Below are positions 1 through 64,000 of a stretch of 64,000 nt of DNA, one piece after another. Every line of letters starts with the position of its first letter. The stretch's first letter is position 1. Made by a program: the position numbers and the translations under genes. Source of the stretch: Streptomyces sp. M41(2017) (GTDB lineage: Bacteria > Actinomycetota > Actinomycetes > Streptomycetales > Streptomycetaceae); assembly GCF_002078175.1 (NCBI RefSeq), contig NZ_MWFK01000001.1, positions 5,704,001 through 5,768,000 of the forward strand, written 5' to 3'. A model generated the notes under the pieces. That model did no database searches and was not told the origin of the DNA. It saw only the letters and a list, made by a program, of their open reading frames with translations.

Positions 1-572
1 GGGCCGCCGTCAATGGCAGCGAAGTGTGCTGGACAGCAGACATGACTCCACCTCGGTCGGTACTACGGCGGTCGGGAGAACGCGGAAAACCGTGAACGTG
101 CCGTGTCGCAAGAGGCGTTCCGCAGGGAGCGGACGCGTACTCGATGATTTCCGCTCGGCGTATTCCGCTCAAGTCACGGGATGGCGTTACACCTTGGCGG
201 CGAAATACGCCGCGAGGTCGTCGGCAGACCACGCAGAGGCGGAAAGGCCGCAGGTCGAACTGCTTGCCCGGGTCACGGGGCGGGTGCCAGGCATGCCCCA
301 TGTCCCGTCGGTCAGCGGGCGCTTGAGCTTGGTTGGTCACCGGCCTGGGACCGAGGGGCGACCCCACATCGGTGGCGTGGTTCAACCCGCACACCGGGCG
401 GCTGCCTCCATCCCCTCCGGATAGGAGGTGATGCGTTGCAGGAGGGTCCGCTGCGCGTCCCTCTCGTCCGAGTGTCGCCTGTTCCCACTGCGCCACCGCG
501 GATACGCTGGCAGCTCCCCACCGACCGGCCTCCGATTCGGCCTCGGGCCTCCAAGATCCGTGGAGCAGACGC
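1..572. other. Stretch without a convincing gene
   Basis: I find no reading frame here with the motifs or ribosome-binding context of a real gene. Overlapping frames stay open only because of high GC. A 35-codon minus-strand frame ending at 187 has a protein-like tail but no upstream body, so it may be a gene remnant. The sequence just before 573 (GGAGC about 8 bases upstream) is the likely ribosome-binding site of the first gene. Confidence 0.5.
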
Positions 573-1115
573 ATGAGCGATGTGAGTGCCGGCACCGGCA
601 AAGTGGTCGTGAACAGGGCGATGTCGCTGGACGGCTTCATCGCCGGGCGTGGCAACGCGATGGACTGGGTCGGCGAGTACGTGCCTGCGGACGCGTTCCC
701 GGAGGTCATGGCGGCCACGGGCGCCATGCTCGTCGGCCGGGGCACGTACGAGGTCGCCAAGCGAATGGCCCACGAGGGTGCCGCTTACGACGGGGGACCG
801 CAGTTCGTCCTCACGCACCGGCCTCCCGACGAGCCGGACCCCACCGTCACATTCCTCACCTGCGGACTTGAGGAAGCCGTCGCCACGGCCCGCGGCGCAG
901 CGGGCGGCAAGAACCTGGAGATCCTCGGTGCCGACGTGGCGGCCCAGTGCCTGCAGCACGGGCTCGTCGACGAGATCCTCGTGTACGTCGTACCGGTGCT
1001 CCTCGGCGACGGAGTCCGCTTCTCACCCCCGAGCCTCGACAGGATCGACCTGGAGCCTTTCGACAACACCCAGTCCGGTGCCATCACGATGCTCCGCTTC
1101 CGGGTGCGAAAGTAG
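573..1115 (+). CDS. Dihydrofolate reductase family protein (RibD C-terminal fold)
   Basis: A 180-residue protein of the dihydrofolate reductase/RibD C-terminal fold. The N-terminus has the family hallmark strand and SLDGFIAG loop (residues about 16-23), followed by the GAMLVGRGTYE motif near residue 50 and a C-terminal segment ending in VDEILVYVVPVLLGDG (about 135-150), all typical of the YyaP/RibD-like group. Such proteins bind NADPH, but the substrate of this actinobacterial subgroup is usually unknown, and it should not be taken for the housekeeping folate enzyme. The ATG is preceded by a GGAGC-like site. A second, more distant member of the fold lies at 3245-3850 on the other strand. No signal peptide or membrane segment is visible, so it is cytoplasmic. 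Confidence 0.85.
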   Translation: MSDVSAGTGKVVVNRAMSLDGFIAGRGNAMDWVGEYVPADAFPEVMAATGAMLVGRGTYEVAKRMAHEGAAYDGGPQFVLTHRPPDEPDPTVTFLTCGLEEAVATARGAAGGKNLEILGADVAAQCLQHGLVDEILVYVVPVLLGDGVRFSPPSLDRIDLEPFDNTQSGAITMLRFRVRK

Positions 1116-1372
1116 GAGCGGTTCTCCGACGGGCACTGCGGTGACCAAGAACCCTCGCGGACCGGTCAAGTCCACCGACCGGCCACTTGATTCGGCAGCC
1201 TCGCGATCCGCTTCGAGGCCGGCGTCGTGATCGCCGCACTGAGCTCGCGACACGATCACGCAGCTCGGTCTCAGCAGTCCCGCTGTGCGGGCGCGTGGGA
1301 GCGTGGCCGTGGATCTTGGGCGGCGGCTTCGGGCTCTTCGGAAAGGGCATTGCACGACGGTCCCGTCAAGCT

Positions 1373-1675
1373 TCAGGCCGTTCCCTCCAGTGCTCGTTCC
1401 AGGCTGAGCCCCTTCTCGGTCCACATGCTGTCTACCTTCACCGCCACGCCCCGGAGCTCCCGGATTCCGCACGCCCAGTAGGCCACCGGCTCTTTCGCTT
1501 CGTAGAGCGTCCAGACGGCGATCACCACGTCCTCGCGGTGCGGATGGGTCCAGCGGTCGGTGCAGACGGTCAGATTCTGGCTGGTGAGGTCTGTGGCAAC
1601 TCGCTTCCACCCGCGCTCTTCTGCGTACGCTGCTGCAGTCCTGCGGTCACGGATCTGTGAGTCGGACCAGGGCAT
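1373..1675 (-). CDS. Small hypothetical protein
   Basis: A 100-residue protein of unknown function. The open frame extends further upstream, but I choose the ATG at 1675 because a GAGGAG ribosome-binding site lies 6-7 bases before it and the upstream part is compositionally random. The protein begins MPWSDSQIRDRRTAAAYAEE, has a central segment rich in aromatic and acidic residues (TVCTDRWTHPHREDVVIAVW) and no signal peptide, membrane helix or catalytic motif that I recognise. It could be an immunity-type or regulatory small protein. Its neighbours are decayed genes, so it may itself be a relic. Confidence 0.55.
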   Translation of the reverse strand: MPWSDSQIRDRRTAAAYAEERGWKRVATDLTSQNLTVCTDRWTHPHREDVVIAVWTLYEAKEPVAYWACGIRELRGVAVKVDSMWTEKGLSLERALEGTA

Positions 1676-2085
1676 GGAGTCTCCTCGAAAGTCGTGGCAG
1701 GCCAAAGTATCCGGATCCGAGCATGTGAGGCGGCTGGTCCAGCAGACTGGCAATTGCGGTCAGGGCGGGCAGCTTTCCAGGCGATTCGAGCAGGTCGGGT
1801 TCCGGAGAGACACCGGTAGTGGAGTGCCCGTAGTGGGGCGCTCCCCCTGGATGTGGCCGGACGACGAGGGGAACCTCCGACCGTACGAGAAGGCCTGAGA
1901 CCGGCTCGCCGAATACGCCGTCCACGGAGCCCGGGCACACCGGCTGATCGGCCGGGCCCGGGCGACGCTGAACCCGTCCTGAGCAACCAGCCACATGTCG
2001 CCAGGCGTTGGAGTGCTCTGATCCGGAAGGTTCGCCGGGGCCGAGAGCGGCGAGGGAGCGGATCGAGGCAGCCCGTTCGAGAGGC
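1676..2085. other. Gene-poor stretch
   Basis: Several frames on both strands stay open here, but none has a recognisable motif, a good ribosome-binding site or a protein-like residue pattern. Together with the frameshifted gene that follows, it looks like degraded DNA rather than a functional promoter region. Confidence 0.4.
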
Positions 2086-2419
2086 ATGCGAAGATCGCGG
2101 CCGTGACATCAAGCTGCATGTCTTCGACGGCGAACACTCGTTGACGTTGGACGTCGGTGACCTGGCCGCCGATGCCGCGGTAGCCGAAGCGGGGCACGAG
2201 TCGAACGGGTACTTCTGGGAAAGGCATCGTGCGGATCGCCTGGCCTGACATCGCCGAACGCCACGACTGCGGCAGCGGGGCTCGCATGTTCTGCGCGGTG
2301 GGGAGTCCGAGTGACCTGGTGCCACTCAAGGTGGCTGTTGCGTCAGTCATGACGAGCCCCGAGGCAGTCCGAGACCTCATCGCCCGGGCGGACACTTGGA
2401 GTTCGAGTTCGACGACTAG
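2086..2419 (+). pseudogene. Frameshifted small-protein gene
   Basis: A broken gene read in three frames. The ATG at 2086 has a GAGG-like site just upstream, but the frame must change near 2100 to read DIKLHVFDGEHSLTLDVGDL. It changes again near 2220 (after NGYFWE, continuing GIVRIAWPDIAE, with FCAVGSPSDLVPLKVAVASV further on) and again near 2398 to reach a typical acidic end LEFEFDD with a TAG at 2417. The spliced product would be about 110 residues, acidic, with no membrane helix. Each segment is clearly protein-like and each junction abuts the next, which argues for accumulated indels rather than overlapping genes. The original function is unknown. Confidence 0.6.
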
Positions 2420-2533
2420 CTCCCACCGGACAGGAACACCGGCACGGACACCGCTTCGGCCAGACTGCTGAGAGAAGGGGCGGCCGCCCCAGCGGATGCC
2501 CCTTCTCGTCGCGGATACGAGCACGCTCGCAAC

Positions 2534-2944
2534 CTAGCCGCGCTTCGGCCAGACAGGCTCCTGATCGGTCCAGATGACGCCCTTGTTGCGGCAGAGGCAG
2601 AAGGGGTGGCCGACGGGGTCCGTGTAGACACGGAAGCCGTAGCCGTCGGGGTCGGTGCAGTCGCGCTGCAGAGTTGCGCCGAGGGCCAGGACGCGGCTGT
2701 GTTCGGTCTCCATCGCATCGACCTCGAAGTCGAGGTGGAACTGCTTGGGGTGTTCGCTGTCGGGCCACTGCGGGGCGCGGTAGTCATCCACCTGGATGAA
2801 GGCCAGTTCGATCTGGCCGAGCTGGATGCCGGCCCAGTTCTCGTCACTGTCCTCCTTGACGGGGATTCCCGTCACCTCGGAGTAGAAGGCCGCCAGCTTC
2901 ATCGTGTCCGGGCAGTCGATGATGAAGTCTGTGAGTCGAAGCAT
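2534..2944 (-). CDS. VOC superfamily (glyoxalase-like) protein
   Basis: A 136-residue single-domain protein of the vicinal oxygen chelate fold. It opens MLRLTDFIIDCPDTMKLAAF, the first beta-alpha module, and has the second-module pattern QFHLDFEVDAMETEHSRVLA near the middle followed by DPDGYGFRVYTDPVGHPFCL close to the C-terminus. The latter is the standard end of glyoxalase/bleomycin-resistance-like proteins, where His and Glu residues can bind a metal. I place the start at the ATG at 2944, because the longer frame adds an Arg-rich, random-looking 50 residues. It stands alone, with decayed sequence on both sides. Its substrate cannot be predicted. Confidence 0.8.
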   Translation of the reverse strand: MLRLTDFIIDCPDTMKLAAFYSEVTGIPVKEDSDENWAGIQLGQIELAFIQVDDYRAPQWPDSEHPKQFHLDFEVDAMETEHSRVLALGATLQRDCTDPDGYGFRVYTDPVGHPFCLCRNKGVIWTDQEPVWPKRG

Positions 2945-3097
2945 GCCGCGATCTTGCCACAGGACTCGACGAGCCGGACCTCTCAGCCGGCGGCGAAACC
3001 GGAACGCGGGGTGGGACGGGCGCTTGCGATGTCGATCAGCCGGTCGTAGCCGACGACGCGCACGGTCGGTTGCCCGACCGTGGGAAGACGACACCGC

Positions 3098-3244
3098 TCA
3101 GCGCCTCTCCGGCCGACTCGTGAGGTGCCAACCCCGGCAGTGTGGACAGCGGTAGGCGCGCGTCTCGCGTCGGTTGGGATCGACATTGTCGATACGCCCG
3201 AGTGCGAGGAGAGCCGCTATCCGGTCGCGGCTCAGCCCTCTTGG
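3098..3244 (-). pseudogene. C-terminal remnant of a small zinc-ribbon protein
   Basis: Directly after the stop of the gene at 3245, and in the same frame, a stretch without any ATG or GTG start encodes SRDRIAALLALGRIDNVDPN followed by an Arg-rich YRCPHCRGWHLTSRPERR and a TGA at 3098-3100. The CPHCRGWHL block is a typical zinc-ribbon half-site found in short actinobacterial and phage-associated proteins. With no start codon and only the tail present, it looks like the surviving end of a truncated gene. Readthrough from the upstream gene is an alternative that I consider less likely. Confidence 0.45.
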
Positions 3245-3850
3245 TCAGTAGCTGTCATGAGCGGGCGTTCCGTTCGGCCGGTAGGCGCCGACGACGGTGC
3301 CGCTCTTCGTGGTCGAGACACTGACCGGTTCCAGAGCGGTGGGGATCGCTCCGTCGGCGAACAGCCGCTTGCCGGCACCGATGATCACCGGATGGATGGT
3401 CAGCCGGTACTCGTCGACCAGACCGTGCCGCATGAGGGTCTGGGCGAGGTCGCCGCTGCCGACGACGGTGATGTTGCCGCCCTCGGTCGCCTTGAGCTTG
3501 CGCACGGCATCCACCGTGTCGCCCTTCAGCAGCGTGGAGTTCTGCCACTCCACCGACGTCAGGGTCCGGGACGCCACGTACTTGTGCATGCTGTTCATCC
3601 GCTCGGTGAACGGGTTCTCAGGATCGGCGGTGGGCCAGTACGACGCGAAGATCTCGTACGTCTTGCGGCCGAGCAGCATCGCGTCGGAGTGCTCGTACCA
3701 GCCGGCGATGGCACCGCCGACCTCGTCGTCGGACACCGGCTTCTGCCAGCCGCCGTGCTCGAAACCGCTCTCGGCGTCCTCGTCCGGGCCACCCGGCGCC
3801 TGCATCACGCCGTCCAGCGTCAGGAACGTACAAATGATGATCTGGCGCAT
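3245..3850 (-). CDS. Dihydrofolate reductase family protein
   Basis: A 201-residue protein of the RibD C-terminal/dihydrofolate-reductase-like fold. It starts MRQIIICTFLTLDGVMQAPG, has the conserved AMLLGRKTYEIFASYWP block (about 57-73), then GGNITVVGSGDLAQTLMRHG (about 123-142) and DEYRLTIHPVIIGAGKRLF, all hallmarks of the YyaP-type group. It has an Asp/Glu-rich insert after the first strand (GGPDEDAESGF). NADPH-dependent reductase activity is possible from the fold, but the substrate is unknown. The ATG at 3850 is followed immediately by the family's first strand, which supports the start. Confidence 0.85.
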   Translation of the reverse strand: MRQIIICTFLTLDGVMQAPGGPDEDAESGFEHGGWQKPVSDDEVGGAIAGWYEHSDAMLLGRKTYEIFASYWPTADPENPFTERMNSMHKYVASRTLTSVEWQNSTLLKGDTVDAVRKLKATEGGNITVVGSGDLAQTLMRHGLVDEYRLTIHPVIIGAGKRLFADGAIPTALEPVSVSTTKSGTVVGAYRPNGTPAHDSY

Positions 3851-4184
3851 GATGCGCTCCCTTCGTCAACGGTATAGACGGCGCGGCCGCCGGAAACTCA
3901 TCGGCGCAGGCCACCTACGCCCCGTTACGGGAGCCGCTGCACAGCCCGAATGGCGCGTGCGCTCGCTCTGGAATCTTCGCCATCGTGCCCAGGTCTCCGC
4001 GTCGGCGCATGGTGCTTCGGGCATTCGGCTCGCGTGTGCATGACCGGGCCCACCTGCTGCCGCGTGTCACCCGTCGCCTGACCGTGCCGAGTGCCGTGCA
4101 CGTGTCATGGCCCCCAGGTCGGCCAGACGGGTGCCGTGACCGCCGTGCGTGATGATTCCCCTCCGGCAGGGGTACCCGGACCGC
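3851..4184. other. Intergenic stretch
   Basis: Separates the leftward reductase-like gene from the rightward small membrane protein, so it should hold both promoters. I see no clear -10/-35 pair, operator palindrome or supported reading frame. Confidence 0.4.
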
Positions 4185-4439
4185 ATGATCAATGCAGCAG
4201 AAACCACTCTGGCCGCGTCCTCCACCGGCGCCCTGTGGCTGATCGTGGCGGGAGTCGTGATCGTCGTGGGGCTCCTGGTCGCGTTCTTCGTCGGCAGCCG
4301 ACGCTCCGCCCGGCGCCAGATCTCCACGTCGGTGCAGGACCCGGCACAGATGCCGCACGGTACGGCCGACCCCGCACAGCGCGGCGACGGATGGCAGACC
4401 CCCGAAGGTGACCCGGAGCAGGGGCACCCGCATCGCTGA
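4185..4439 (+). CDS. Small single-pass membrane protein, DUF6479-like
   Basis: An 84-residue protein with a short N-terminal segment, one clear transmembrane helix (about residues 15-37, ALWLIVAGVVIVVGLLVAFF), a basic stop-transfer patch (GSRRSARRQ) and a hydrophilic, Pro/Gly/Asp-rich cytoplasmic tail ending GHPHR. This layout matches the Streptomyces DUF6479 family of unknown function. I prefer the ATG at 4185 over one 36 bases upstream because the family begins shortly before the helix. A strong hairpin lies about 70 bases downstream, so it is probably monocistronic. Confidence 0.65.
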   Translation: MINAAETTLAASSTGALWLIVAGVVIVVGLLVAFFVGSRRSARRQISTSVQDPAQMPHGTADPAQRGDGWQTPEGDPEQGHPHR

Positions 4440-4511
4440 TGCCGAGATCGGGCCGACCACTGAGCACGCGAGAGGCGGCCCGTCGGGACATGCAGCTGTC
4501 GGGACACACGA

Positions 4512-4544
4512 GGGGCGGCGGGCACATGGTGTGCCCGCCGCCCC
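4512..4544. terminator. Bidirectional terminator hairpin
   Basis: A perfect 15-base inverted repeat (4512-4526 and 4530-4544) with a three-base loop lies between the convergent DUF6479-like and PAP2 genes. It has no U-tract, as is usual in Streptomyces. Confidence 0.75.
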
Positions 4545-4557
4545 AAAGTCATGTTCT

Positions 4558-5343
4558 TCAGCGCCGCCCCGGTTCCGGTTCCGGGTGCTTCTGGGTCAGT
4601 TCGGGCTCCAGGCCCCCGCTCACGTCGGCATGGCCGCGGCCGGCGTCGGCGCGCCAGGCCTCGAAGGCCCAGGCGGTGAGGGCGACCACGGCGAGTCCCA
4701 GGAGCCAGCCGCCCACCACGTCACTGAACCAGTGCACGCCCAGCGCGACCCGGGTGAAGCCGACACCGACCACGGACAGTCCCGCCACCCACCAGCAGAG
4801 CACCCGCCACGCCCGCGGCACCATCGGCAGCAGGACCAGCAGTCCGATGGCGAACGAGGTGGTGGCGGTCATGGCGTGGCCGGAGGGGAAGGAGAAGCCC
4901 GGGGCTTGCGCCACCGGGTCCTCCAGGGACGGGCGCGCCCGCTCCACGATGGTCTTCACCAGCAGTCCGATGACCCCGCCGGCCACCGCCGTGACGGCGG
5001 ACCAGGCGGCCAGCCGCCACGCCCGCCGGTACAGCAGCCACACGGTCAGTACGGCGACGGCGGTGCGCAGCGTGGTCGGGTCCCACACCCAGTCGGAGAG
5101 GAACCGCAGGGTGCTCGTCCACGCCGGGTGGTCCAGTGCGGTGGTGTGCAGCGAGTGCGCCGCACCGGAGTCCAGTCGGCGCAGGGGCTGCCACCGCCCC
5201 TCCACGAGCACGAGGAGCAGCCCGAAGGGCACGGCGGCGACGGCGGCGACGGCGGTCGCGCCGAGAAGCCGGGTGCCGAACCTGCGGTCTGCCTCGCGGC
5301 GGCGGCGTTCTCGAAGGGTGCGGACGGCGACACGCACGGGCAT
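4558..5343 (-). CDS. PAP2-family phosphatase, integral membrane
   Basis: A 261-residue lipid phosphatase of the type 2 phosphatidic acid phosphatase family. It has about six membrane helices after a strongly basic N-terminus. The three signature motifs are present: K130...RP138 (KTIVERARP), PSGH at 153-156 and R198...H204...D208 (TRVALGVHWFSD), with His156 and His204 expected to be catalytic. The likely substrates are phosphatidate, diacylglycerol pyrophosphate or undecaprenyl pyrophosphate at the outer face of the membrane. The start ATG shares bases with the stop of the upstream YihY gene, so it is the last gene of a three-gene coupled operon whose first gene also carries a PAP2 domain. Confidence 0.88.
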   Translation of the reverse strand: MPVRVAVRTLRERRRREADRRFGTRLLGATAVAAVAAVPFGLLLVLVEGRWQPLRRLDSGAAHSLHTTALDHPAWTSTLRFLSDWVWDPTTLRTAVAVLTVWLLYRRAWRLAAWSAVTAVAGGVIGLLVKTIVERARPSLEDPVAQAPGFSFPSGHAMTATTSFAIGLLVLLPMVPRAWRVLCWWVAGLSVVGVGFTRVALGVHWFSDVVGGWLLGLAVVALTAWAFEAWRADAGRGHADVSGGLEPELTQKHPEPEPGRR

Positions 5344-6299
5344 CAGACTCCCGGGTCGGTTTGGATCGGACCGGGGCGCCGGGCCCGCGAGGCCTCCAGC
5401 TGTGCGGCGAAGGACAGTCCGAGGAACAGGGCAATGGACGTCAGGTAGGCCCACAGCACCAGCGACATGAAGGCACTGAGCGGGCCGTAGACGGTGTCGA
5501 AGGAACCGCTGATGTCCAGGTACAGGCTGAGTACCCAGGTGAGTGCGGTCCACAGCACCAGGTAGACGACGGCGCCGAAGGCCAGCCAGGTGTAGCCGGG
5601 CTGCTGACGGCGTGGCGAGCGGCGGAAGATGGCGCTCGCCGAGATCAGGGCGAGGAGCAGCCCGAGCGGCCAGCGGATGATCTCCCAGGCCGTCTTGGCG
5701 CCTCCGTCGAGGTGGTAGACGGCCACGACGGAGGCCGCCAGGTCGCCGCCGGCCACCATGATGATGAATCCGAGGCCGAGCGGTATCCCCGCACTCAGCG
5801 ACATGACGAGGCCGCGCAGGTACTTCTGGTGGAAGACCCGGTCACGCTCGTTGCCGTAGATCCGGTTGGCGCCGCGCTCTATCTGGCACATCGCCGTCGT
5901 CACGTTGACCACCGAGAACACCGCGCCGAACCAGAGGGCGACCGCCGCGCCGTCGCCCGCCTTGTGCCGGCTGCGTTGCAGCGCGTCATCGACGACCTCT
6001 GCGCTCGGTCCGGCGGCGAGCCGGTGGATGGTCAGTTCGGCCACCCGGCCGATGTTCTCGGTGTGCAGGGTGGTGGACAGCCCGACGAAGGCGATGGCGA
6101 GCGGGATCACCGCCAGCACGGTCTGGAGAGCGAGCGCCCGCGAGTGGCTGAACCCGTCGGCGTAGCGGAACCGGATGAAGGAATCGCGCAGCAGCGGCCA
6201 GCCGCCGTAGCGGCGCAAAGACGCCAGCGCCTCGTCGGCCGACAGCTCCTCGCCGCTCATGTCCCGTGTCACCGGGACCTTGGTGGCCGTACCCATCAC
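5343..6299 (-). CDS. YihY/BrkB family inner-membrane protein
   Basis: A 318-residue member of the YihY/virulence factor BrkB family (once thought to be ribonuclease BN). It has a cytoplasmic N-terminus of about 45 residues with the family's FIRFRYADGFSHSRALALQT segment, six predicted membrane helices, and a C-terminal helix SLVLWAYLTSIALFLGLSFA. Its biochemical role is unsettled; transport or lipid-related functions have been suggested. It overlaps the upstream PAP2-kinase fusion by four bases and shares bases with the downstream PAP2 gene. The placement between two lipid-phosphate phosphatases suggests a membrane-lipid role here, which is inference from context. Confidence 0.88.
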   Translation of the reverse strand: MMGTATKVPVTRDMSGEELSADEALASLRRYGGWPLLRDSFIRFRYADGFSHSRALALQTVLAVIPLAIAFVGLSTTLHTENIGRVAELTIHRLAAGPSAEVVDDALQRSRHKAGDGAAVALWFGAVFSVVNVTTAMCQIERGANRIYGNERDRVFHQKYLRGLVMSLSAGIPLGLGFIIMVAGGDLAASVVAVYHLDGGAKTAWEIIRWPLGLLLALISASAIFRRSPRRQQPGYTWLAFGAVVYLVLWTALTWVLSLYLDISGSFDTVYGPLSAFMSLVLWAYLTSIALFLGLSFAAQLEASRARRPGPIQTDPGV

Positions 6300-8047
6300 T
6301 TCTCCCGCGACGGCAGCAGCACGGTCAGCGCGCCCGGGCGGACCTCGGCGGTGATACGACGGCCGGGGCCGACCGGATCTCCGTCGAGCTCCCGCGACTG
6401 CGGTGTGTCGAAGGTGATGTCGGCGCGCTTGAACGTGAAGAACTCCACCGGCACGCCCTTCCCGGAGTCGTCACCGGTCGCAAGGGTCCGCGGGGCGGTC
6501 CCGGCGGAGGTACCGGGGCGCCGCATCAGGGTGCGCACGGCGCGGATCCAGCCGCCGGGGCCACGCGGGTCCAGGACGAGCAGGTCGAGCAGGCCGTCGT
6601 CGGGCTGGGCCTCCGGCAGCAGGGTCATCCCGCCCTGCACCGTGCCCACGTTGCCGACGAGCACCATCCGGGCCGTGCGGCTGAAGGCGGGCGCGTCGTC
6701 GAGTCGGACCGTCAGGCGCATCCGGGGGGTCCGCAGGGTGCCGACACCGGCCAGGACGTAGGCGGGCCAGCCCAGGTGGGCCTTGGCACGCGGGTCGGTG
6801 TGTTCCATCATCGCCGCGTCGAGGCCGGCTCCGGCCATGGCGGTGAAGTGGGTGCCCTGGAGATCGTCGCCCTCGATGTGGCCCAGGTCGAGTCGGTGCG
6901 GGCGGCCGGTCAGCGCCGCCTCGAGCGCGGCTGTGGAGGCGAGCGGCAGCCCCAGGTTGCGGGCCAGCAGGTTGCCGGTGCCGCTGGGGACGATGGCCAG
7001 CGGTACGTCGCTGTCGGCCATGGCGTCGGCGACGGCGCGGACGGTGCCGTCACCGCCGCAGACCACAACGACGGTCGCGCCCTCGCGGATCGCGCGGGTG
7101 GCCTGCCCCGCGCCCGGGTCGTCGGCGGTGGTCTCGATGAACACCGGGTCGCGGTGGCCGTGCCGCTCCAGCGTCTCGCGCAGCTCCTCGCGCGCGGCGG
7201 CGTCGGTGACAGTGGGATTGACGATCACGGCGGTGCTGCCGGCCGGGCGTTCCTCATGCCCCTCGTCGGCGGCACGGGCGGCCGGGACGGTGGCCTTGGC
7301 GGGCGGCGCCGCCACGGACTTGTCGACGAACAGGGCCCGGCCGACGATCAGCAGGGACAGCCCGCCGTTGGCCATACCGCCCAGGACGTCCGTGGGGTGG
7401 TGCATGCCCCGGTAGAGACGGGCGAAGGCCACGATCAGGGGCAGGAGCAGCAGCAGTCCGCCCACGACCTTGCGCCAGGGCCCCCGCATGCGGGACAGCA
7501 CGATCACCGAGAGACCCGCGTACAGGGCGGTCGCCGCACCGGTGTGACCGGAGGTGTAGCTGGAGGTGGGCGGTGAGGCGTCGAGGCGGTCCACCTCGGG
7601 CCGGTGACGGTCCACCGACATGGTGATCACCAGGAACACCAGCGACTGGAGGGAGACCCCGACAGCAAGGAAGACGGCCTGACGCCACATCGGCAGTCGA
7701 GGTATCAGGATCAGGGCCAGGCAGGCCAGCAGTGTGCCGATGACGACCGTAAGGGTGTTGCCGGCCTCCGAGGCGATGAAGGACAGGGTGTTGAAAGTGC
7801 CCGTACGGACGTTCTCGAAGCCCTCGTTGACGTTGTCCTCGACCGTCAGCGGCCACACGTCCTTGGCGGGACCGGTGATGAGAAGACCGATCCCCACCAT
7901 CAGGGCCGCCTGGCAGACGGTCAGCACACCGATGCGTGCGGCGGTCTTGCCGGTGCCCCGGGGCATGGTGAACGAGCGGGTGGGTCGCGCGTTCTCCGCT
8001 CGGGCGCCGGTGGTTCCGGCGGATCTGTCCGGCACGGTCGTAGGCAT
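6296..8047 (-). CDS. PAP2 phosphatase - diacylglycerol kinase fusion protein
   Basis: A 583-residue two-domain protein. Residues about 35-240 form a multi-helix PAP2 phosphatase with RP at 149-150, SGH at 166-168 and R210/H217/D220 (HHPTD). Residues about 272-583 form a soluble DAGK/LCB5-type kinase catalytic domain with the nucleotide loop GGDGT at 331-335 and PSGTGN at 354-359. One polypeptide thus carries an enzyme that removes phosphate from a lipid and one that adds phosphate to diacylglycerol-like lipids. The PAP2 active site would face out and the kinase inward. It overlaps the YihY gene by four bases, and coupled translation of the operon is likely. Confidence 0.88.
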   Translation of the reverse strand: MPTTVPDRSAGTTGARAENARPTRSFTMPRGTGKTAARIGVLTVCQAALMVGIGLLITGPAKDVWPLTVEDNVNEGFENVRTGTFNTLSFIASEAGNTLTVVIGTLLACLALILIPRLPMWRQAVFLAVGVSLQSLVFLVITMSVDRHRPEVDRLDASPPTSSYTSGHTGAATALYAGLSVIVLSRMRGPWRKVVGGLLLLLPLIVAFARLYRGMHHPTDVLGGMANGGLSLLIVGRALFVDKSVAAPPAKATVPAARAADEGHEERPAGSTAVIVNPTVTDAAAREELRETLERHGHRDPVFIETTADDPGAGQATRAIREGATVVVVCGGDGTVRAVADAMADSDVPLAIVPSGTGNLLARNLGLPLASTAALEAALTGRPHRLDLGHIEGDDLQGTHFTAMAGAGLDAAMMEHTDPRAKAHLGWPAYVLAGVGTLRTPRMRLTVRLDDAPAFSRTARMVLVGNVGTVQGGMTLLPEAQPDDGLLDLLVLDPRGPGGWIRAVRTLMRRPGTSAGTAPRTLATGDDSGKGVPVEFFTFKRADITFDTPQSRELDGDPVGPGRRITAEVRPGALTVLLPSREK

Positions 8048-8223
8048 CAGGGACTCCCAGGGTCAGCGCAGTACGGCTGGCTTCGGCCCGGTCGGGCGCT
8101 CCTCCCGGGTCCACCGCCGTTTGCCCCCGAACCCCTGGAACAGGCCTGTCAGCTCGTGGAAATACGCCAAACCCCTGATTTCGACCGCGGATATGCGTCC
8201 TGGTCCGATCGCGGACAGGTGAC

Positions 8224-8275
8224 GGGGACGGCCCCGGCCGCGCCGCTGTGCCGCGACACACCCGAGGCCGTCCCC
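8224..8275 (-). terminator. Possible terminator of the lamin-tail gene
   Basis: GGGGACGGCC at 8224-8233 pairs with GGCCGTCCCC at 8266-8275 across a 32-base loop. It lies downstream of the gene at 8345-8842. The long loop makes this a moderate call. The rest of the 8048-8344 gap shows nothing recognisable. Confidence 0.4.
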
Positions 8276-8344
8276 GACGTGGCTTCCTGAAGTCATGGTT
8301 TCCCGGAGCCCGGACGGGCCGGCCGACTCCGGTCGCCCGCCGCC

Positions 8345-8842
8345 TCAGCCGTGGTACGTGATGTACCCGTTGCCGTCACGGTCGTTGGACGACGCGCTGT
8401 ACGCGTGCACGTCGGCGCGGGCGCCGGACGGCTTGTACAGGTAGATGGTGTCCTTGTCGTTGTTCCAGAGGAAGTTGCAGTTCTGGCGGTAGACGACGTT
8501 GTTCGCGTCCGAGTCGGTGCCGTGTCCGCCGCGGAGCTTGATGTAGTCCCCGGGCTGGAGGTAGTGGTTCGACGGGAACGTGAAGGTGGTGCCCACGGCG
8601 TCCTTGACGACGTAGCCCTTCAGGTTCACCGTCGCGCTGGACGAGTAGTTCTTGATCGTCAGGTACTCGCTCCGGGTGTTGCCCGTGGAGCAGCTGTTGG
8701 AGTCCCGGCCCGGAGCGTCGTACTGCACGCCCTTGACCTTCAGCGCGGACGAGTACTCGGTGGCCTGCGCCGGAGTGGCGGCGACGGCCGCGAACGCCCC
8801 GGCAGCGGCTGCGGTGACTGCCAGGGCAGCACGAATACGCAT
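8345..8842 (-). CDS. Secreted lamin-tail domain protein
   Basis: A 165-residue exported protein. The signal peptide is clear (residues 1-29, basic start, long Ala-rich core, cleavage near TPAQA/TEYSS). The mature part is a single lamin-tail (LTD) immunoglobulin-like domain: NTRSEYLTIKNYSSSATVNL, then DAVGTTFTFPSNHYLQPGDY and a late YRQNCNFLWNNDKDTIYLY block, which matches the NxWNN(D)GDxVxL motif of the family. Two Cys residues (CSTG and QNCN) may form a disulfide. Such small secreted LTD proteins are common in Streptomyces, with unknown extracellular roles. The start is the ATG at 8842, because the longer frame lacks signal-peptide character. Confidence 0.82.
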   Translation of the reverse strand: MRIRAALAVTAAAAGAFAAVAATPAQATEYSSALKVKGVQYDAPGRDSNSCSTGNTRSEYLTIKNYSSSATVNLKGYVVKDAVGTTFTFPSNHYLQPGDYIKLRGGHGTDSDANNVVYRQNCNFLWNNDKDTIYLYKPSGARADVHAYSASSNDRDGNGYITYHG

Positions 8843-9042
8843 GAGGATTCCCCCCTCAGTGGTGCGGATGAAGCTCCAGGAGCATATCGAGCGTGTGACT
8901 GCGAGGTGACAGGAATGTGTGGGCAACGTAAAGAGCGCCCCGGGTGCAGGGGTGGGGCGAGCCGATTCCGACCGCCTGACCTGGTGTGACGTCGCCCACC
9001 TCCCCTTGTCGCCGCGAAGAAGGCCTACCTAAGTTGTGTCCC

Positions 9043-9348
9043 ATGGATCCCCATACGTCCCCCGCACCCCAGGACCGCGACGGAGCAACCGCGGGCGGCG
9101 CCGACAGGTCGGCTGCTCCCGCGCTGGTGGACTTCACCGTCGACCTCACCGCGCACGAGGCCCTGCGGCAGACCGAGGTCCTGGCCGCGCTCGGTCCCGA
9201 CTGGGATCCGATCGAGGCGCTGCGCGGCGAGGAGGCCGCCCGCGCCCTCCTCTACTCCGGCCTCGACGCGGAACAGCAGCGCGTGTACGACGATCTCGTC
9301 GCGGCCGGAGTGCTGCCGCGGCGCGGAGACGGCAGTGCTGCCGCTTGA
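9043..9348 (+). CDS. Small acidic hypothetical, DUF6400-like
   Basis: A 101-residue acidic protein. After a Pro/Ser/Asp-rich first 35 residues it has a compact helical domain: FTVDLTAHEALRQTEVLAAL, DWDPIEALRGEEAARALLYS and AEQQRVYDDLVAAGVLPRRG. The pattern matches the Streptomyces DUF6400 family of unknown function. The ATG at 9043 begins the conserved region and is preferred to one 57 bases earlier. Its stop lies 14 bases inside the next gene, so the two are probably cotranscribed and translationally coupled. Confidence 0.6.
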   Translation: MDPHTSPAPQDRDGATAGGADRSAAPALVDFTVDLTAHEALRQTEVLAALGPDWDPIEALRGEEAARALLYSGLDAEQQRVYDDLVAAGVLPRRGDGSAAA

Positions 9349-9592
9349 TCCCCAGGCGGACGTCGGACGCCGTGCCTGGGTGACCTGCCCGAACTGCGCG
9401 GACAACCGCGGGTGCGCGTCGTGCGGGCAGCGTCGGTCGTGCTCCGAACACTGGCGCTACCTGCTCTCCACCACCGGAAGCCTGCTGCATCTGCAGTGTC
9501 CGTCCTGCACTCATGTGTGGACCCACGAGACCGGCTTCGGCGCCACCCGTTCCTGGTGGGACCGGATCACGGGCGGCCGCTCGAAGCGCTGA
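9335..9592 (+). CDS. Small Cys-rich zinc-ribbon-like protein
   Basis: An 85-residue protein with eight Cys residues arranged as CPNC, CASC, a single C in RRSCSEHW, and CPSC (about residues 18-57). The outer CPNC...CPSC pairs suggest a zinc ribbon with an inserted second pair. The tail is Arg/Trp-rich (SWWDRITGGRSKR). The function is unknown; a nucleic-acid or protein interaction module is likely from the fold. It overlaps the preceding DUF6400-like gene by 14 bases. I see no catalytic motif. Confidence 0.6.
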   Translation: MLPLDPQADVGRRAWVTCPNCADNRGCASCGQRRSCSEHWRYLLSTTGSLLHLQCPSCTHVWTHETGFGATRSWWDRITGGRSKR

Positions 9593-9774
9593 CGCACGCC
9601 GGGAGATATCCTCCGAAGGCCCCAGGCGGGTCGAGGATCTCCGATGCGCCGCTGTGGGAAGATCGCAGCCCCGCACGACAGAAGTCCGGGCCCGCGCACG
9701 TCGTCGTTCACAGATTCGATGACGCTCGTGGCCCACCGGTGGATGACGGACCGGTCCGCGCGGGTAAAGAACCT

Positions 9775-10431
9775 GTGCGCACCTGCGCGAAGACCCCCAC
9801 TGCCGAAGGACTGCCGGTCTTGGACCTCCCACACTCCGAAAGCCCTGCCGCACGACGTCCGGGGCGGACATGGACCGTCCGCATCTCCGGCCACAGTGAC
9901 CGCACGGCGTCCGTCTCCTGCTCCTCTCCCTGCGCGATGCCGCCGCGCTCCCGCGACCTCGCCTCCCTGCGCCGCTTCGCCGAGGCCCATGTCGGCGCGC
10001 ACGCCCGGGCCGCCACCGTGCATCCCGACGCCGCCTGTGCCTGCCGGCAGACGCAGTGCGCCTCCCACGAGGACAGTCAGGTCCACTGCGCGGGCAGCGT
10101 GCTGCTCGTCCTGCGGCACGACCCGGCCGTCGGTCAGGTGTGGACCCTGATGGAAGTCTGCGCCGCCTGCGCCCCCTTGATGACCCACACCCGCGTTCTC
10201 GGCCGAGCCCTCCCTCGCACCAGGACACCCGTCGCGCCGGCACCGGCGACCCCTGGTGCCGGGACCCCGGCGGCCGTGCCCGCGGTGCCCGGCGGCTTCA
10301 GCGCGCCGAGCGGCCCCGGCTTCAACAGTGGTGACGCACCCGCGGCACCGTCACGGTCCCGCTCCGGCGGCCGCGGCCGTCCCCAGCCCCGGCAGGGCCG
10401 CCGGGACCAGGGCAGATCCTCCCGCGGCTGA
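9775..10431 (+). CDS. Cys-rich hypothetical protein with low-complexity tail
   Basis: A 218-residue protein. I choose the GTG at 9775, where the conserved-looking sequence VRTCAKTPTAEGLPVLDLPH begins; the longer open frame upstream is unsupported. The body (residues about 30-145) contains many Cys and His residues (SCSSPC, CACRQTQC, VHCAGS, EVCAACAP) that could bind one or two zinc ions, and the segment AGSVLLVLRHDPAVGQVWTL. The last 65 residues are Pro/Ala/Gly/Arg-rich and probably disordered. I recognise no enzyme family. The stop codon sits in the first arm of a hairpin at 10429-10450, so it is probably the last gene of its unit. Confidence 0.6.
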   Translation: MRTCAKTPTAEGLPVLDLPHSESPAARRPGRTWTVRISGHSDRTASVSCSSPCAMPPRSRDLASLRRFAEAHVGAHARAATVHPDAACACRQTQCASHEDSQVHCAGSVLLVLRHDPAVGQVWTLMEVCAACAPLMTHTRVLGRALPRTRTPVAPAPATPGAGTPAAVPAVPGGFSAPSGPGFNSGDAPAAPSRSRSGGRGRPQPRQGRRDQGRSSRG

Positions 10432-10450
10432 CCACGGCGCGCCGCGGTCA
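10429..10450 (+). terminator. Terminator hairpin overlapping the stop codon
   Basis: TGACC-A-CGGCG pairs with CGCCG-C-GGTCA with a single mismatch and essentially no loop. The first arm includes the TGA stop of the preceding gene. Confidence 0.5.
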
Positions 10451-10543
10451 CGCGGGGCGCCACCGGTTCTCGGCGCGTGGGATCCCGGTGCGAGGGCCGG
10501 GGAACACGCCCATCTCCGCCGGCGATCCGCCGGCGGAATTCCC

Positions 10544-11044
10544 TCACGCGGCCGGGCTGTCCAGCGGGCGCAGCTCGTCGGCGTACGAGACGGAGACGCG
10601 GCGCATGAGTCCGTCCCCGGTGATGTCGTACTGTCCCAGGCGCCACAGCGGCGGCGAGTAGGCGTGCAGCGAGACCGCGTCGTCGGTGGCGCCGGTGAGC
10701 CGGTGGATGTGCTCGGGACCGAAGCAGAACGACTCGCCCGCGCCGACCGCCACCGACAGATGACGGCCGCCTATCCGGGGGTTGGACTCGTTCAGCACCC
10801 CCTGGACGACCCGGACCGCGCCCGCCGAGATGTCGTGGTCGTGCCAGCCGGTGTCGTTCTGCCGGGTCCAGCACAGCAGCCAGACGTCGACGTACTCGTC
10901 GCGGTGCAGCGACGCGTAGTGCCGCTCCTCGTGGGAGAAGGCGACCTGGTCGCGCCAGAGTTCGGGCCGGGCTGCCAGACCGTCGACGAGCCGCTGGAGT
11001 TCGTGCTTGTCGAGCGTGCGGTCCGGCAGGGACGAGTACGTCAC
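10544..11044 (-). CDS. Cysteine dioxygenase type I family protein
   Basis: A 166-residue cupin of the cysteine dioxygenase type I family. The iron-binding residues are visible as the two His of TGWHDHDISAGAVRV (about 67-69) and the His pair of FGPEHIHRLTG (about 109-111). The family oxidises thiols such as cysteine or 3-mercaptopropionate to sulfinates with O2 and Fe(II). The eukaryotic Cys-Tyr crosslink Cys is not evident. The start is a GTG preceded by GGAAGGGAA. It lies 37 bases downstream of the amidohydrolase and is probably cotranscribed with it from the LacI-controlled divergent promoter region. The true substrate is uncertain. Confidence 0.8.
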   Translation of the reverse strand: MTYSSLPDRTLDKHELQRLVDGLAARPELWRDQVAFSHEERHYASLHRDEYVDVWLLCWTRQNDTGWHDHDISAGAVRVVQGVLNESNPRIGGRHLSVAVGAGESFCFGPEHIHRLTGATDDAVSLHAYSPPLWRLGQYDITGDGLMRRVSVSYADELRPLDSPAA

Positions 11045-11081
11045 GGCGGTGTTCCCTTCCAGGATGGGCCCGTCGCACGGA

Positions 11082-12023
11082 TCAGACGCGGCCGTGCAGC
11101 AGGCGGGCGGGGTTGACGGTGCGCAGGGCGTGGACGGCGGCGTCCGCGCCCAGATCGGGGACGACGGGAGGGGCGTAGGGCCGGTCGCTCCCGCTCACGA
11201 CGACGTCGATGCCGGCGGCCCGGACCAGGGCGTCCACCGCGCGCGTGCCGTAGGAGGAGGTGTCGTAGAAGACGTCGAAGTCGACCTCGCCGCGCCCGCC
11301 GCCCCGCGCCGCGAGCCGTTCGCCGTGCAGCGGCGCCAGACCCGCGAGCGCCGCGAAGCAGACCCGCAGCCCCGGATGACGGGCACGGCCGAAGGCCCGG
11401 AACGCGAACCACGCGCTGTGCAGCTGCTGTTGGTAGGGGACCAGGGCCGCCCACCAAGAGGGGGCCCCGGGACCGGAGGGGGCCGCGCCCGGATGGACGA
11501 ACAGTGGTCTGTCCAGACGTGTCAGCAGGTCGAGCAGGGGAGCGCACGTGCGCCAGCCGGCGGCGTCCAGCAGTGCTGTGGCCGGGAGTTGCAGTCCCGC
11601 ACAACCCTGCCGGAGCGTCTGCTCCACCACGTCGGGGTCCGGCGCGCTCAGGCAGGGGGAGGCCCAGACGCCGAACGGCGCGGGCAGCGCCAGAGCGCCC
11701 GCGTGGAAGGCATCGAGCAGGGGCAGCGACTCGGCCGGCGGCAGGTACTCGATGCCCAGCGGGCTGGACAGCGACACCAGGGCGAGGCCGAGACCGTCGG
11801 CGACGGCCAGCCGCGCACGGGCCTCGACGTCGTGGTCACCGGGGTCCACCGCGAACGGCGGCTCGCCCTCCAGGTGCAGCGTCCAGCCGTCGAGACGTGG
11901 AGGCGCGGTGCGCGCCCTGAGCAGCTCGACGAAGGCGGGAGGCCATATGTGCTGGTGGACGTCGATGGGCACCCTGAAGTCCTCGGAGGTCCGTGCGGTG
12001 TGGCGGGAGCAGCGATCGGTCAT
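11082..12023 (-). CDS. Amidohydrolase family protein
   Basis: A 313-residue TIM-barrel metal hydrolase of the amidohydrolase-2 (ACMSD-like) type. The N-terminal HxH metal site is in PIDVHQHIWPP (about 19-29). A central His occurs in PLFVHPGAAPSG (about 173-184), and the C-terminal Asp in VVSGSDRPYAPP. Family members decarboxylate or hydrolyse ring compounds and lactones, and the substrate here is unknown. It is transcribed away from the LacI gene, with the start codon only three bases from the first operator half-site, and precedes a cysteine-dioxygenase gene in the same direction. Confidence 0.78.
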   Translation of the reverse strand: MTDRCSRHTARTSEDFRVPIDVHQHIWPPAFVELLRARTAPPRLDGWTLHLEGEPPFAVDPGDHDVEARARLAVADGLGLALVSLSSPLGIEYLPPAESLPLLDAFHAGALALPAPFGVWASPCLSAPDPDVVEQTLRQGCAGLQLPATALLDAAGWRTCAPLLDLLTRLDRPLFVHPGAAPSGPGAPSWWAALVPYQQQLHSAWFAFRAFGRARHPGLRVCFAALAGLAPLHGERLAARGGGRGEVDFDVFYDTSSYGTRAVDALVRAAGIDVVVSGSDRPYAPPVVPDLGADAAVHALRTVNPARLLHGRV

Positions 12024-12025
12024 CG

Positions 12026-12064
12026 GTTAAGCGCTTCAGTGATGCGCTTAACTTAAGCGATTAA
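12026..12064. promoter_or_regulatory. LacI-family operator cluster
   Basis: Between the divergent amidohydrolase and LacI genes lies a dense set of half-sites: GTTAAGCGCTT at 12026-12036, the perfect inverted repeat CGCTTAA-C-TTAAGCG at 12045-12059, and TTAAGCGATTAA at 12053-12064. The central CG and A/T flanks fit LacI-type operators. The position suggests that the regulator controls both itself and the amidohydrolase operon. Confidence 0.75.
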
Positions 12065-12123
12065 CAACCTGGCGTGTCAAGCAGGTGCCCGCGATCCGGA
12101 CGCGGCCCGGTAGGCTTCCCGGC

Positions 12124-13128
12124 ATGGTCAGGCCCCCGAAGCGCACCACCCTCAGGGAGGTGGCCGAGGCCACCGGCCTCTCCACCGCCGCGGTCTCCTA
12201 CGCCCTGCGCGGCAAACACGTCTCCAAGGAGACCGAGGAACGCGTGCGCAAGGCCGCGGCCGAGCTCGGCTACGAGGCCGACCCCATCGCCCGGGCCCTC
12301 GCCAGCGGCCGCACCAGCATGGTCGGCGTCCTCGCGGGCGACCTCCAGGACCTGTGGCAGCAGCAGTTGATGGCCGCCATCGGCCGCGAACTCCTCGCCG
12401 GCGACCGCTACGCGCTGATCCTCGACGCGGGCGGCGACCCCGACCGGGAACTCGTCCTCGCCAAGCAACTGCGCGACCAGCGCGTCGACGCTCTCCTCGT
12501 GTCCCCCGTGAACCCGGCCGCCGAGGAGTGGACGGCGATCGCCGACGCCCTGCCCGTCGTCGCGGTCGGAGACTCACTGAGCCGGGCCCGCACGGTCGGG
12601 CAGGTCATCTTCGACAACCGGGCCGGCATCGACGCCGTCCTGGAATACCTCCACGGACTCGGCCACCGCCGGGTCACCGTCCTGACCCCGACCCGGCCGA
12701 GCACCCCCGACCGGCCCGCCGACGTGTACGTGCGCGAGGCGGCCGACCGCATAGGGCTGCGGGCCGAACTCGTGCCCTGTCCACAGGAGTTGGGCGCGGC
12801 GACCGTCGTCGCCCGAGGCGTTCTCGAAGGGGACGTGCGGGCCACCGCCGTCTTCTGCTTCTCCGACTCGCTCGCCTACGGCGTGTACGCGGCCGCGGCC
12901 GAGGCCGCGCTCGTCGTGGGACGGGACGTCTCCGTGGTCGGCTTCGACGACCACCCCGTCTCCCGCGTTCTCACCCCACCGCTGACCACCGTCGGTTGGG
13001 GGCTGACCCAGATCGCCGCGGAGGCCGCCCGGCTGACCGCCTCCGCGATCGAGGGCAAGCGCGTGCGCAAGAAGCGGATCCTGTGCGCCCCGATGATGTG
13101 CGCCCGCGGCTCGGCCGTCGCCCTCTGA
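12124..13128 (+). CDS. LacI family transcriptional regulator
   Basis: A 334-residue repressor. The N-terminal helix-turn-helix and hinge are classical (TTLREVAEATGLSTAAVSYA at about 8-27, then ERVRKAAAELGYEADPIARA). The remainder is a periplasmic-binding-protein-like effector domain with the usual VGVLAGD, HGLGHRRV, CFSDSLAYGV and VVGFDDHPVSRVLTPPLTTV blocks. The ligand is unknown, but in this family it is normally a small sugar or metabolite of the regulated pathway. I use the ATG at 12124, where the conserved N-terminus begins. It is divergent from the amidohydrolase-cysteine dioxygenase operon with clustered operators between them. Confidence 0.92.
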   Translation: MVRPPKRTTLREVAEATGLSTAAVSYALRGKHVSKETEERVRKAAAELGYEADPIARALASGRTSMVGVLAGDLQDLWQQQLMAAIGRELLAGDRYALILDAGGDPDRELVLAKQLRDQRVDALLVSPVNPAAEEWTAIADALPVVAVGDSLSRARTVGQVIFDNRAGIDAVLEYLHGLGHRRVTVLTPTRPSTPDRPADVYVREAADRIGLRAELVPCPQELGAATVVARGVLEGDVRATAVFCFSDSLAYGVYAAAAEAALVVGRDVSVVGFDDHPVSRVLTPPLTTVGWGLTQIAAEAARLTASAIEGKRVRKKRILCAPMMCARGSAVAL

Positions 13129-13149
13129 GCATCCGGCGCACCGTACGGG

Positions 13150-13833
13150 TCAGGGGCAGTGGTACGTGAGCCGCGTCTCGACGCTGCGGCGCACCGGGGA
13201 CAGCACACGCAACTCGGCACGCGCCGTGTACCGGCCTTCCCCTTGGAAGGTCCACAACAGGTGCAGGTGCGCCCGTTCCTGACCTTGTGTCATCTCCTCG
13301 TGCAGCACCTTCGAGGAGGTGCCGTCGCTGCGCACCCAGCGGTAGGCGAGTTCCCCCGGCCGGCCGTCGGTGGTGACGGCGGCGACGATGTCCACGGTCG
13401 TGTCGCATCCGGGCGAGGACGACGTGGCGGAGACCGCGATGCCCTCGACGCCCACGGAGGGCCCGGAGCGGTGCCACAGGAGGAACGCGACGACGGCCAG
13501 AAGCGCCAGGGCCGGCAGGACGTGCCGCCGCCAGGTCCGGCGGGGAGTCGGGACCGAGACGGGCGCCGCAGTCGATCGGCGTACGGTGTCCGCGTTCACC
13601 CCGGGCCCGAAGCGCAGCAGGGTTCCCTCGACCCGGTCGGGCGGTGTGTCGGGCACCGTCGGCTCCGACAGCGCCCGGGTGGTCGAAGTCCCGCCGAGGG
13701 CAAGAGTGTCGGAGGCCCGCGTGCCGGTCTGGTCGGTCTCGGCGGTGTCGGGCCGCTGGATCCAGTGGCTGGCCAGCACGGTCGCGCTGTAGTCGTCGTC
13801 GGACGGCGCGGGAGCGCCGGGGTGTTCGTTCAT
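13150..13833 (-). CDS. Membrane-anchored protein sharing the kinase's external domain
   Basis: A 227-residue single-pass protein. Residues 1-100 are cytoplasmic, hydrophilic and Thr/Pro-rich. One helix spans about 104-120 (VLPALALLAVVAFLLW). The external part (127-227) begins VGVEGIAVSATSSSPGC and ends LTYHC, with a WTFQGEGRYTARAEL block. This outer domain resembles the C-terminal domain of the adjacent kinase (VGVKSVVFGG..., HTFQGTGCYW, final RRCTIG). The ATG at 13833 overlaps the kinase stop (ATGA), so the two are translationally coupled. The Thr-rich N-terminal part could be a kinase substrate; that is inference. No enzyme motif is visible. Confidence 0.7.
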   Translation of the reverse strand: MNEHPGAPAPSDDDYSATVLASHWIQRPDTAETDQTGTRASDTLALGGTSTTRALSEPTVPDTPPDRVEGTLLRFGPGVNADTVRRSTAAPVSVPTPRRTWRRHVLPALALLAVVAFLLWHRSGPSVGVEGIAVSATSSSPGCDTTVDIVAAVTTDGRPGELAYRWVRSDGTSSKVLHEEMTQGQERAHLHLLWTFQGEGRYTARAELRVLSPVRRSVETRLTYHCP

Positions 13834-15467
13834 CCGATCGTGCACCGCCTCGTCATCAGCTGCTGCGAGGCGCCGCCGTCCGCGGAGACGGGCTGCGTCC
13901 CGGCCCGGACACTCCAGTAGCAGCCCGTGCCCTGGAAGGTGTGGTCGAGGGCGATGGTGTACTGGGTCGAGCCGCTGCGCCGGTAGGTGTCAGCCCCTCC
14001 GTCTGGGGCGCCGGGCTGTCCACTGGCGTCACCGGTGGACCACGTGACCGTGATGTCGACGGGGCCGGTTCCGTCCGTGGTGACGGTGACCGACGCTGTG
14101 GCGGTCGCCGTGCCGGTCTGCCGGAAGCCGCCGAACACCACCGACTTGACGCCGACTTCGGGCGACGGGGAGGTCGTCGTGGGTGCGGCCGTCGTGGGTG
14201 CCGAGGTCGTCGGCGGCGCGAGGGTGGCGGTGGTGGATGCCGACGAAGGCGTCGGTGTCACGCTGCCGTCGGTCGGAGGGGCGGACGCGGTCACCGTGGG
14301 GACGGTCGAGTCGGACGACGACGCGGACGGTGTCGGGGAATCCGGGTCCGCCGTCACGGGGATCCCGCCGGTCGCGTCCGGGTGTGCACTCGTGGTGGCG
14401 AGGGCCTGTGTCGCCTGTCCCGGGTCGCCGAGGCCGGGCGCCTGCCGGTCGATGCCGTACGTCAGCAGGAGGGCCGCGACGATCGCGGCCACCGAGACGA
14501 GCAGCGAACGGCCGCCAGGACGCCAGGCACGCAGCACGTCGGGAGTCCTGCCGAGGACGGTGCGCGCCGTGTCCGTGACGCTGTTGCGCGGCGTGGCGGG
14601 GGCATGGGGCAGAAGGAGCAGCGAGAGCGCGGCGAGAGCCGCGAGGCGTCCCCGTCCGCGTTCCTCCCAGTCCGGTCCGTACGCGCGGCCCGCGGTGGCC
14701 TCCAGCTCCGCCACGAAGTCCTCGGCGTCGGTGGGACGTTGCTCGGGCGTCTTCGCCAGCCCGCGGCGCACCAGGGAGCGGACGGGCTCCGGCGCCTCGT
14801 CGGCGGGGATGGGTCCGTCCACGTGCTGCAGCGCGAGCTCGGCGAGGTTCTCGCCCGTGTAGGGCTTCCGGCCGGTGAGGCATTCGAAGAACGTGGCGGT
14901 CGCGGCGTACACGTCGGCGGCCGGGGACGCGGGGGCGCCGGTCCACTGTTCCGGAGCCATGTACGACGGAGTGCCCGCGATACCCGCGGTCGTGCCGTCG
15001 GCGGCGGCGATCCCGAAGTCCACCAGCTTCGAGGTGCCGTCGGAACGGACGAGCACGTTCTCCGGCTTGTAGTCGCGGTGCACCACGCCGATCCGATGGG
15101 CGTCCGCGAGCCCGAGCAGGGAGCCCTTGAGCAGGACGAGCGCGGCCTCGGGGGAGAGGGGCGCCTCCCTGCCGAGCAGCGTCCGCAGACTGACGCCGTC
15201 GACCAGTTCCATGACGATCGCCGCGCCGTCCGGGCTCTCCACGTACTCGTACAGTCCTGCCACGTGGGCGCTGCGCAGGCCTCCGAGCAGCCGGGCCTCC
15301 GCCCTGAACTCCCGCACGAAACCCGGGCGGGTACGCAGCGACTCACTCAGATACTTGACCGCGACGGGCAGCCCCGTCTCCCGGTGCACGGCCAGCGCGA
15401 CCCGTCCGCTCGCCCCCGACCCGAGTTCCCGTGACTCGGCGTACCCCGGTACCGCCCACGTGCTCAT
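13830..15467 (-). CDS. Transmembrane Ser/Thr protein kinase
   Basis: A 545-residue Hanks-type kinase. The kinase domain (about 10-265) has a Gly-rich loop GSGASG (16-21), the ATP Lys K38, HRDYKPEN at 130-137 with catalytic D132, DFG at 150-152 and APE at 171-173. A membrane helix spans about 321-338. It is followed by a long Ser/Thr/Pro linker (about 345-435) and an external domain of about 110 residues with two Cys (HTFQGTGCYW and RRCTIG). No PASTA repeats are present, so the external ligand differs from PknB-type sensors. It is first in a coupled pair with the gene at 13150-13833, whose product carries a similar external domain. Confidence 0.9.
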   Translation of the reverse strand: MSTWAVPGYAESRELGSGASGRVALAVHRETGLPVAVKYLSESLRTRPGFVREFRAEARLLGGLRSAHVAGLYEYVESPDGAAIVMELVDGVSLRTLLGREAPLSPEAALVLLKGSLLGLADAHRIGVVHRDYKPENVLVRSDGTSKLVDFGIAAADGTTAGIAGTPSYMAPEQWTGAPASPAADVYAATATFFECLTGRKPYTGENLAELALQHVDGPIPADEAPEPVRSLVRRGLAKTPEQRPTDAEDFVAELEATAGRAYGPDWEERGRGRLAALAALSLLLLPHAPATPRNSVTDTARTVLGRTPDVLRAWRPGGRSLLVSVAAIVAALLLTYGIDRQAPGLGDPGQATQALATTSAHPDATGGIPVTADPDSPTPSASSSDSTVPTVTASAPPTDGSVTPTPSSASTTATLAPPTTSAPTTAAPTTTSPSPEVGVKSVVFGGFRQTGTATATASVTVTTDGTGPVDITVTWSTGDASGQPGAPDGGADTYRRSGSTQYTIALDHTFQGTGCYWSVRAGTQPVSADGGASQQLMTRRCTIG

Positions 15468-15568
15468 GCCCCACCCCCCGAGACCTGGGACACGTGAGGC
15501 GCTCCGGCCCCCACGCGCTCCCAGCCGTGTGCTGTGAGACACGATCCAGGCCGGATCGGTTCCAGCCG

Positions 15569-15898
15569 TCAGGGACCGGAACACCAGGCCTGCCACGCCT
15601 CCTCGGCGCAGCCGTGCCAGCGCACACGGCGGTCGCGGGCGAGGAGGGAACGCCAGGGTTCTTCGGCCATGACGTGGAACACGCGGGGGCCGTCGGGCAG
15701 GAACGCGCCGCGCGGTTCCTGGGCACCGGACAGCTGGGCCTGCCGCAGGTCGAGGAAGACCACGGCCTGCTGCCCGCACCTCTCCCGCAGCACGGCGGAG
15801 AGGTACGGGGCCGCGGACCGCGGAAGCCGCCCCTCCACCACGATCCAGCTGCGGCGGCCCGCCAGCGCGATGATCCGGGCACGAGCCGATCCCGCCAT
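15569..15898 (-). CDS. Small STAS-like hypothetical protein
   Basis: A 109-residue protein. The pattern ARIIALAGRRSWIVVEGRLP, then LRERCGQQAVVFLDLRQAQL and a helical C-terminus resembles the beta-alpha arrangement of STAS/anti-sigma-antagonist domains, including an Asp-Leu pair at the usual switch position, but similarity is weak by eye. No Ser for phosphorylation is evident there. A strong GGGAGG ribosome-binding site precedes the ATG at 15898. It lies between the kinase and a membrane protein, all leftward, and may belong to the same regulatory neighbourhood. Confidence 0.5.
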   Translation of the reverse strand: MAGSARARIIALAGRRSWIVVEGRLPRSAAPYLSAVLRERCGQQAVVFLDLRQAQLSGAQEPRGAFLPDGPRVFHVMAEEPWRSLLARDRRVRWHGCAEEAWQAWCSGP

Positions 15899-16094
15899 GA
15901 CCGTCCTCCCTCGGAGTCCTCCTCAGTCATCCGTAGCCGGAGCGGTCGCGGATTGGCCCGATGCGGCAACGGAAGTGGATCGGTTCGCGGACCCTGCCTC
16001 CGCCGGGCTCCCGGACGAGGCCGTTCGGTCGACACGCGCCGCCCTCCTCGGGTGAAGCGGGTCGTCCTGGAGAGCGGTGGGCAGGACCTCAGGC

Positions 16095-16682
16095 TCAGTT
16101 GATGTCGAACGTGACGACGGCCCGAGCGGGGGAACGGAACCGGCCGGGGACGACGGGGGACCGCTCGATCAGGACGTTCACTCCAGTACCCGGGCCCCTG
16201 GTGATGTAGCTCCAGGCGGGTCCCTTCAAGGCCGGGCCGCACAGTCCCTTGGGGAGTTCCCCCTCGTCCGTCGCGAGCGCGTAGGCGCTGCCGTACTGCT
16301 CGTCGAACGGCTTCGCGTCCTGCGGCAGGAGTCCCGCGCGGTGCAGGTAGTCCGGCATCCGGTCGCTGAGGAAGGAGACCTGGGCGGTGCCCTCGCGGGT
16401 GGCGTAGTGGACGTCCGAAGCATCCGCGGGGAGCGGGACGCCGCCGGCCGAGATCACTTTGGGCAGCTCGGTCGTGCTGCCCTCACAGGCCCGCGCGTCC
16501 CCGAACGGCTTGAACAGCTCGTCCTGGAACAGCCACACGATCCCGCCCGCGAGCAGGGCGAGGACGACGACCGCGACGCCCGTGCGGACCGGCCAGCGCC
16601 GTGCGCCCCCGCGGCCGGCGTCCGGCGCGTCCTCCGGGTTCGGCGCCGCGGTCTCTTCGAGGGTCGCTCTGCCGCCGCTCAT
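16095..16682 (-). CDS. Single-pass membrane/secreted hypothetical protein
   Basis: A 195-residue protein with an acidic Pro-rich N-terminus, one membrane helix (about 33-52, VAVVVLALLAGGIVWLF) and an external domain of about 140 residues with two Cys (ARACEGST and GLCGPA) likely to form a disulfide. The external part has the segments ISAGGVPLPADASDVHYATR and AQVSFLSDRMPDYLHRAGLL, similar to Streptomyces lipoprotein-like hypotheticals of unknown function. The start overlaps the stop of the upstream aldo/keto reductase (ATGA), so it is the second gene of a coupled pair. Confidence 0.65.
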   Translation of the reverse strand: MSGGRATLEETAAPNPEDAPDAGRGGARRWPVRTGVAVVVLALLAGGIVWLFQDELFKPFGDARACEGSTTELPKVISAGGVPLPADASDVHYATREGTAQVSFLSDRMPDYLHRAGLLPQDAKPFDEQYGSAYALATDEGELPKGLCGPALKGPAWSYITRGPGTGVNVLIERSPVVPGRFRSPARAVVTFDIN

Positions 16683-17554
16683 CGGCCGACCTCCAGGTCC
16701 GCGAGATCCTCGGCGGTCAGCTTCAGCGTGCCCGCGTCGATGTTCTCCTCCAGGTGGGCGGGTGATCCCGTGCCGGGGATGAGGAGGATGTTCGGTGACC
16801 GGGCGAGCAGCCAGGCGAGGGCCACCTGCGGCACGGTCGCGCCGTGACGGGCGGCGACGGTGTCCAGTCGCTCGGCGGTGACGGGCTGGAAGCCGCCCAC
16901 CGGGAAGAAGGGCACATACGCGATGCCGGCAGCGGCGCAGGCGTCGACGAGGACGTCGTCGTCCCGTCGGGACAGGTTGTAGAGGTTCTGGACGCAGGCG
17001 ATCGGAGCGATCGCGCGCGCAGCCTCGAACTCCTCCAGCGTGACGTTGGAGACACCGAGGTGCCGGATGAGGCCCTCGTCGCGCAACGCGAGCAGGGCCT
17101 CCAGAGGATCCGCGAGGGAGGCGCCGGGCCGGTCGACGTCACCCATGCGCAGGTTCACCACGTCGAGCCGGTCCAGGCCCAGGGAGCGGAGGTTCGCCTC
17201 CACGCCGCGGCGCAGGTTGTCGGGGGTGAGGCCGGTCTTCCGGTCGGCGGGCAGCGCGATGTCGGCCCCCTCGACCAGCGCGCCCACCTTCGTCACGATC
17301 ACCAGGTCGTCCGGGTAGGGGTGCAGCGCCTCCCGGATCAGCTCGTTGGCGGCCACCCCGTCCCGGGCGTAGTAGTGCGAGGTGTCGAGATGGTTCACCC
17401 CACGCTCCACGGCGCGGCGCAGGACGCCGAGAGCGGTCTCCCGGTCCGGCCGGTCGCCCCGCGGCCAGCCGGTCAGCTTCATCGTCCCGTAACCGATGCG
17501 TGCGACGTTCAGGTCGCCGCCCAGTGCCCATCGTTCTGCTGTCACGATCATCAC
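16679..17554 (-). CDS. Aldo/keto reductase
   Basis: A 291-residue NADPH-dependent TIM-barrel oxidoreductase. The family tetrad is visible: Asp in GVNHLDTSHYYARDG (about 53-67), Tyr in the same segment, and Lys in LVIVTKVGALVEG. The usual catalytic His after strand 4 is replaced by an Asn-Leu-Arg sequence (LDVVNLRMGD), as in some bacterial AKR groups. The cofactor-binding end is AWLLARSPNILLIPGTGSPA followed by HLEENI. Two ATGs occur in tandem after AAGGTG; I keep the first. It overlaps the following membrane-protein gene by four bases. The substrate is unknown. Confidence 0.88.
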   Translation of the reverse strand: MMIVTAERWALGGDLNVARIGYGTMKLTGWPRGDRPDRETALGVLRRAVERGVNHLDTSHYYARDGVAANELIREALHPYPDDLVIVTKVGALVEGADIALPADRKTGLTPDNLRRGVEANLRSLGLDRLDVVNLRMGDVDRPGASLADPLEALLALRDEGLIRHLGVSNVTLEEFEAARAIAPIACVQNLYNLSRRDDDVLVDACAAAGIAYVPFFPVGGFQPVTAERLDTVAARHGATVPQVALAWLLARSPNILLIPGTGSPAHLEENIDAGTLKLTAEDLADLEVGR

Positions 17555-17680
17555 CTTAGTGGGCCGCGTTCAGGTGCGATCTTGTCGACCGGATCCGAAG
17601 AAGACGTCGAACGGGCGGCAGCTTCGGGTCGGTTGTGTTGCCGCCGTCATGATCAGCGGATCCGGGCGGTGGACGGACGA

Positions 17681-17730
17681 AGGGACGACGGCCGGGAGAC
17701 GCCCCGTGGCGTCTCCCGGACGTCGTCCCT
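17681..17730 (-). terminator. Strong terminator of metE
   Basis: A long near-perfect hairpin: AGGGACGACG at 17681-17690 pairs with CGTCGTCCCT at 17721-17730, and the inner arms (17692-17703 and 17708-17719) also pair, separated from the outer arms by a single mismatch. It begins 7 bases after the metE stop. Confidence 0.85.
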
Positions 17731-17736
17731 CGTGGG

Positions 17737-20055
17737 TCAGGACCCGGACAGCTCCGCGCGGACCGTGCGGGCCGCGGTGACCAGGTTCTCCAGAGAGGCT
17801 CGGGTCTCGGGCCAGCCGCGGGTCTTCAGCCCGCAGTCGGGGTTGACCCACAGGCGTTCGGCCGGGATGGCCTCAAGTCCCTTGCGCAGCAGGGCGGACG
17901 CCTCGTCGGCGCTCGGCACACGCGGTGAGTGGATGTCGTAGACCCCCGGGCCCGCCTCGCGCGGATAGCCGTGCTCGGCGAGTTCGCCGGCGACCTGCAT
18001 GTGGGACCGCGCGGCCTCCAGGCTGATGACGTCGGCGTCGAGGTCGTCGATCGCCTGGACGATGTCCCCGAACTCGGCGTAGCACATGTGGGTGTGGATC
18101 TGCGTGTCCGGCCGGACACCCGCGGTGGTGAGGCGGAACGCCTCGGTCGCCCAGTCCAGATAGGCGGGGCGGTCCGTCGCGCGCAGCGGCAGGGTCTCGC
18201 GCAGTGCGGGTTCGTCGACCTGGATCACCGAAGTGCCCGCCGCCTCCAGGTCGTTCACCTCGTCGCGCAGGGCGAGGGCGACCTGTCGGGCGGTGTCGCC
18301 GAGCGGCTGGTCGTCGCGGACGAAGGACCAGGCGAGCATCGTGACCGGCCCGGTGAGCATGCCCTTGACGGGCCGGTCGGTGAGCGACTGGGCGTACGTC
18401 GTCCAGCGCACCGTCATCGGCTCCGGGCGGGAGATGTCGCCGGCCAGGACCGGCGGCCGCACGTACCGGGTGCCGTAGGACTGGACCCAGCCGTGCTGCG
18501 TGGCCAGGTAGCCGGTGAGCTGTTCGGCGAAGTACTGCACCATGTCGTTGCGCTCGGCCTCGCCGTGCACGAGGACGTCCAGGCCGGTCTTCTCCTGGAA
18601 GGCGATGACCTCGCCGATCTCGCTCCTGATGCGCTCCTCGTATCCGGCGACGTCGGTGCGTCCGGTGCGCAGGTCGGCCCGGGCCGCGCGGAGTTCGGTG
18701 GTCTGGGGGAACGAGCCGATGGTGGTGGTCGGCAGCAGCGGGAGGCCGAGGTGGGCGCGCTGGGCGACGGTCCGTTCGGCGTAAGGCTGCGAGCGGTGGG
18801 AGTCGGTGGCCGTGATGGCGGCGGCGCGGGCGCGTACGGCGGGGTCGTGGGTGAGCGCCGAGCCCGTGCGGGCGGTGAGATCGGCCCGGTTGGCGGCGAG
18901 TTCGGTCGCGATGGCGTCCGTGCCGTGCGACAGCCCCCGGGCGAGCGTGACGATCTCGGCGGTCTTCTGGCGGGCGAAGGCGAGCCAGCGCAGGACCTGC
19001 GGTTCGATGGCGCGCTCGACGGCGGTGTCCAGAGGCACGTGCAGCAGCGAGCAGGAGGCGGCCACGTCGACCTGCCCGGCCAGACCCAGCAGGGTGCCCA
19101 GTGTGGCGAGCGACCTCTCCAGGTCGTTGACCCAGATGTTGCGGCCGTCGACGACCCCGGCGACGAGCCGCTTGCCCGGCACACCGCCGACGGCGGCGAG
19201 CGCGTCCAGGTTCGCGGCCGCCGCGTCGGTGAAGTCGAGGGCGAGTCCCTCGACCGGAGCCTTGGCGAGGACGGGCAGGGCTTCGCCGAGCCGGTCGAAG
19301 TACGACGCGACGAGCAGCTGCGGACGGTCGGTGCGAGCGCCGAGGACGCGGTAGGCGCGCTCGGCGGCGTTCAGTTCGGCGTGCGTACGGTCCTGGACGA
19401 GAGCGGGTTCGTCGAGCTGGACCCACGGGGCGCCTGCGGCACGCAGGTCGGCGAGCACCTCGGTGTAGACGGGCAGCAGCCGGTCCAGGAGGGTCAGCGG
19501 GTCGAAGTCCGCGGACACACCCGGGGCGGGCTTGGCGAGGAGCAGGTAGGTGATGGGGCCGACCAGGACGGGACGGGCCGACAGGCCGAGCCCCAGGGCC
19601 TCCTCGAGTTCGGCGACCTGCTTGGACGAGTCGGCGGTGAAGACGGTGTCGGGGCCCAACTCGGGGACCAGGTAGTGGTAGTTCGTGTCGAACCACTTGG
19701 TCATCTCCAGCGGCGCCACGTCCTGGGTGCCGCGGGCCATCGCGAAATAGCCGTCGAGGGCGTCGGCGGTGACGGCCTCCCGGTGACGCTCGGGGACGGC
19801 GCCGACCATGACGCTGGTGTCCAGGACGTGGTCGTAGTACGAGAAGTCGCCGGTCGGTACTTCGCCGATGCCGGCTTCGGCGAGCTGCCGCCAGGTGGAG
19901 CTGCGCAGTTCGGCCGCGGTGGCACGGAGGGCGTCGGCGCTGACACGGCCCTTCCAGTAGCCCTCGATCGCCTTCTTCAGTTCCCGGTTCGGACCCTGGC
20001 GGGGGTAGCCGTACACGGTGGCCCGTGCTGCCGCGGCTGCGGTCTTCGTGGTCAC
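17737..20055 (-). CDS. metE: Cobalamin-independent methionine synthase MetE
   Basis: A 772-residue 5-methyltetrahydropteroyltriglutamate-homocysteine methyltransferase, the usual length of the family. The N-terminal half (TVYGYPRQGPNRELKKAIEG) is the duplicated barrel. The C-terminal half has the zinc site as His and Cys in IHTHMCYAEFGD and Cys in WVNPDCGLKTRGW near the end, plus HGEAERNDMVQYFAEQL. It makes methionine without vitamin B12. The start is a GTG after a GAAGGAG ribosome-binding site; longer open frames upstream run through the riboswitch leader. Expression should be shut off by B12 through the leader, consistent with a B12-dependent MetH elsewhere in the genome. Confidence 0.97.
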   Translation of the reverse strand: MTTKTAAAAARATVYGYPRQGPNRELKKAIEGYWKGRVSADALRATAAELRSSTWRQLAEAGIGEVPTGDFSYYDHVLDTSVMVGAVPERHREAVTADALDGYFAMARGTQDVAPLEMTKWFDTNYHYLVPELGPDTVFTADSSKQVAELEEALGLGLSARPVLVGPITYLLLAKPAPGVSADFDPLTLLDRLLPVYTEVLADLRAAGAPWVQLDEPALVQDRTHAELNAAERAYRVLGARTDRPQLLVASYFDRLGEALPVLAKAPVEGLALDFTDAAAANLDALAAVGGVPGKRLVAGVVDGRNIWVNDLERSLATLGTLLGLAGQVDVAASCSLLHVPLDTAVERAIEPQVLRWLAFARQKTAEIVTLARGLSHGTDAIATELAANRADLTARTGSALTHDPAVRARAAAITATDSHRSQPYAERTVAQRAHLGLPLLPTTTIGSFPQTTELRAARADLRTGRTDVAGYEERIRSEIGEVIAFQEKTGLDVLVHGEAERNDMVQYFAEQLTGYLATQHGWVQSYGTRYVRPPVLAGDISRPEPMTVRWTTYAQSLTDRPVKGMLTGPVTMLAWSFVRDDQPLGDTARQVALALRDEVNDLEAAGTSVIQVDEPALRETLPLRATDRPAYLDWATEAFRLTTAGVRPDTQIHTHMCYAEFGDIVQAIDDLDADVISLEAARSHMQVAGELAEHGYPREAGPGVYDIHSPRVPSADEASALLRKGLEAIPAERLWVNPDCGLKTRGWPETRASLENLVTAARTVRAELSGS

Positions 20056-20221
20056 GGAAATCTCCTTCGCGAGATGTCTCCCTGGATCCCGATGGGAGCC
20101 GCGAGCGCGAAGGGTGACGTACCGGGCGGGAGGACGTGGCGCGCCGGAGCGCGGCCGTGCCGCCAGGTATGTACGCCGACCCGCCCACGAGGTCACCGGG
20201 ATGTCCGCACGCGATGGGTCG

Positions 20222-20440
20222 CGCACGGGCAGCGGGCAGGTCTTCGGACTCGCGGGCACGCCCTCCGGACGGAGGTCACCTACTGGCCGTCGCTTCCCAG
20301 ACCCGGCCGGGCCCAGTGCGTATGACGGCGGTCGTTCCCGCTCACCGCTGCGGGGCAGTCCCGGATTCCCACCGGGTTCCCTCTTACGACGCATCCCGCC
20401 TGGCGGACGGGGCGAACCAGCTGCGGACATCACCCTATGC
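20222..20440 (-). ncRNA. Cobalamin riboswitch
   Basis: Read on the minus strand, the metE leader has the B12-riboswitch core in order: GAGGGAACCCGGTG, GGAATCCGGGACTGCCCCGC, AGCGGTGA, then CTGGGAAGCGACGGCCAGTA and CGAGTCCGAAGACCTGCC. These are the conserved strands of the aptamer, including the B12 box. About 165 bases separate the aptamer from the metE GTG, leaving room for an expression platform. The boundaries are approximate. Confidence 0.93.
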
Positions 20441-20575
20441 GGACGGACGCCGTGCTGGGGAGAACGCCCACATCCCGGACGGTCGTACGCGACGCCCGGA
20501 TGGGGATCCGAGCACGTCAACGGGTGTACGGAGGGCGGCGGACGGCCCTGGAGACGCGCCCGCGCCCGCGTCCCG

Positions 20576-21760
20576 TCAGGCGGAAGGCCCGGGGAAGCCC
20601 CGGGTGCCGTCGAAGGCGAGTTTCGCGAACCGTTCGCCGATACGCCGGTGGGTGGCGGCGTCGGGGTGGAGCGCGTCGGGCAGCGGCAGTTCGACGGCAT
20701 CGGCCTCTCCGTACAACTCCCGTCCGTCGAGGTAGTACAGGTTCGGGTCCGCGGCGGCCCGCTGCTCCACGATCCCGGCGAGTTCGGCACGGATGATCTG
20801 GAGCGTCAGCTTTCCGCTCGCGCGCTCGGCGGGGTCGCCGGCGGCGCGGAACCGCAGTCGTCCGCTGCTCAGCGCCGTGAGGTCCGGCAGGCTCGGGCCG
20901 GGCGTGTCCTCGTGGATCGGGCACAGGATGGGGGAGAGGACCAGCAGCGGTGCGGTGGGGTGGCCCTCGCGGACGGTGTCCAGGAAGCCGTGCACGGCGG
21001 GCGTGAAGGCCCGCAGTCGCATCAGGTCCGTGTTGACGACGTTGATGCCCAGCTTGACGCTGATGAGGTCGGCGGGGGTGTCGCGCAGGGTACGGGCGGT
21101 GAACGGGTCCAGCAGGGCGCTGCCGGCCAGTCCCAGGTTGATGAGTTCCACCCCGGCCAGCGAGGCGGCCAGTGCGGGCCAGGTCGTGCTGGGGCTCGCG
21201 GCGTCGGAGCCCTGGCTGATCGAACTGCCGTGATGCAGCCACACCGAGCGGCCGTGGTCCGGCGTGGGCTCGACGGGGGCGTCGGTGCGCAGGGCCACGA
21301 GTTCGGCGGTCTCGTTGTGCGGCAGCCAGATCTCGACGTCCTTCGGGCCGTCGGGCAGGTCCGTGAAACGAACGGTGCCGACCGGGCCGGGTGTGGTCGT
21401 CGCCGAGCCCGTGGTCATGTCGAGGGTGAGCGTGTTGCCGCCCGATGCGGTCGACCCATCCAGAAGGCGCCCGTCGACCACGAGGTCGTACCGCCCGTCG
21501 GGCCGTGGCGGGGCGCCCACGTAGACCCGCTTGGTCGGGAGGGTGTCCAGCTCGATGGTCGTGGCGCGCGTGCTGAAGGCCAGCCGAACGCCCGAGGGCT
21601 GGGCCTCCGCCATGGCCAGTTGAGCGTCGGCGCACTGGGCGCGGGCCCGGGCGGGCAGCCGGTGGGGCAGCAGACCGACGGCGGTGCGCTCCAGCTCGAT
21701 GGCGCCCCGCACCAGGTCGGCGGTGACGGGTGTGGTGATCCGGTCGTGCTCGCTCTGCAT
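20576..21760 (-). CDS. SGNH/GDSL-type hydrolase
   Basis: A 394-residue protein. The N-terminal 180 residues are a beta-rich domain (TTIELDTLPTKRVYVG, DLVVDGRLLDGSTASGGNTL). The C-terminal part is an SGNH hydrolase: the catalytic Ser is in SVWLHHGSSISQGSDA, the Gly block in VELINLGLAGSALLDP, Asn in ISVKLGINVVNTDLM, and the Asp-x-x-His pair in PLPDALHPDAATHRRIGERF near the end. The GSS replaces the usual GDS. This two-domain layout resembles carbohydrate or lipid esterases. No signal peptide is seen from the ATG at 21760, so it is probably cytoplasmic. It lies just downstream of the TetR gene, with a gap of 100 bases, and may be cotranscribed. Confidence 0.82.
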   Translation of the reverse strand: MQSEHDRITTPVTADLVRGAIELERTAVGLLPHRLPARARAQCADAQLAMAEAQPSGVRLAFSTRATTIELDTLPTKRVYVGAPPRPDGRYDLVVDGRLLDGSTASGGNTLTLDMTTGSATTTPGPVGTVRFTDLPDGPKDVEIWLPHNETAELVALRTDAPVEPTPDHGRSVWLHHGSSISQGSDAASPSTTWPALAASLAGVELINLGLAGSALLDPFTARTLRDTPADLISVKLGINVVNTDLMRLRAFTPAVHGFLDTVREGHPTAPLLVLSPILCPIHEDTPGPSLPDLTALSSGRLRFRAAGDPAERASGKLTLQIIRAELAGIVEQRAAADPNLYYLDGRELYGEADAVELPLPDALHPDAATHRRIGERFAKLAFDGTRGFPGPSA

Positions 21761-21860
21761 GATGATCTGAGCCTGTCGTTCGGGGGATTCGTACGGTGCC
21801 GACGCTGCGGAACCCGGCGAGCGCTGTCTGCCGGTGAACCCGTCGGTCCTGCCGCCTCGG

Positions 21861-22430
21861 TCAGGGCGCGGGCCAGTTCCGCAGCAGGGAGTCCAGGGCG
21901 TCCAGGACGCGTGACCAGCTCTCCTGCGAGTCCGGGGCGCTGTGACTGAACCCGCCCGACATCTCCAGACTGACGTAGCCGTGGAAGACGCTCCCGAGCA
22001 TGCGGACCGCATGGGTCTGGTCGGGTTCCACCAGGTCGTAGCCCCGCAGGATCGCCCGCGTCATCTGTGAGTGCCGCCCGCCCGCGCTGGCGGCGGCCGC
22101 CTCCGGGTCCAGCCGCAGCTGCGCCGCGGCATAGCGGCCCGGGTGCTCGCGTGCGTAGTCGCGGTAGACGTTCGCGAAGGCGGTCAGGGCGTCCTTCCCG
22201 GCGCGTCCGGCCAGGGCTGTCGCCCCACGGTCGGCGAGCTCGTCGAGGGCGAGCAGGGCGATCCGTGTCTTGAGGTCGTGCGAGCTCTTCACATGCGAGT
22301 AGAGACTCGCGACCTTGACGTCGAACTGCCTGGCCAGCGCAGAGACGGTCACCTGGTCGAAGCCGACCTCGTCGGCCAGCTCGGCTCCCGCCCGCGTCAG
22401 ACGTTCCGTGGTCAGTCCTGCACGAACCAT
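21861..22430 (-). CDS. TetR family transcriptional regulator
   Basis: A 189-residue repressor. The N-terminal HTH is LTTERLTRAGAELADEVGFD (about 5-24) followed by QVTVSALARQFDVKVASLYS and HVKSSHDLKTRIALLALDEL. The C-terminal ligand domain has the WHG-type features of one TetR subgroup (DYAREHPGRYAAAQ, RMLGSVFHGYVSLEMSGGFS). It is transcribed away from the FBP-domain gene, and a perfect 10-base inverted repeat sits in the 71-base gap. It probably represses itself and that gene, perhaps also the SGNH hydrolase downstream of it. Confidence 0.92.
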   Translation of the reverse strand: MVRAGLTTERLTRAGAELADEVGFDQVTVSALARQFDVKVASLYSHVKSSHDLKTRIALLALDELADRGATALAGRAGKDALTAFANVYRDYAREHPGRYAAAQLRLDPEAAAASAGGRHSQMTRAILRGYDLVEPDQTHAVRMLGSVFHGYVSLEMSGGFSHSAPDSQESWSRVLDALDSLLRNWPAP

Positions 22431-22463
22431 AGTGATCCTCTCTTCCGGCAGAACTGATTATGC

Positions 22464-22488
22464 ATTTGCCTAATAGGTTTAGGCAAAT
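22464..22488. promoter_or_regulatory. TetR operator (perfect palindrome)
   Basis: ATTTGCCTAA at 22464-22473 and TTAGGCAAAT at 22479-22488 form a perfect 10-base inverted repeat with a five-base spacer. It lies between the divergent TetR and FBP genes and 14 bases before the FBP start. The A/T-rich island in GC-rich DNA supports an operator-promoter. Confidence 0.85.
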
Positions 22489-22501
22489 TAGCGTAGGTGT
22501 C

Positions 22502-22993
22502 ATGAAGCCGTTGACCGAGCAAGAGATCCGTGCCGCCTTCGTGAACTGCACGAAGGGCGAGGCGAAGCGCCTCTCCGTCCCGCGCGACCTGGCCGACCGC
22601 CCCTGGGACGACCTCGACTACCTCGGCTGGCGCGACCCCCAGTCACCCGAACGCACCTACATCGTCGTCGAGTTGGACGGCGGCCTCCGCGCGCTGGCCC
22701 TGCGCTGCCCCGCCCAGACCTCCGGGCATATGCGCCGCAGCATGTGCTCGCTGTGCGTGACCACCCACACCGGAGGCGTGTCCCTCATGGTCGCGCCCAA
22801 GGCGGGCAAGCAGGGGCAGCAGGGCAACTCGGTGGGCGCCTACATATGCAGCGACCTCGCCTGCTCGCTGTATGTGCGCGGCAAGCGCGACGCGGGCGTC
22901 GGCGGACGGATGCACGAGTCGCTGACCCTGGAGGAGAAGATCCAGCGCACCGTGACGAACCTGGCGGCGTTCGTCGCCAAGGTGACGGCATGA
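22502..22993 (+). CDS. FBP-domain (FusB-like, EF-G binding) zinc protein
   Basis: A 163-residue protein. The C-terminal half matches the treble-clef zinc finger of elongation factor G-binding proteins (FBP/FusB C-terminal domain): CSLC near residue 80 and ICSDLACSLYVRGKRD near 115-130 supply four Cys. The N-terminal half (MKPLTEQEIRAAFVNCTKGE, RPWDDLDYLGWRDP) matches bacterial FBP-family proteins. FusB-type proteins release stalled EF-G from ribosomes and can give fusidic acid resistance; whether this one does is inference. It is divergent from a TetR repressor with a palindromic operator directly before it, suggesting induction by a small molecule. The start ATG is at 22502. Confidence 0.82.
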   Translation: MKPLTEQEIRAAFVNCTKGEAKRLSVPRDLADRPWDDLDYLGWRDPQSPERTYIVVELDGGLRALALRCPAQTSGHMRRSMCSLCVTTHTGGVSLMVAPKAGKQGQQGNSVGAYICSDLACSLYVRGKRDAGVGGRMHESLTLEEKIQRTVTNLAAFVAKVTA

Positions 22994-23140
22994 GGGACAC
23001 ATGGTCTTCCCGGGCCGCGGCTCGGGAAGGTGCCGGGCGCGGGGAGACGGAGAGCTGAGGCGCGACGCCGTGCCCGTCCGGGCGCGGCGAGGCGTAACGG
23101 TTCCCCGTTCCTCGCGGACCGGGTGCCTGACGTCGGACGG

Positions 23141-23896
23141 TCAGCCGGCGCTGGCCTCCACGGGCTGCTCGGTGCTCGCCGCGGTGGCCGCCGGCTTGTG
23201 GCCGTCGGTCGCCGTGTAGAAGACGGACGTGCCCTGCTTGGCACGGTGGGCGTGGCTCTTCGCCACGAGGTTCTCCAGCGTGGTGCGCACGACATTCGTC
23301 TGGATACGGCGGTCGGGGTGGGTCTTGCCCAGCGCCGTGGACACCTCCGCGGCCGAACGGGGCTCACCCTGGGCGGTGAGGTAGCCGCGGATCAGCTCGA
23401 CGAGGGTGGGCTGACCCGAGACGGCCTTGGCCGCGGGCTTCTTGACGGAAGCGGCCTTGGCGCCGGACGACTTCGCATCCGCGGTCTTCGCAGCCCCGGT
23501 CTTCGCGTCGGACGCCTTGGCGGCGACCGTCTTCGACGCGACATCCTTCGCACTGCCGGCGGTCTTGGCGCGCGACCGGGTGCCCTTGGCGTCAGTGGTC
23601 TTCGCGGCCTTGGCCGCCTTGGCCGGGCTCGTCGCCCTGGCGGCGGACTTCTGCTGGGGCACGGACGGCGCCGCGGGCTTGACCGCCTTGGTGGGGACGG
23701 CCTTCTCCGTGACACCGAGGGCCTGGTGGAGGCTCGTCAGGACGGAGTGGTCGTGGCGCAGCGCGTTCAACTGCTCCTGGAGGGCGTCGATCTCCGCACC
23801 GATGCGCTCCTGCTCCTTGGTGTTGCGGTCCAGGTCGCCGATGACCTGGGCCGTGTACTGCGATGTCAGCTCGGTGGAGGACGTGGTGTCGGGCAT
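23141..23896 (-). CDS. Coiled-coil / Lys-Ala-rich / winged-helix-like protein
   Basis: A 251-residue protein with three parts. Residues about 10-55 form a coiled coil (LTSQYTAQVIGDLDRNTKEQ and on to EQLNALRHDHSVLTSLHQAL). Residues about 70-170 are a low-complexity linker of Lys, Ala, Ser and Thr resembling histone-H1 tails. Residues about 172-230 are compact and helical (PTLVELIRGYLTAQGEPRSA, then TNVVRTTLENLVAKSHAHRA and GTSVFYTA), consistent with a winged helix of the kind that separates conserved promoter proteins. A dimeric DNA-binding protein is the simplest reading, acting as a regulator or nucleoid protein. No family name can be given with confidence. Confidence 0.65.
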   Translation of the reverse strand: MPDTTSSTELTSQYTAQVIGDLDRNTKEQERIGAEIDALQEQLNALRHDHSVLTSLHQALGVTEKAVPTKAVKPAAPSVPQQKSAARATSPAKAAKAAKTTDAKGTRSRAKTAGSAKDVASKTVAAKASDAKTGAAKTADAKSSGAKAASVKKPAAKAVSGQPTLVELIRGYLTAQGEPRSAAEVSTALGKTHPDRRIQTNVVRTTLENLVAKSHAHRAKQGTSVFYTATDGHKPAATAASTEQPVEASAG

Positions 23897-24230
23897 GGTG
23901 TGACCTTTCGTCGGTGCACGACCGCCACATGAACACACATGGAGCGGCCGGAGGGCGAGGCGCGTCCTGGCGACCGCGCTGGAGGACGGGGCGCGCAGCC
24001 GCACCTGCTGCGTCGTGCCCCGGCCTACCGATAGTACGGACAGGGGGCACCTGTTGTTCCCGTCGCGCGAAGGTTGGCCCCCGGGAGAGGGTGACTTGTG
24101 GCGCGGGATTGACTTCCTCACGGCCGATGTGGGTGCCGGCGGCGGCCCCGCCCGAGTGTGTGGGCGTCTTTCGGGTACCCGAGTTCCACGGCACGGTAGG
24201 CATGAAGGAAATGGGAGCGAGGACAGGTAC
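23897..24230. other. Divergent intergenic stretch
   Basis: Separates the leftward K/A-rich gene from the rightward ATPase gene and should carry both promoters. I see no convincing operator or reading frame. Confidence 0.4.
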
Positions 24231-24650
24231 ATGGCGGTCAAGGCGATGGGCTGGGCGCACTCGTTCCCGGTCTCCGGCGGCGTGAGGGCCGGACGACAGT
24301 GGACCCGCAGGCACCTGGAGTCCCTGCCCTGGACGGCCCAGGAACCCGACACGGTGGACGCCGTCGTCCTGACGGTGTCCGAACTCCTCACCAACGCGCA
24401 CATCCACGCGCGCAGCGACGCGGCTCTGGTCCTCACCTGGGACGGCGACTGCCTCCATGTGAGCGTCCACGACGAGGACCCCACCCTGCCCCGCCAGCGC
24501 GATCCGGAACCGGGCGCGGTCTCCGGCCGGGGCGTGGGCATCGTGCAGATGCTCGCGGACGACTGGGGTATGAAGTGCCAGCGTCACGGCAAGACGGTGA
24601 CGGCCTGTTTCCGCCCGGAGAGCGCCCACCAGCAGGGTGACGGCGGCTGA
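24231..24650 (+). CDS. ATP-binding anti-sigma-type regulator (HATPase_c)
   Basis: A 139-residue single-domain GHKL ATPase of the Streptomyces RsbW/SpoIIAB-like group. The N box is VLTVSELLTNAHIHA (Glu and Asn), the G1 box is VSVHDEDP, and the G2 box is GRGVGIVQMLADDWG. These proteins usually bind and inhibit a sigma factor or phosphorylate an antagonist. No sigma factor or antagonist is adjacent, although a STAS-like protein lies at 15569. The ATG at 24231 starts the conserved region. A strong hairpin follows the gene. Confidence 0.85.
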   Translation: MAVKAMGWAHSFPVSGGVRAGRQWTRRHLESLPWTAQEPDTVDAVVLTVSELLTNAHIHARSDAALVLTWDGDCLHVSVHDEDPTLPRQRDPEPGAVSGRGVGIVQMLADDWGMKCQRHGKTVTACFRPESAHQQGDGG

Positions 24651-24730
24651 GCGCTCACCCTCTCGCACGGAGTCGGCCCGCTCGGGACGCCGGTGCGAAC
24701 AGGCCGACCTTCAGGATGCGGTCACATGAA

Positions 24731-24777
24731 CACGCCGGGTGGGGAGCCGAGTCGACATCGGCTCCCCACCCGGCGTG
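24731..24777. terminator. Bidirectional terminator hairpin
   Basis: Perfect 20-base arms at 24731-24750 and 24758-24777 with a seven-base loop, between the ends of the convergent ATPase and GH78-like genes. Confidence 0.9.
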
Positions 24778-24780
24778 CTC

Positions 24781-27426
24781 TCACTTGCGCCGTACGGCCG
24801 TGAAGGTGTGGGTGCCCGCTCCGAGACCGGAGACGGTGACCTGGTGGTCGGAGACCTGCACCGTGCGGTCCGACGGCCGGCGGCCGTCCCAGAGAACGCG
24901 TCGGCCCGCCCGCACCGTCACCTCACGCGCGTCCATCGGGAAGGTGAGCGCTCCACGGGTACCGCCGGGTACATGGACGGTCACGTCGAACGCGGTGCGC
25001 TCCGCTTCCCAGCTGACCTGCAACGGACCGTGCGGCGTCGGCAGTTGGCCCTGCGCCCAGCTGACGCCCGCGGGCTGGGGGCGTACCTCCCAGGTGGCGT
25101 AGCCGGGGGAGGTCGGTCGGGCGCCGAGCAGTTGATGGGTGAGGGCGGGCAGGACGCCGGTGGACCAACCGTGCGCCATGCTCGTGTAGGCACCCTCGTA
25201 CAGTGATCCGCCGGGGCCGATGCCCTCCCAGTTCGTGATACCGGGATCGTGGCTGTCCATCCAGCCGTACGTGCGCCGGATCTGGTCGACCGCCGACTCG
25301 GCCCTGCCGCTCTCGAAGCGGGCCACGATCTCGGGGTACGAGGTGAACGCGTACACCCGCTGCGAGGCATCGCCGAAGATGGTGTCGTTGTCCATGAACG
25401 CGTTGCCGTACGGCCGGTGTGTGGTGGCGTCCAGGTGGGCCAGCGCCGAGGCGGCGCGCTCGGCGTCGGCTATCCCCGCGGTGATGGCGATCGAGTTGCC
25501 GTCCTGCGCGTGGCGTACCGGGCCGGTAGCGGAGTCGAGATAGGCGCCGGCGTCAGCATCCCAGAGGTGGGCGTTGACGGCGTCCTTCACCGCGCCCGCA
25601 CGCGCTTCCCAGCGCTGCGCGTCGGCCTCGTGCCCCAGCCAGCGTGCCATCCGCGCCGCGTCGTCGAGAGCCTGGACGTAGTTGGCGTTGTAGTAGGTGA
25701 TGCGACCGGTGCGGTCCAGGAAGGCGTAGTCGCCGTAGCCGCCGGTGTTGTTGAGCCCCTTGCTGAGGAGGCCCGCACTGTCGGTGACACTCGGGTACCA
25801 GGTGTCGAGCGCCTTGAGCAGGTTCGGGTAGTACCGGCTCGCGTAGGAACGGTCTCCCGTGTAGAGGACGTAGTCCCAGCTGCACGTCACCCACCACAGC
25901 GGATAGTCGAACAGCGGCAGCCCGTAACCCGAGATGGAGGCCGGCGGTATCCAACCGTCGGCCCGCTGATGTTCGGCGAGGTCGGCCAGCACGTTGCGTG
26001 CGGCGGCGGCCGCGTCGTCGTGTGTCAGGTACAGGGTCCGCGCCGACACGGCCAGGTCGCCGACGTACGGGTCCCGGTCACGCTTCGGCCCGTCGTGCAG
26101 CACGAGCTTGCCCTCCAGCGAAGGACTCCAGGCGTTGCGCGGGTCGACGTCGTCCTGGCGGAAGGTGTCCGTCACCAGCTCGTTGGTGTACGAGGCGCCG
26201 TACCAGTAGCGGTTGAGGTCGTCGTCGGAGCAGAGGAACCAGCCGCGGTACGTGCTCGGCGTGCCGAGGTAGGCGGTGAAGTCGAGGCTGACGGAGTCGA
26301 TCTCGACGGTTCCCCACGGCTGTGCGACGGGCGCGTCGCCGGCCAGCGCGTCGAGGGTGATCTTGAGGTACCGGAAGCCGTGCAGGCCGTCGGCGTAGAC
26401 CTTGCCGTCGGACTGGTAGCCCTTGTGGTCGGTCCAGTCGGCGCCCCTGGCCGGCACGGCGAACTGGTCCGTCCCCTGGCCGGCGCCGCCGGACTGGTCG
26501 GAGCGGGTGAAGTCGGAGCGGTCGGTCAGGAACTGCTTCGTCTCGGAGAACGCGAGCCGTACACCGGGTGAGTTGTCGGACGCGGAGGTGAACCGGACGC
26601 GCGGGAACCCCACCACGACCTTGCCGAAGTCCACGGTGACGCTGGGTGCCGCCACCGGGGCGACGGGCTCGGGCCACACCTCGTTGACCCGGGTGAAGGC
26701 ACCCTTCGGGGTGTCCTGGACGCCTGTGACGGTGATGCGGATCCGGGTGGTGGTCACCGTGGGGGAGAACGGCACCGCCCGCTGGATGACATCGTTGTCC
26801 TTCACCGTGGCGACGGTCTGCCAGGCGTCGTCCTTCCAGGCGTCCACCGTGAAGTCGGTCGGCACGCCGTCGCCGTTGGAGATCAGCGTGATGCCGGACA
26901 TCTCCCGTGCCGCCGGCACCGTGATGGTCAGGGTGTCGGGGAACACGCCGATCGTGTCGTCGTTCCAGAAGGTTCCCGGGTCGCCGTCGATCGCGTTCTT
27001 GGCGTCGTACGTCCGCGGCTGCCCGTCGTTGCCGTTGTTCCCCGCGTGAGCCGACGATGCCTCGGCCGCGGTGCCTTCGGGCCAGCGCGGGGCGGCGGCG
27101 GGCCGGGGTCGCCGCAGCACGGCCCTCGCGCCGCCCGGCTTCAACAGGCCCTCGGCGCCGCTCACATCACCGGTGGAGGCGATGACCCGTACGGGCCGCA
27201 CGGTCCGGGAGGCCGGGGCCTGCACGTACCCCTGCCACCCCTTTGCCGCACGGGGTACCGATGGCGCCGGCGCCCCGGCCCCGTCCGTTCTCCCGGCGGC
27301 GGACGCGGCCCCCGCGAACGGGACCCCGGCGGCGGTCACGGCCAGGGCCCCGGCCCCGGCGACGACGACCGCCCGCCGGGAGGGGCCGGTCCCCGGAGTG
27401 CTGTCTGGAGTGCTGTGCGACGACAT
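24781..27426 (-). CDS. Secreted GH78-like (alpha-L-rhamnosidase-type) enzyme
   Basis: An 881-residue exported protein. A Tat-type signal opens it (PSRRAVVVAGAGALAVTAAG). Residues about 125-250 are a discoidin/F5-8C-like domain (DAKNAIDGDPGTFWNDDTIG). A beta-rich accessory region follows, then a large alpha/alpha six-hairpin catalytic domain (about 420-770) with NAWSPSLEGKLVLHDGPKRD, YVGDLAVSARTLY, WWVTCSWDYVLYTGDR and NWEGIGPGGSLYEGAYTSMA. A beta-sandwich with the fold's usual C-terminal layout ends it. This is the architecture of GH78 alpha-L-rhamnosidases, but the usual Asp-Glu pair of the general-acid motif is not conserved (KRDRDPYVGD), so specificity is uncertain. A LacI-like operator lies about 20 bases upstream. 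Confidence 0.78.
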   Translation of the reverse strand: MSSHSTPDSTPGTGPSRRAVVVAGAGALAVTAAGVPFAGAASAAGRTDGAGAPAPSVPRAAKGWQGYVQAPASRTVRPVRVIASTGDVSGAEGLLKPGGARAVLRRPRPAAAPRWPEGTAAEASSAHAGNNGNDGQPRTYDAKNAIDGDPGTFWNDDTIGVFPDTLTITVPAAREMSGITLISNGDGVPTDFTVDAWKDDAWQTVATVKDNDVIQRAVPFSPTVTTTRIRITVTGVQDTPKGAFTRVNEVWPEPVAPVAAPSVTVDFGKVVVGFPRVRFTSASDNSPGVRLAFSETKQFLTDRSDFTRSDQSGGAGQGTDQFAVPARGADWTDHKGYQSDGKVYADGLHGFRYLKITLDALAGDAPVAQPWGTVEIDSVSLDFTAYLGTPSTYRGWFLCSDDDLNRYWYGASYTNELVTDTFRQDDVDPRNAWSPSLEGKLVLHDGPKRDRDPYVGDLAVSARTLYLTHDDAAAAARNVLADLAEHQRADGWIPPASISGYGLPLFDYPLWWVTCSWDYVLYTGDRSYASRYYPNLLKALDTWYPSVTDSAGLLSKGLNNTGGYGDYAFLDRTGRITYYNANYVQALDDAARMARWLGHEADAQRWEARAGAVKDAVNAHLWDADAGAYLDSATGPVRHAQDGNSIAITAGIADAERAASALAHLDATTHRPYGNAFMDNDTIFGDASQRVYAFTSYPEIVARFESGRAESAVDQIRRTYGWMDSHDPGITNWEGIGPGGSLYEGAYTSMAHGWSTGVLPALTHQLLGARPTSPGYATWEVRPQPAGVSWAQGQLPTPHGPLQVSWEAERTAFDVTVHVPGGTRGALTFPMDAREVTVRAGRRVLWDGRRPSDRTVQVSDHQVTVSGLGAGTHTFTAVRRK

Positions 27427-27447
27427 GGCGCCTCATTCCTCAGTGAC

Positions 27448-27459
27448 TGAAACGATTCA
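27448..27459. promoter_or_regulatory. LacI-like operator before the GH78-like gene
   Basis: TGAAACGATTCA is a near-palindrome of the TGAAACG/CGTTTCA type used by sugar-responsive LacI repressors, 22 bases upstream of the start codon. The regulator is not adjacent. Confidence 0.5.
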
Positions 27460-27718
27460 ATCGTGACGGGCGAGGCGACGCTATCCCAGGAGGTGGGCGG
27501 CGTACAGGTGTTGAGCAGGGGGAGGTTGGGTTCGCGGTCGGACCGGGCCGGCCTCCCATGGCGGAGCGTGTGACGCTCACCCGTTCGGTTGCCGGGTATC
27601 GGGTCCGCCGCTGCCTACCCTGTGAGCGGATCCGCGAGGGGCGAAACCGGGCGAAACCGTCCGCCCTCGTTCAGGGTCGGTACCACCCCGTTGCGGTCGT
27701 CACCATCGGAGATCACGC

Positions 27719-28645
27719 ATGAACGAGCACAAGAACGTGAACGCGCTGCCCCGGCGTCAATTCATCGCGCTCTCGGGCGCGGTCGGTGCCGCCACACTGC
27801 TGACGGGTGCGGGCGCGACGGGGAGCGCCGCCGCGACGGACGATCCGGGGCGCGGCGAGAGCCCCTGCACATGCCCCGTTCCGCCCACCTCGCCGCCCGG
27901 GTCGGGCCAGAGCCCCTGTCCTCCGTCTCAGATGCAGGCTCTCTGCGGCAGCCTCACCGACAACGATCCGCTCTGGCACGACGTCCAGTACTGCACGCGG
28001 GGCATCGTCCCGCCCGCGCCGCAGCCCAAGCCCGACTGTCTGAAGACGACGCCCAACTACGTCGTGCTGCACGGAAAGCCCGAGACGCAGCACAACTACC
28101 TCTTGCTCCCCAGCTGCCGGATCACGGGTATCGAATGTCCGTTCCTCGTGACCTCCGGGGTGGCGAACTACTGGAACGACGCCTGGGAGAACGCGAGGAG
28201 CGGGGGCGGCGTTCCTGTTCAGTACCCCGACATCGGACTGGGCATCAACTCGAAGGGAGCACGGCGCTTCGACCAGATGCACATCCACCTGGCCGGCGTC
28301 CGGGCCGGCACGCAACGACGCCTTCAGGAACTCGACACGATGGGCCGCATGGCGACGCACCCCGCGCAGTGGGCCGCCACGGCCAACCAGGCCCCCATCA
28401 CCGGCACCGGAGGTTCGGGCGACCGCACGTACCGCATTCTCAAACTGACCGACCTCAGGCAGAACCTCTTCGCGCTGTTGAACCAGTACGTGGTCCGGCC
28501 GAACGGGCTGAGCATGGCGGACCAGACGCTGATCGTGGTGCCGAAGACGACCGCCACCGGAGTCGCGGGGTTCTACGTCCTCAACAGCGACACGTCCCTG
28601 CACGGCGGCACCAGCACCTGTGACTACCTGCTCGTGTACGCCTGA
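27719..28645 (+). CDS. Tat-exported CDP-diacylglycerol diphosphatase-like protein
   Basis: A 308-residue protein with a Tat signal (LPRRQFIALSGAVGAATLLT). The mature domain matches the Cdh family: NYVVLHGKPETQHNYLLLPS, RITGIECPFLVTSGVANYWN, IGLGINSKGARRFDQMHIHL and a C-terminal ADQTLIVVPKTT. The QMHIHL segment carries the HIT-like His pair expected to be catalytic. Cdh hydrolyses CDP-diacylglycerol to phosphatidate and CMP, and is best known from enteric bacteria. An exported actinobacterial version with extra Cys pairs (SPCTCPVP, GQSPCPPS) may act on other nucleotide-linked substrates. A long hairpin follows the stop. Confidence 0.78.
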   Translation: MNEHKNVNALPRRQFIALSGAVGAATLLTGAGATGSAAATDDPGRGESPCTCPVPPTSPPGSGQSPCPPSQMQALCGSLTDNDPLWHDVQYCTRGIVPPAPQPKPDCLKTTPNYVVLHGKPETQHNYLLLPSCRITGIECPFLVTSGVANYWNDAWENARSGGGVPVQYPDIGLGINSKGARRFDQMHIHLAGVRAGTQRRLQELDTMGRMATHPAQWAATANQAPITGTGGSGDRTYRILKLTDLRQNLFALLNQYVVRPNGLSMADQTLIVVPKTTATGVAGFYVLNSDTSLHGGTSTCDYLLVYA

Positions 28646-28656
28646 CGGCGGCCTGA

Positions 28657-28722
28657 CGCCGGGTGCCGAGGGCCGACGCAACCTGCCTGACAGGGAGCCA
28701 GGTCGGCCGTGGGCACCCGGCG
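28657..28722. terminator. Bidirectional terminator, long stem
   Basis: CGCCGGGTGCC at 28657-28667 pairs with GGCACCCGGCG at 28712-28722, and inner GGCCGAC (28671-28677) pairs with GTCGGCC (28702-28708). It lies between two convergent genes. Confidence 0.75.
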
Positions 28723-28744
28723 GTCCTCGTGGACAGCGAGGTGC

Positions 28745-29866
28745 TCACCGTCCGGTGGGCAGCGTCCCGGCCGGCTCCTGCCACCGCACCCGCTCAGTCT
28801 CCCCGTCGGAAAGAAACGCCGCCAGCTCTCGGGCCTCCTCCGCCACGCTGTCCCGGGTGGCTCGGGACAGTGCGTACAGAGGTGTGACGGTCACCCCGGC
28901 GCCGGTGAACTGCCAAGTCGCCGCGACACGGCCGTCGATCAGGACCACGCGTTCGCCGGCCACCGACAGGCCGCGGTGGGCGTCGTCGATGATCCGGCCG
29001 CGATCCTGGTAGCCGAGGATCGCGTTGTCGAACGCCGGCAGGAACCGCACCGGGGCCGGGGTGTCCGGGTCCGGACGGGGGGCGTCGGGCAGGTCCAGGA
29101 GTTCCCGGCCCCGCTCGTCGCGGAAGGAGACCAACTCCCCCCGTACGGCGGACACCGCGGCCGGGAGTCCGGCGAGCCCGCACCACGCACGGAGATCCGC
29201 CGAGGAGGCCGGGCCGAACGCGGCCAGGTAGCGTCGCACCAGCGCCTCGCCGACGGGGTCCGTGCCGCCCGGCGGCGGAGGGTCCACCTCCCTGCCCAGC
29301 CATGAGGCCAGTGCGACGTTCCGCACGCCCGCCTTCGTGCGCCACAGCCCTCGCGGTGGAGCCTGTGCCACCGGGACGAGTGCGGCGATCACCATCTCAC
29401 CCAGGGCCCGCCGCCCGGGCTCCGGCCAGCGGGCCGCCAGCACGCGTACCACCTCGGACGTCGGACGCGGCTCACCGTCCGCCATCAACTCCGAGGCCGC
29501 CGAGGCGAGTTCGTCGAGGTCGACCCCGTCGAGCTCACGCCGGTAGACCCCGAGCACCCGTTGACGCAGCATGGCGTCGTGCCGGGACCGCCAGGCGAGG
29601 ACGTCCTCCGCCGTCAGCAGGTGCACCGTGCGCCGCATGAGATGCGCCCGCACCACGCTCCGCCCCGTCAACAGGACGGACAGAGAACCCGGTTGGAACG
29701 CCCGCAGTCGTGACCACAGCCCGGTGTACGGCTCCTGGGGTTCCTGCGCCTGGAGTCCGCACAGGTGCGCGATCGCCTCGTGCGTCGGAAGGTCGGCACG
29801 GTCGAGCAGCAACTGGCGGGCGAGGGTCGCGCGGTTGAGCGACCGGTCGTCGAGAACGGTCGTCAT
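28745..29866 (-). CDS. Winged-helix DNA-binding-domain protein (HTH_42 family)
   Basis: A 373-residue cytoplasmic protein of the winged helix family common in actinobacteria (AlkX/YcaQ-like). It starts with SLNRATLARQLLLDRADLPT, then IAHLCGLQAQEPQEPYTGLW, RTVHLLTAEDVLAWR, and later RYLAAFGPASSADLRAWCGL and RFLPAFDNAILGYQDRGRII. The late segment matches the conserved PxFDxxLLxxxDR motif. Related proteins are tied to DNA repair, for example the crosslink-unhooking glycosylase YcaQ and AlZ, but many members lack activity data. The catalytic QxD/QxQ motif of YcaQ is suggested by LQAQEPQEP near residue 38. Monocistronic. Confidence 0.82.
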   Translation of the reverse strand: MTTVLDDRSLNRATLARQLLLDRADLPTHEAIAHLCGLQAQEPQEPYTGLWSRLRAFQPGSLSVLLTGRSVVRAHLMRRTVHLLTAEDVLAWRSRHDAMLRQRVLGVYRRELDGVDLDELASAASELMADGEPRPTSEVVRVLAARWPEPGRRALGEMVIAALVPVAQAPPRGLWRTKAGVRNVALASWLGREVDPPPPGGTDPVGEALVRRYLAAFGPASSADLRAWCGLAGLPAAVSAVRGELVSFRDERGRELLDLPDAPRPDPDTPAPVRFLPAFDNAILGYQDRGRIIDDAHRGLSVAGERVVLIDGRVAATWQFTGAGVTVTPLYALSRATRDSVAEEARELAAFLSDGETERVRWQEPAGTLPTGR

Positions 29867-30023
29867 CGCCGCACCACCCGCCTGCGGATACCCGCCGCTG
29901 CAGGGTGCGATGCCGTGGCACCTCCGACGGGCTTCCAGGTCCTGGTCACACTGTTCCTTTCCACACCGGTCAGGCAGTCAGCAGTCAGCTGTCAGGAGTT
30001 GACGGCTGACTATCGAAGGTCGG

Positions 30024-30620
30024 TCAGGTCGCCTTCTGGCCGTCGAGGCTCTCGCGGAGGATGTCCGCGTGCCCGGCGTGCTGTGCCGTCTCGGCGATGA
30101 CGTGCATCAGGACCCTGCGCACGCTCTGCACGGCGCCGGGCTCGTGCCAGGGTGCCTCGGGGAGCGGGTGCGTCGCCGAGAGGTCGGGGACGGTGGCGAC
30201 GACCTCCTCGGTGCGGGCCGCCACCTCCTCGTAGCGCTTGACGATGTCCGCCAGTGTCTCGCCGGGCAGCATGCGGAAGTTGTTCTGGTGGTCGATCGCC
30301 CACTGCGGGAACTCACGCGCCGTGCCGGCCGCCATGTCCGCCCAGGTGACTCCGGCGGGCAGGTCGTAGCGCAGCGCCGACGGGCCCTCCACGGCGAAGC
30401 GCAGCCAGCCCTCCTCGATGGAGGCGACGTGTTTGATCAGACCGCCCAGACTCAGGGAGCTGACCGTCGGGTTCGCTCCGGCCTGCTCGTCGGTGAGGCC
30501 GCGCACCGTGCCGGTGAGGGCGGACCGGACGGCCGCCAGTTCCGCGAGGAGGTCGGCCCGCTCGCCGTCGAGTGCGGCGGTGGACGAGGCGGAGGAAGGG
30601 GACGAGGGAGGCGTTGCCAT
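30024..30620 (-). CDS. DinB family protein
   Basis: A 198-residue four-helix-bundle protein of the DinB/DUF664 type. Metal-ligand positions are present: His in GGLIKHVASIEEGWLR (about 60-75), and the two His of HVIAETAQHAGHADILRESL near the C-terminus. Family members include thiol-dependent transferases (mycothiol or bacillithiol). The start ATG at 30620 follows the open region shared with the divergent WYL regulator, and a perfect palindrome lies between them, so this is the probable target of that regulator. Confidence 0.88.
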   Translation of the reverse strand: MATPPSSPSSASSTAALDGERADLLAELAAVRSALTGTVRGLTDEQAGANPTVSSLSLGGLIKHVASIEEGWLRFAVEGPSALRYDLPAGVTWADMAAGTAREFPQWAIDHQNNFRMLPGETLADIVKRYEEVAARTEEVVATVPDLSATHPLPEAPWHEPGAVQSVRRVLMHVIAETAQHAGHADILRESLDGQKAT

Positions 30621-30675
30621 GTGATCAGGTCCTTCGGGTCGGTCCGGTGGTTGCGAACGAGACCACCGTCTCAGG

Positions 30676-30702
30676 AGTAGCGGACAGGATGTGTCCGCTA
30701 CT
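30676..30702. promoter_or_regulatory. Palindromic operator between DinB and WYL genes
   Basis: AGTAGCGGACA at 30676-30686 and TGTCCGCTACT at 30692-30702 form a perfect 11-base inverted repeat with a five-base spacer. It lies 18 bases before the WYL start and 55 bases before the DinB start. Confidence 0.88.
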
Positions 30703-30720
30703 TGGGGGACGATCGGGGAC

Positions 30721-31872
30721 ATGCCGAAGACATCCGCGCGACTGCTGTCCCTGCTCTCGCTCCTCCAGGCCCGCCGGGACTGGCCGGGGCAGCTGCTGGC
30801 CGAGCGCCTGGACGTCAGCCCGCGCACGGTGCGGCGGGACATCGACCGGCTGCGCGAGCTCGGCTATCCGATCCGCACCGCGAAGGGCCCCGACGGTGGC
30901 TACCGCCTCGGCGCAGGTACCGAGCTTCCGCCGCTCCTGTTCGACGACGAGCAGGCCGTGGCCCTCGCCGTGGCGCTGCGGACCGCGGCCGTCACGGGTG
31001 CGGGCATCGAGGAAGGGGCGGTACGGGCCCTCAGCACCGTCCGGCAGGTGATGCCCGCACGGCTCCGCCATCGCGTCGACGCCCTTCAGGTCACCGCCGT
31101 GGACCGAGCGGGGACGGCGGTGAGGCCGCAGGCCGACCCGGCCGTCCTCCTGGCCCTCAGCGCGGCCGTGCGCGCCCGCGAGGTCGTCCGCTTCGACTAC
31201 AGCCCGGCCTGGACGCCCCCGCCGGTCCCGGACACCTCGGTGCCGCACCCGGCGGGCGGCCTCGCCCCGGATCCGCCGCGCCGCGCGGAACCTCACCACC
31301 TCGTGACCTGGGGCGGACGCTGGTATCTCGTCGCGTGGGACCTCGACCGGGCCGACTGGCGCACCTTCCGGGCCGACCGGATCGACCCCCGCACGCCGAG
31401 GGGCCCCCGCTTCACCCCACGCGAGGTGCCGGGAGGAGACGTCGCCGCGTTCGTCGCCGGCAGGTTCCGCGGGTCGGTGGCTCGCGCGCGTGCCGGCGTG
31501 GCTGGTTCGCCCGGGTCTCGCGGCTCCACTGGAGCCGGGGGCTCGGACGGTTCCGGCGGGTCGGTGCCCTTGGCGGACTGGTCCTGCCGGGGCGAGGTGA
31601 TCCTCGATCTGCCCGCCGCCGTCGTCTCCGGGTACGCGAGGGACGGCGTCGTCGAGGAGCTGGGACCCGGCCGGTGCCGCCTGGTCCTCGGTTCGTGGTC
31701 GTGGGCCGGTCTGGCCGCGGCCGTCGCCGGGTTCGACACCGAGATCGAAGTGGTCGGGCCGGCCGAACTCGCCGACGCCTTCGCGCTGCTGGCCCGTCGT
31801 TGCGCTCGCGCCGCGTCCCGCGCGGGGACCGGGGAACCCGCGGGCGCGAGCGACCCTTCCGTGGTCCCCTGA
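30721..31872 (+). CDS. WYL-domain transcriptional regulator
   Basis: A 383-residue regulator. Residues 1-60 form a DeoR-like winged HTH (KTSARLLSLLSLLQARRDWP, LLAERLDVSPRTVRRDIDRL). The WYL domain spans about 135-225 with VRFDYSP, PHHLVTWGGRWYLVAWDLDR and TFRADRIDPRTPRGPRFTPR; the WYL triad appears as W-Y-L in GRWYLVA. A Gly/Ser-rich insert (about 255-275) separates it from the C-terminal WCX extension. It is divergent from the DinB gene with a shared palindrome. A decayed copy of this protein's C-terminus lies at about 52640-52800. Confidence 0.92.
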   Translation: MPKTSARLLSLLSLLQARRDWPGQLLAERLDVSPRTVRRDIDRLRELGYPIRTAKGPDGGYRLGAGTELPPLLFDDEQAVALAVALRTAAVTGAGIEEGAVRALSTVRQVMPARLRHRVDALQVTAVDRAGTAVRPQADPAVLLALSAAVRAREVVRFDYSPAWTPPPVPDTSVPHPAGGLAPDPPRRAEPHHLVTWGGRWYLVAWDLDRADWRTFRADRIDPRTPRGPRFTPREVPGGDVAAFVAGRFRGSVARARAGVAGSPGSRGSTGAGGSDGSGGSVPLADWSCRGEVILDLPAAVVSGYARDGVVEELGPGRCRLVLGSWSWAGLAAAVAGFDTEIEVVGPAELADAFALLARRCARAASRAGTGEPAGASDPSVVP

Positions 31873-31921
31873 GACCTCGCACGCCACGGGGGCCGGCTCG
31901 CTGACCTGGAGCGTCCGTGGT

Positions 31922-31941
31922 CTCTCGCGCTGAGGCGAGAG
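31922..31941. terminator. Short terminator-like hairpin
   Basis: CTCTCGC (31922-31928) pairs with GCGAGAG (31935-31941) across six bases, between the convergent WYL and MurR/RpiR genes. Confidence 0.45.
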
Positions 31942-31965
31942 CGGGACATGACCTCTTTCTGAGGC

Positions 31966-32913
31966 TCAGTCGTCACCGGGGGAGCGGCGGGAAGCCGGCT
32001 GACGGGTGCGTCGATGGATCACGCCGAAGGTCTTCTGGAGAGCTGTTGTCGACTCGTCGTAGGAGCGTTGGGCCACTCCGACGAAGAGGCAGTCGATGAT
32101 GGCGAGTTGGGCGATACGGCTGACGGTGGCACCGGAGCGGAACGGGGTCTCCCGGACGCTGGTCGTGAGCACCAGGTCGGCGCTCCGCGCGAGGGGGGAG
32201 CGGGCGAAGTTGGTGAGAGCGACGGTCGTTGCGCCACGTTCCGCTGCGACCTGGAGGGGCTCGATCGTGTCCTGCGTCGTGCCGGAGTGCGAGATGGCGA
32301 CGGCGACGTCCTCAGGCCTGAGCAGGGCTGCTGCCGTCAGCGCGGCGTGCGTGTCGGTCCAGATGAACGCCATCAGGCCGATGCGATGGAGTTTCTGGTG
32401 CAGGTCCTGTGCCACGAAGCCGCTGGCTCCGACGCCGAAGATGTCCACGCGGCGGGCGTGGCTCACGGCGTCGATGGCGCGGCCGAGGGTCTCGACGTCG
32501 ACTCCGGCGCCGGTCTCCTCGAGAGCGCGGACCTCGTTGTAGATGATCTTCTCGACGATGCGGTCGAGTGTGTCTGTCGCGCTGATGTCGGTGGTGACCG
32601 CTGGTCTGTCGCCGCCCAGGACGTCCTCGCGTGCGGCCGCACTGGCAAGAGCGAGTCGTAGTTGAGGATATTTGGCGAGACCGATGGCTCGGCAGAAGCG
32701 CATGACGGTGGCGCTCGAAGTGTCTGCCAGGTTGCCGAGAGCACCGATGGGGAGGTGCGCGGCCGCGGCTGGATCGGAGAGCACGGCCTCCGCGACGCGT
32801 TGCTCGGAGGGGGCCAGGGAAGGCAGCGCCCCGCGGATGCGCATCAGGATGTCTGCGCTCGCCGCTTCTCGCGCGGTGTCGACGGTGTCGCGCCGGGGGG
32901 CCGGATGCGCCAT
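31966..32913 (-). CDS. MurR/RpiR family regulator 1
   Basis: A 315-residue regulator. It has an N-terminal HTH_6 domain (LPSLAPSEQRVAEAVLSDPA, then SSATVMRFCRAIGLAKYPQL) and a C-terminal SIS phosphosugar-binding domain (RRVDIFGVGASGFVAQDLHQ, DVAVAISHSGTTQDTIEPLQ, TTVALTNFARSPLARSADLV). SIS domains of this family sense sugar phosphates such as MurNAc-6-phosphate. An excellent AGGAGG site precedes the ATG at 32913. It is divergent from the kinase-symporter-AnmK-dehydrogenase genes across an A/T-rich 195-base gap that likely holds its operator. A second regulator of this family sits at 40171. Confidence 0.92.
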   Translation of the reverse strand: MAHPAPRRDTVDTAREAASADILMRIRGALPSLAPSEQRVAEAVLSDPAAAAHLPIGALGNLADTSSATVMRFCRAIGLAKYPQLRLALASAAAREDVLGGDRPAVTTDISATDTLDRIVEKIIYNEVRALEETGAGVDVETLGRAIDAVSHARRVDIFGVGASGFVAQDLHQKLHRIGLMAFIWTDTHAALTAAALLRPEDVAVAISHSGTTQDTIEPLQVAAERGATTVALTNFARSPLARSADLVLTTSVRETPFRSGATVSRIAQLAIIDCLFVGVAQRSYDESTTALQKTFGVIHRRTRQPASRRSPGDD

Positions 32914-32965
32914 GCGGTCCTCCTGTTGTGGATGGCGCAAGCCTAGCGACGTTCCGGGGCGGAGG

Positions 32966-32988
32966 TCAAAAATAAACTTCAAAAATGA
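32966..32988. promoter_or_regulatory. A/T-rich direct repeats, probable RpiR operator
   Basis: TCAAAAAT at 32966-32973 recurs at 32979-32986 (13 bases apart) inside a 23-base segment with almost no G or C. It lies between the divergent regulator and kinase genes. The A/T-richness is striking in this genome. Confidence 0.55.
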
Positions 32989-33002
32989 TGGCCCGTAACT
33001 TA

Positions 33003-33031
33003 TTGACATGCGGAGGTTGCTGTTCCGATAC
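33003..33031 (+). promoter_or_regulatory. Housekeeping-type promoter of the MurNAc operon
   Basis: TTGACA at 33003-33008, a 17-base spacer, and CGATAC at 33026-33031 fit a vegetative (HrdB-type) promoter. It would leave a leader of about 70 bases before the kinase ATG at 33109. Confidence 0.5.
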
Positions 33032-33108
33032 TCGCTGGACATTGAACGACCCTGCGGACTGACGAACCGAGACGGCCAGCTGCCTGTCTCCGATAGGAGA
33101 GTCTTCGC

Positions 33109-34089
33109 ATGACAGCCGTGCTGGCTGTGGACCTGGGCAAGACCGGCTGTCGCGCCGCGATCTGGACAGACCACAGCGATGAGCCCCTGCTCCTGTGCGA
33201 GCGGGCCGGCGCCCCCGGCCTGGCCGGTCTCGGTGGTGCCGCCGCCGCCGAGACCGCGGTGCTTGCCGCAAGCAGGCCGATTCTTCGACAGTGGCACGGT
33301 ACGCACCTCGCCGCCGTCTCCGTCGGAGCGGCCGGCGCCGCTGCGGCGCCCGACGCTGCGGAAGAGCTGGCCCGACGTCTTCTCGCTCAGCTGTCCGCCG
33401 ACGAGGTCGCCGTGACCAGCGACGCGGTGACAGCACACGCGGGCGCGCTGGGGGCCCAGGCCGGAGTGGTGCTGGCTGCCGGAACCGGAGCGGTCGTCGT
33501 GGGCATCGGCGACGACGGGACCTTCACCCGCGTCGACGGATGGGGCCCCTGGCTGGGTGACGAGGGCAGTGGCGCCTGGATCGGACTGGCCGGGCTCCGG
33601 GCGGCGCTGCACGCACACGACGGCCGCGCCGCAGACACCGTCCTGCGCAAGGATGCGACCGAAGCCTTCGGAGACCTGGACAGGCTTCCTGCCCTTCTTT
33701 CCAACGAAGAGAATCCTGCTCGCGTCGCCGCGTCGTTCGCTCCCCGAGTCGGCCTGGCGGCAGCCGCCGGGGACGGCGCGGCCGGCGAGATCATGCACGC
33801 GGCCGCGACGGCTCTGGCCCGGAGTGTGGTTGCGGCTGCCCGGACCCTTGCCGGACAGCGCTCCCTGCCGGTCGCTGTCACGGGTGGTCTGTTCGGCCTC
33901 GGCGAGCCGCTGACCGGCCCGTTCGAAGCACTGATCACGTCCTCGAACCTCCCCCTGCACATGGTCCCTCCACTCGGTGACCCGCTGGCTGGAGCGCGCA
34001 CCCTCGCCTTCGCCGGCCGACTGCCGCACGAGGCGTCCGTCAAACGTGTCCGACACGAGGCCATCGCCCCGTCTCTGTCCACCGGGTGA
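33109..34089 (+). CDS. Amino-sugar kinase, BadF/BcrA-type (MurNAc/GlcNAc kinase)
   Basis: A 326-residue ASKHA kinase. The phosphate-1 loop is AVDLGKTGCRAAIW (about 6-19), the phosphate-2 segment is GVVLAAGTGAVVVGIGDDGT (about 119-138), then GWGPWLGDEGSGAWIGLAGL, which is the conserved sugar-binding block of eukaryotic-type N-acetylglucosamine kinases, and a late PVAVTGGLFG adenosine segment. Bacterial MurK-type enzymes of this group phosphorylate MurNAc or GlcNAc at C6. In this cluster the expected product is MurNAc-6-phosphate, the MurQ substrate, but that is inferred from context. A GATAGGAG site precedes the ATG. First gene of a rightward unit. Confidence 0.85.
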   Translation: MTAVLAVDLGKTGCRAAIWTDHSDEPLLLCERAGAPGLAGLGGAAAAETAVLAASRPILRQWHGTHLAAVSVGAAGAAAAPDAAEELARRLLAQLSADEVAVTSDAVTAHAGALGAQAGVVLAAGTGAVVVGIGDDGTFTRVDGWGPWLGDEGSGAWIGLAGLRAALHAHDGRAADTVLRKDATEAFGDLDRLPALLSNEENPARVAASFAPRVGLAAAAGDGAAGEIMHAAATALARSVVAAARTLAGQRSLPVAVTGGLFGLGEPLTGPFEALITSSNLPLHMVPPLGDPLAGARTLAFAGRLPHEASVKRVRHEAIAPSLSTG

Positions 34090-34204
34090 TGGCCACGGGG
34101 CAGCGCGCCGTCGACGCCACCCCGTTCCGTCGCCCCCACCGGTGCACTGGCACCTGCCGTCCCTTCTCGGTGCGACCGCACCTGCCCCACAAAGGAGTGA
34201 GCCC

Positions 34205-35755
34205 GTGCGTCACCTCGACCTTTTGGTGATCGTCGCGTATCTGATCGCGATCGCCTGGATCGGCCTGCGCCTGTCAGGACGCCAAAGATCGGCGAAGGAG
34301 TACTTCGTCGGCGAAGGCAAGATGCCCTGGTGGACCGTCTGTTTCTCGGTCGTGGCCACCGAGACCAGCGTTCTGACCGTCATCAGCGTGCCGGGTGCCG
34401 CCTACAACGGCGGTGGCTTCGGCAACGTCGAACTTGCCTTCGGCTACATCATCGGCCGCGTGATCGTCGCCACGGTCCTCATCCCGCTGTACAAGCGTGG
34501 AGGGTTCGTCAGCGCCTACCAGTACCTGGGGGAGCGTTTCGGACTGAAGCTGCAGGGGCTCGCCTCGGTGACTTTCGTCTTCACCCGGCTGCTCGCGGAA
34601 GGCGTTCGCCTGTTCGCCTCGGCGATCCCCATCAAGCTCCTGCTCGACGAGCTCGGCGTCCACACCAGCTACAAGCTCATCATCATCGTGCTGACGCTGA
34701 TCACCGTTCTGTACACGTACCTGGGCGGAATCAAGGCCGTCATCTGGACCGACGCCATCCAGATGGTGTTGTACGTCGGCGGAGCCATCCTGGCGATCGC
34801 CGTCCTCAGCGGTCACGTGGGCGGGGCAGGCTTCTCCGACGCTCTGCACGCCGGCCGGTTCAAGCTGTTCGACACCGACTTCGACCTGGCGCACATCATG
34901 ACCAGCTCGTTCGCCTTGCCGACCGCGATCATCGGCGGCGCCATCTTCGCGATGGCGAGCCATGGCTCGGACCAGTTGATCGTCCAGCGCATCCTGGCGA
35001 CCAACAGCCTGCGTGACAGCCAGAAGGCCATGATCGGCTCCGGCGTTTTCGTCGCCGTCCAGTTCGCCGCGTTCTCTCTCGTCGGTGCGCTGCTGTGGAG
35101 CTACAACAGCCAGAAGACCTTCGCGGACATGGGGCTCGACAGCGCCGACAATCTCTACCCGCACTTCATCCTGCACGACTTGCCCGTAGGCATCTCCGGT
35201 CTGCTGGTGGCCGGCATCCTGGGCGCCGCCATGGGCTCCCTGTCGTCCGCGCTGAACTCCATGTCCAACTCCACCGTCTCGGACATCATCCAGGCCTTCT
35301 TCAAGCGGGCCCCTTCGGACGAGGCGCTCCTCAAGCTGGCGCGGGTGATGACACTGGTCTGGGCCGCGCTGATGGCCGTGTTCGCCTGCGCCTTCAGCAC
35401 AAGTACCGGCAACGTGTACGTCACCGGTCTCACGATCGCCGGCTACACCTACGGCGCGCTGCTCGGCGCGTTCCTGCTGGGCCGGCTCGTCAAGCGTTCG
35501 AACGAGATCGACGCCGTGATCGCCTTCCTCGTCACCGTGGGCGTCATGACGTACGTCGTACGCGGCGTCAAGATCGATGTCACGGCGGCCGGAGGGACCG
35601 TACCGACCGCCATCGCGGCGCAGTGGCTGGTGCCCCTGGGCGTCCTCGTCACCCTGATCGTGGGTGGCGTGATGAGCCTGTTCCACAAGGCACCGGTCCC
35701 GAAGCCGGCGGGAGCGGCCGACGAACCCGCGACGGACACCGTGACCGTGGCCTGA
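34205..35755 (+). CDS. Sodium:solute symporter (SSS family)
   Basis: A 516-residue transporter with about 13 membrane helices. Family blocks are clear: SAKEYFVGEGKMPWWTVCFS near the N-terminus, the ATETSVLTVISVPGAAYNGG unwound first helix, YLGGIKAVIWTDAIQMVLYV (sodium-site region), GSDQLIVQRILATNSLRDSQ, and LGAAMGSLSSALNSMSNSTV (the Na2-site helix with the Ser/Ser pair). The start is a GTG after AAAGGAGTG; the open frame reaches back into the kinase gene but that part is not transporter-like. Lying between two amino-sugar kinases, it is the likely importer of MurNAc or anhydro-MurNAc, replacing the PTS porter MurP of other bacteria. Confidence 0.88.
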   Translation: MRHLDLLVIVAYLIAIAWIGLRLSGRQRSAKEYFVGEGKMPWWTVCFSVVATETSVLTVISVPGAAYNGGGFGNVELAFGYIIGRVIVATVLIPLYKRGGFVSAYQYLGERFGLKLQGLASVTFVFTRLLAEGVRLFASAIPIKLLLDELGVHTSYKLIIIVLTLITVLYTYLGGIKAVIWTDAIQMVLYVGGAILAIAVLSGHVGGAGFSDALHAGRFKLFDTDFDLAHIMTSSFALPTAIIGGAIFAMASHGSDQLIVQRILATNSLRDSQKAMIGSGVFVAVQFAAFSLVGALLWSYNSQKTFADMGLDSADNLYPHFILHDLPVGISGLLVAGILGAAMGSLSSALNSMSNSTVSDIIQAFFKRAPSDEALLKLARVMTLVWAALMAVFACAFSTSTGNVYVTGLTIAGYTYGALLGAFLLGRLVKRSNEIDAVIAFLVTVGVMTYVVRGVKIDVTAAGGTVPTAIAAQWLVPLGVLVTLIVGGVMSLFHKAPVPKPAGAADEPATDTVTVA

Positions 35756-35921
35756 GCATCACCGCATCACGCCCCGGCCCGGGGCGGTCCCGGCCGTCGT
35801 CGCCGAGGGCGTCCCGGGCCGCCCATCCTGGAGCACTCATGATTCGCACCCCCGGTCGTACTGCCGCCGGCACTCTTGTCTCCCCCGCAGGACCTCTGCG
35901 GCGCCGCGAAGGAGGCGTGTC

Positions 35922-37088
35922 ATGCGTGTGATCGGCTTGATGTCCGGAACCTCCTACGACGCCATCGAGGCTGCCGCGGCTGACATCACGGTCGAGGGGG
36001 ACGCGCTGGTGCTGCGGCCTCGCGGCGCCGTGAGCCTGGCCTACCCCGACGACGTGCGAAGGCGGATCAGCGCCGCGCTGCCGCCTGCCGCTGTGACGAT
36101 GGAGGACGTCTGCCGGCTCGACACCGCGGTAGGCCAGGCCTTTGCCCAGGCCGCCGTCCACGCCGTCGGCGCACTGTGCCCGGACGGCGCCGACCTCGTG
36201 GTGTCACACGGGCAGACAGTGCACCACTGGGTGCAGGACGGCACCGTGCGAGGAACCCTGCAGCTGGGGCAGCCCGCTTGGATCGCCGAAGCGACCGGCC
36301 TGCCGGTTGTCTCCGACCTGCGCGCTCGGGACGTGGCGGCGGGAGGACAGGGCGCACCGCTGGTCGGCCTGCTCGACACCCTTCTCCTGCAGGGCCGCAC
36401 CGGGACGCCGGCGGCTCTGAATCTGGGTGGGATCGCCAACGTGACCGTCGTCGCGCCGGGCGAGGGCCCCGTGGCCTTCGACACCGGGCCGGCCAACGCC
36501 CTCGTCGATGCCGCGGTGCGTCACTTCACTCAGGGGGCGCGCGACTACGACGAGGACGGGAAGCGCGCTGCCGCGGGGCAGGTCCACGAAGGACTGCTCT
36601 CGCGCCTGCTCGAAGACCCCTACTACCGTCGTGCGGCGCCGAAGAGCACGGGCAAGGAGCTCTTCCACCTGCCGTACCTGCTGGACGTCCTCGCGGCGGA
36701 ACCGGTGACCGACCAGAATGACGTCCTGGCCACGCTCACCCGGCTCACGGCCGTCACCGTCGCCGATGCCTGTCGCGCGTACGGCGTCACCGAACTGATC
36801 ATGTCCGGTGGAGGGGTGCGCAACCCGGTGATGACCGCGATGATCGGCGAGGAGCTGCCGGGAGTCCGTCTGCTGGTCAGTGACGACCTCGGAGTGCCTT
36901 CCGACGCGAAGGAGGCGCTGGCCTTCGCCGTCCTCGGATTCCTGACGGTCCATGGCGTGTGTGGTGCGCTTCCCTCCACCACCGGTGCCCGCCACGAATC
37001 CATCCTGGGAAACATCACGCCAGGACGCGGCCCCCTCAGCTTGCCTGCGGTGGCAGATACGCCGCGGCGTCTGCGCATCGTCAGCTGA
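35922..37088 (+). CDS. anmK: Anhydro-N-acetylmuramic acid kinase AnmK
   Basis: A 388-residue kinase, normal length for AnmK. The ATP loop is GLMSGTSYDAIEAAA (5-19), with the family's MSGTS signature. The substrate region has VVSHGQTVHHW and the catalytic-base segment AFDTGPANALVDAAVR with Asp187. Near the C-terminus it has ELIMSGGGVRNPVMTAMIGE and LGVPSDAKEALAFAVLGF, both strongly conserved. AnmK opens the 1,6-anhydro ring of anhydro-MurNAc while phosphorylating it, giving MurNAc-6-phosphate. It is third in the kinase-symporter-AnmK-dehydrogenase unit; a GGAGG site lies before the ATG. Confidence 0.95.
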   Translation: MRVIGLMSGTSYDAIEAAAADITVEGDALVLRPRGAVSLAYPDDVRRRISAALPPAAVTMEDVCRLDTAVGQAFAQAAVHAVGALCPDGADLVVSHGQTVHHWVQDGTVRGTLQLGQPAWIAEATGLPVVSDLRARDVAAGGQGAPLVGLLDTLLLQGRTGTPAALNLGGIANVTVVAPGEGPVAFDTGPANALVDAAVRHFTQGARDYDEDGKRAAAGQVHEGLLSRLLEDPYYRRAAPKSTGKELFHLPYLLDVLAAEPVTDQNDVLATLTRLTAVTVADACRAYGVTELIMSGGGVRNPVMTAMIGEELPGVRLLVSDDLGVPSDAKEALAFAVLGFLTVHGVCGALPSTTGARHESILGNITPGRGPLSLPAVADTPRRLRIVS

Positions 37089-37213
37089 CGTCACCCCGGA
37101 ACGACGGCGGCGGATCCCCGTCACCGCAGGCCGGGCGAGGCACGGCGCCCGGAGGAACTCTCAACCGGCATGCACGCGGACGGCCCTGGCGGCCACGACG
37201 TACTGAAGGACCC

Positions 37214-40093
37214 ATGAGCCCTGCATCTGTTGTCCCACCCAGCCCCGCCGTCGGTGACCGAGCCGACGAACTGGCCGAACTGCTGCGCTCCTGTGTCAGT
37301 GACCCTTCCAGGGTCCTGACGGGCGTACCGCAGCGAGCGGCCGCGGCACATGACGCCTCTCACTATCTGCTGGACCCGCAGGCCGTCGTGCGTGCGGCCT
37401 CCGCCCAGGAAGTGGGGGCCCTGATGGCCGCCGCCCGCGCCACGGGTCTGCCTCTGACCCTGCGCTCCGGCGGCACCAGCCTTTCCGGCCAGGCAGGAAC
37501 CGATGGCCTGTTGGTCGACGTGCGCACCCACTGGCGTCAGGCCGAGGTACTCGACGACGGGCTGCGTCTCAGAGTTCAGCCGGGCCTGACGGTCCGCCAG
37601 GCGAACGCACGGCTCGCCCGCCACGGCCGACGTCTGGGTCCCGACCCGGCCAGCGAGTCGGCCTGCACGATCGGCGGGGTGGTGGCCAACAACTCCAGCG
37701 GCATGACGTGCGGTACCCAGGACAACACCTACCGCACGCTGGAATCGCTGGAATTCGTTCTCCCTTCGGGCACGATCGTCGACTCGGCGGCCCACGACGC
37801 CGACGGTCTCCTGCGCGCGCGTGAACCCGAACTCCACGCCGGCCTGCTCCGGTTGCGTGATCGGATCCGCGCCTCGGAGAGCTCGCGCACGACCATCGCG
37901 CACCAGTTCTCCATGAAGAACACCATGGGCTACGCCCTCAACTCCTTCCTCGACCACACTCTGCCGGTCGACATCCTGGCCCACTTGATGATCGGCAGCG
38001 AGGGCACGCTCGGATTCGTGTCGCACGCCGTCTTCAGGACCGTTCCGGTGATGCCGCACGCCGCCACGGGCCTGCTCATGTTCCCCGGCCTGGCCGAGGC
38101 CACCGACGCACTGCCGGCCCTGCTGGCCGCAGGTGCGCGAACCGCCGAGCTGCTCGACGCCGCTGCCCTGCGCGTGGCCCGGACGGACGCAGGCGCAGAC
38201 GAACAACTACGGGGGCTCCGGATCGAAAGCCACGCCGCGCTGCTCGTGGAGTTCACCGAAGACACGGTGGAAGCACTGGAGACGGTCCTCGCCGCGGCAC
38301 GGCCGGCTCTGTCGCGGATCCCGGTCATCGGCGGCGCACGGTTCACCCGTGACGCCAAGGCGCGAGCGAAGCTGTGGCACCTCCGGAAGGGCCTCTATAC
38401 AGCTGTGGCCGCGGCCCGCCCCGTCGGCACCACCGCGCTGCTCGAAGACGTCGCGGTACCCATGCCCAGGCTCACCGAGACGTGCGAAGGGCTCATCGGA
38501 CTGTTCGATCAGCACGGCTACGACAACACCGTCATCTTCGGGCATGCCCGGGATGGCAACGTGCACTTCATGCTGACCCAGGACTTCGACTCGTCCGCAG
38601 AGGTCGAGCGCTATGCCCGTTTCACCGACGACATGGTCGATCTCGTGCTCGGCGCCGGCGGTACGTTGAAGGCCGAACACGGCACGGGCCGGGTCATGGC
38701 CCCCTTCGTGCGGCGACAGTACGGCGATGAGCTCTACGCGGTCATGCGGGACATCAAGACGCTCTGTGATCCTTCCGGGGTGCTCAACCCCGGTGTCGTG
38801 CTGGACGACGACCCGATCGCGCATCTGCGCCATCTCAAGAGCGTCCCGGCAGTCGACGAGGACCTCGACCGCTGTGTCGAGTGCGGCTACTGCGAACCGG
38901 TCTGTCCGACCGCGGACACCACGACCACACCGCGCCAGCGCATCGTCCTCCAACGTGAGATCGCCCTGGCGACGGCGCAGGGCGACGACGATCGGCGCGA
39001 GGCGCTGGAAGCCGACTACGCCTACGCCGCCGTGGACAGTTGTGCTGCCGACTCCCTGTGCGTGACGGCGTGCCCCGTGGCCATCGACACGGGTGCGGTG
39101 ATGAAGCGGCTGCGCAGCGAGCGGCACAGCGACGTGGCCCAATCGATCGGCACGTTCACCGCCCGCCACTGGAGTGGTGCGGTCGCAGGTGTACGCACCG
39201 CTCTCACGGTTGCCCACAAGGCTCCCGCCCCCGTCACTCGTGCCCTCACGCGGACCATGAGGGGGCTGGGTGCCACCGAGTTGATTCCGGACTGGCAGGA
39301 AGACATCCCGCGGAGCGGCCCGGCACGTCCGGCGGCCCGTCGACCCGACCAGGCTCAGGCCGTGTTCTTCGCAGCGTGCATCGGCACTCTGTTCGCGTCG
39401 AGCACGGACGGTGCGTCCGGCGCGGTCCCGCAGGGAGCGGCCGGCGCGTTCTTGGCCCTGTGCGATCGGGCCGGCATCGCGGTGCGGGTCCCCGAGGGAC
39501 TGGACGGCCTGTGCTGTGGCACGCCATGGCAGTCAAAGGGCTTCACCCGAGGCCACCGGGCCATGGCGGAACGCACCTTGCGCGCCCTGTGGAAGGCGTC
39601 CGACCACGGCAGGCTGCCCGTCGTCTGCGACGCCTCCTCCTGCACCCACGGGCTGCTCCAGCTGGCGGATGCTCTGCCACCGGAAGAGCGCACTCGCTAT
39701 CAGGGGCTGCGCTTCGTCGACAGCGTCGAGTTCGCCGTCGAACGCATCCTGCCCGCGCTGCCGAAGCCTCGACAAGTGAACTCCCTGGCCCTGCATCCCA
39801 CCTGCTCGACGGTGCACCTGGGCATCGACGACGCATTGCGTACGCTCGCGGAGACCGTCTCCCACGAGGTGTCCGTTCCCGACAGCTGGAGCTGCTGTGC
39901 CTTCGCCGGCGACAGGGGACTGCTCCATCCCGACGTCACGGCGGGTGCCACGGCGGCTCAGGCCGCCGAAGTGAAGCAGCGGGAGCACGACGCGTACGCC
40001 TCGTGCAACCGCACCTGTGAGATGGGCATGACCCGAGCCACCGGCCGAACCTACCGCCACGTTCTGGAAGTGCTCGACGATGCCACCCGATGA
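37214..40093 (+). CDS. Fused FAD / Fe-S oxidoreductase, D-lactate dehydrogenase type
   Basis: A 959-residue fusion of a GlcD-like FAD domain and a GlcF-like iron-sulfur domain. The FAD (PCMH) half has LTLRSGGTSLSGQAGTDGLL, CTIGGVVANNSSGMTCGTQD and the C-terminal oxidase segment KAEHGTGRVMAPFV. Two 4Fe-4S ligand sets follow (CVECGYCEPVCP from C554 and CAADSLCVTACP from C610), then two CCG modules (LCCGTPW and CCAFAGDRG). Such fusions oxidise D-lactate or D-2-hydroxyacids and pass electrons to the quinone pool. MurQ releases D-lactate, so its place in this cluster makes biochemical sense. The ATG at 37214 has GAAGGA upstream; longer frames overlapping AnmK are rejected. Confidence 0.88.
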   Translation: MSPASVVPPSPAVGDRADELAELLRSCVSDPSRVLTGVPQRAAAAHDASHYLLDPQAVVRAASAQEVGALMAAARATGLPLTLRSGGTSLSGQAGTDGLLVDVRTHWRQAEVLDDGLRLRVQPGLTVRQANARLARHGRRLGPDPASESACTIGGVVANNSSGMTCGTQDNTYRTLESLEFVLPSGTIVDSAAHDADGLLRAREPELHAGLLRLRDRIRASESSRTTIAHQFSMKNTMGYALNSFLDHTLPVDILAHLMIGSEGTLGFVSHAVFRTVPVMPHAATGLLMFPGLAEATDALPALLAAGARTAELLDAAALRVARTDAGADEQLRGLRIESHAALLVEFTEDTVEALETVLAAARPALSRIPVIGGARFTRDAKARAKLWHLRKGLYTAVAAARPVGTTALLEDVAVPMPRLTETCEGLIGLFDQHGYDNTVIFGHARDGNVHFMLTQDFDSSAEVERYARFTDDMVDLVLGAGGTLKAEHGTGRVMAPFVRRQYGDELYAVMRDIKTLCDPSGVLNPGVVLDDDPIAHLRHLKSVPAVDEDLDRCVECGYCEPVCPTADTTTTPRQRIVLQREIALATAQGDDDRREALEADYAYAAVDSCAADSLCVTACPVAIDTGAVMKRLRSERHSDVAQSIGTFTARHWSGAVAGVRTALTVAHKAPAPVTRALTRTMRGLGATELIPDWQEDIPRSGPARPAARRPDQAQAVFFAACIGTLFASSTDGASGAVPQGAAGAFLALCDRAGIAVRVPEGLDGLCCGTPWQSKGFTRGHRAMAERTLRALWKASDHGRLPVVCDASSCTHGLLQLADALPPEERTRYQGLRFVDSVEFAVERILPALPKPRQVNSLALHPTCSTVHLGIDDALRTLAETVSHEVSVPDSWSCCAFAGDRGLLHPDVTAGATAAQAAEVKQREHDAYASCNRTCEMGMTRATGRTYRHVLEVLDDATR

Positions 40094-40152
40094 CCAGGAG
40101 CACTGGAGCTCACATCAGGCAACAGGGCTCGAAAGTTGACGAAATCCTCACG

Positions 40153-40198
40153 TGAAAATAGATTTCAAGAGTGATCCGAGAAGTGAAGAAAACTTTCA
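40153..40198 (+). promoter_or_regulatory. RpiR-type operators before regulator 2
   Basis: TGAAAATAGATTTCA (40153-40167, a TGAAA-N5-TTTCA inverted repeat) and TGAAGAAAACTTTCA (40184-40198, arms TGAA/TTCA) flank and overlap the start of the second RpiR gene. Both have the A/T-rich dyad form seen for MurR/RpiR sites. Confidence 0.6.
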
Positions 40199-41103
40199 GA
40201 AGTCCGGCGTCGCCCCCTCCCGCCGCTCTCGCGATCAAGGTCCGGACCCTCGCACCGTCGATGAGCCGTTCCGTGGGGCACGTCGCCCAAGTTCTCGTCG
40301 GGGATCCGGCGGGATGTGCGGTCCTCACCGTCACGGCACTCGCACGGCTCGCCGGGACCAGCGAAGCCACCGTGGTCCGCACCGCCCGCATTCTTGGCTA
40401 CAGCGGCTACCGGGACCTCCGCGTCGCGCTGAGCGTGCTGGCCGCCCAGCAGGAGTCCGGCCAAGCCCCGGCCGTCACGAGTGACATAGCAGTGGACGAC
40501 CCGATCGCCGACGTGGTCGCCAAACTCGCCCGGGACGAACAGCAGACGCTCGCCGAAACCGCTGCATGCGTGGACACCCGTCAGCTCGCCGCAGCAGTCG
40601 CCGCAGCGTCGACCGCCCGACGTATCGCCGTCTACGGAATCGGCGCCTCGTGCCTCGTCGGCCAGGACCTGGCGCAAAAGCTCCTCCGCATCGGTCTCGT
40701 CGCACACGCGCACACCGACCCTCACCTCGCCGTCACCGACGCGGTGCTGCTCCGCCAAGGGGATGTGGCCATCGCCATCACCGACTCCGGCTCCACGGAA
40801 GACGTCATCGAGCCGCTTCGGGCTGCCTTCGAACGCGGGGCCACGACCATTGCGATCACCGGAAACCCGGTCGGACCCGTCGCGCGGTACGCCGACCACC
40901 TCCTCACCACCACCACGACCCGGGAAAGCGAGCTGCGACCGGCCGCCATGTCGAGCCGCACAGGTCAACTCCTGCTCATCGACTGTCTTTTCGTAGGCAT
41001 CGCCCAGCGCACCTACACGACGGCGGCTCCAGCACTCGCCGCCTCCTACGAAGCGCTCGCACACCGCCACGTACCGAACCCCCGTCAACCGCCGCAAGAT
41101 TGA
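40171..41103 (+). CDS. MurR/RpiR family regulator 2
   Basis: A 310-residue HTH_6-SIS regulator. The HTH is [20 protein letters not shown] (about 53-72) and the SIS domain is marked by [40 protein letters not shown] and [20 protein letters not shown]. It resembles regulator 1 at 31966 throughout the SIS domain, which suggests an old duplication. It precedes murQ by 19 bases and is probably cotranscribed with it. TGAAA-type dyads overlap its start codon region, consistent with autoregulation. Effectors are likely MurNAc-6-phosphate or GlcNAc-6-phosphate. Start uncertain: the ATG at 40171 lies between the two dyads. Confidence 0.88.
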
Positions 41104-41122
41104 GAAAGCAGAACGCCCTCCC

Positions 41123-42085
41123 ATGACTGCCACCAAGAACTCCGCCGCCTCTCCCGAGGGCTACAGCCGGCTGCGCGCTGAGCTCGACACCCTGACCACG
41201 GAAGTCTTTCGGCCCGAGCTGGCCGAGATCGACGCGCTCCCCACGCAGGAGATCGTGAAGCTCATGAACGGCGAGGACAGCAGCGTCCCAGTCGCCGTCG
41301 CGGAGAGGCTTCCGCAGATCGCCGCCGTCATTGACGCCATCTCCCTGCGTATGGCCCGTGGTGGGAGGCTGATCTACGCAGGAGCCGGCACCGCGGGACG
41401 GCTCGGCGTCCTCGACGCCAGCGAGTGCCCGCCCACCTTCAACACCGACCCGGCAGAGGTGGTCGGCCTCATCGCGGGCGGCGCCTCCGCGATGGTCACA
41501 GCGGTCGAAGGCGCCGAGGACAGCAAGGAGTTCGCGGCTGCCGACCTCGATGAACTGCGCCTGTGCGACAACGACACGGTGGTGGGCATCTCGGCCTCCG
41601 GCCGGACCCCCTACGCCATCGGAGCTGTGGAACATGCCCGAGCACTCGGCGCCCTGACCGTAGGGCTGTCCTGCAACGCGGGATCGGCGCTCGCAGCCGC
41701 CGCCGAGCACGGCCTGGAGATCGTCACCGGACCCGAACTGCTCACCGGCTCCACCCGGCTGAAGGCCGGAACAGCCCAGAAGCTCGTCCTCAACATGATC
41801 TCGACGATCGTCATGATCCGGCTCGGGAAGACCTACGGAAACCTCATGGTCGACGTGCGAGCCTCGAACGAAAAGCTCCGTGCCCGATCCCGTCGGATCG
41901 TCGCCTTGGCCACGGGGGCGCCGGACCGTGAAATCGAAGCAGCGCTCACGGCCACGGGTGACGAGGTGAAGAACGCGATCCTCACGATTCTGGGTGAGGT
42001 CGACGGTCCCACCGCTGCCGCACTCCTCGAAGAGTCCGACGGCCACCTGCGGCCCGCGCTCGCGCAGGCACGGGCGACGCGCTGA
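41123..42085 (+). CDS. murQ: N-acetylmuramic acid 6-phosphate etherase MurQ
   Basis: A 320-residue etherase with an SIS fold. The substrate loop and first catalytic Glu are in [20 protein letters not shown] (Glu101), and the second Glu is in [12 protein letters not shown] (Glu132). Other family blocks are [20 protein letters not shown] and the C-terminal [20 protein letters not shown]. It cleaves the D-lactyl ether of MurNAc-6-phosphate to give GlcNAc-6-phosphate and D-lactate. The neighbours supply the steps before (two kinases) and after (D-lactate-type dehydrogenase). The ATG is 19 bases after regulator 2. Confidence 0.96.
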
Positions 42086-42135
42086 CCAGTACGTCTTGTA
42101 CTGCGTCGAGCGGCTGGGAGAGGCCCGGGCCGGGG

Positions 42136-43170
42136 CTAGTGCGCCGCCGTTCTCGCGGCGGCGTCGTGAAACGCGCGGCGGAGGTCGGTGATCCTGTCGC
42201 TGTCCCGCCTCGGATGAACCCGGTTGGTCAGCAGAACCGCGTAGCGTTGGGTGGCTGGGTCGATCCACAGGCTCGTTCCGGTGAAGCCGGTGTGCCCGTA
42301 GGAACGGTGGCCGAACGCCGTTCCGACGGGTGAGCCGATCTCGTCCTGTCCCTGCCAGGCGAGTGCGCGACGCAGGTTCAAGGCGTCGGTGTGGGGGGCC
42401 GTCATGAGGGCGGCGGTGGCCGGTGTCAGGAGCCCGCGGCCTTCGTCGGCAAGTGCGGTGGCGAGGAGTTCCATGTCGCCGAGGGTGGAGAAGAGGCCCG
42501 CGTGACCGCTGGGCTGACGGAGCACGGCCGCGTTCTCGTCGTGGACCTGGCCGACGATCATGCTGCGGCGCCAGCTGCAGTTCTCCGTCGCGACCGCCTG
42601 TTCGCGACACTCGGGTGCCGGACGGAAGAGCGTGCGCCGCATGCCCAGCGGTGCGCAGACCAGCTGGGTCACCAGATCCTGTAGAGGCTGCCCAGTGGCT
42701 GCCTCGGCGATGAGGCCGAGGATGATGAAGCCTTGGGAGCTGTACTGGACCCGTGTGTCCGGTTTCGCGGTGAGGGGCAGTTGGCGTACGGCTTCCAGGA
42801 GTTGGGCGCGCGTGGGGTGGTCGCGATACAACGGTACCCGGCCGGGGATTCCGGAGGTGTGGGTCAGGAGTTGTCGTACCGTCAGGTCCGCCTTGTCGCC
42901 GTGGCGGTATTCCTGAAGGTGCGTTCCGATGGTGTCGTCGAGGCCCAGTGCGCCGCGTTCGACGAGTGCCATGACCGCGATGCCGACCACGGGTTTCGTC
43001 AGTGAGGCGAGGTCCCAGAGGTCGTCGCCGTCCAGCGGTTGGCCGTCCCAGCTCCGAGTGCCGGTCCATCCGCGGTCCGTGGGTCCCTGCGGGCCTCCGA
43101 CGGACCAGGCGGCGCCCGAGTAGATGTGCTGTTCCCGGCCTTCGGCGAGCAGTTCGTGGAGGGTGCTCAT
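42136..43170 (-). CDS. Serine hydrolase, class C beta-lactamase fold
   Basis: A 344-residue penicillin-recognising-enzyme fold hydrolase. The SxxK motif is S56-L-T-K59, the Tyr motif is Y143-S-S145 in place of YxN, and a late YGHTGFTG block takes the place of KTG. The other blocks LLTHTSGIPG and SGHAGLFSTLGDME are typical of the esterase/EstB-AmpH-like branch. No signal peptide is seen, so it should act in the cytoplasm. Bacillus subtilis has a hydrolase of this broad family (YbbE/AmiE) in its MurNAc operon, which suggests a muropeptide amidase or esterase here; this is inference. Its start overlaps the IclR stop by four bases. Confidence 0.85.
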   Translation of the reverse strand: MSTLHELLAEGREQHIYSGAAWSVGGPQGPTDRGWTGTRSWDGQPLDGDDLWDLASLTKPVVGIAVMALVERGALGLDDTIGTHLQEYRHGDKADLTVRQLLTHTSGIPGRVPLYRDHPTRAQLLEAVRQLPLTAKPDTRVQYSSQGFIILGLIAEAATGQPLQDLVTQLVCAPLGMRRTLFRPAPECREQAVATENCSWRRSMIVGQVHDENAAVLRQPSGHAGLFSTLGDMELLATALADEGRGLLTPATAALMTAPHTDALNLRRALAWQGQDEIGSPVGTAFGHRSYGHTGFTGTSLWIDPATQRYAVLLTNRVHPRRDSDRITDLRRAFHDAAARTAAH

Positions 43171-44003
43171 GGGCGTTCACCCTGGAACGGGCTGTTCGCC
43201 GCGCCCAGAGGGGGTGTGCGTCTGCCGAGGCCCGCGGAGACGGTGCGGGCGGCGGCGCGCACCATGGGCCCGAATGCCTCGACGTTGTCGTCGTCCAGGG
43301 TGAAGGTCGGGCCGGAGATGCCGAGCGCTCCGAGGACGCGGCCCTCCGCGTCGAGAACGGGAGCTGCCACTGATCTGACGTCCAGCTCGTCGTACTCGTC
43401 GTCGAGTGCGTAGCCGCGGAGCGCACTTGCGGCCAGGAGCTTCGTGAGGGTGGCGGGTTCGGTGAGGGTCTGCGACGTGAGGGCTTGGAGGTGCGGCGCC
43501 TGGATGATGGCGGCGCTCTCCTCGGGCGGTAGCGCCGAGAGCATGGCGAGTCCCACGCCGCAGGCGTGCAGTGGCGAGGCGTGGCCGGGCTGTGTACCCA
43601 TGCGGTACTCGCGGGCGGGCTCGGACTGTTCGAGGTAGACGGCGTCGCCGGCGTGCCGGACCGCGTAGAACGCGAGGTGGCCGGTGCGCTGTCGCAGATC
43701 GGCGAGGGCGGGGCGGACGAGCTGGAGGACACCGCCGTCGTTCAGGGCCGCGGCGGCCAGGCCGAGGAGGCGCGGGCCGGCGCGATAGCTGCCGCCTTCG
43801 GAAGGCTCGGCGAAGCCGTGTTCCGCCATGGTGCGCAGATGCCGGTGGACGGTGGGTTTTGTCAGGCCCGTGCGGCGTGCGATGTCGCCGAGCCGATGGG
43901 GGGCGCCGGGCTGGACGAGTGCTTCGAGCACGTCCATCGCCTTGTCGACGGGCCCCTTCACGAGTTCCTGATCGACCAACCGGGTGTTGACCTCTTTCGC
44001 CAT
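43167..44003 (-). CDS. IclR family transcriptional regulator
   Basis: A 278-residue regulator. The N-terminal winged HTH is GDIARRTGLTKPTVHRHLRT (about 39-58). The C-terminal IclR effector domain has GHLAFYAVRHAGDAVYLEQS, SPLHACGVGLAMLSALPPEE and DEYDELDVRSVAAPVLDAEG. I choose the ATG at 44003 over one 24 bases upstream, as the latter would extend into the operator. It overlaps the serine hydrolase gene (ATGA), so these two are coupled, and it is divergent from the ABC transporter operon with only 53 bases between starts. It therefore ties the MurNAc region to the peptide-transport region. Confidence 0.9.
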   Translation of the reverse strand: MAKEVNTRLVDQELVKGPVDKAMDVLEALVQPGAPHRLGDIARRTGLTKPTVHRHLRTMAEHGFAEPSEGGSYRAGPRLLGLAAAALNDGGVLQLVRPALADLRQRTGHLAFYAVRHAGDAVYLEQSEPAREYRMGTQPGHASPLHACGVGLAMLSALPPEESAAIIQAPHLQALTSQTLTEPATLTKLLAASALRGYALDDEYDELDVRSVAAPVLDAEGRVLGALGISGPTFTLDDDNVEAFGPMVRAAARTVSAGLGRRTPPLGAANSPFQGERP

Positions 44004-44020
44004 GACGCCTAGCTTAGCGC

Positions 44021-44050
44021 ACCTCATTCCATTTAACGGAACGGAGGTGC
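44021..44050. promoter_or_regulatory. IclR operator overlapping the transporter's ribosome-binding site
   Basis: CACCTC at 44021-44026 and GAGGTG at 44045-44050 flank TTCC (44028-44031) and GGAA (44039-44042), making a dyad centred at about 44035. The right arm contains the GGAGGT ribosome-binding site of the gene at 44057. Confidence 0.6.
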
Positions 44051-44056
44051 TGCTCG

Positions 44057-45634
44057 ATGGAACGCAGTCCTCGAGGGCGCACCAGGGACGGCAGCCGTCC
44101 CGCGCGACGCAATGTCCTGCGGGCCGGCGGCCTGATGCTCGGGGCCCTCGGCGCCCCGGCGCTGCTCAGCGCGTGCGGCACCACGGCGGCCGCGAACGGA
44201 GCCGGCGACGTCCTGCGCGTCTCCCAGCCCGGAGACCCCAAGACGCTGGATCCGCAGAAGCAGGGCGACATGGTCTCGATGAACGTCCTGATCAACATGT
44301 TCGACACCCTCACCACGCGGGGCAGGGACAATCAGCTGCATCCCAGACTCGCCGTCTCCTGGAAGGCCACCAGCAGGCGGACCTGGCGCTTCACGCTCCG
44401 CCCCGATGTGAGGTTCCACAACGGCGAGCCGTGCGACGCACACGCTGTCGCCTTCAGCGTCAAACGGCTGCTGGCTCCCGCCACCAAGTCACCGATCGTC
44501 GAACTGCGCTACGTCGAAGACGTGACCGTGGTCGACCCGCTCACCGTCGACGTCCACACCACGCTGCACGACCCGATCCTGCCCGCCAAACTCTCCCTGT
44601 TCGGCGGGGTGGTCGTCCCGCCGCGCTACCTGTCGGAGGTGGGCGACGACGGCTTCGCCCGGCGGCCCGTCGGCACGGGTCCCTTCACCTTCGTCAGCTG
44701 GCAACGGGACCACGAACTGCGCATGCGGGCCTTCCCCGACCACTGGCAGGGTCCGCCGAGCCTCGACGGCCTCGTCTTCAGCCCCGCTCCCAACGCCTCG
44801 TCCTCTCTGGCCTCCCTCCAGAGCGGAGGCGTCGACCTCGTCGCCGGCCTCACACCGGACGCCGCGCAGCAGCTTCAGGGCTATTCCGGCGTTCGGCTGG
44901 ACGGTCATACAGGCATCCGCACGTCGTATCTGTCCCTGAACACCCTGGAAAAGGGGCCGCTTCAGGATCGCCGCGTCCGGCAGGCACTCAACCACGCGAT
45001 CGACGTACCCCTGCTGATCAAGGCCGTCCTCGGTGGTAAGGCCACGGAGACTCCCGCGCTCGTCCCGCGAGGCGCGTTCGGCTTCGACCCGACCGTCAAG
45101 CCGTTCACTCGCTCGGTGGACAGAGCCCGCGCCCTGCTGGCCGAGGCCGGCTACCCGCACGGCTTCACCACCGCACTCACCGCGTCCAACGTCGACTCCA
45201 ACGTCGCCGAAGCGCTTTCGGGCCTCCTGGCCAAAGCAGGAGTCCACGCGCCCGTCAACCTCCTCGACCCCGGCACGTACGCGGCTCGCCTGACGTCGGA
45301 CAACCGGGGAGCGCTCGGTCCCCTGTATCTCGCGGCCAGCACCGTCTGGACGATGGACGGACAGAGCATCGTCCAGTCCAACGTGCGCAGTGACCGCCGC
45401 CAGAGCCGCTGGCATTCCAAGGAAGCCGACCGGCTCATCGACCTCGAAGAGCTCTCCGAGGATCCCGCACGGCGCGAGCAGGCTTTCTCCGATCTGCAGC
45501 GACTGATGCGCGAGGAAGCGCCGTTCGTCTTCCTCTACCAGCTCGACAACATCTTCGCCCGCAACGACCGGCCTCAGTGGAAGCCCGGATCCGCAGGCGT
45601 TCTCGCGATGCAGAGCGCGGAGGTCTCGCAATGA
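44057..45634 (+). CDS. ABC transporter substrate-binding lipoprotein (family 5)
   Basis: A 525-residue extracytoplasmic solute-binding protein of the oligopeptide/dipeptide type. The N-terminus has an Arg pair (PARRNVLRAGG) and a lipobox LLSAC with Cys at about 41, so it is a lipoprotein, perhaps Tat-exported. The SBP_bac_5 body has GDPKTLDPQKQGDMVSMNVL, FTLRPDVRFHNGEPCDAHAV and RPVGTGPFTFVSWQRDHELR. Ligands of this family include peptides, muropeptides, nickel and some sugars. GGAGGT lies before the ATG, inside the IclR operator. It is first of five overlapping transporter genes. Confidence 0.92.
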   Translation: MERSPRGRTRDGSRPARRNVLRAGGLMLGALGAPALLSACGTTAAANGAGDVLRVSQPGDPKTLDPQKQGDMVSMNVLINMFDTLTTRGRDNQLHPRLAVSWKATSRRTWRFTLRPDVRFHNGEPCDAHAVAFSVKRLLAPATKSPIVELRYVEDVTVVDPLTVDVHTTLHDPILPAKLSLFGGVVVPPRYLSEVGDDGFARRPVGTGPFTFVSWQRDHELRMRAFPDHWQGPPSLDGLVFSPAPNASSSLASLQSGGVDLVAGLTPDAAQQLQGYSGVRLDGHTGIRTSYLSLNTLEKGPLQDRRVRQALNHAIDVPLLIKAVLGGKATETPALVPRGAFGFDPTVKPFTRSVDRARALLAEAGYPHGFTTALTASNVDSNVAEALSGLLAKAGVHAPVNLLDPGTYAARLTSDNRGALGPLYLAASTVWTMDGQSIVQSNVRSDRRQSRWHSKEADRLIDLEELSEDPARREQAFSDLQRLMREEAPFVFLYQLDNIFARNDRPQWKPGSAGVLAMQSAEVSQ

Positions 45635-46623
45635 GCGACGTCACCCTCGACGAACCGCCGGCCCGCACACAGACCCCACCTCGCGTCGGTCACCGTGCAC
45701 GTCTCCTGCGCACGATTCTCCAACGGCTCCTGACAGCCCTGTTCGTCCTGCTGTGCACGGCGACCGTGGCCTTCTTCCTCGTCAGGCTCTCCGGCGACCC
45801 CGTGAAGATACTCCTTCCGCCGGACGCCACGGCCCAGCAGGAGAGCGCGCTGCGCGCCTCCCTCGGACTCGACCGGCCGTTGCTGACGCAATACGCCGAC
45901 TACCTCTGGGGGCTGCCCCGCCTCGACTTCGGCGACTCCCTCGTCTACGGGCAGCCCGTCAGGGAGATCCTCGCCGACCGGCTGCCCGCCACTCTCGAAC
46001 TGGCCGGCGCGGCCCTGGCCGTGACCCTCGTCATCGCCATCCCGGCGGGAGTGTTCGCCGCGATGAGGCGCGGCCGCGGCTCCGACAAGACCGTGATGAC
46101 GGGCGTCCTGCTGGGCCAGTCGACCCCGCCCTTCTGGGTCGGCATCCTCCTCATCCTGGTCTTCGCGGTCTGGCTTCACGCCCTGCCCGCCTCGGGATAC
46201 GGACACCTCGCCAATCTGGTCCTGCCCGCCGTCACCCTCGCCGTCTACTCCGTCGCCGTCGTCGCGCGTCTGCTGCGTTCTTCGCTCATCGACGTCCTGA
46301 CCTCGGACCACATCCGCAGTGCCCGGGCCAAGGGATTCGGACCGCTCAAAGTGGTTCTCACCCACGGACTGCGCAACGCCTCACTGCCCGTGGTGACCGT
46401 GGTCGGTCTGGAGGTGGGAAGCCTGCTCGGCGGAGCGATCCTCACCGAACGAGTCTTCTCCTGGCCCGGAGTCGGACAGCTGACCATCGAAGCGATATCC
46501 AACCGCGACTTCCCACTGGTCCAGGCCACGGTCCTCTTCTTCGCCACCACCTTCGTCGTGGTCAACCTGCTGGTCGACATCTCCTACAGCTTCCTCGACC
46601 CGAGGGTGAGGACGTCACGATGA
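45631..46623 (+). CDS. ABC transporter permease (DppB/OppB type)
   Basis: A 330-residue permease with six predicted membrane helices. The N-terminal helix (LTALFVLLCTATVAFFLVRL) is followed by the family's LGLDRPLLTQYADYLWGLPR segment and the EAA-loop SDHIRSARAKGFGPLKVVLT, then RNASLPVVTVVGLEVGSLLG and a last helix near VNLLVDISYSFLDPRVR. It overlaps the binding-protein gene by four bases (ATGA), as do all the following junctions, so translation is coupled through the whole transporter. Confidence 0.93.
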   Translation: MSDVTLDEPPARTQTPPRVGHRARLLRTILQRLLTALFVLLCTATVAFFLVRLSGDPVKILLPPDATAQQESALRASLGLDRPLLTQYADYLWGLPRLDFGDSLVYGQPVREILADRLPATLELAGAALAVTLVIAIPAGVFAAMRRGRGSDKTVMTGVLLGQSTPPFWVGILLILVFAVWLHALPASGYGHLANLVLPAVTLAVYSVAVVARLLRSSLIDVLTSDHIRSARAKGFGPLKVVLTHGLRNASLPVVTVVGLEVGSLLGGAILTERVFSWPGVGQLTIEAISNRDFPLVQATVLFFATTFVVVNLLVDISYSFLDPRVRTSR

Positions 46624-47534
46624 CCACTGCCTCAGCTCCCGCGAGCACCGAGACCCGCGACGCCGTGCAGACCGGCGGAGCCGGGTCCCCCGCCCTCACA
46701 GCGCTACGACGCAACAAGTCCGCCGTCCTCGCGCTGAGCGTCCTCTCCCTCCTGCTCATCGCCGCACTGTTCGCACCGCTCATCGCCCCCTACGACCCCA
46801 ACGCACAGGACCTCCTCCAGCGCCTGCAGCCCCCCGCCTGGAGCGGCGAAGGCCACGCCGCCCATCTCCTGGGCACCGACCAGCTCGGCCGCGACATGCT
46901 CTCCCGCGTCATCTACGGAACTCGTGTCTCGCTGCTCGTCGGCGCGGGCGCCGCCCTGCTCGCAGGGGTCATCGGCACGCTCGTGGGGCTGGCCTCCGGC
47001 TACTTCGGCGGCTGGGCCGACCGGACACTCATGCGTCTGGCCGACGTGCAACTCGCCTTTCCCTCGCTGCTCCTGGCCCTGGCCATCGTCGGTTTCGTCG
47101 GCTCGGGCCTGTGGCCTGTCATCCTGGTGCTCGGGTTCACCGGCTGGGTCTCCTACGCCCGAGTCGTACGGTCCGAGGTGATGTCCCTGCGTACACGCGA
47201 CTTCATCACCGAGGCCCGGGCGATCGGAGCCACCGACGCCACCATCATGCGCCGCCACCTCCTGCCCAACGTGGTCGCGCCCCTGCTCACCATCGGAACC
47301 CTTCACGTCGCCGCCGCCATCGTCGCCGAGGCCTCCTTGAGCTATCTCGGCCTGGGCGTGCCCAAAGAGACCGTCACCTGGGGCTCCATGCTGGCCGACG
47401 GACAGCTCTACCTGGGTACCTCCTGGTGGGTCGCGGTCTTCCCCGGCATCGCCCTGATGCTGACCTCTCTCGCCATCAACATCACCGGCGACGCACTGCG
47501 TGACGTCGCGGACCCGAAGGCCTACCGCCGATGA
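46620..47534 (+). CDS. ABC transporter permease (DppC/OppC type)
   Basis: A 304-residue permease. Residues about 28-60 carry the N-terminal helix with LRRNKSAVLALSVLSLLLIA and APLIAPYDPN, then HLLGTDQLGRDMLSRVIYGT, which is a strong DppC signature. The EAA loop is RDFITEARAIGATDATIMRR, and the C-terminal end SLAINITGDALRDVADPK is standard. It pairs with the DppB-type protein encoded just before it to form the membrane pore. Confidence 0.94.
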   Translation: MTTASAPASTETRDAVQTGGAGSPALTALRRNKSAVLALSVLSLLLIAALFAPLIAPYDPNAQDLLQRLQPPAWSGEGHAAHLLGTDQLGRDMLSRVIYGTRVSLLVGAGAALLAGVIGTLVGLASGYFGGWADRTLMRLADVQLAFPSLLLALAIVGFVGSGLWPVILVLGFTGWVSYARVVRSEVMSLRTRDFITEARAIGATDATIMRRHLLPNVVAPLLTIGTLHVAAAIVAEASLSYLGLGVPKETVTWGSMLADGQLYLGTSWWVAVFPGIALMLTSLAINITGDALRDVADPKAYRR

Positions 47535-48379
47535 CCATGGACCGAGCGACAACCAACCCCACCCGGCGCCCACCGACGGAAAGGCAGCCACTCCTGGAGA
47601 TCAAGGGCCTGAGCGTCGACTTCCAGCTGCAGACCTCCACCGTGCACGCCGTACAGGACGTCTCTCTTCACGTGAGCGCCGGCGAAACCCTCGCCGTCGT
47701 GGGGGAGTCGGGGAGCGGAAAGTCGGCCACCGCACTCTCGGTGCTGCGCCTCAACCCGAGCCCACCGTGCCAGTACATCCGTGGCGAGATCCTCTTCGAC
47801 GGACGTGACCTGCTCAAGCTTCCGGAGAAGGAACTCGGCCGGATCCGGGGCCGTGACATCGCCATGGTCTTCCAAGACCCCATGACGTGCCTGGACCCGC
47901 TCCAGCGCGTCGGCGCACAAGTCGCCGAAGTACTCAGGCACCACACCGACATGTCGCGTGCCGAAGCCAAGCAGGCCGCACTGGCCGCGCTGGACGAAGT
48001 CGGCATCCCCGACCCCGACCTCCGCTACCGCCAGTACCCGCACGAACTCTCCGGAGGCCTGCGTCAGCGCGTGATGATCGCGACGGCGCTGGTGGCACGC
48101 CCCCGAGTCCTCATCGCCGACGAGCCCACGACAGCGCTGGACGTCACCGTGCAGCGCCAGATCCTGGACCTCCTCGTCACCCTTCAGCACAAACACGACA
48201 TGGGGGTCGTGCTCATCACCCACGACCTGGCCGTCGTGGCGGAGACGGCCGACCGCGTCGCCGTCATGAACCAGGGCAGAGTCGTCGAGACCGGCACCGT
48301 CCTCGATGTCTTCGACCACCCGGCCGACGAGTACACCCGCACGCTGCTCGCCGCCACCCCACGACTGGAGGCGGCATGA
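47531..48379 (+). CDS. ABC transporter ATP-binding protein (DppD/OppD type)
   Basis: A 282-residue ATPase. Walker A is GESGSGKSA (about 58-66), the signature is HELSGGLRQRVMIA, Walker B is VLIADEPTTALDV, and the switch His is in LITHDLAVVAE. The family's C-terminal HPADEYTRTLLAATPRL is present, though the Cys-rich Fe-S end of classical DppD is missing. It energises peptide uptake together with the second ATPase. Confidence 0.93.
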   Translation: MTMDRATTNPTRRPPTERQPLLEIKGLSVDFQLQTSTVHAVQDVSLHVSAGETLAVVGESGSGKSATALSVLRLNPSPPCQYIRGEILFDGRDLLKLPEKELGRIRGRDIAMVFQDPMTCLDPLQRVGAQVAEVLRHHTDMSRAEAKQAALAALDEVGIPDPDLRYRQYPHELSGGLRQRVMIATALVARPRVLIADEPTTALDVTVQRQILDLLVTLQHKHDMGVVLITHDLAVVAETADRVAVMNQGRVVETGTVLDVFDHPADEYTRTLLAATPRLEAA

Positions 48380-49248
48380 CCCACGCAACCGCTGCGCCGA
48401 TCGACCCCGCCGGGAACGTCATTCTCGAACTCGTCGACCTGCGCAAGGAGTTCGGCGCCAGGACCGTGAACGTGGCCGTCGACAACGTGTCGCTCCGCGT
48501 CCACGAAGGCGAGACGCTCGCGCTGGTCGGTGAGTCCGGCTGCGGCAAGACCACCCTCACCCGCCTGCTGCTGAAACTCCTCGAACCCACCGCCGGCAGC
48601 GTGCACTTCGACGGACGGGACCTCGCCTCCCTCTCCGCAGCGGAAATGCGGTCCGTACGTCGACAGATGCAGGTCGTTCTCCAGGACCCCTACTCCAGCA
48701 TGAACCCCCGCATGCGCGTCTCCGGCATCGTTGCCGAACCCCTGGTCACCCATGACCCCGCACTGCGCGGTCGGCGCGCCCGGGCCCAGGTCGGAGAGCG
48801 CGTCGGAGAACTCCTGGAATCCGTCGGCCTGAGTGCCGGCGTCCAGAACCGCTACCCGCACGAATTCTCCGGAGGCCAGCGCCAGCGCATCTCCATCGCC
48901 CGGGCTCTCGCGCTCGACCCGCGTCTGCTGGTACTCGACGAACCCACCAGTGCCCTGGACGTTTCCGTGCAGGCGACCGTCCTGGACCTCCTGGCCGAGC
49001 TCCAGCAACGACTCGGCCTCACCTATGTCTTCGTCTCCCACAACCTCGCCGTGGTGGGCCAGGTCGCCGACCGTGTCGCGGTGATGCGACGTGGGCGTCT
49101 GGTCGAAGTCGGCAGCACGGCAGCCGTGCTGCACACGCCACAGCACCCCTACACCCGCCAGCTGCTCGACGCTGTGCCGGTGCTCGACCCGCGCAGGGGC
49201 CGACGCGGTGCCAGGGCTGCCGCCTTGCCCGAGGAGACCAGCCGATGA
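48376..49248 (+). CDS. ABC transporter ATP-binding protein (DppF/OppF type)
   Basis: A 290-residue ATPase. Walker A is GESGCGKTT, the Q loop is QVVLQDPYSSMNPRMRVSGI, the signature is HEFSGGQRQRISIARALALD, Walker B is LLVLDEPTSALDVSVQ and the switch is VFVSHNLAVVGQ. The C-terminal HPYTRQLLDAVPVLDPRRGR is typical of OppF. It is the last transporter gene; its stop lies only 11 bases from the stop of the convergent ROK gene, leaving no room for a separate terminator. Confidence 0.94.
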   Translation: MTHATAAPIDPAGNVILELVDLRKEFGARTVNVAVDNVSLRVHEGETLALVGESGCGKTTLTRLLLKLLEPTAGSVHFDGRDLASLSAAEMRSVRRQMQVVLQDPYSSMNPRMRVSGIVAEPLVTHDPALRGRRARAQVGERVGELLESVGLSAGVQNRYPHEFSGGQRQRISIARALALDPRLLVLDEPTSALDVSVQATVLDLLAELQQRLGLTYVFVSHNLAVVGQVADRVAVMRRGRLVEVGSTAAVLHTPQHPYTRQLLDAVPVLDPRRGRRGARAAALPEETSR

Positions 49249-49259
49249 GCGCCCAAACC

Positions 49260-50219
49260 CTACGCGTGCGACAGCACGAGACCCGCCGCGCCCAGCAGGG
49301 CGATGTCATCCACGGCAGCCGTGCTCACCAGCACCCGCGGCTGCTCGCCACCGGTGAAAGCCGCACCGTCGCGCAGGCGTTGCTCGACGACGCTGCGGAA
49401 ACGCTCACCACCCTGACGCGCCTCGCCATGCAGGATGAACAGGCCAGGAGCGAAAAGCTGCTGCACGTTCAGCAGACCCAGAGCGAGGTTGTGCGCGTAC
49501 TCGTCGACGATCTCGCGGGCGAGCCCGTCGCTGTGGTCCACCAGTTCCTCCAGGGACGCGGCCGTGCCCAGCCCGGCGGCGCGAGCCCGGGCAAGCAGCC
49601 AGCCCGTGGTGGCCAAGGTCTTCCAGCAGCCGAGGTTCCCGCACGTGCACCGTTCGCCGCTCGCCGACACCGTCATGTGCGCACCGCTGCGGCCACCGGG
49701 CGGAGCCATGACCTCGCCTTCGTACAGCACCCCTACCCCGAGGACCGCACCCGTCGAGACCGAGGCGAAAGTGCGCCGCCCGCGCCCGGCACCGAACCAT
49801 CGGTCGCCGAGCACCTGGAGGCGTGCGCGGTGCTCCACCCGCACACGTGCGCCCGTGAGTGCGCCGAGCCGCTCGGTCACCGGATATCCGTGCAGCCCGG
49901 GTACGTCGTTCACTTCCCGTATCAGACCGGTCAGGGGATCCACGAGCCCGGCCGCGGCAACCCCGACGCCACGCAGGTCATGCTTTCCGAAGATCTCGGC
50001 CGCCCCGGCGAGCGCGGCGTCGATGTCGCCAGGGGTCGCGGAGCCCGCGTCGTACGCGACCTCGGCGCGCTCCAGGATGCCGCCCGCCGCGGACAGTACG
50101 GCCGCCCTCACCCGACCGGGCAACAGCTCGACAGCGCCCAGCCGCTGCGGTGCGCGCGGAACGGTCGCCTCCGACACGGGTTCGGGGACCAGGCGCAGCG
50201 GAGAACGTTTGAGGACCAT
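49260..50219 (-). CDS. ROK-family protein with a degenerate kinase site
   Basis: A 319-residue ROK-fold protein without an N-terminal HTH. The zinc site is intact (His181 and CTCGNLGC at 191-198), and VSTGAVLGVGVLYEGEVMAP follows the fold. The ATP loop that should read DxGGT is replaced by LGAVELLPG (28-36), and the catalytic Asp of the VENDANA block is lost (VEHRARLQVLGD at 128-139). It is therefore unlikely to phosphorylate sugars, and may bind a sugar as a sensor or scaffold. The ATG at 50219 is chosen; a long upstream extension would overlap the divergent creatininase gene. Confidence 0.8.
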   Translation of the reverse strand: MVLKRSPLRLVPEPVSEATVPRAPQRLGAVELLPGRVRAAVLSAAGGILERAEVAYDAGSATPGDIDAALAGAAEIFGKHDLRGVGVAAAGLVDPLTGLIREVNDVPGLHGYPVTERLGALTGARVRVEHRARLQVLGDRWFGAGRGRRTFASVSTGAVLGVGVLYEGEVMAPPGGRSGAHMTVSASGERCTCGNLGCWKTLATTGWLLARARAAGLGTAASLEELVDHSDGLAREIVDEYAHNLALGLLNVQQLFAPGLFILHGEARQGGERFRSVVEQRLRDGAAFTGGEQPRVLVSTAAVDDIALLGAAGLVLSHA

Positions 50220-50260
50220 ACGCCGACTCTGGCATGCCCGCGTTTCGGAGAGGAAGCACC

Positions 50261-51025
50261 GTGAGCCAATCGAGACTGAGCGAACTGACCTGGCGAGAGG
50301 TGCGTCAGGCCGGCGAGGAGGGCATCGCTCTGCTGCCCATCGGCTCGCAGGAGCAGCACGCCTCTCATCTGCCCATGGGGACGGACACGCACCTAGTCGA
50401 GGCGGCTGTGGACCGCGCGCTGGACCTGCTCGCCGAGGACACCTCTCCCGCCGAGGTGGTGCGGTTGCCGGTGCTGCCCTTCGGGCACAGTCCGCACCAT
50501 CTGTTCGCCGCCGCGGTATCACTGTCCGCGGCGACACTGGGCGCGGTCCTGGACGACGTCCTGGACTCGCTCGTGACGAGTGGCTACCGCCGCATCATGA
50601 TCGTGAACGGGCACGGCGGCAACGACGAGATCATGCGCCTCGCCGTGAAGCGGTTGGCCCTGCGCTCGCGGGTGACGGTCGCCGCATGCTCGTACTGGAC
50701 CCTCACCTCCGGCACCGAGCCGGCGGGCCGGCCGGACGTCACTCCGGGACATGCCGGCTGGTTCGAGACCTCATTGATGCTGGCGGCCTGCCCCGACCTC
50801 GTGCGGACACCTGTGCCCGCGCGCGGCCCCGTCGAGCCCCCGCCCCTGTTCGACAACCCGCCCCACCCCGGCCTGACCGTGGAGCGACACGGCGAATGGG
50901 AACGCGTCGGCGGATCGACGGACGATCCTTCGGACGCCGACGCCACCGAGGGTGACCTGCTGCTCGACGACCGGGCCCGCGCACTGGCCCGTGCGATCCA
51001 GGCCTTCGACAAGGCAACGCGCTGA
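50261..51025 (+). CDS. Creatininase family amidohydrolase
   Basis: A 254-residue metal-dependent hydrolase. The conserved N-terminal LLPIGSQEQHASHLPMGTDT supplies Glu, His and Asp ligands, RIMIVNGHGGNDEIMRLAVK supplies the second His block, and TPGHAGWFETSLMLAACPDL is the substrate-side helix with a Glu. Family members include creatininase, formamide hydrolases and the mycofactocin peptidase MftE. The start is the GTG at 50261, which has GAGAGGAAG upstream; an ATG 27 bases earlier lacks one. It is first in a rightward unit with the enolase-superfamily and RidA genes. Confidence 0.88.
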   Translation: MSQSRLSELTWREVRQAGEEGIALLPIGSQEQHASHLPMGTDTHLVEAAVDRALDLLAEDTSPAEVVRLPVLPFGHSPHHLFAAAVSLSAATLGAVLDDVLDSLVTSGYRRIMIVNGHGGNDEIMRLAVKRLALRSRVTVAACSYWTLTSGTEPAGRPDVTPGHAGWFETSLMLAACPDLVRTPVPARGPVEPPPLFDNPPHPGLTVERHGEWERVGGSTDDPSDADATEGDLLLDDRARALARAIQAFDKATR

Positions 51026-51082
51026 GCGACCGGCACGGTCCGTCCCGCAAGCCGGTCTTTCCGCTGCTGCAAGGAGAGAGAA

Positions 51083-52210
51083 ATGAAGATCACTGACGTC
51101 GACGTGTGGGTTGTCAACCTTCCACTCGTCAACCCCTTCACCAGTTCATTCGAAACAAAAACGGGCGAAACGCGCACGGTGGTGCGCATTCGCACCGACG
51201 ACGGTGTCGAAGGCTGGGGCGAATCGATGTGGGGCCGCCCGGTCGCTGCGATCGTCGAGTCGATCGCCTCGGACCTGATAGGCACCAGTCCCTTCGCCTT
51301 GGAGAGTTTCCACCGCAAGCAGCACATGGTGCCGTTCTTCTACGGATACCTCGGCTATGCGGCCATCGCCGCGATCGACGTCGCCTGCTGGGACGCGATG
51401 GGAAAGATCACGGGCCAGTCGATCACCGATCTGCTGGGCGGTGCTGTGCGCGACGAGGTTCCCATCACCGCGCTCATCACCCGGGCCGATGCCCCGGGCG
51501 CACAGGGTCCGCGACTGCCCGAGGCGATGGCGGAGCACGCCGTACGCGTCGTGGCGGAGGGCGGCTTCGAGGCGGTCAAACTCAAGGGCACCAGGGATTC
51601 GACAGGGGATGTGGCCATCCTCCGCGCGGTGCGTGACGCGCTGCCCGACGTGAATCTGCGAGTCGATCCGAACGCGGCATGGTCGGTGCCCGACTCCATC
51701 CGCGCCGGCATGGCCCTGGAGGAAATCGACCTGGAGTACCTGGAGGATCCATGCGTCGGCATCGAAGGCATGAGTCAGGTCAAGGCGAAGATCCGCATCC
51801 CCTTGTGCACCAACATGTGCGTGGTCCGCTTTGAGGAGTTTGCTCCCGCCATGCGCCTGAACGCGGTCGACGTCATCCACGGAGACGTCTACAAGTGGGG
51901 CGGTATCGCGGCGACCAAGGCACTCGCCGCGCACTGCGAGACCTTCGGCCTGGGTATGAACCTGCACAGCGGGGGCGAACTCGGCATCGCCACAGCGGCC
52001 CACCTTGCCGTCGTGGCCAGCACGCCTGTCCTGTCACGTGCCATCGACAGCATGTACTACCTCCACGCGGACGACATCATCGATCCGTTGCACCTGGAGA
52101 ACGGCCGACTGCGGGTGCCGACGGGACCCGGTCTCGGGGTGAGCGTGGACGAGGACAAACTCCGACACTACGCCGCGGTCAACGAGCGCGACGGAGACCT
52201 GACGGGATGA
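51083..52210 (+). CDS. Enolase-superfamily enzyme, glucarate-dehydratase-like
   Basis: A 375-residue mandelate racemase/enolase-superfamily protein. The barrel carries K166-L-K168 (AVKLKGT), metal ligands Asp195 (RVDPNAAW), Glu221 (YLEDPC) and Asn244 (CTNMCV), and a likely catalytic pair Asp268 (HGDVYKW) and His295 (NLHSGGELG). The Asn ligand and the His-Asp dyad are features of the glucarate dehydratase subgroup rather than of dipeptide epimerases. The substrate is thus more likely an acid sugar than a murein peptide, though this needs testing. An AAGGAGAGAG site precedes the ATG. The stop overlaps the RidA start. Confidence 0.87.
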   Translation: MKITDVDVWVVNLPLVNPFTSSFETKTGETRTVVRIRTDDGVEGWGESMWGRPVAAIVESIASDLIGTSPFALESFHRKQHMVPFFYGYLGYAAIAAIDVACWDAMGKITGQSITDLLGGAVRDEVPITALITRADAPGAQGPRLPEAMAEHAVRVVAEGGFEAVKLKGTRDSTGDVAILRAVRDALPDVNLRVDPNAAWSVPDSIRAGMALEEIDLEYLEDPCVGIEGMSQVKAKIRIPLCTNMCVVRFEEFAPAMRLNAVDVIHGDVYKWGGIAATKALAAHCETFGLGMNLHSGGELGIATAAHLAVVASTPVLSRAIDSMYYLHADDIIDPLHLENGRLRVPTGPGLGVSVDEDKLRHYAAVNERDGDLTG

Positions 52211-52602
52211 ACGAGCGCACCGTACACACCCTCGACGCCCCGGCCCCCGCAGGCGCCTACTCCCAGGGCGTGATCGCCGGTGGGTTCCTGTTCACCTCCG
52301 GCTTCGGCCCGCAGAACCCGGCAACCGGCGAGGTGGCGCACGGCGTGGCCGCTCAGACCACACAGGTGCTCCGCAACATCGGCGCCGTGCTCGCCGAGGA
52401 GGGACTCACCATGCGTGACGTGGTGAAGGTGACGACACACCTTCAGCATCTGAAGCGCGACTTCCACGCCTACGACCGTGCCTACCGTGAGTTCCTTGGA
52501 GACGCCCGTCCGGTGCGCACCACGGTGGGCTCGGATCTCATGGACATACTCGTGGAGATCGATGTAGTGGCCGCCCTGCCCGCACCGGGTCAGCCCGCCT
52601 GA
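52207..52602 (+). CDS. RidA family protein
   Basis: A 131-residue RidA/YjgF/UK114 protein. It shows the family order GAYSQGVIAGGFLFTSGFGP (about 17-36), VLAEEGLTMRDVVKVTTHL and the end segment ARPVRTTVGSDLMDILVEID. The Arg that binds the substrate carboxylate in classical RidA is present at the expected position (RPVRTTVG). These enzymes hydrolyse reactive enamine/imine intermediates to ketoacids and ammonia. Overlap of four bases with the upstream enolase-superfamily gene suggests it clears or processes a product of that pathway. Confidence 0.92.
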   Translation: MNERTVHTLDAPAPAGAYSQGVIAGGFLFTSGFGPQNPATGEVAHGVAAQTTQVLRNIGAVLAEEGLTMRDVVKVTTHLQHLKRDFHAYDRAYREFLGDARPVRTTVGSDLMDILVEIDVVAALPAPGQPA

Positions 52603-52606
52603 AGGC

Positions 52607-52639
52607 GCCGGCGCTCGCCGATCGTCGACGAGCGCCGGC
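52607..52639 (+). terminator. Terminator after the RidA gene
   Basis: GCCGGCGCTCG (52607-52617) and CGAGCGCCGGC (52629-52639) pair perfectly across an 11-base loop, five bases after the RidA stop. Confidence 0.8.
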
Positions 52640-52800
52640 CGTGGCCGTGCGGCCGGCCACGCTCGTGACCAGGTTCGGCAACGGGAGCGACGTGGTCGGG
52701 CCGGCCGCGCTCCCCGGCGCCTTCGCAGCGCCGGCCCGCCGCCGTGCCAGGACCGCCTCCCACGCGGGGACCGGCGAACCCGGCGGCACGAACGAGCCTC
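52640..52800 (+). pseudogene. Decayed C-terminus of a WYL-domain regulator
   Basis: This stretch matches the 3' end of the WYL gene at 30721-31872. The translated frame reads DVVGPAALPGAFAAPARRRA then RTASHAGTGEPGGTNE, against VVGPAELADAFALLARRCAR and AASRAGTGEPAGASD in the intact protein. Nucleotide similarity is also visible (for example GTGGTCGGGCCGGCC in both). No HTH or WYL domain remains and there is no start, so it is a gene relic, left by deletion or by a past recombination event. The rest of the gap to 52938 shows no other recognisable feature. Confidence 0.65.
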
Positions 52801-52938
52801 CGGCGAGACCCTGGGGCTGCCCAGGTCCACCGGTCCCCGAGGCCCGCTGCGGGGGACGAGCCGCACGCCGGCCGCAGCGCGCCCGTACGCCGTCGCGCTC
52901 GTCGGGCAGAGCCCGAGCCCCGGCCATATCTTGAGAGA

Positions 52939-53478
52939 GTGATCCGTTCCAGCGCCACCCCCCAGGGTGGAGACGGCATCGACCCGCCACGGTCGTCGAG
53001 AACGTCGACAAGCCGACGAACCGACTACGCGGGCGCCATTTACGGCTCGATCCTCGCCGCCTCCGTAGTGGCCACCGCGGGATCGGGCGGGGAACACCCC
53101 CGGCTGGAAGTCATCGCCCTGCTGCTCGTGACCGGTCTCGTCTTCTGGGCCACGCACGTCTACGCCCACCTGGCCGGGGAAAGGATCGTGGGCCAGCCCT
53201 GGTCCTGGCCGGAGATCCGCCGCAGCGGCCTGCACGAGTGGGCCATCGTCGAGGCCGCGGCCCTTCCCGCCGCGGCCGTCGCCATCAGCTGGTTCGGGAT
53301 GAGCGTGAACACCGGGCTGTGGCTCGCCCTCGGGGTGGCGGTCGCCCAGCAGGTCGTGTGGGCGTGCCTGGGAGCCGTCCGCGCCGGGGCCTCCCGGGGG
53401 CAGGTCTTCGCCGAGGGGTTCGTCAACCTGGCACTCGGCCTGATCATCGTGGGCGCCAAGGTCGTCCTCAAGGACTGA
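52939..53478 (+). CDS. Four-helix integral membrane protein, unknown
   Basis: A 179-residue protein with a hydrophilic N-terminus (about 30 residues) and four predicted membrane helices: AGAIYGSILAASVVATAG, VIALLLVTGLVFWATHVYAH, EWAIVEAAALPAAAVAISWF with GLWLALGVAVAQQVVWACLG, and FVNLALGLIIVGAKVVL. It contains a conserved-looking HVYAHLAGERI segment. I recognise the type from Streptomyces genomes but know no function. The GTG at 52939 follows GAGAGA and is the most plausible start; the open frame upstream belongs to the decayed WYL sequence. Confidence 0.65.
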   Translation: MIRSSATPQGGDGIDPPRSSRTSTSRRTDYAGAIYGSILAASVVATAGSGGEHPRLEVIALLLVTGLVFWATHVYAHLAGERIVGQPWSWPEIRRSGLHEWAIVEAAALPAAAVAISWFGMSVNTGLWLALGVAVAQQVVWACLGAVRAGASRGQVFAEGFVNLALGLIIVGAKVVLKD

Positions 53479-53542
53479 CGGCGCGGCGTCGGCGAGGACC
53501 CACCGATCCCACACGGTCCACAAACCCTCTAGGGAGGCCGGC

Positions 53543-55423
53543 ATGGCGGACGAGACTCCTGGAGCCCGGGCGGGAGAGAGGCCGCGGAACGGGCCCGGCG
53601 GGCGTCGCGGTGACGCGCCCCGGTATCTGCCCATCGCGGAGCACGGACTCATCGGCGACCTGCGCAGCGCCGCCCTGGTCGGAACGGACGGCACCATCGA
53701 CTGGTACTGCTGCGGCCGCTTCGACGCGCCCAGTGTCTTCGCGTCGATCCTGGACGCCGACCGTGGCGGAAGCTTCGAGCTCGCCGCCGACGTCCCCGCG
53801 CGGGCGAAGCAGTTCTACTTTCCCGACACCAACGTCCTGATCACCCGGTTCTTCGCGGACGGCGGAGTGGGCGAGATCCAGGACTTCATGCCGGTCGTGG
53901 ACGGCTCGCGCGAGGCCGACCGGCACCGCCTGATCCGCCGCGTGGTGTGCGTCCGCGGCACACTGCCCTTCCGCGCCCGGATCGCCCCCCGCTTCGAATA
54001 CGGCACGGTCCCGCACACCGTTCACCTGGACGACGGCCAGGCGATCTTCGACTCGCCCGCGCTCAAGCTCGCGCTGACGTCGACCGTGCCCCTGGAGGCC
54101 GACGGGCAGGACGTGCGGTCGCTGTTCAAGCTGGGCGAGGGGGAGTCCGCGGTCTTCGCGATCGACCGGATCGACGACGACGTGCCGCCGCGCTTCTGCG
54201 CCGTGGCCGAGGCCGAGCGGGAGTTCAACTCGACCGTCGCCTACTGGCGGCGCTGGCTGTCCAGGTCGCGATACAAGGGCCGCTGGCGCGAGATGGTGCA
54301 CCGGTCGGCGCTCACCCTGAAACTGCTCACGTACGCGCCCACCGGCGCCATCATCGCCGCTCCCACCACCAGCCTGCCCGAGCAGATCGGCGGCGAGCGG
54401 AACTGGGACTACCGCTACGTGTGGATCCGCGACGCCGCCTTCTGCGTCTACGCCATGCTGCGCCTCGGCTTCACCGAGGAGGCCGAGGCGTTCATGACCT
54501 TCCTCTCCGAACACGTACGCCTCGACGATCCCGACACGACGGCGCCGGGCGGTCCGCTCCAGATCATGTACGGCATCGACGGGCGCCGTGACCTGCCCGA
54601 GCGTGAACTGCCGCACCTGGAGGGCTACCGGGGATCCGCCCCGGTGCGTGTCGGCAACGCCGCCGTCGGCCAGCTCCAGCTCGACATCTACGGGGCCCTG
54701 GTCGACTCGCTGTACCTGTACGACAAGTGGGGCCAGCCGCTCTCCAGCGCGCACTGGGACGGCATCAGCGCGCTCGTCGACTGGGTGTGCGACAACTGGG
54801 ACCAGCCGGACGAGGGCGTGTGGGAGACCCGTGGCGGCCGCAAGGCGTTCCTGTACTCCCGGCTGATGTGCTGGGTGGCCATCGAACGGGCCATGCGGCT
54901 GGCCCAGCACCGCGGTCTGCCCGCCGACACCGTCCGCTGGGGCACCGCCCGTGACGACATCTACCGGCGCATCATGAGCCGGGGATGGTCCGATGTGCGC
55001 CGGGCCTTCACCCAGTACGAGGACAGCGACATCCTCGACGCGTCCCTGCTGATGATGCCGCTCGCCAAGTTCGTCTCCCCGACCGACCCGAAGTGGCTGG
55101 CCACCCTCGACGCGCTGGGCGAGGACCTGGTCTCCGACTCGCTCGTGTACCGCTACGACCCGCAGGCGAGCCCCGACGGCCTTCAGGGCGAGGAGGGCAC
55201 CTTCTCGATCTGCTCCTTCTGGTACGTCGAGGCGCTCACCCGCGCGGGCCGTATCGACGAGGCCCGGCTCGCCTTCGAGAAGATGCTCACCTACGCCAAC
55301 CACCTCGGCCTGTACGCGGAGGAGATCGGCCACACCGGGGAGCAGAGCGGGAACTTCCCCCAGGCCTTCACCCATCTCGCCCTGATCAGCGCCGCCTTCA
55401 ACCTGGACCGCAAACTCGGCTGA
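53543..55423 (+). CDS. Glycoside hydrolase family 15 protein
   Basis: A 626-residue cytoplasmic GH15 enzyme (glucoamylase/trehalase group). The N-terminal domain has YLPIAEHGLIGDLRSAALVG and GTIDWYCCGRFDAPSVFASI. The alpha/alpha barrel has PEQIGGERNWDYRYVWIRDA, a first catalytic Glu region at GLQGEEGTFSICSFWYVEAL and a second at HTGEQSGNFPQAFTHLALIS. These match the bacterial trehalase/glucodextranase-like branch. No signal peptide is present, so an intracellular role in trehalose or maltooligosaccharide breakdown is likely. An AGGGAGG site precedes the ATG. Confidence 0.92.
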   Translation: MADETPGARAGERPRNGPGGRRGDAPRYLPIAEHGLIGDLRSAALVGTDGTIDWYCCGRFDAPSVFASILDADRGGSFELAADVPARAKQFYFPDTNVLITRFFADGGVGEIQDFMPVVDGSREADRHRLIRRVVCVRGTLPFRARIAPRFEYGTVPHTVHLDDGQAIFDSPALKLALTSTVPLEADGQDVRSLFKLGEGESAVFAIDRIDDDVPPRFCAVAEAEREFNSTVAYWRRWLSRSRYKGRWREMVHRSALTLKLLTYAPTGAIIAAPTTSLPEQIGGERNWDYRYVWIRDAAFCVYAMLRLGFTEEAEAFMTFLSEHVRLDDPDTTAPGGPLQIMYGIDGRRDLPERELPHLEGYRGSAPVRVGNAAVGQLQLDIYGALVDSLYLYDKWGQPLSSAHWDGISALVDWVCDNWDQPDEGVWETRGGRKAFLYSRLMCWVAIERAMRLAQHRGLPADTVRWGTARDDIYRRIMSRGWSDVRRAFTQYEDSDILDASLLMMPLAKFVSPTDPKWLATLDALGEDLVSDSLVYRYDPQASPDGLQGEEGTFSICSFWYVEALTRAGRIDEARLAFEKMLTYANHLGLYAEEIGHTGEQSGNFPQAFTHLALISAAFNLDRKLG

Positions 55424-55448
55424 CGGCCGCGAACGACGGCCGGTGTCC

Positions 55449-56270
55449 TCAGGGCGCGGTGAACAGGCCGGGGAACCGGGGAGCGAGCCACGGCCTGCGG
55501 CCCCTCACCAGGATGCGGCCACGCGCGAGAGGGCCGGCCTGTCCCTGGCGGCCCAGAGCCATCAGCAGGAACGTGACCGGCTCGATGTGGATCGTGCAGT
55601 CCGGCCGGGCCGACGGCCGGTCCTCGACGGACAGCACGCCGTCGGACACGGCCACGCCGAACCCGCCACCGCCCCAGAGCCGTACGTCGTAGCGGGCGTT
55701 CATGCCGGTGACACGGGAGGAGTCGGCGACCCGCGGCATCACCCGGAGCATGAACGGCATGGTCAGGCCCACCCGGGCACGGTCGAGCATGTGCGGCCTG
55801 CCCAGGGCGCGGGCGAGGTCGTAGCCGTGCCCGAGCATGTGCGTCAGCAGGTACGAGCCCAGCTCCTGGGAACTCATCGGACCGAGCGGGGTGACCATAG
55901 GCCCCTCGGCGGTCCCTTCCTCCAGCGCCCGCAGGCAGGCGTCCGCCTGCTCGACGATCATGGCGGCCAGCGGTAGCGGCTCCCGCTCCCCGAACTCCGC
56001 GAGGGAACGCTCGTTGGCCTGGGCGAGACTCTGCGGCGTGCCGTCCCCGTAGGGGCGCTCCTGCCCTGCCGCGAGCCCCGCCATCAACGCGTTGGCCAGC
56101 GCCAGATGCGCGGCCGCCTCGCCGACGTTCCACTCCGCCCCGGGTATCCGCCGGCCCATGTCGGTTCCGGGACCCAGCAGGGCGGCTATGTCCCGGGCGG
56201 TCCCGCGTATCGCCGTGCCGAGCCCGTCGGGCAGCGGCCTCCGCACATCCTGCCCCGCCACCGAGTCCAC
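55449..56270 (-). CDS. Maleylpyruvate isomerase N-terminal-domain protein
   Basis: A 273-residue DinB-superfamily protein. The N-terminal four-helix bundle has EWNVGEAAAHLALANALMAG and a later His-rich helix SYLLTHMLGHGYDLARALGR, the mycothiol-dependent maleylpyruvate isomerase pattern. The C-terminal part (GGGGFGVAVSDGVLSVEDRP, CTIHIEPVTFLLMALG) resembles the SCP2-like domain found with it in actinobacteria. A role in mycothiol-dependent chemistry is likely, with unknown substrate. The GTG at 56270 is chosen for its AGGAAGG site. Confidence 0.8.
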   Translation of the reverse strand: MDSVAGQDVRRPLPDGLGTAIRGTARDIAALLGPGTDMGRRIPGAEWNVGEAAAHLALANALMAGLAAGQERPYGDGTPQSLAQANERSLAEFGEREPLPLAAMIVEQADACLRALEEGTAEGPMVTPLGPMSSQELGSYLLTHMLGHGYDLARALGRPHMLDRARVGLTMPFMLRVMPRVADSSRVTGMNARYDVRLWGGGGFGVAVSDGVLSVEDRPSARPDCTIHIEPVTFLLMALGRQGQAGPLARGRILVRGRRPWLAPRFPGLFTAP

Positions 56271-56289
56271 GTCGCGCCCTTCCTGTCGA

Positions 56290-56332
56290 CGTCGCCTTCT
56301 CCTCGACCGGAACAGCCGAGGAGAAGGCGACG
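56290..56332 (-). terminator. Terminator of the GH2 gene
   Basis: Perfect 16-base arms at 56290-56305 and 56317-56332 with an 11-base loop, about 115 bases downstream of the GH2 stop and just upstream of the next leftward gene. Confidence 0.85.
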
Positions 56333-56445
56333 CGTTGCCGGTCACCGGGCGTACAGAAGACCAGGCGACCGCCGTGACGACAACCCCCTGAGCCGCGACG
56401 ACGCACGCCGAGGCGGCCACGGGGCGGGCAAAGCGGACACAGGGG

Positions 56446-59400
56446 TCAGGACCGGGCCAGGACCGGATCGCTGTTGTACGCCTCCACCTGCAGGGACGGA
56501 CGGCCGGACGCCAGAGCCGACGCCGGCCAGGACAGCGTCACCCGACGGGACTCTCCCGGCAGCAGCCACAGATAGTTGTCGCCGTACAGCGTGGGCAGGA
56601 CGCGCTCCCGGCCGGCCCGGTCCAGCAGCGAGAGCCGGACCATCGCCGCGACCGCCGTGCCCCGGTTGCCCACGGTGGCGGTCAACTCGTGGCGCGCCCC
56701 CGCCTGCGACAGACGGGAGACCGCGGCGGACAGCTTGACCTTCCGCCCCGAGTTGAGCGCCTTCAGCGCGGCCGGGGTCCGCTGACGCCAGTACGTATTG
56801 ACGGACAGCGGGCGGCCCGCGGAGTCCTCCAGGGTCAGCCGGAGCAGATGCAGATCCGGCAGGTCGTCGGTCCATCCGACGGTCAGGGCCCGTGTCGTGG
56901 TGGCGGCGGCCACTTCGACGCCCGCCGTATGGGTGGCCCCGTGCTGCCGGCCCGACAGGTCGTACAGACGGGCGGTGACCTTCGCCCCCTTGAGCGCCCG
57001 GCTGGTGTGGTTGACCGCGATCACCTGCCCGGTCCGGGGATCCGCCTGCACATGCAGGGGCTCGCAGCCCGAACGGGCCCCGTAATAGGTGCCGTTGACG
57101 TCGAAGTCGTAGTCGTAGGTCTGCCACACGGTGCTGTGCCACGCGGGGTGGGACATCCACAGCATGAGACCACTCGCGTCGTCCCACAGGTGCGCGTTCC
57201 ACGCCTCGAACATGGCGCGTGTGTTCTCGTAGTTGACGAACTGGGCCTTGCGCGCGAAGTCGTCGAGGTCCGTCGCCGTACCGAGCCGGGTCTCGATGGC
57301 CGCCTTGTAGTTCTGCGGCGCCTGGTTACCGCGCTCGCTCCAGTCGTGGTAGTACCACGCACCGCGGATCGGCCACTCCGGCTCGTCGCCCGTCATGTTG
57401 CGCAGACTCGCCGCCGTGGAGACGACCGGCATACCGATCTCGGTGTGGAAGCCGAAACTGCTGCTGCCGTACGTCGACGGCTCGTAGTACTTCTCCGGCT
57501 CGACCCAGCCGTAGGGGCCACCGCCCGTGATGATGCCGCCGGCCGAGTTGTTCTGATAGAGGATGCCGGGAGCCTGCTGCTCGACCGCCTCCCGCATGCC
57601 CTTGTCGATGGCGGCCGGGGGATTGCCTTCGTTGGCCCCGCACCAGACCACCACACTGGGGTGGACGCGGTAGCGCAGCACGGTGTCCCGCGCCGTCGCG
57701 TTGAACGCGTCGTGGTCCGGCGGGTCCATGCCCCAGGCATTGGGGAAGTCGTTCCACACCAGGATCCCGTGCTCGTCACAACTGGCGAAGAACTCCTCGC
57801 GGTTGCTGCTCCCCACCCAGTTGCGGATCATGGTGAAGTTCATGTCGCGGTGCATCCGCACCGCCGCGTCCATCCGCTCCGCGGGCATCCTGCGCAGCAG
57901 CTCGTCCCAGCCCCAGTTGCCGCCGCGCACCAGAACCCGGACGCCGTTCACGCTGATCTTCAGCGGCTCGGGCGTGTTGGTCACCGACGTGACGTCGGTC
58001 CACGCCTCCCCGTCGTCCGACGCCTGGATCGTGTACGTCTTCGGGTAGGCCGCCTCCCACACGATGGCCACCCGGTCGAAGCGCCGTGCGCTGCCGAGGT
58101 CCACCCGGAGCCACTGGTGGTCCGCGTACTCCGAGGACCAGCGCGTGCCGGGGTCGCCGTCCGTCGCGGCGGAGGCCGGGTGATCGGACTCCTGCGTCGA
58201 GGCGGTGGCCGTCCTGCGCAGCGCGAGGTCGGTTCCCGGCTCGGCACTGTCGATCACCGAGAGGGACCACAGCGAGTTGCCCCAACTCGTGTTGCGCACG
58301 CCGCAGTCGATGCGCACGTAGCGTGCCGTGCGCGGGGTGAACTCCTCCACCTGGAGGCTGGCGTCACCGCTGTTGAACGGCAGCGGCACGGCGGTGTTGT
58401 CGACGGACTTCACGTCCCGCCACTGGTCGCCGTCGGTGGACACCTGCACCACATAGGTGCGCGCGTACGCCTGCTCCCACACCAGGTCGACGCGGTCGAA
58501 GGACTGCGTGGCTCCCAGGTCGACCCGGATCCACTGGTCGTCCTGGTAGGCCGAGGACCACCGGGTGGCCGGGTCGCCGTCCGTGACGTTGCCGGCCGCG
58601 TGGCCGTCCTCGTCGGTCGTCGACGCGGCGGCGTCGGCGTGCAGCGCGAGGTCGGTGCCCGGCCGGGCACTGTCGAAGACGGACAGCGTCCACAGTGAAC
58701 TGCCCCAGTCGGTCGCCCGGGTCAGGCAGCGGACGCGGACGTGCCGGGCCTGCTGCGCGCCCACGTCCACGGACTGGGTGTACGCGTCACCGGAAGCGAC
58801 GAAGGGAAGTGGTACGTCGTACTCGTAGCCGAACTGGCGTATGCCGAAGCGGGTTTCGCGCCGGTCGCTCTCGGAGCCGTCCACCACCGCGACCATCGTC
58901 AGGTCGTGCAGACGCGCGCTGCCGAGCCCGTTGGGCCACCACAGCTCGGGGTTGCGCAGCCGCAGCCCGCTGAAGGCGTCGGGGGCGAACACGACGTCGA
59001 CGCTCCGGCCCGCCGGGACCGTGACGGTGCGGGAGACGCGTACGGAGCCGAACGCCGCGGTGACGGTCGCCTTGTGGTCGGCGCTGTCGGCGTTGCGGAC
59101 CGGCACGACGATGGTCAGTTCGGCCGTCGAGGTGTCGGGGAGGTCCGGCAGGACGGTGTCCACCCGGGGATCGCCGATCACGACCTGCCCGGTGGATCTC
59201 AGGCGCACGTGGTTCCAGATGCCCGCGACCCGGTCGCGGACGGCCGGCATCCAGTCCCAGCCCGAAGAGGCCAGATACGTGGGGGAGTTGAGGTTCATCT
59301 GGTTGGCGCCGGCGTCGACCCACGCCTCACCGGCGGGTCCCTTGTCGCCGGGGCTGCCGGGCACGGGCATCGGCGTGATCTTCACCGCCAGCGCGTTCTC

Positions 59401-60528
59401 GCCCCGGGTCTCCAGGAGCTTCGTCACGTCGTGGGCCGAGCGGGCGAACGGGTACAGCAGGTCGCCCACCTGCTTCCCGTTGAGCCAGATGTCGGCCCGG
59501 TGGTTGATGCCGTCGAACTCCAGCCAGATCCGGCGCCCGGCACCCGTCCGCAGGCCGCGCGGCAGCTCGAAGTCCCGCTTGTACCACCAGGAGTGACGGG
59601 AGAGCGCCTCGGGGATGTGCAGGTTGTTCAGGCCGGAGACCGGGTCGGGCAGCTTGCCCTGGTCCACGAGGGACGCGAGGACGGTACCGGGCACCGTGGC
59701 CGGCAGCCAGGTCCGGGTGTCCACGTCGGTCCTCGACAGTGCCGCGCCGTCGCCCTTGGCCCAGTCGTCCATGGTGAGCGTCCAGCCGGACTCCAGCGGC
59801 ACCGTGCCGTCGCCGGCCACCTTCAGTGCCGGGGCGTGCCCGTCGTGCGTGCCCCAGTCCGTCCACCCGGTGGCGGAGGGGCGGCGCCCCTGGGCGGAGC
59901 CGAACACCTCGAAGCCGTTGACGCCCAGGGGGTTGGGGCTGGACCGCTTGCGGGAGGTCAGCCGCACCCAGCGCGCCGTGGTCGGCTTCGGCAACTGGAT
60001 GTCGACGACGCCGCCGGTGCCGGCCGTCGTGCGGTACACGCTGGTCCACGAGGTGTGGTCACGGGACGTCTCGACCACGAAGTCGACCGCGTAGCTGGAG
60101 AGGATCTCCTTGCCCGTGGTGCCGTCGGCCCAGTTCCCGGTCGCCGGAGGCGTGAACACCGGGTCGCTCGCGTCCGCTTCGAAGGTGAGCCGGATCCAGG
60201 TGACCCGGCAGTCCGCCTGGAGGTCGACCGAGATCCACTGCGGGTCGCCGCCCCCGGCCCGCCACCCGGTGCCCCGCACGCCGGGGGAGGCGACCCGGTC
60301 GACCACGAACTCCCCGGGCGTGGGGGCGTAGTCGGTGGACGAGACCGTCACCGGCCGGTAGACGGCGAGTTCGTCCTCGGACCCCCGCGCGACGACGGGG
60401 CCCTGGCGCCCGGCTGCCACGGCGGTACCGGGCAGCGCGCCACCCAGGCCGAATCCGGCCAGCAGCGTCGAGCCGGTGAGGACGATCGATCGTCGGGAGG
60501 GGGAGTGCGGCGGATTCGGCTGAGCCAT
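56446..60528 (-). CDS. Secreted GH2 exo-beta-glucosaminidase-like enzyme with inserted discoidin repeats
   Basis: A 1360-residue exported enzyme. A Tat signal (SRRSIVLTGSTLLAGFGLGG) is followed by a discoidin domain (about 50-200), the GH2 sugar-binding and Ig-like domains, then two discoidin repeats inserted before the TIM barrel (about 570-855). The barrel resumes at ISVNGVRVLVRGGNWGWDEL and carries the acid/base Glu967 (CGANEGNPP) and nucleophile Glu1030 (HTEIGMP). GGNWGWDEL, NWVGSSNREEFF and the GANEG block resemble exo-beta-D-glucosaminidase CsxA, which trims chitosan oligomers. The ATG at 60528 is preferred to a TTG 15 bases earlier. LacI-type operators lie upstream. Confidence 0.85.
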   Translation of the reverse strand: MAQPNPPHSPSRRSIVLTGSTLLAGFGLGGALPGTAVAAGRQGPVVARGSEDELAVYRPVTVSSTDYAPTPGEFVVDRVASPGVRGTGWRAGGGDPQWISVDLQADCRVTWIRLTFEADASDPVFTPPATGNWADGTTGKEILSSYAVDFVVETSRDHTSWTSVYRTTAGTGGVVDIQLPKPTTARWVRLTSRKRSSPNPLGVNGFEVFGSAQGRRPSATGWTDWGTHDGHAPALKVAGDGTVPLESGWTLTMDDWAKGDGAALSRTDVDTRTWLPATVPGTVLASLVDQGKLPDPVSGLNNLHIPEALSRHSWWYKRDFELPRGLRTGAGRRIWLEFDGINHRADIWLNGKQVGDLLYPFARSAHDVTKLLETRGENALAVKITPMPVPGSPGDKGPAGEAWVDAGANQMNLNSPTYLASSGWDWMPAVRDRVAGIWNHVRLRSTGQVVIGDPRVDTVLPDLPDTSTAELTIVVPVRNADSADHKATVTAAFGSVRVSRTVTVPAGRSVDVVFAPDAFSGLRLRNPELWWPNGLGSARLHDLTMVAVVDGSESDRRETRFGIRQFGYEYDVPLPFVASGDAYTQSVDVGAQQARHVRVRCLTRATDWGSSLWTLSVFDSARPGTDLALHADAAASTTDEDGHAAGNVTDGDPATRWSSAYQDDQWIRVDLGATQSFDRVDLVWEQAYARTYVVQVSTDGDQWRDVKSVDNTAVPLPFNSGDASLQVEEFTPRTARYVRIDCGVRNTSWGNSLWSLSVIDSAEPGTDLALRRTATASTQESDHPASAATDGDPGTRWSSEYADHQWLRVDLGSARRFDRVAIVWEAAYPKTYTIQASDDGEAWTDVTSVTNTPEPLKISVNGVRVLVRGGNWGWDELLRRMPAERMDAAVRMHRDMNFTMIRNWVGSSNREEFFASCDEHGILVWNDFPNAWGMDPPDHDAFNATARDTVLRYRVHPSVVVWCGANEGNPPAAIDKGMREAVEQQAPGILYQNNSAGGIITGGGPYGWVEPEKYYEPSTYGSSSFGFHTEIGMPVVSTAASLRNMTGDEPEWPIRGAWYYHDWSERGNQAPQNYKAAIETRLGTATDLDDFARKAQFVNYENTRAMFEAWNAHLWDDASGLMLWMSHPAWHSTVWQTYDYDFDVNGTYYGARSGCEPLHVQADPRTGQVIAVNHTSRALKGAKVTARLYDLSGRQHGATHTAGVEVAAATTTRALTVGWTDDLPDLHLLRLTLEDSAGRPLSVNTYWRQRTPAALKALNSGRKVKLSAAVSRLSQAGARHELTATVGNRGTAVAAMVRLSLLDRAGRERVLPTLYGDNYLWLLPGESRRVTLSWPASALASGRPSLQVEAYNSDPVLARS
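57967..58815 (-). repeat. Tandem discoidin repeats inside the GH2 gene
   Basis: Two consecutive units of 142 and 141 codons (58390-58815 and 57967-58389) encode homologous sequence. Both start VPLPF, share DSA-x-PGTDLALxx, DGDPxTRWSSxY, QWxRVDLG and YxxQxSxDG-x-x-W blocks, and end SVxNT. They interrupt the GH2 fold between the Ig-like domain and the TIM barrel. Confidence 0.85.
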
Positions 60529-60591
60529 CAGCGGGTTGTCCAATCACACGGGTGGTGCTTGAGGAGCACAGGAAAGGGGCGGCTTGGGGCA

Positions 60592-60626
60592 TGGCAACGT
60601 TGTCACAGTGAATGACAACGTTGCCA
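60592..60626. promoter_or_regulatory. Double LacI-type operator upstream of the GH2 gene
   Basis: TGGCAACGTTGTCA (60592-60605) and TGACAACGTTGCCA (60613-60626) are perfect inverted copies separated by seven bases. Each half is itself a CAACGTTG palindrome of the LacI-operator kind. It lies 64 bases before the GH2 start; no LacI gene is adjacent. Confidence 0.75.
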
Positions 60627-60945
60627 AAGAGTGTGACGCGTGAGGGTTCCTGTCAAGAGTCGTGACGTCGACCGCCCCCGAAGCGGGAGGACTTGCGCCT
60701 CGTGGGAGATGGCCGGAGGGGTGGAACGTGGCGGAGCGGGCGCCGTTCTCTGCGCTGGTTTCGGCCAGGCAGCCCCGCAGTGGTGCGTGACTCCCGCTTC
60801 AGCCCCGCGACCTTCTGGGCGCCCTCGTGCCCCCGGGCGCCCTCGCTCGACCGAGGCCAACTCCGGGACGTCCCCGTCCCCCGATTCCTTTCACCGACCT
60901 GCCCGGTCCGTACTGCCGAACACGTTCACGGCGAAAGGGAAGACC
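60627..60945. other. Intergenic stretch
   Basis: Downstream of the double operator and before the NTF2-fold gene, I see no supported reading frame or further operator. It probably includes the promoter of the gene at 60946, which has GAAAGGGAAGA before its ATG. Confidence 0.4.
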
Positions 60946-61374
60946 ATGACCAGCACCGAGGCCCTCACCGTTCCGTCGGCGATCCGGGAGGCCGATCGCG
61001 CGGTCCGCGCCGTCATCGACGCCGTCTGTGCCGCTTGGGCGGCGAACGACGCGGACGCGTTCGTGGAGCCGTACGCCCCCGACGCGACCGTCCTGCTTCC
61101 CGGCACGTTCCGGCACGACCGGGAGGAGCTGCGGACCGCCATGGCGGCCGCGTTCGCGGGCCCGCTCAAGGGCTCCCGGGCGCTCAACGAGGTCCAGAGC
61201 GTCCGCTTCCCCGGTGAGGACACGGCGCTCGTGATCTGCACGAGGTCCGTGGTCCTCGCCGGGGAGGACGAACCGCGCGAGGAGTCGCACGCCCTGGACA
61301 GCTGGGTGCTCTCCGCGTCGGACGGCGCCTGGTGGGTGAGGGGCTTCCACGGCTGCCCGGCTCACCAGGCCTGA
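60946..61374 (+). CDS. SgcJ/EcaC-type NTF2-fold protein
   Basis: A 142-residue SnoaL/NTF2-like protein of the SgcJ/EcaC oxidoreductase-family annotation. It has a helical start (AVRAVIDAVCAAWAANDADA), the FVEPYAPDATVLLPGTFRHD strand-turn typical of the fold and RALNEVQSVRFPGEDTALVI. Such domains bind small hydrophobic or polyketide-like ligands, and many have no known reaction. It ends 22 bases before a strong hairpin, so it is monocistronic. Confidence 0.82.
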   Translation: MTSTEALTVPSAIREADRAVRAVIDAVCAAWAANDADAFVEPYAPDATVLLPGTFRHDREELRTAMAAAFAGPLKGSRALNEVQSVRFPGEDTALVICTRSVVLAGEDEPREESHALDSWVLSASDGAWWVRGFHGCPAHQA

Positions 61375-61396
61375 ACCGGCGACCACGCCGGCATCC

Positions 61397-61430
61397 GGCC
61401 GGTGGGCCCGTGTACCCGGGCCCACCGGCC
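61397..61430 (+). terminator. Terminator after the NTF2-fold gene
   Basis: Perfect 14-base arms at 61397-61410 and 61417-61430 with a six-base loop. Confidence 0.85.
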
Positions 61431-61569
61431 GCGGGCCCTCCCCGAACGGTCCTGCCCCGCCGGTTCCACCGCCCTTCCCCTGGGCCTTACCTGTCGGGTA
61501 ATCGCCCCCACGTCGCGCGACTGGCATCGTCGTTCCCGACGGAGCCCGATCGGCCGGAAGGACGCCACC

Positions 61570-61917
61570 ATGACCGCGTACGCCATAGCCCACCTGCGCG
61601 AAGCCGAACCGCACCCCGAGATCGCGGCCTACATCGAGCGGATCGGCGCCACCTTCGAGCCCTACGGCGGCGGGTTCCTCGTGCACGGCGCGCAGCACGA
61701 GGTCTTGGAGGGCGGATGGCCCGGTCATGTCGTGGTGATCGGTTTCCCCGGCATGGCCGAGGCGCGCGCCTGGTGGGAGTCCCCGGCGTACCGGGAGATC
61801 GCTCCGCTGCGCTCGCGGCACATCGAGGGGGACATCGTCCTCGTCCCGGGTGTCCCCGAGGGGTACGACCCGGCGGTCACGGCGAAGTCGATGCGGGAGG
61901 CGCTGTCGGCCGGGTAG
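61570..61917 (+). CDS. DUF1330 family protein
   Basis: A 115-residue protein of the ferredoxin-like DUF1330 family. Diagnostic segments are YAIAHLREAEPHPEIAAYIE, GGGFLVHGAQHEVLEGGWPG and VVVIGFPGMAEARAWWESPA followed by YREIAPLRSRH. It is a small cytoplasmic dimeric alpha/beta barrel-type protein without known enzyme activity. GGAAGGA lies 8 bases before the ATG. A long hairpin follows. Confidence 0.88.
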   Translation: MTAYAIAHLREAEPHPEIAAYIERIGATFEPYGGGFLVHGAQHEVLEGGWPGHVVVIGFPGMAEARAWWESPAYREIAPLRSRHIEGDIVLVPGVPEGYDPAVTAKSMREALSAG

Positions 61918-61992
61918 GCGGCACCGGCCGGGGCACGGACACGGCGGCCACGCACCGTCGTCGCCCGGCCGGTGGTCGGTGCGGACCTGGCG

Positions 61993-62045
61993 CGACGGAA
62001 GGGACGGCGTCCCCGGAACCACGGGTGACGCCGTCCCTTCCGTCG
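61993..62045. terminator. Bidirectional terminator, 19-base arms
   Basis: Perfect inverted repeat at 61993-62011 and 62027-62045 with a 15-base loop, between the convergent DUF1330 and chitinase genes. Confidence 0.9.
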
Positions 62046-62151
62046 TGCGCGCGTCGGCGCGCTCAGGCGGGGAGGCCTGGGCCGGGCGGCTCCGGACGCG
62101 GGGCCCGATGGAGACGGGCACCCCGTCCGGAGCCGGACCGGACGTGACGGG

Positions 62152-63378
62152 TCAGCAGGCGCCCTCGTCCTGCCACGGACCCCAGTCGGAGGCACCGGGT
62201 GCCTCGTTCTGGGTCCACCACTTGGCTTTCCAGTTGTGATGGTTGTACGAGGCCTCGTTGCCGGCGGTGTACACCGCGGACGAACTCCACGCCGTCTTGC
62301 ACGCGCCGCTCGGCGGCGTGGGCGTCGGGGTCGGCGTGGGCGTCGGGGTGGGCGTGCCGGTGGGCGGGGTCGCTCCCGCGAACTTCACCGAGTACTTGGC
62401 GAAGTCCCAGGAGTTCTGGGCCACGCTGGAGCAGGTGCCCGACGTACGGCCGCCGTTGTCGGCGGGCGAGCACTGGCGGTCGCGGTTGAGCGACCAGAAG
62501 GTGAAGCGGTCCATGTTGTGACTGGTGGCGAAGTCCAGCACGGTCTGGAAGTCGGCCTGCGAGAAGTACTCGCCGGTGTCGCTGCGGCCGTTCATGCCCG
62601 AGAAGCCCTCGTGGGCGTACGCGGTCGACTGGTCCCAGCCGAAGGTGGACTGGAGGATCGTGTTGAAGTTGGCGAGCGCGCTGGTCTGCGACGCGGCGCC
62701 GTTGAACCCGCCGTCGAACGGCATGATGGAGAAGTTGTTCGGCGTGAAGCCCTGCGACTTCGCTTCCAGCAGCATCTGCTTGCCGAACCAGCCGGTGCCG
62801 TCCGCCGTGCCGGCCGTGGTGACGGAGACGTACAGTCCGGGGTTGTTCTGCTGGAGGATCTTGGCGGCGCCGATCTCGTTCTTGATGGCCGCCGTGTTCT
62901 CGTACTCCGGCTCCTCCAGGTCGAAGTCGATGGCGTGCAGGCCGTACTTGGTGATGACCTGCTGGTACGCCGCCGCGGTGGAGGCCGCGTCCGAGCAGGC
63001 CTGGCCGAGCTTGGTGCCGCCGTACCCGCCGATGGAGACGGAGACGTCACCGCCCTTGGAGCGGATGCCGTTGATGACCGACTGCACGGCGGTGTCCGAG
63101 GAGACCGCCGACGTGCCGCCCCACGTCGGCGAGCAGCCGCCGCCGTTGGGAGCGAGGATGAAGGCGAGCTGGAACGCCTTGAGGCCCGTGGCGTCCATGA
63201 TGGCGCCCGCGTCCGGCGGCTCGTTGTCCGTCGGCATCAGGTAGGGGGCGGCGGCGTACCAGCGGTTGCTGAGCGCGGTGGTCGCGCCCGAGGCGTTGCC
63301 CGCGACCAGCGCGGTCGTGCCGACTGCGGCCAGGCTGACGGCTGCTGCCGCGCCCAGACATGCGCGAAGACGTCTCAC
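62152..63378 (-). CDS. Secreted GH18 chitinase with chitin-binding domain
   Basis: A 408-residue exported enzyme. The signal peptide spans about 1-31 (Arg start, Ala/Val-rich core, ASGA cleavage). The GH18 barrel (about 38-345) has the SxGG-type strand VSVSIGGYGG and the catalytic motif D151-F-D153-L-E155 in HAIDFDLEEPE. A (Thr-Pro)n linker (about 345-358) leads to a C-terminal type-3 chitin-binding module (CBM5/12) with aromatic residues: NEASYNHHNWKAKWWTQNEA and SDWGPWQDEGAC. It degrades chitin outside the cell. The GTG at 63378 follows GGAGG. Two dre-like DasR sites lie about 70 and 90 bases upstream, predicting release by GlcN-6-phosphate. Confidence 0.92.
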   Translation of the reverse strand: MRRLRACLGAAAAVSLAAVGTTALVAGNASGATTALSNRWYAAAPYLMPTDNEPPDAGAIMDATGLKAFQLAFILAPNGGGCSPTWGGTSAVSSDTAVQSVINGIRSKGGDVSVSIGGYGGTKLGQACSDAASTAAAYQQVITKYGLHAIDFDLEEPEYENTAAIKNEIGAAKILQQNNPGLYVSVTTAGTADGTGWFGKQMLLEAKSQGFTPNNFSIMPFDGGFNGAASQTSALANFNTILQSTFGWDQSTAYAHEGFSGMNGRSDTGEYFSQADFQTVLDFATSHNMDRFTFWSLNRDRQCSPADNGGRTSGTCSSVAQNSWDFAKYSVKFAGATPPTGTPTPTPTPTPTPTPPSGACKTAWSSSAVYTAGNEASYNHHNWKAKWWTQNEAPGASDWGPWQDEGAC

Positions 63379-63445
63379 GGTGCCTCCAGAAGGGGTGGGG
63401 GAGTGGCCATAGCTTCCGGCCACTGTCGCGATCACGTCAATGAGT

Positions 63446-63479
63446 TGGACTAGACCAGATAGGTCTTTGGACTAGACCA
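63446..63479 (-). promoter_or_regulatory. Two DasR (dre) sites upstream of the chitinase
   Basis: TGGACTAGACCA occurs twice, at 63446-63457 and 63468-63479, 22 bases apart (two helix turns). It matches the DasR-responsive element (TGGTCTAGACCA-type) found before Streptomyces chitin and amino-sugar genes. Confidence 0.85.
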
Positions 63480-63632
63480 TGCAATCTCTTTACTCAAGGG
63501 CCTGTGCGTCGCGCTCCTCGGGGTGCGCATGGGGTCAATGCGGCCGCCTATGCGCCGAGTTGGCGGTGTCCGGCGTTCGATGCGATCCGCGACCGTGCGG
63601 GGCCACCCGGGAAAACGCGTGCGCAGACATCT

Positions 63633-63647
63633 TGTCACTGAGTGACA
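63633..63647. promoter_or_regulatory. Palindrome, possible operator
   Basis: TGTCACT-G-AGTGACA is a perfect seven-base inverted repeat. A second perfect palindrome, ACTCCGGAGT, lies at 63671-63680. Both are in the 63480-63733 gap between the chitinase promoter and the window edge. The regulator is unknown. Confidence 0.45.
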
Positions 63648-63733
63648 TCCGCTCCTACTCTCCTGATGTGACTCCGGAGTAACTAACGGGCTTCGCACGG
63701 GACTTCGACGTCCGTCCTTCCTGGTCACACGCA

Positions 63734-64000
63734 TGCGAACAGCGCACCACCCGACCAAGAGGCACAGCACGGGACGGCGCAGCCGCAGCCACGAGCACCG
63801 GGGCTCCGCCGTGCACAGCACCTCATGGCATGTCTCGCCCGGCGCCGCACCCTGTGCGGACGGGCGCTCCCGCACGCGTCGCCCGGCCGACGACGCGTGC
63901 GCGGCGGCGCACGTCCTGTGCCGGACCGCATCCCCTGCCCGGGCCGGGGCATGCCGCGGTTCCCCTTCACCATCCCGAGCCGTCCCCGTACCGGGGGCCG
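63734..64000 (+). other. Window edge, possible partial genes
   Basis: From ATG 63734 a plus-strand frame stays open to the window end, and another open frame starts at an ATG near 63823. Neither has a recognisable motif in this short piece, and the GC content makes long chance frames common. I cannot say whether either is a gene without the next sequence. Confidence 0.25.

Follow-up and report, generated by a model that had tools for sequence, protein, structure and literature searches.

The insert that interrupts a GH2 protein of Streptomyces sp. M41(2017) probably consists of two circularly permuted CBM32 modules in tandem, located in the hairpin that leads from the Ig-like domain to the TIM barrel; taken as a whole, this is the explanation that we consider best. 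The chain would enter each module at the loop which normally separates the N-terminal two-thirds from the C-terminal third. The C-terminal strands would come first, followed by a short linker over the old termini (FDSARPGT in unit 1) and then by the N-terminal strands. Entry and exit of the module would probably lie close together; therefore it could be plugged into a loop while the enzyme fold stays unbroken.

Domain architecture of the GH2 protein

The gene lies in the window, i.e. the whole stretch of 64,000 nucleotides that was analysed, which is part of a 5.87-Mb contig; the genome comprises 9.02 Mb in five contigs. In the tree described below, the nearest named relatives of the window protein are from Streptomyces. 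The features are:

56446..60528, minus strand: GH2 gene, 1360 amino acids (open reading frame and Pfam)
60412..60528, minus strand: Tat-type signal peptide SRRSIVLTGSTLLAGFGLG, residues 1-39 (sequence, extent by eye)
59890..60369, minus strand: N-terminal F5/8C (discoidin) domain, about residues 54-213, not permuted (Pfam; boundaries by eye)
59215..59724, minus strand: GH2 sugar-binding-like domain (PF22666), residues 269-438 (Pfam)
58837..59148, minus strand: GH2 Ig-like domain (PF00703), residues 461-564 (Pfam)
58390..58815, minus strand: insert unit 1 (C1+N2), residues 572-713, putative circularly permuted CBM32
58654..58815, minus strand: C1, C-terminal part of CBM32, residues 572-625
58390..58653, minus strand: N2, N-terminal part of CBM32, residues 626-713
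57973..58389, minus strand: insert unit 2 (C2+N3), residues 714-852, putative circularly permuted CBM32
58231..58389, minus strand: C2, C-terminal part of CBM32, residues 714-766
57973..58230, minus strand: N3, N-terminal part of CBM32, residues 767-852
57028..57960, minus strand: GH2 TIM barrel, about residues 857-1167 (approximate limits)
57628..57630, minus strand: probable acid/base Glu967 in GANEG (role inferred from GH2)
57439..57441, minus strand: probable nucleophile Glu1030 in HTEIG (role inferred from GH2)
56473..56799, minus strand: C-terminal Ig_GlcNase domain (PF18368), residues 1244-1352 (Pfam)

Pfam located F5_F8_type_C (PF00754) in four stretches of the window protein (207.6 bits versus a gathering score of 28.2), and these matches bear out the discoidin (CBM32) homology of the insert proposed in a preliminary description of this DNA. 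PF22666, PF00703, and PF18368 scored above cut-off, the TIM-barrel model PF02836 below it (15.2 versus 21); the GH2 domains and the glutamate pair of GANEG and HTEIG identify the protein as a member of GH2.

The insert comprises residues 572-852 and consists of two homologous units of 142 and 139 amino acids; the length of 141-142 given previously is correct for unit 1 and too high for unit 2. The relevant motifs start at residues 561 (FGIRQFGYEYD), 572 and 714 (VPLPF; nucleotides 58815 and 58389), 708 (SVDNT), 848 (SVTNT), and 858 (ISVNGV). The insert lies between the GH2 Ig-like domain and the TIM barrel, as had been stated. The modules had also been placed within the catalytic core; the site itself, however, is a hinge ahead of the barrel and not in the barrel.

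A global BLOSUM62 alignment of unit 1 with unit 2 scored 412, whereas the scores of 500 shuffles averaged -24 and did not exceed 24; on these grounds a chance resemblance was rejected. Together with the VPLPF and SVxNT blocks at the positions listed, the alignment confirms the proposed internal tandem duplication. At the DNA level, a stretch of 90 nt is repeated with 77% identity at a spacing of 423 nt. The VPL peptide was dropped as a mark of the original insertion because the sites in the outgroup and in clades A and B are without it; its presence at both insert ends speaks at most for the later duplication.

The halves of the module are swapped

The unit borders fall within a discoidin domain and not between domains. 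Residues 626-766 form a complete discoidin domain in normal order, flanked by C-terminal sequence only (572-625) and by N-terminal sequence only (767-852). The order of the parts in the insert is C-N-C-N, with C for the last third and N for the first two-thirds of a CBM32. At the level of sequence, relatives with one unit settle the reading of this repeat as permuted units. In L029 and L030, which are 61 and 58% identical to the window protein in the catalytic part, the insert consists of C and then N, and nothing further of a CBM32 is present. With no inner domain present, the permuted form has to fold by itself, at least in these one-unit relatives. A phmmer comparison of the one-unit L050 insert with the DD2 chain from the PDB matched query residues 61-136 to residues 8-84 and query residues 24-52 to residues 108-136; such non-colinear stretches are a textbook sign of circular permutation.

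Swapping the halves restored a full canonical F5_F8_type_C match in each of the four cases tried. For L029 the score rose from 80.6 bits in native order (positions 2-86 of 127) to 88.4 bits (2-124), for L113 from 85.3 bits (2-89) to 93.0 bits (2-124), for L189 from 74.9 bits (2-82) to 80.8 bits (2-124), and for L007 from 64.9 bits (2-82) to 72.2 bits (2-124); the last two belong to a different protein described below. The controls, two shuffles of the C part on L029 alone, gave 81.5 bits (2-108) and 80.1 bits (2-83).

As judged from the L029 coverage and the L050 phmmer match, the insert units do not have the canonical N-to-C strand order of F5/8C domains. The preliminary description had seen two normal discoidin domains in a row, unusual merely in their position. 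Homology and tandem repetition are indeed real, but the halves stand in the wrong order at both insert ends, and the insert of the one-unit relatives contains no normal domain; this reading, contradicted by the sequence order, was rejected as extremely improbable. The swapped halves and the one-unit relatives indicate circularly permuted units instead.

A second candidate in the same genome

The unit profile matched 17 places in the genome, two of which are the window insert. In five of the ten other proteins, separate models of the halves read N and then C, which amounts to seven domains; one of these canonical CBM32s sits on a GH64 β-1,3-glucanase (L006/L149). The other five proteins, including L007, contain no C part above 8 bits. 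L007 is an open frame of 1065 amino acids in which F5/8C is the sole Pfam family above cut-off; a Pfam search to an E-value of 10 assigned no family to it, and every PDB match fell within the CBM32 part. By eye, a C-like part directly precedes the N part in L007, with the C model below 8 bits in the copy of the window genome. Among the 17 homologous loci listed with an N part (L173-L187, L189, L190), nine have a C part above 8 bits just before the N part, and in none of the 17 does a C part follow the N part. L007, which is unrelated to the GH2 protein, thus looks like a carrier of another permuted CBM32. The unit profile was also run against 119 genomes phylum-wide, and no further clear permuted unit was found among the loci scored.

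Copy number among relatives

The insert state was determined for the best 80 of 186 relatives: 65 have two units, 11 have one, two have none, and two (L080, L118) were not scored. Broken or partial frames without a copy-state score are, besides these two, L031 and the second frame of L122. The lengths at the insertion site are stepwise, with 12-16 amino acids in the absence of the insert, 148 for one unit, and 287-290 for two units. Since nearly all of these best 80 loci carry it, the insert is a family trait. The preliminary description had named a trait common to close relatives, or a fold other than discoidin, as findings that would speak against its view; the former is what the 80 loci revealed, while the discoidin homology stands.

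Genes of the subfamily look confined to few groups. Matches were found in 41 of 150 genomes of the genus at E ≤1e-30, a number which includes more distant CsxA-like genes, in 10 of 394 genomes of the class at 1e-60, in 4 of 396 genomes of the phylum at 1e-50, and in 13 of 250 genomes of the family of genome G456 at 1e-70.

A quick maximum-likelihood tree was computed without the insert, after removal of 24 identical rows, and contained 107 rows (86 two-unit, 12 one-unit, nine without insert). Copy number requires five changes on this tree, versus a mean of 20.2 after shuffling. Nine one-unit rows form one group with a support of 100; the one-unit genes L113 and L124 group with two-unit genes of Micromonospora and Planotetraspora (support 93). 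The support of the main clade is 87, and the root among three groups is unresolved. The seven outgroup genes are without insert; the branches of two of them (L032, L048) are very long. Between the two units of clade A, identity amounts to 61% for the C parts and 68% for the N parts, and the corresponding values between units of clade A and clade C are 45-48% and 58-62% (at most 12 sequences per group). This closer resemblance within clade A points to separate duplications or to homogenisation.

One gene with a single unit, L104, lies within the two-unit clade. Its first 30 columns are nearer to unit 1 (0.61 versus 0.44) and its last 30 columns nearer to unit 2 (0.82 versus 0.62); the middle is mixed, and the gene is no clean hybrid of two parts. 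Unequal recombination could leave a composition of this kind. To judge from this one hybrid, copy number would change by recombination between the units.

Predicted structures of the insert

Structure prediction, which had been suggested as a check, was performed with AlphaFold2 and gave confident models: the one-unit insert of L050 reached a pLDDT of 93.4 and a pTM of 0.87, the two-unit insert of the window protein a pLDDT of 91.2 and a pTM of 0.80. Both alignments were shallow; the first had 69 rows, drawn from 141 unit sequences (11 from one-unit and 130 from two-unit inserts), and the second had 61 rows, namely the window insert plus 60 of 65 two-unit inserts. With these pLDDT values and the alignment to 4zxe given below, the models have, as a prediction, the β-sandwich fold of F5/8C domains.

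The one-unit model had no Foldseek match in the PDB at E ≤0.001; the best was 6eon with 3.8e-3. In a second pass with VIA-align over the top 1000 Foldseek chains, residues 640-779 of 6eon aligned across both parts of the model (8-138, Z 13.0, 2.3 Å, 125 amino acids), whereas 4zxe, a canonical chitosan CBM32, aligned to the N part only (56-148, Z 10.0, 1.5 Å, 93 amino acids). Six further entries start in the C part (92-108 residues, Z 5.7-6.9) and were given no weight. The galactanase BT0290 (6eon) is, among the 50 matches listed, the only one that covers more than 108 residues of the one-unit model; it differs in belonging to another enzyme and in having 22% identity in the structural alignment. 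It was not among the sequence matches of the single-sequence search, or among the best 60 of 108 of the profile search. On the basis of the model, the permuted topology probably has a solved structural precedent in 6eon.

The Foldseek matches of the two-unit model in the PDB were mostly unrelated β-sandwiches. In VIA-align, many rows covered approximately residues 13-149 and some 154-297, with Z ≤6.0 and unrelated folds. An AftD chain aligned to 63-153, and the fucosidase-type chain 8ayr to the final N part (200-286, Z 7.4). 6eon was first (Z 13.0, 123 amino acids), in an alignment of model residues 15-278 with chain residues 241-779 that does not distinguish which unit was matched.

Tandem or nested pairing of the parts

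The same C-N-C-N order would also result if an ordinary CBM32 (626-766) were inserted in a second CBM32, whose pieces 572-625 and 767-852 meet. In terms of Pfam scores, the window protein accommodates this nested arrangement: N2+C2, i.e. residues 626-766 in normal order, gives a complete match with 92.0 bits (2-124), and N3 and C1, when joined, are complete as well with 93.4 bits (2-124). Unit 1 in native order scores 78.3 bits. Moreover, the connection between N2 and C2 in clade A is short (VTNDTPIGNTATQV) and by eye approximately as in canonical domains. The one-unit relatives, however, have no inner domain, so that the permuted form must fold alone there. The alignments of the two-unit model to other sandwiches cover 13-149 and 154-297; a canonical CBM32 over approximately residues 61-199 was not among the 50 matches listed, an absence that is not proof.

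Covariation was analysed with 75 distinct clade C inserts (effective number 48), excluding the six clade A proteins and pairs within 15 columns. Among the top 100 pairs, 35 belong to the tandem contacts C1-N2 and C2-N3, versus 19 for the nested contacts N2-C2 and C1-N3; among the top 400 pairs the ratio is 118 to 101, in counts that ignore shared ancestry. C1-C2 pairs, predicted by neither arrangement, account for 17 of the top 100. Covariation thus weakly favours tandem over nested pairing. Together, the two-unit model and the weak covariation favour tandem permuted domains, and we regard the nested arrangement as quite unlikely.

Loss of insert and secretion signal in Planotetraspora

A comparison with insert-free relatives, likewise suggested previously, was possible with two genes of Planotetraspora. 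At the insertion site, L103 contains FGIRQVGYEYEPPTSSGDGAVPLKISVNG and L120 contains FGIRQFGYEYEPPSSGGGTVPLKISVNG; both keep the catalytic motifs IRNW, CGANEG, and FHTEIG, and elsewhere L103 and the window protein are colinear. Since these relatives retain the catalytic residues, the insert is dispensable for the core. In the tree, L103 and L120 pair with each other (support 97); a wider group (support 100) joins them to the two-unit genes L130 and L131, whose catalytic parts share 88-89% identity with that of L103. L132, which has the same tree row as L120, seems by eye to retain the start of the first unit in the DNA of its empty site. Because of this apparent remnant of unit 1 and the position deep in a two-unit clade, the empty genes were rejected as an ancestral state; the sites are better read as deletions, and the missing insert is, according to tree and remnant, a secondary loss in Planotetraspora.

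L103 and L120 are without a Tat signal, which L130 and L131 (loci L193, L194) possess. A loose twin-arginine pattern, applied to the 80 loci, was present in 63 of 63 two-unit, nine of nine one-unit, and none of the two insert-free proteins; four insert-bearing proteins were unscorable. The linked loss of insert and Tat signal concerns a single lineage with two species. As the insert-free relatives lack the signal, the insert is probably used for extracellular binding. In ten frames around the empty-site genes, Pfam recognised a GLAA-B/β-helix protein as well as genes for transport and regulation; no clear pointer to a substrate was found among these Pfam assignments.

Active site and enzyme class

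The best whole-chain PDB match of the window protein is CsxA (2vzo, GH2_16; 4.8e-68), with which it shares an Ig_GlcNase domain at the C terminus. According to PMC12243196, SD in place of NE is strictly conserved in GH2_16, and all five CsxA-like genes examined in the genus (L034-L038), which are without the insert, contain SD. The active site of the window subfamily, in contrast, has NE and the Trp of IRNW; the label exo-β-glucosaminidase was therefore dropped, and the assay on chitosan oligomers that had been envisaged loses some of its motivation. The bacterial β-mannosidases (5n6u, 2je8, 6bye; GH2_13/GH2_17) resemble the window protein in the NE motif and in a Trp of 5n6u that aligns with the one of IRNW, although the overall similarity is weaker (5n6u, 2.6e-46). 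PMC12243196 also states that in the β-mannosidase subfamilies GH2_13 and GH2_17 a Trp replaces the conserved His and NE is kept. We infer that the Trp of IRNW corresponds to this Trp. The active site looks β-mannosidase-like, and cleavage of a β-mannoside-like substrate is as likely as that of any other class. We know of no such insert in bacterial β-mannosidases.

Candidate ligand of the modules

The closest solved sequences are DD1 and DD2 of Paenibacillus sp. IK-5 (1.5e-22; PDB 4zxe, 2rv9, 4zz5, 2rva), which are described as binding chitosan specifically and as belonging to a GH8 chitosanase (chitosanase/glucanase). They resemble the insert in 40% identity over the N part of L050 (structural alignment), and equivalents of their contact residues are kept in the N parts of the insert; they differ in their canonical order, whereas the insert is permuted and located between two GH2 domains. 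The chitosan contacts of DD1/DD2-type CBM32s are, reportedly after work by Shinya from 2016, residues 14, 31, 36, and 61. Mapped via alignment to the DD1/DD2 structures, the sequence equivalents in the window protein are D, R, Y, E in N2 and E, R, Y, E in N3, i.e. contact residues of the DD1/DD2 type in both. Every N part scored has Arg and Glu as the equivalents of R31 and E61 (88+88 of clade C, 6+6 of clade A, and 13 of one-unit inserts, identical sequences included). That of residue 14 is mostly Asp or Glu; at position 36, Tyr prevails, with Phe in many first units. The Asp and Thr equivalents of a calcium site, transferred from a passage on AlyQ, are kept, with Ser instead of Thr in 12 cases.

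In the seven canonical CBM32s of the same genome, Arg31 occurs in seven, Glu14 and Glu61 in five each, and Tyr36 in none. Since Arg31, Glu14, and Glu61 are common in canonical CBM32s, the contact residues do not fix the ligand, and by this residue comparison only the Tyr36 equivalent sets the window units apart.

The units might also be structural spacers or decayed repeats, folded and binding nothing. That two Planotetraspora relatives do without the insert and that the equivalent of contact 36 varies in the first unit (Y, F, W, H) agrees with such a role. By contrast, the invariance of the R31 and E61 equivalents, the retention of the calcium-site equivalents, and the coincidence of insert loss with loss of the secretion signal argue against this view, and we consider mere spacers unlikely. 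As binding modules, the permuted units would attach to chain ends of polysaccharides in the extracellular space and keep the secreted enzyme at its substrate.

Discussion

That natural circular permutation links two families of carbohydrate-binding modules is the title statement of Montanier 2010. Circular permutation of binding modules is already known. The two families of the known case are said to be CBM36 and CBM60, which are alike in being binding modules with a natural circular permutation and unlike in being other CBM families. In the titles and abstract openings available to us, which include few subscription journals, we found no description of a permuted discoidin, CBM32, or galactose-binding domain; the literature covered, again with few subscription journals, held no description of the GH2 insert.

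A wider reading, which we consider slightly less likely than not, sees in the permuted CBM32 a plug-in that fits repeatedly into loops of unrelated secreted enzymes, which can be duplicated and removed, which was used or arose at least twice in Streptomyces (in the GH2 subfamily and in L007), and which would be the first described natural permutation of a discoidin/CBM32 domain. If this is true, the termini moved to a side loop would permit insertion without breaking the enzymes. The binding modules of such enzymes are mostly appended at chain ends; here, a member of a large family would have been opened and re-inserted with swapped halves. As annotation by profile searches shows permuted modules as truncated, others may be overlooked. 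The natural versions with one unit, with two units, with a hybrid-like unit, and with an empty site would allow insertion, duplication, and loss to be studied in real homologues, and the Planotetraspora genes without insert and signal would be a natural test of the purpose of the module.

A probable second permuted CBM32 elsewhere in the genome, and further genes in the window

The permuted order of CBM32 is apparently not confined to the GH2 insert. What looks like a second, apparently independent case of circular permutation is found in an unassigned protein family with a member in the same genome, whose open frames comprise about 890–1450 residues; here, the module is flanked on both sides by other protein parts.
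L007:535-3399 (own genome, contig C3) and loci L174-L190: carriers of the apparently permuted CBM32

Two other genes in the window resemble those of carbohydrate-active enzymes.
53543-55423 (+): GH15 glucoamylase/trehalase-like gene
62152-63435 (-): chitinase-like protein with CBM5/12
For the latter, CBM5/12 is the sole Pfam match; the catalytic part looks GH18-like.

Unusual relatives

The two-unit gene L127 (catalytic part 86% identical) originates from a short contig labeled Bacteroidota, in a record titled Mucilaginibacter MAG. It clusters with a Streptomyces gene, and the contig is probably actinobacterial and misbinned. At L122, two open frames of 956 and 448 residues make up a broken two-unit gene, possibly a pseudogene or a sequencing error.

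Insert loss in Planotetraspora

Both empty-site genes (L103, L120) adjoin a gene for a β-helix protein, recognized by Pfam, which is GH110-like.
L103:1421-3292 and L120:1361-3331: β-helix protein with GLAA-B barrel domain
Judged by eye, the sequence upstream of L193, a two-unit sister, differs from this neighborhood. The Tat signal peptide, present in the two-unit sisters (L193, L194), is absent from L103 and L120. The lack of this signal in genes that have lost the insert suggests that the empty-site enzymes were relocated to the cytoplasm.
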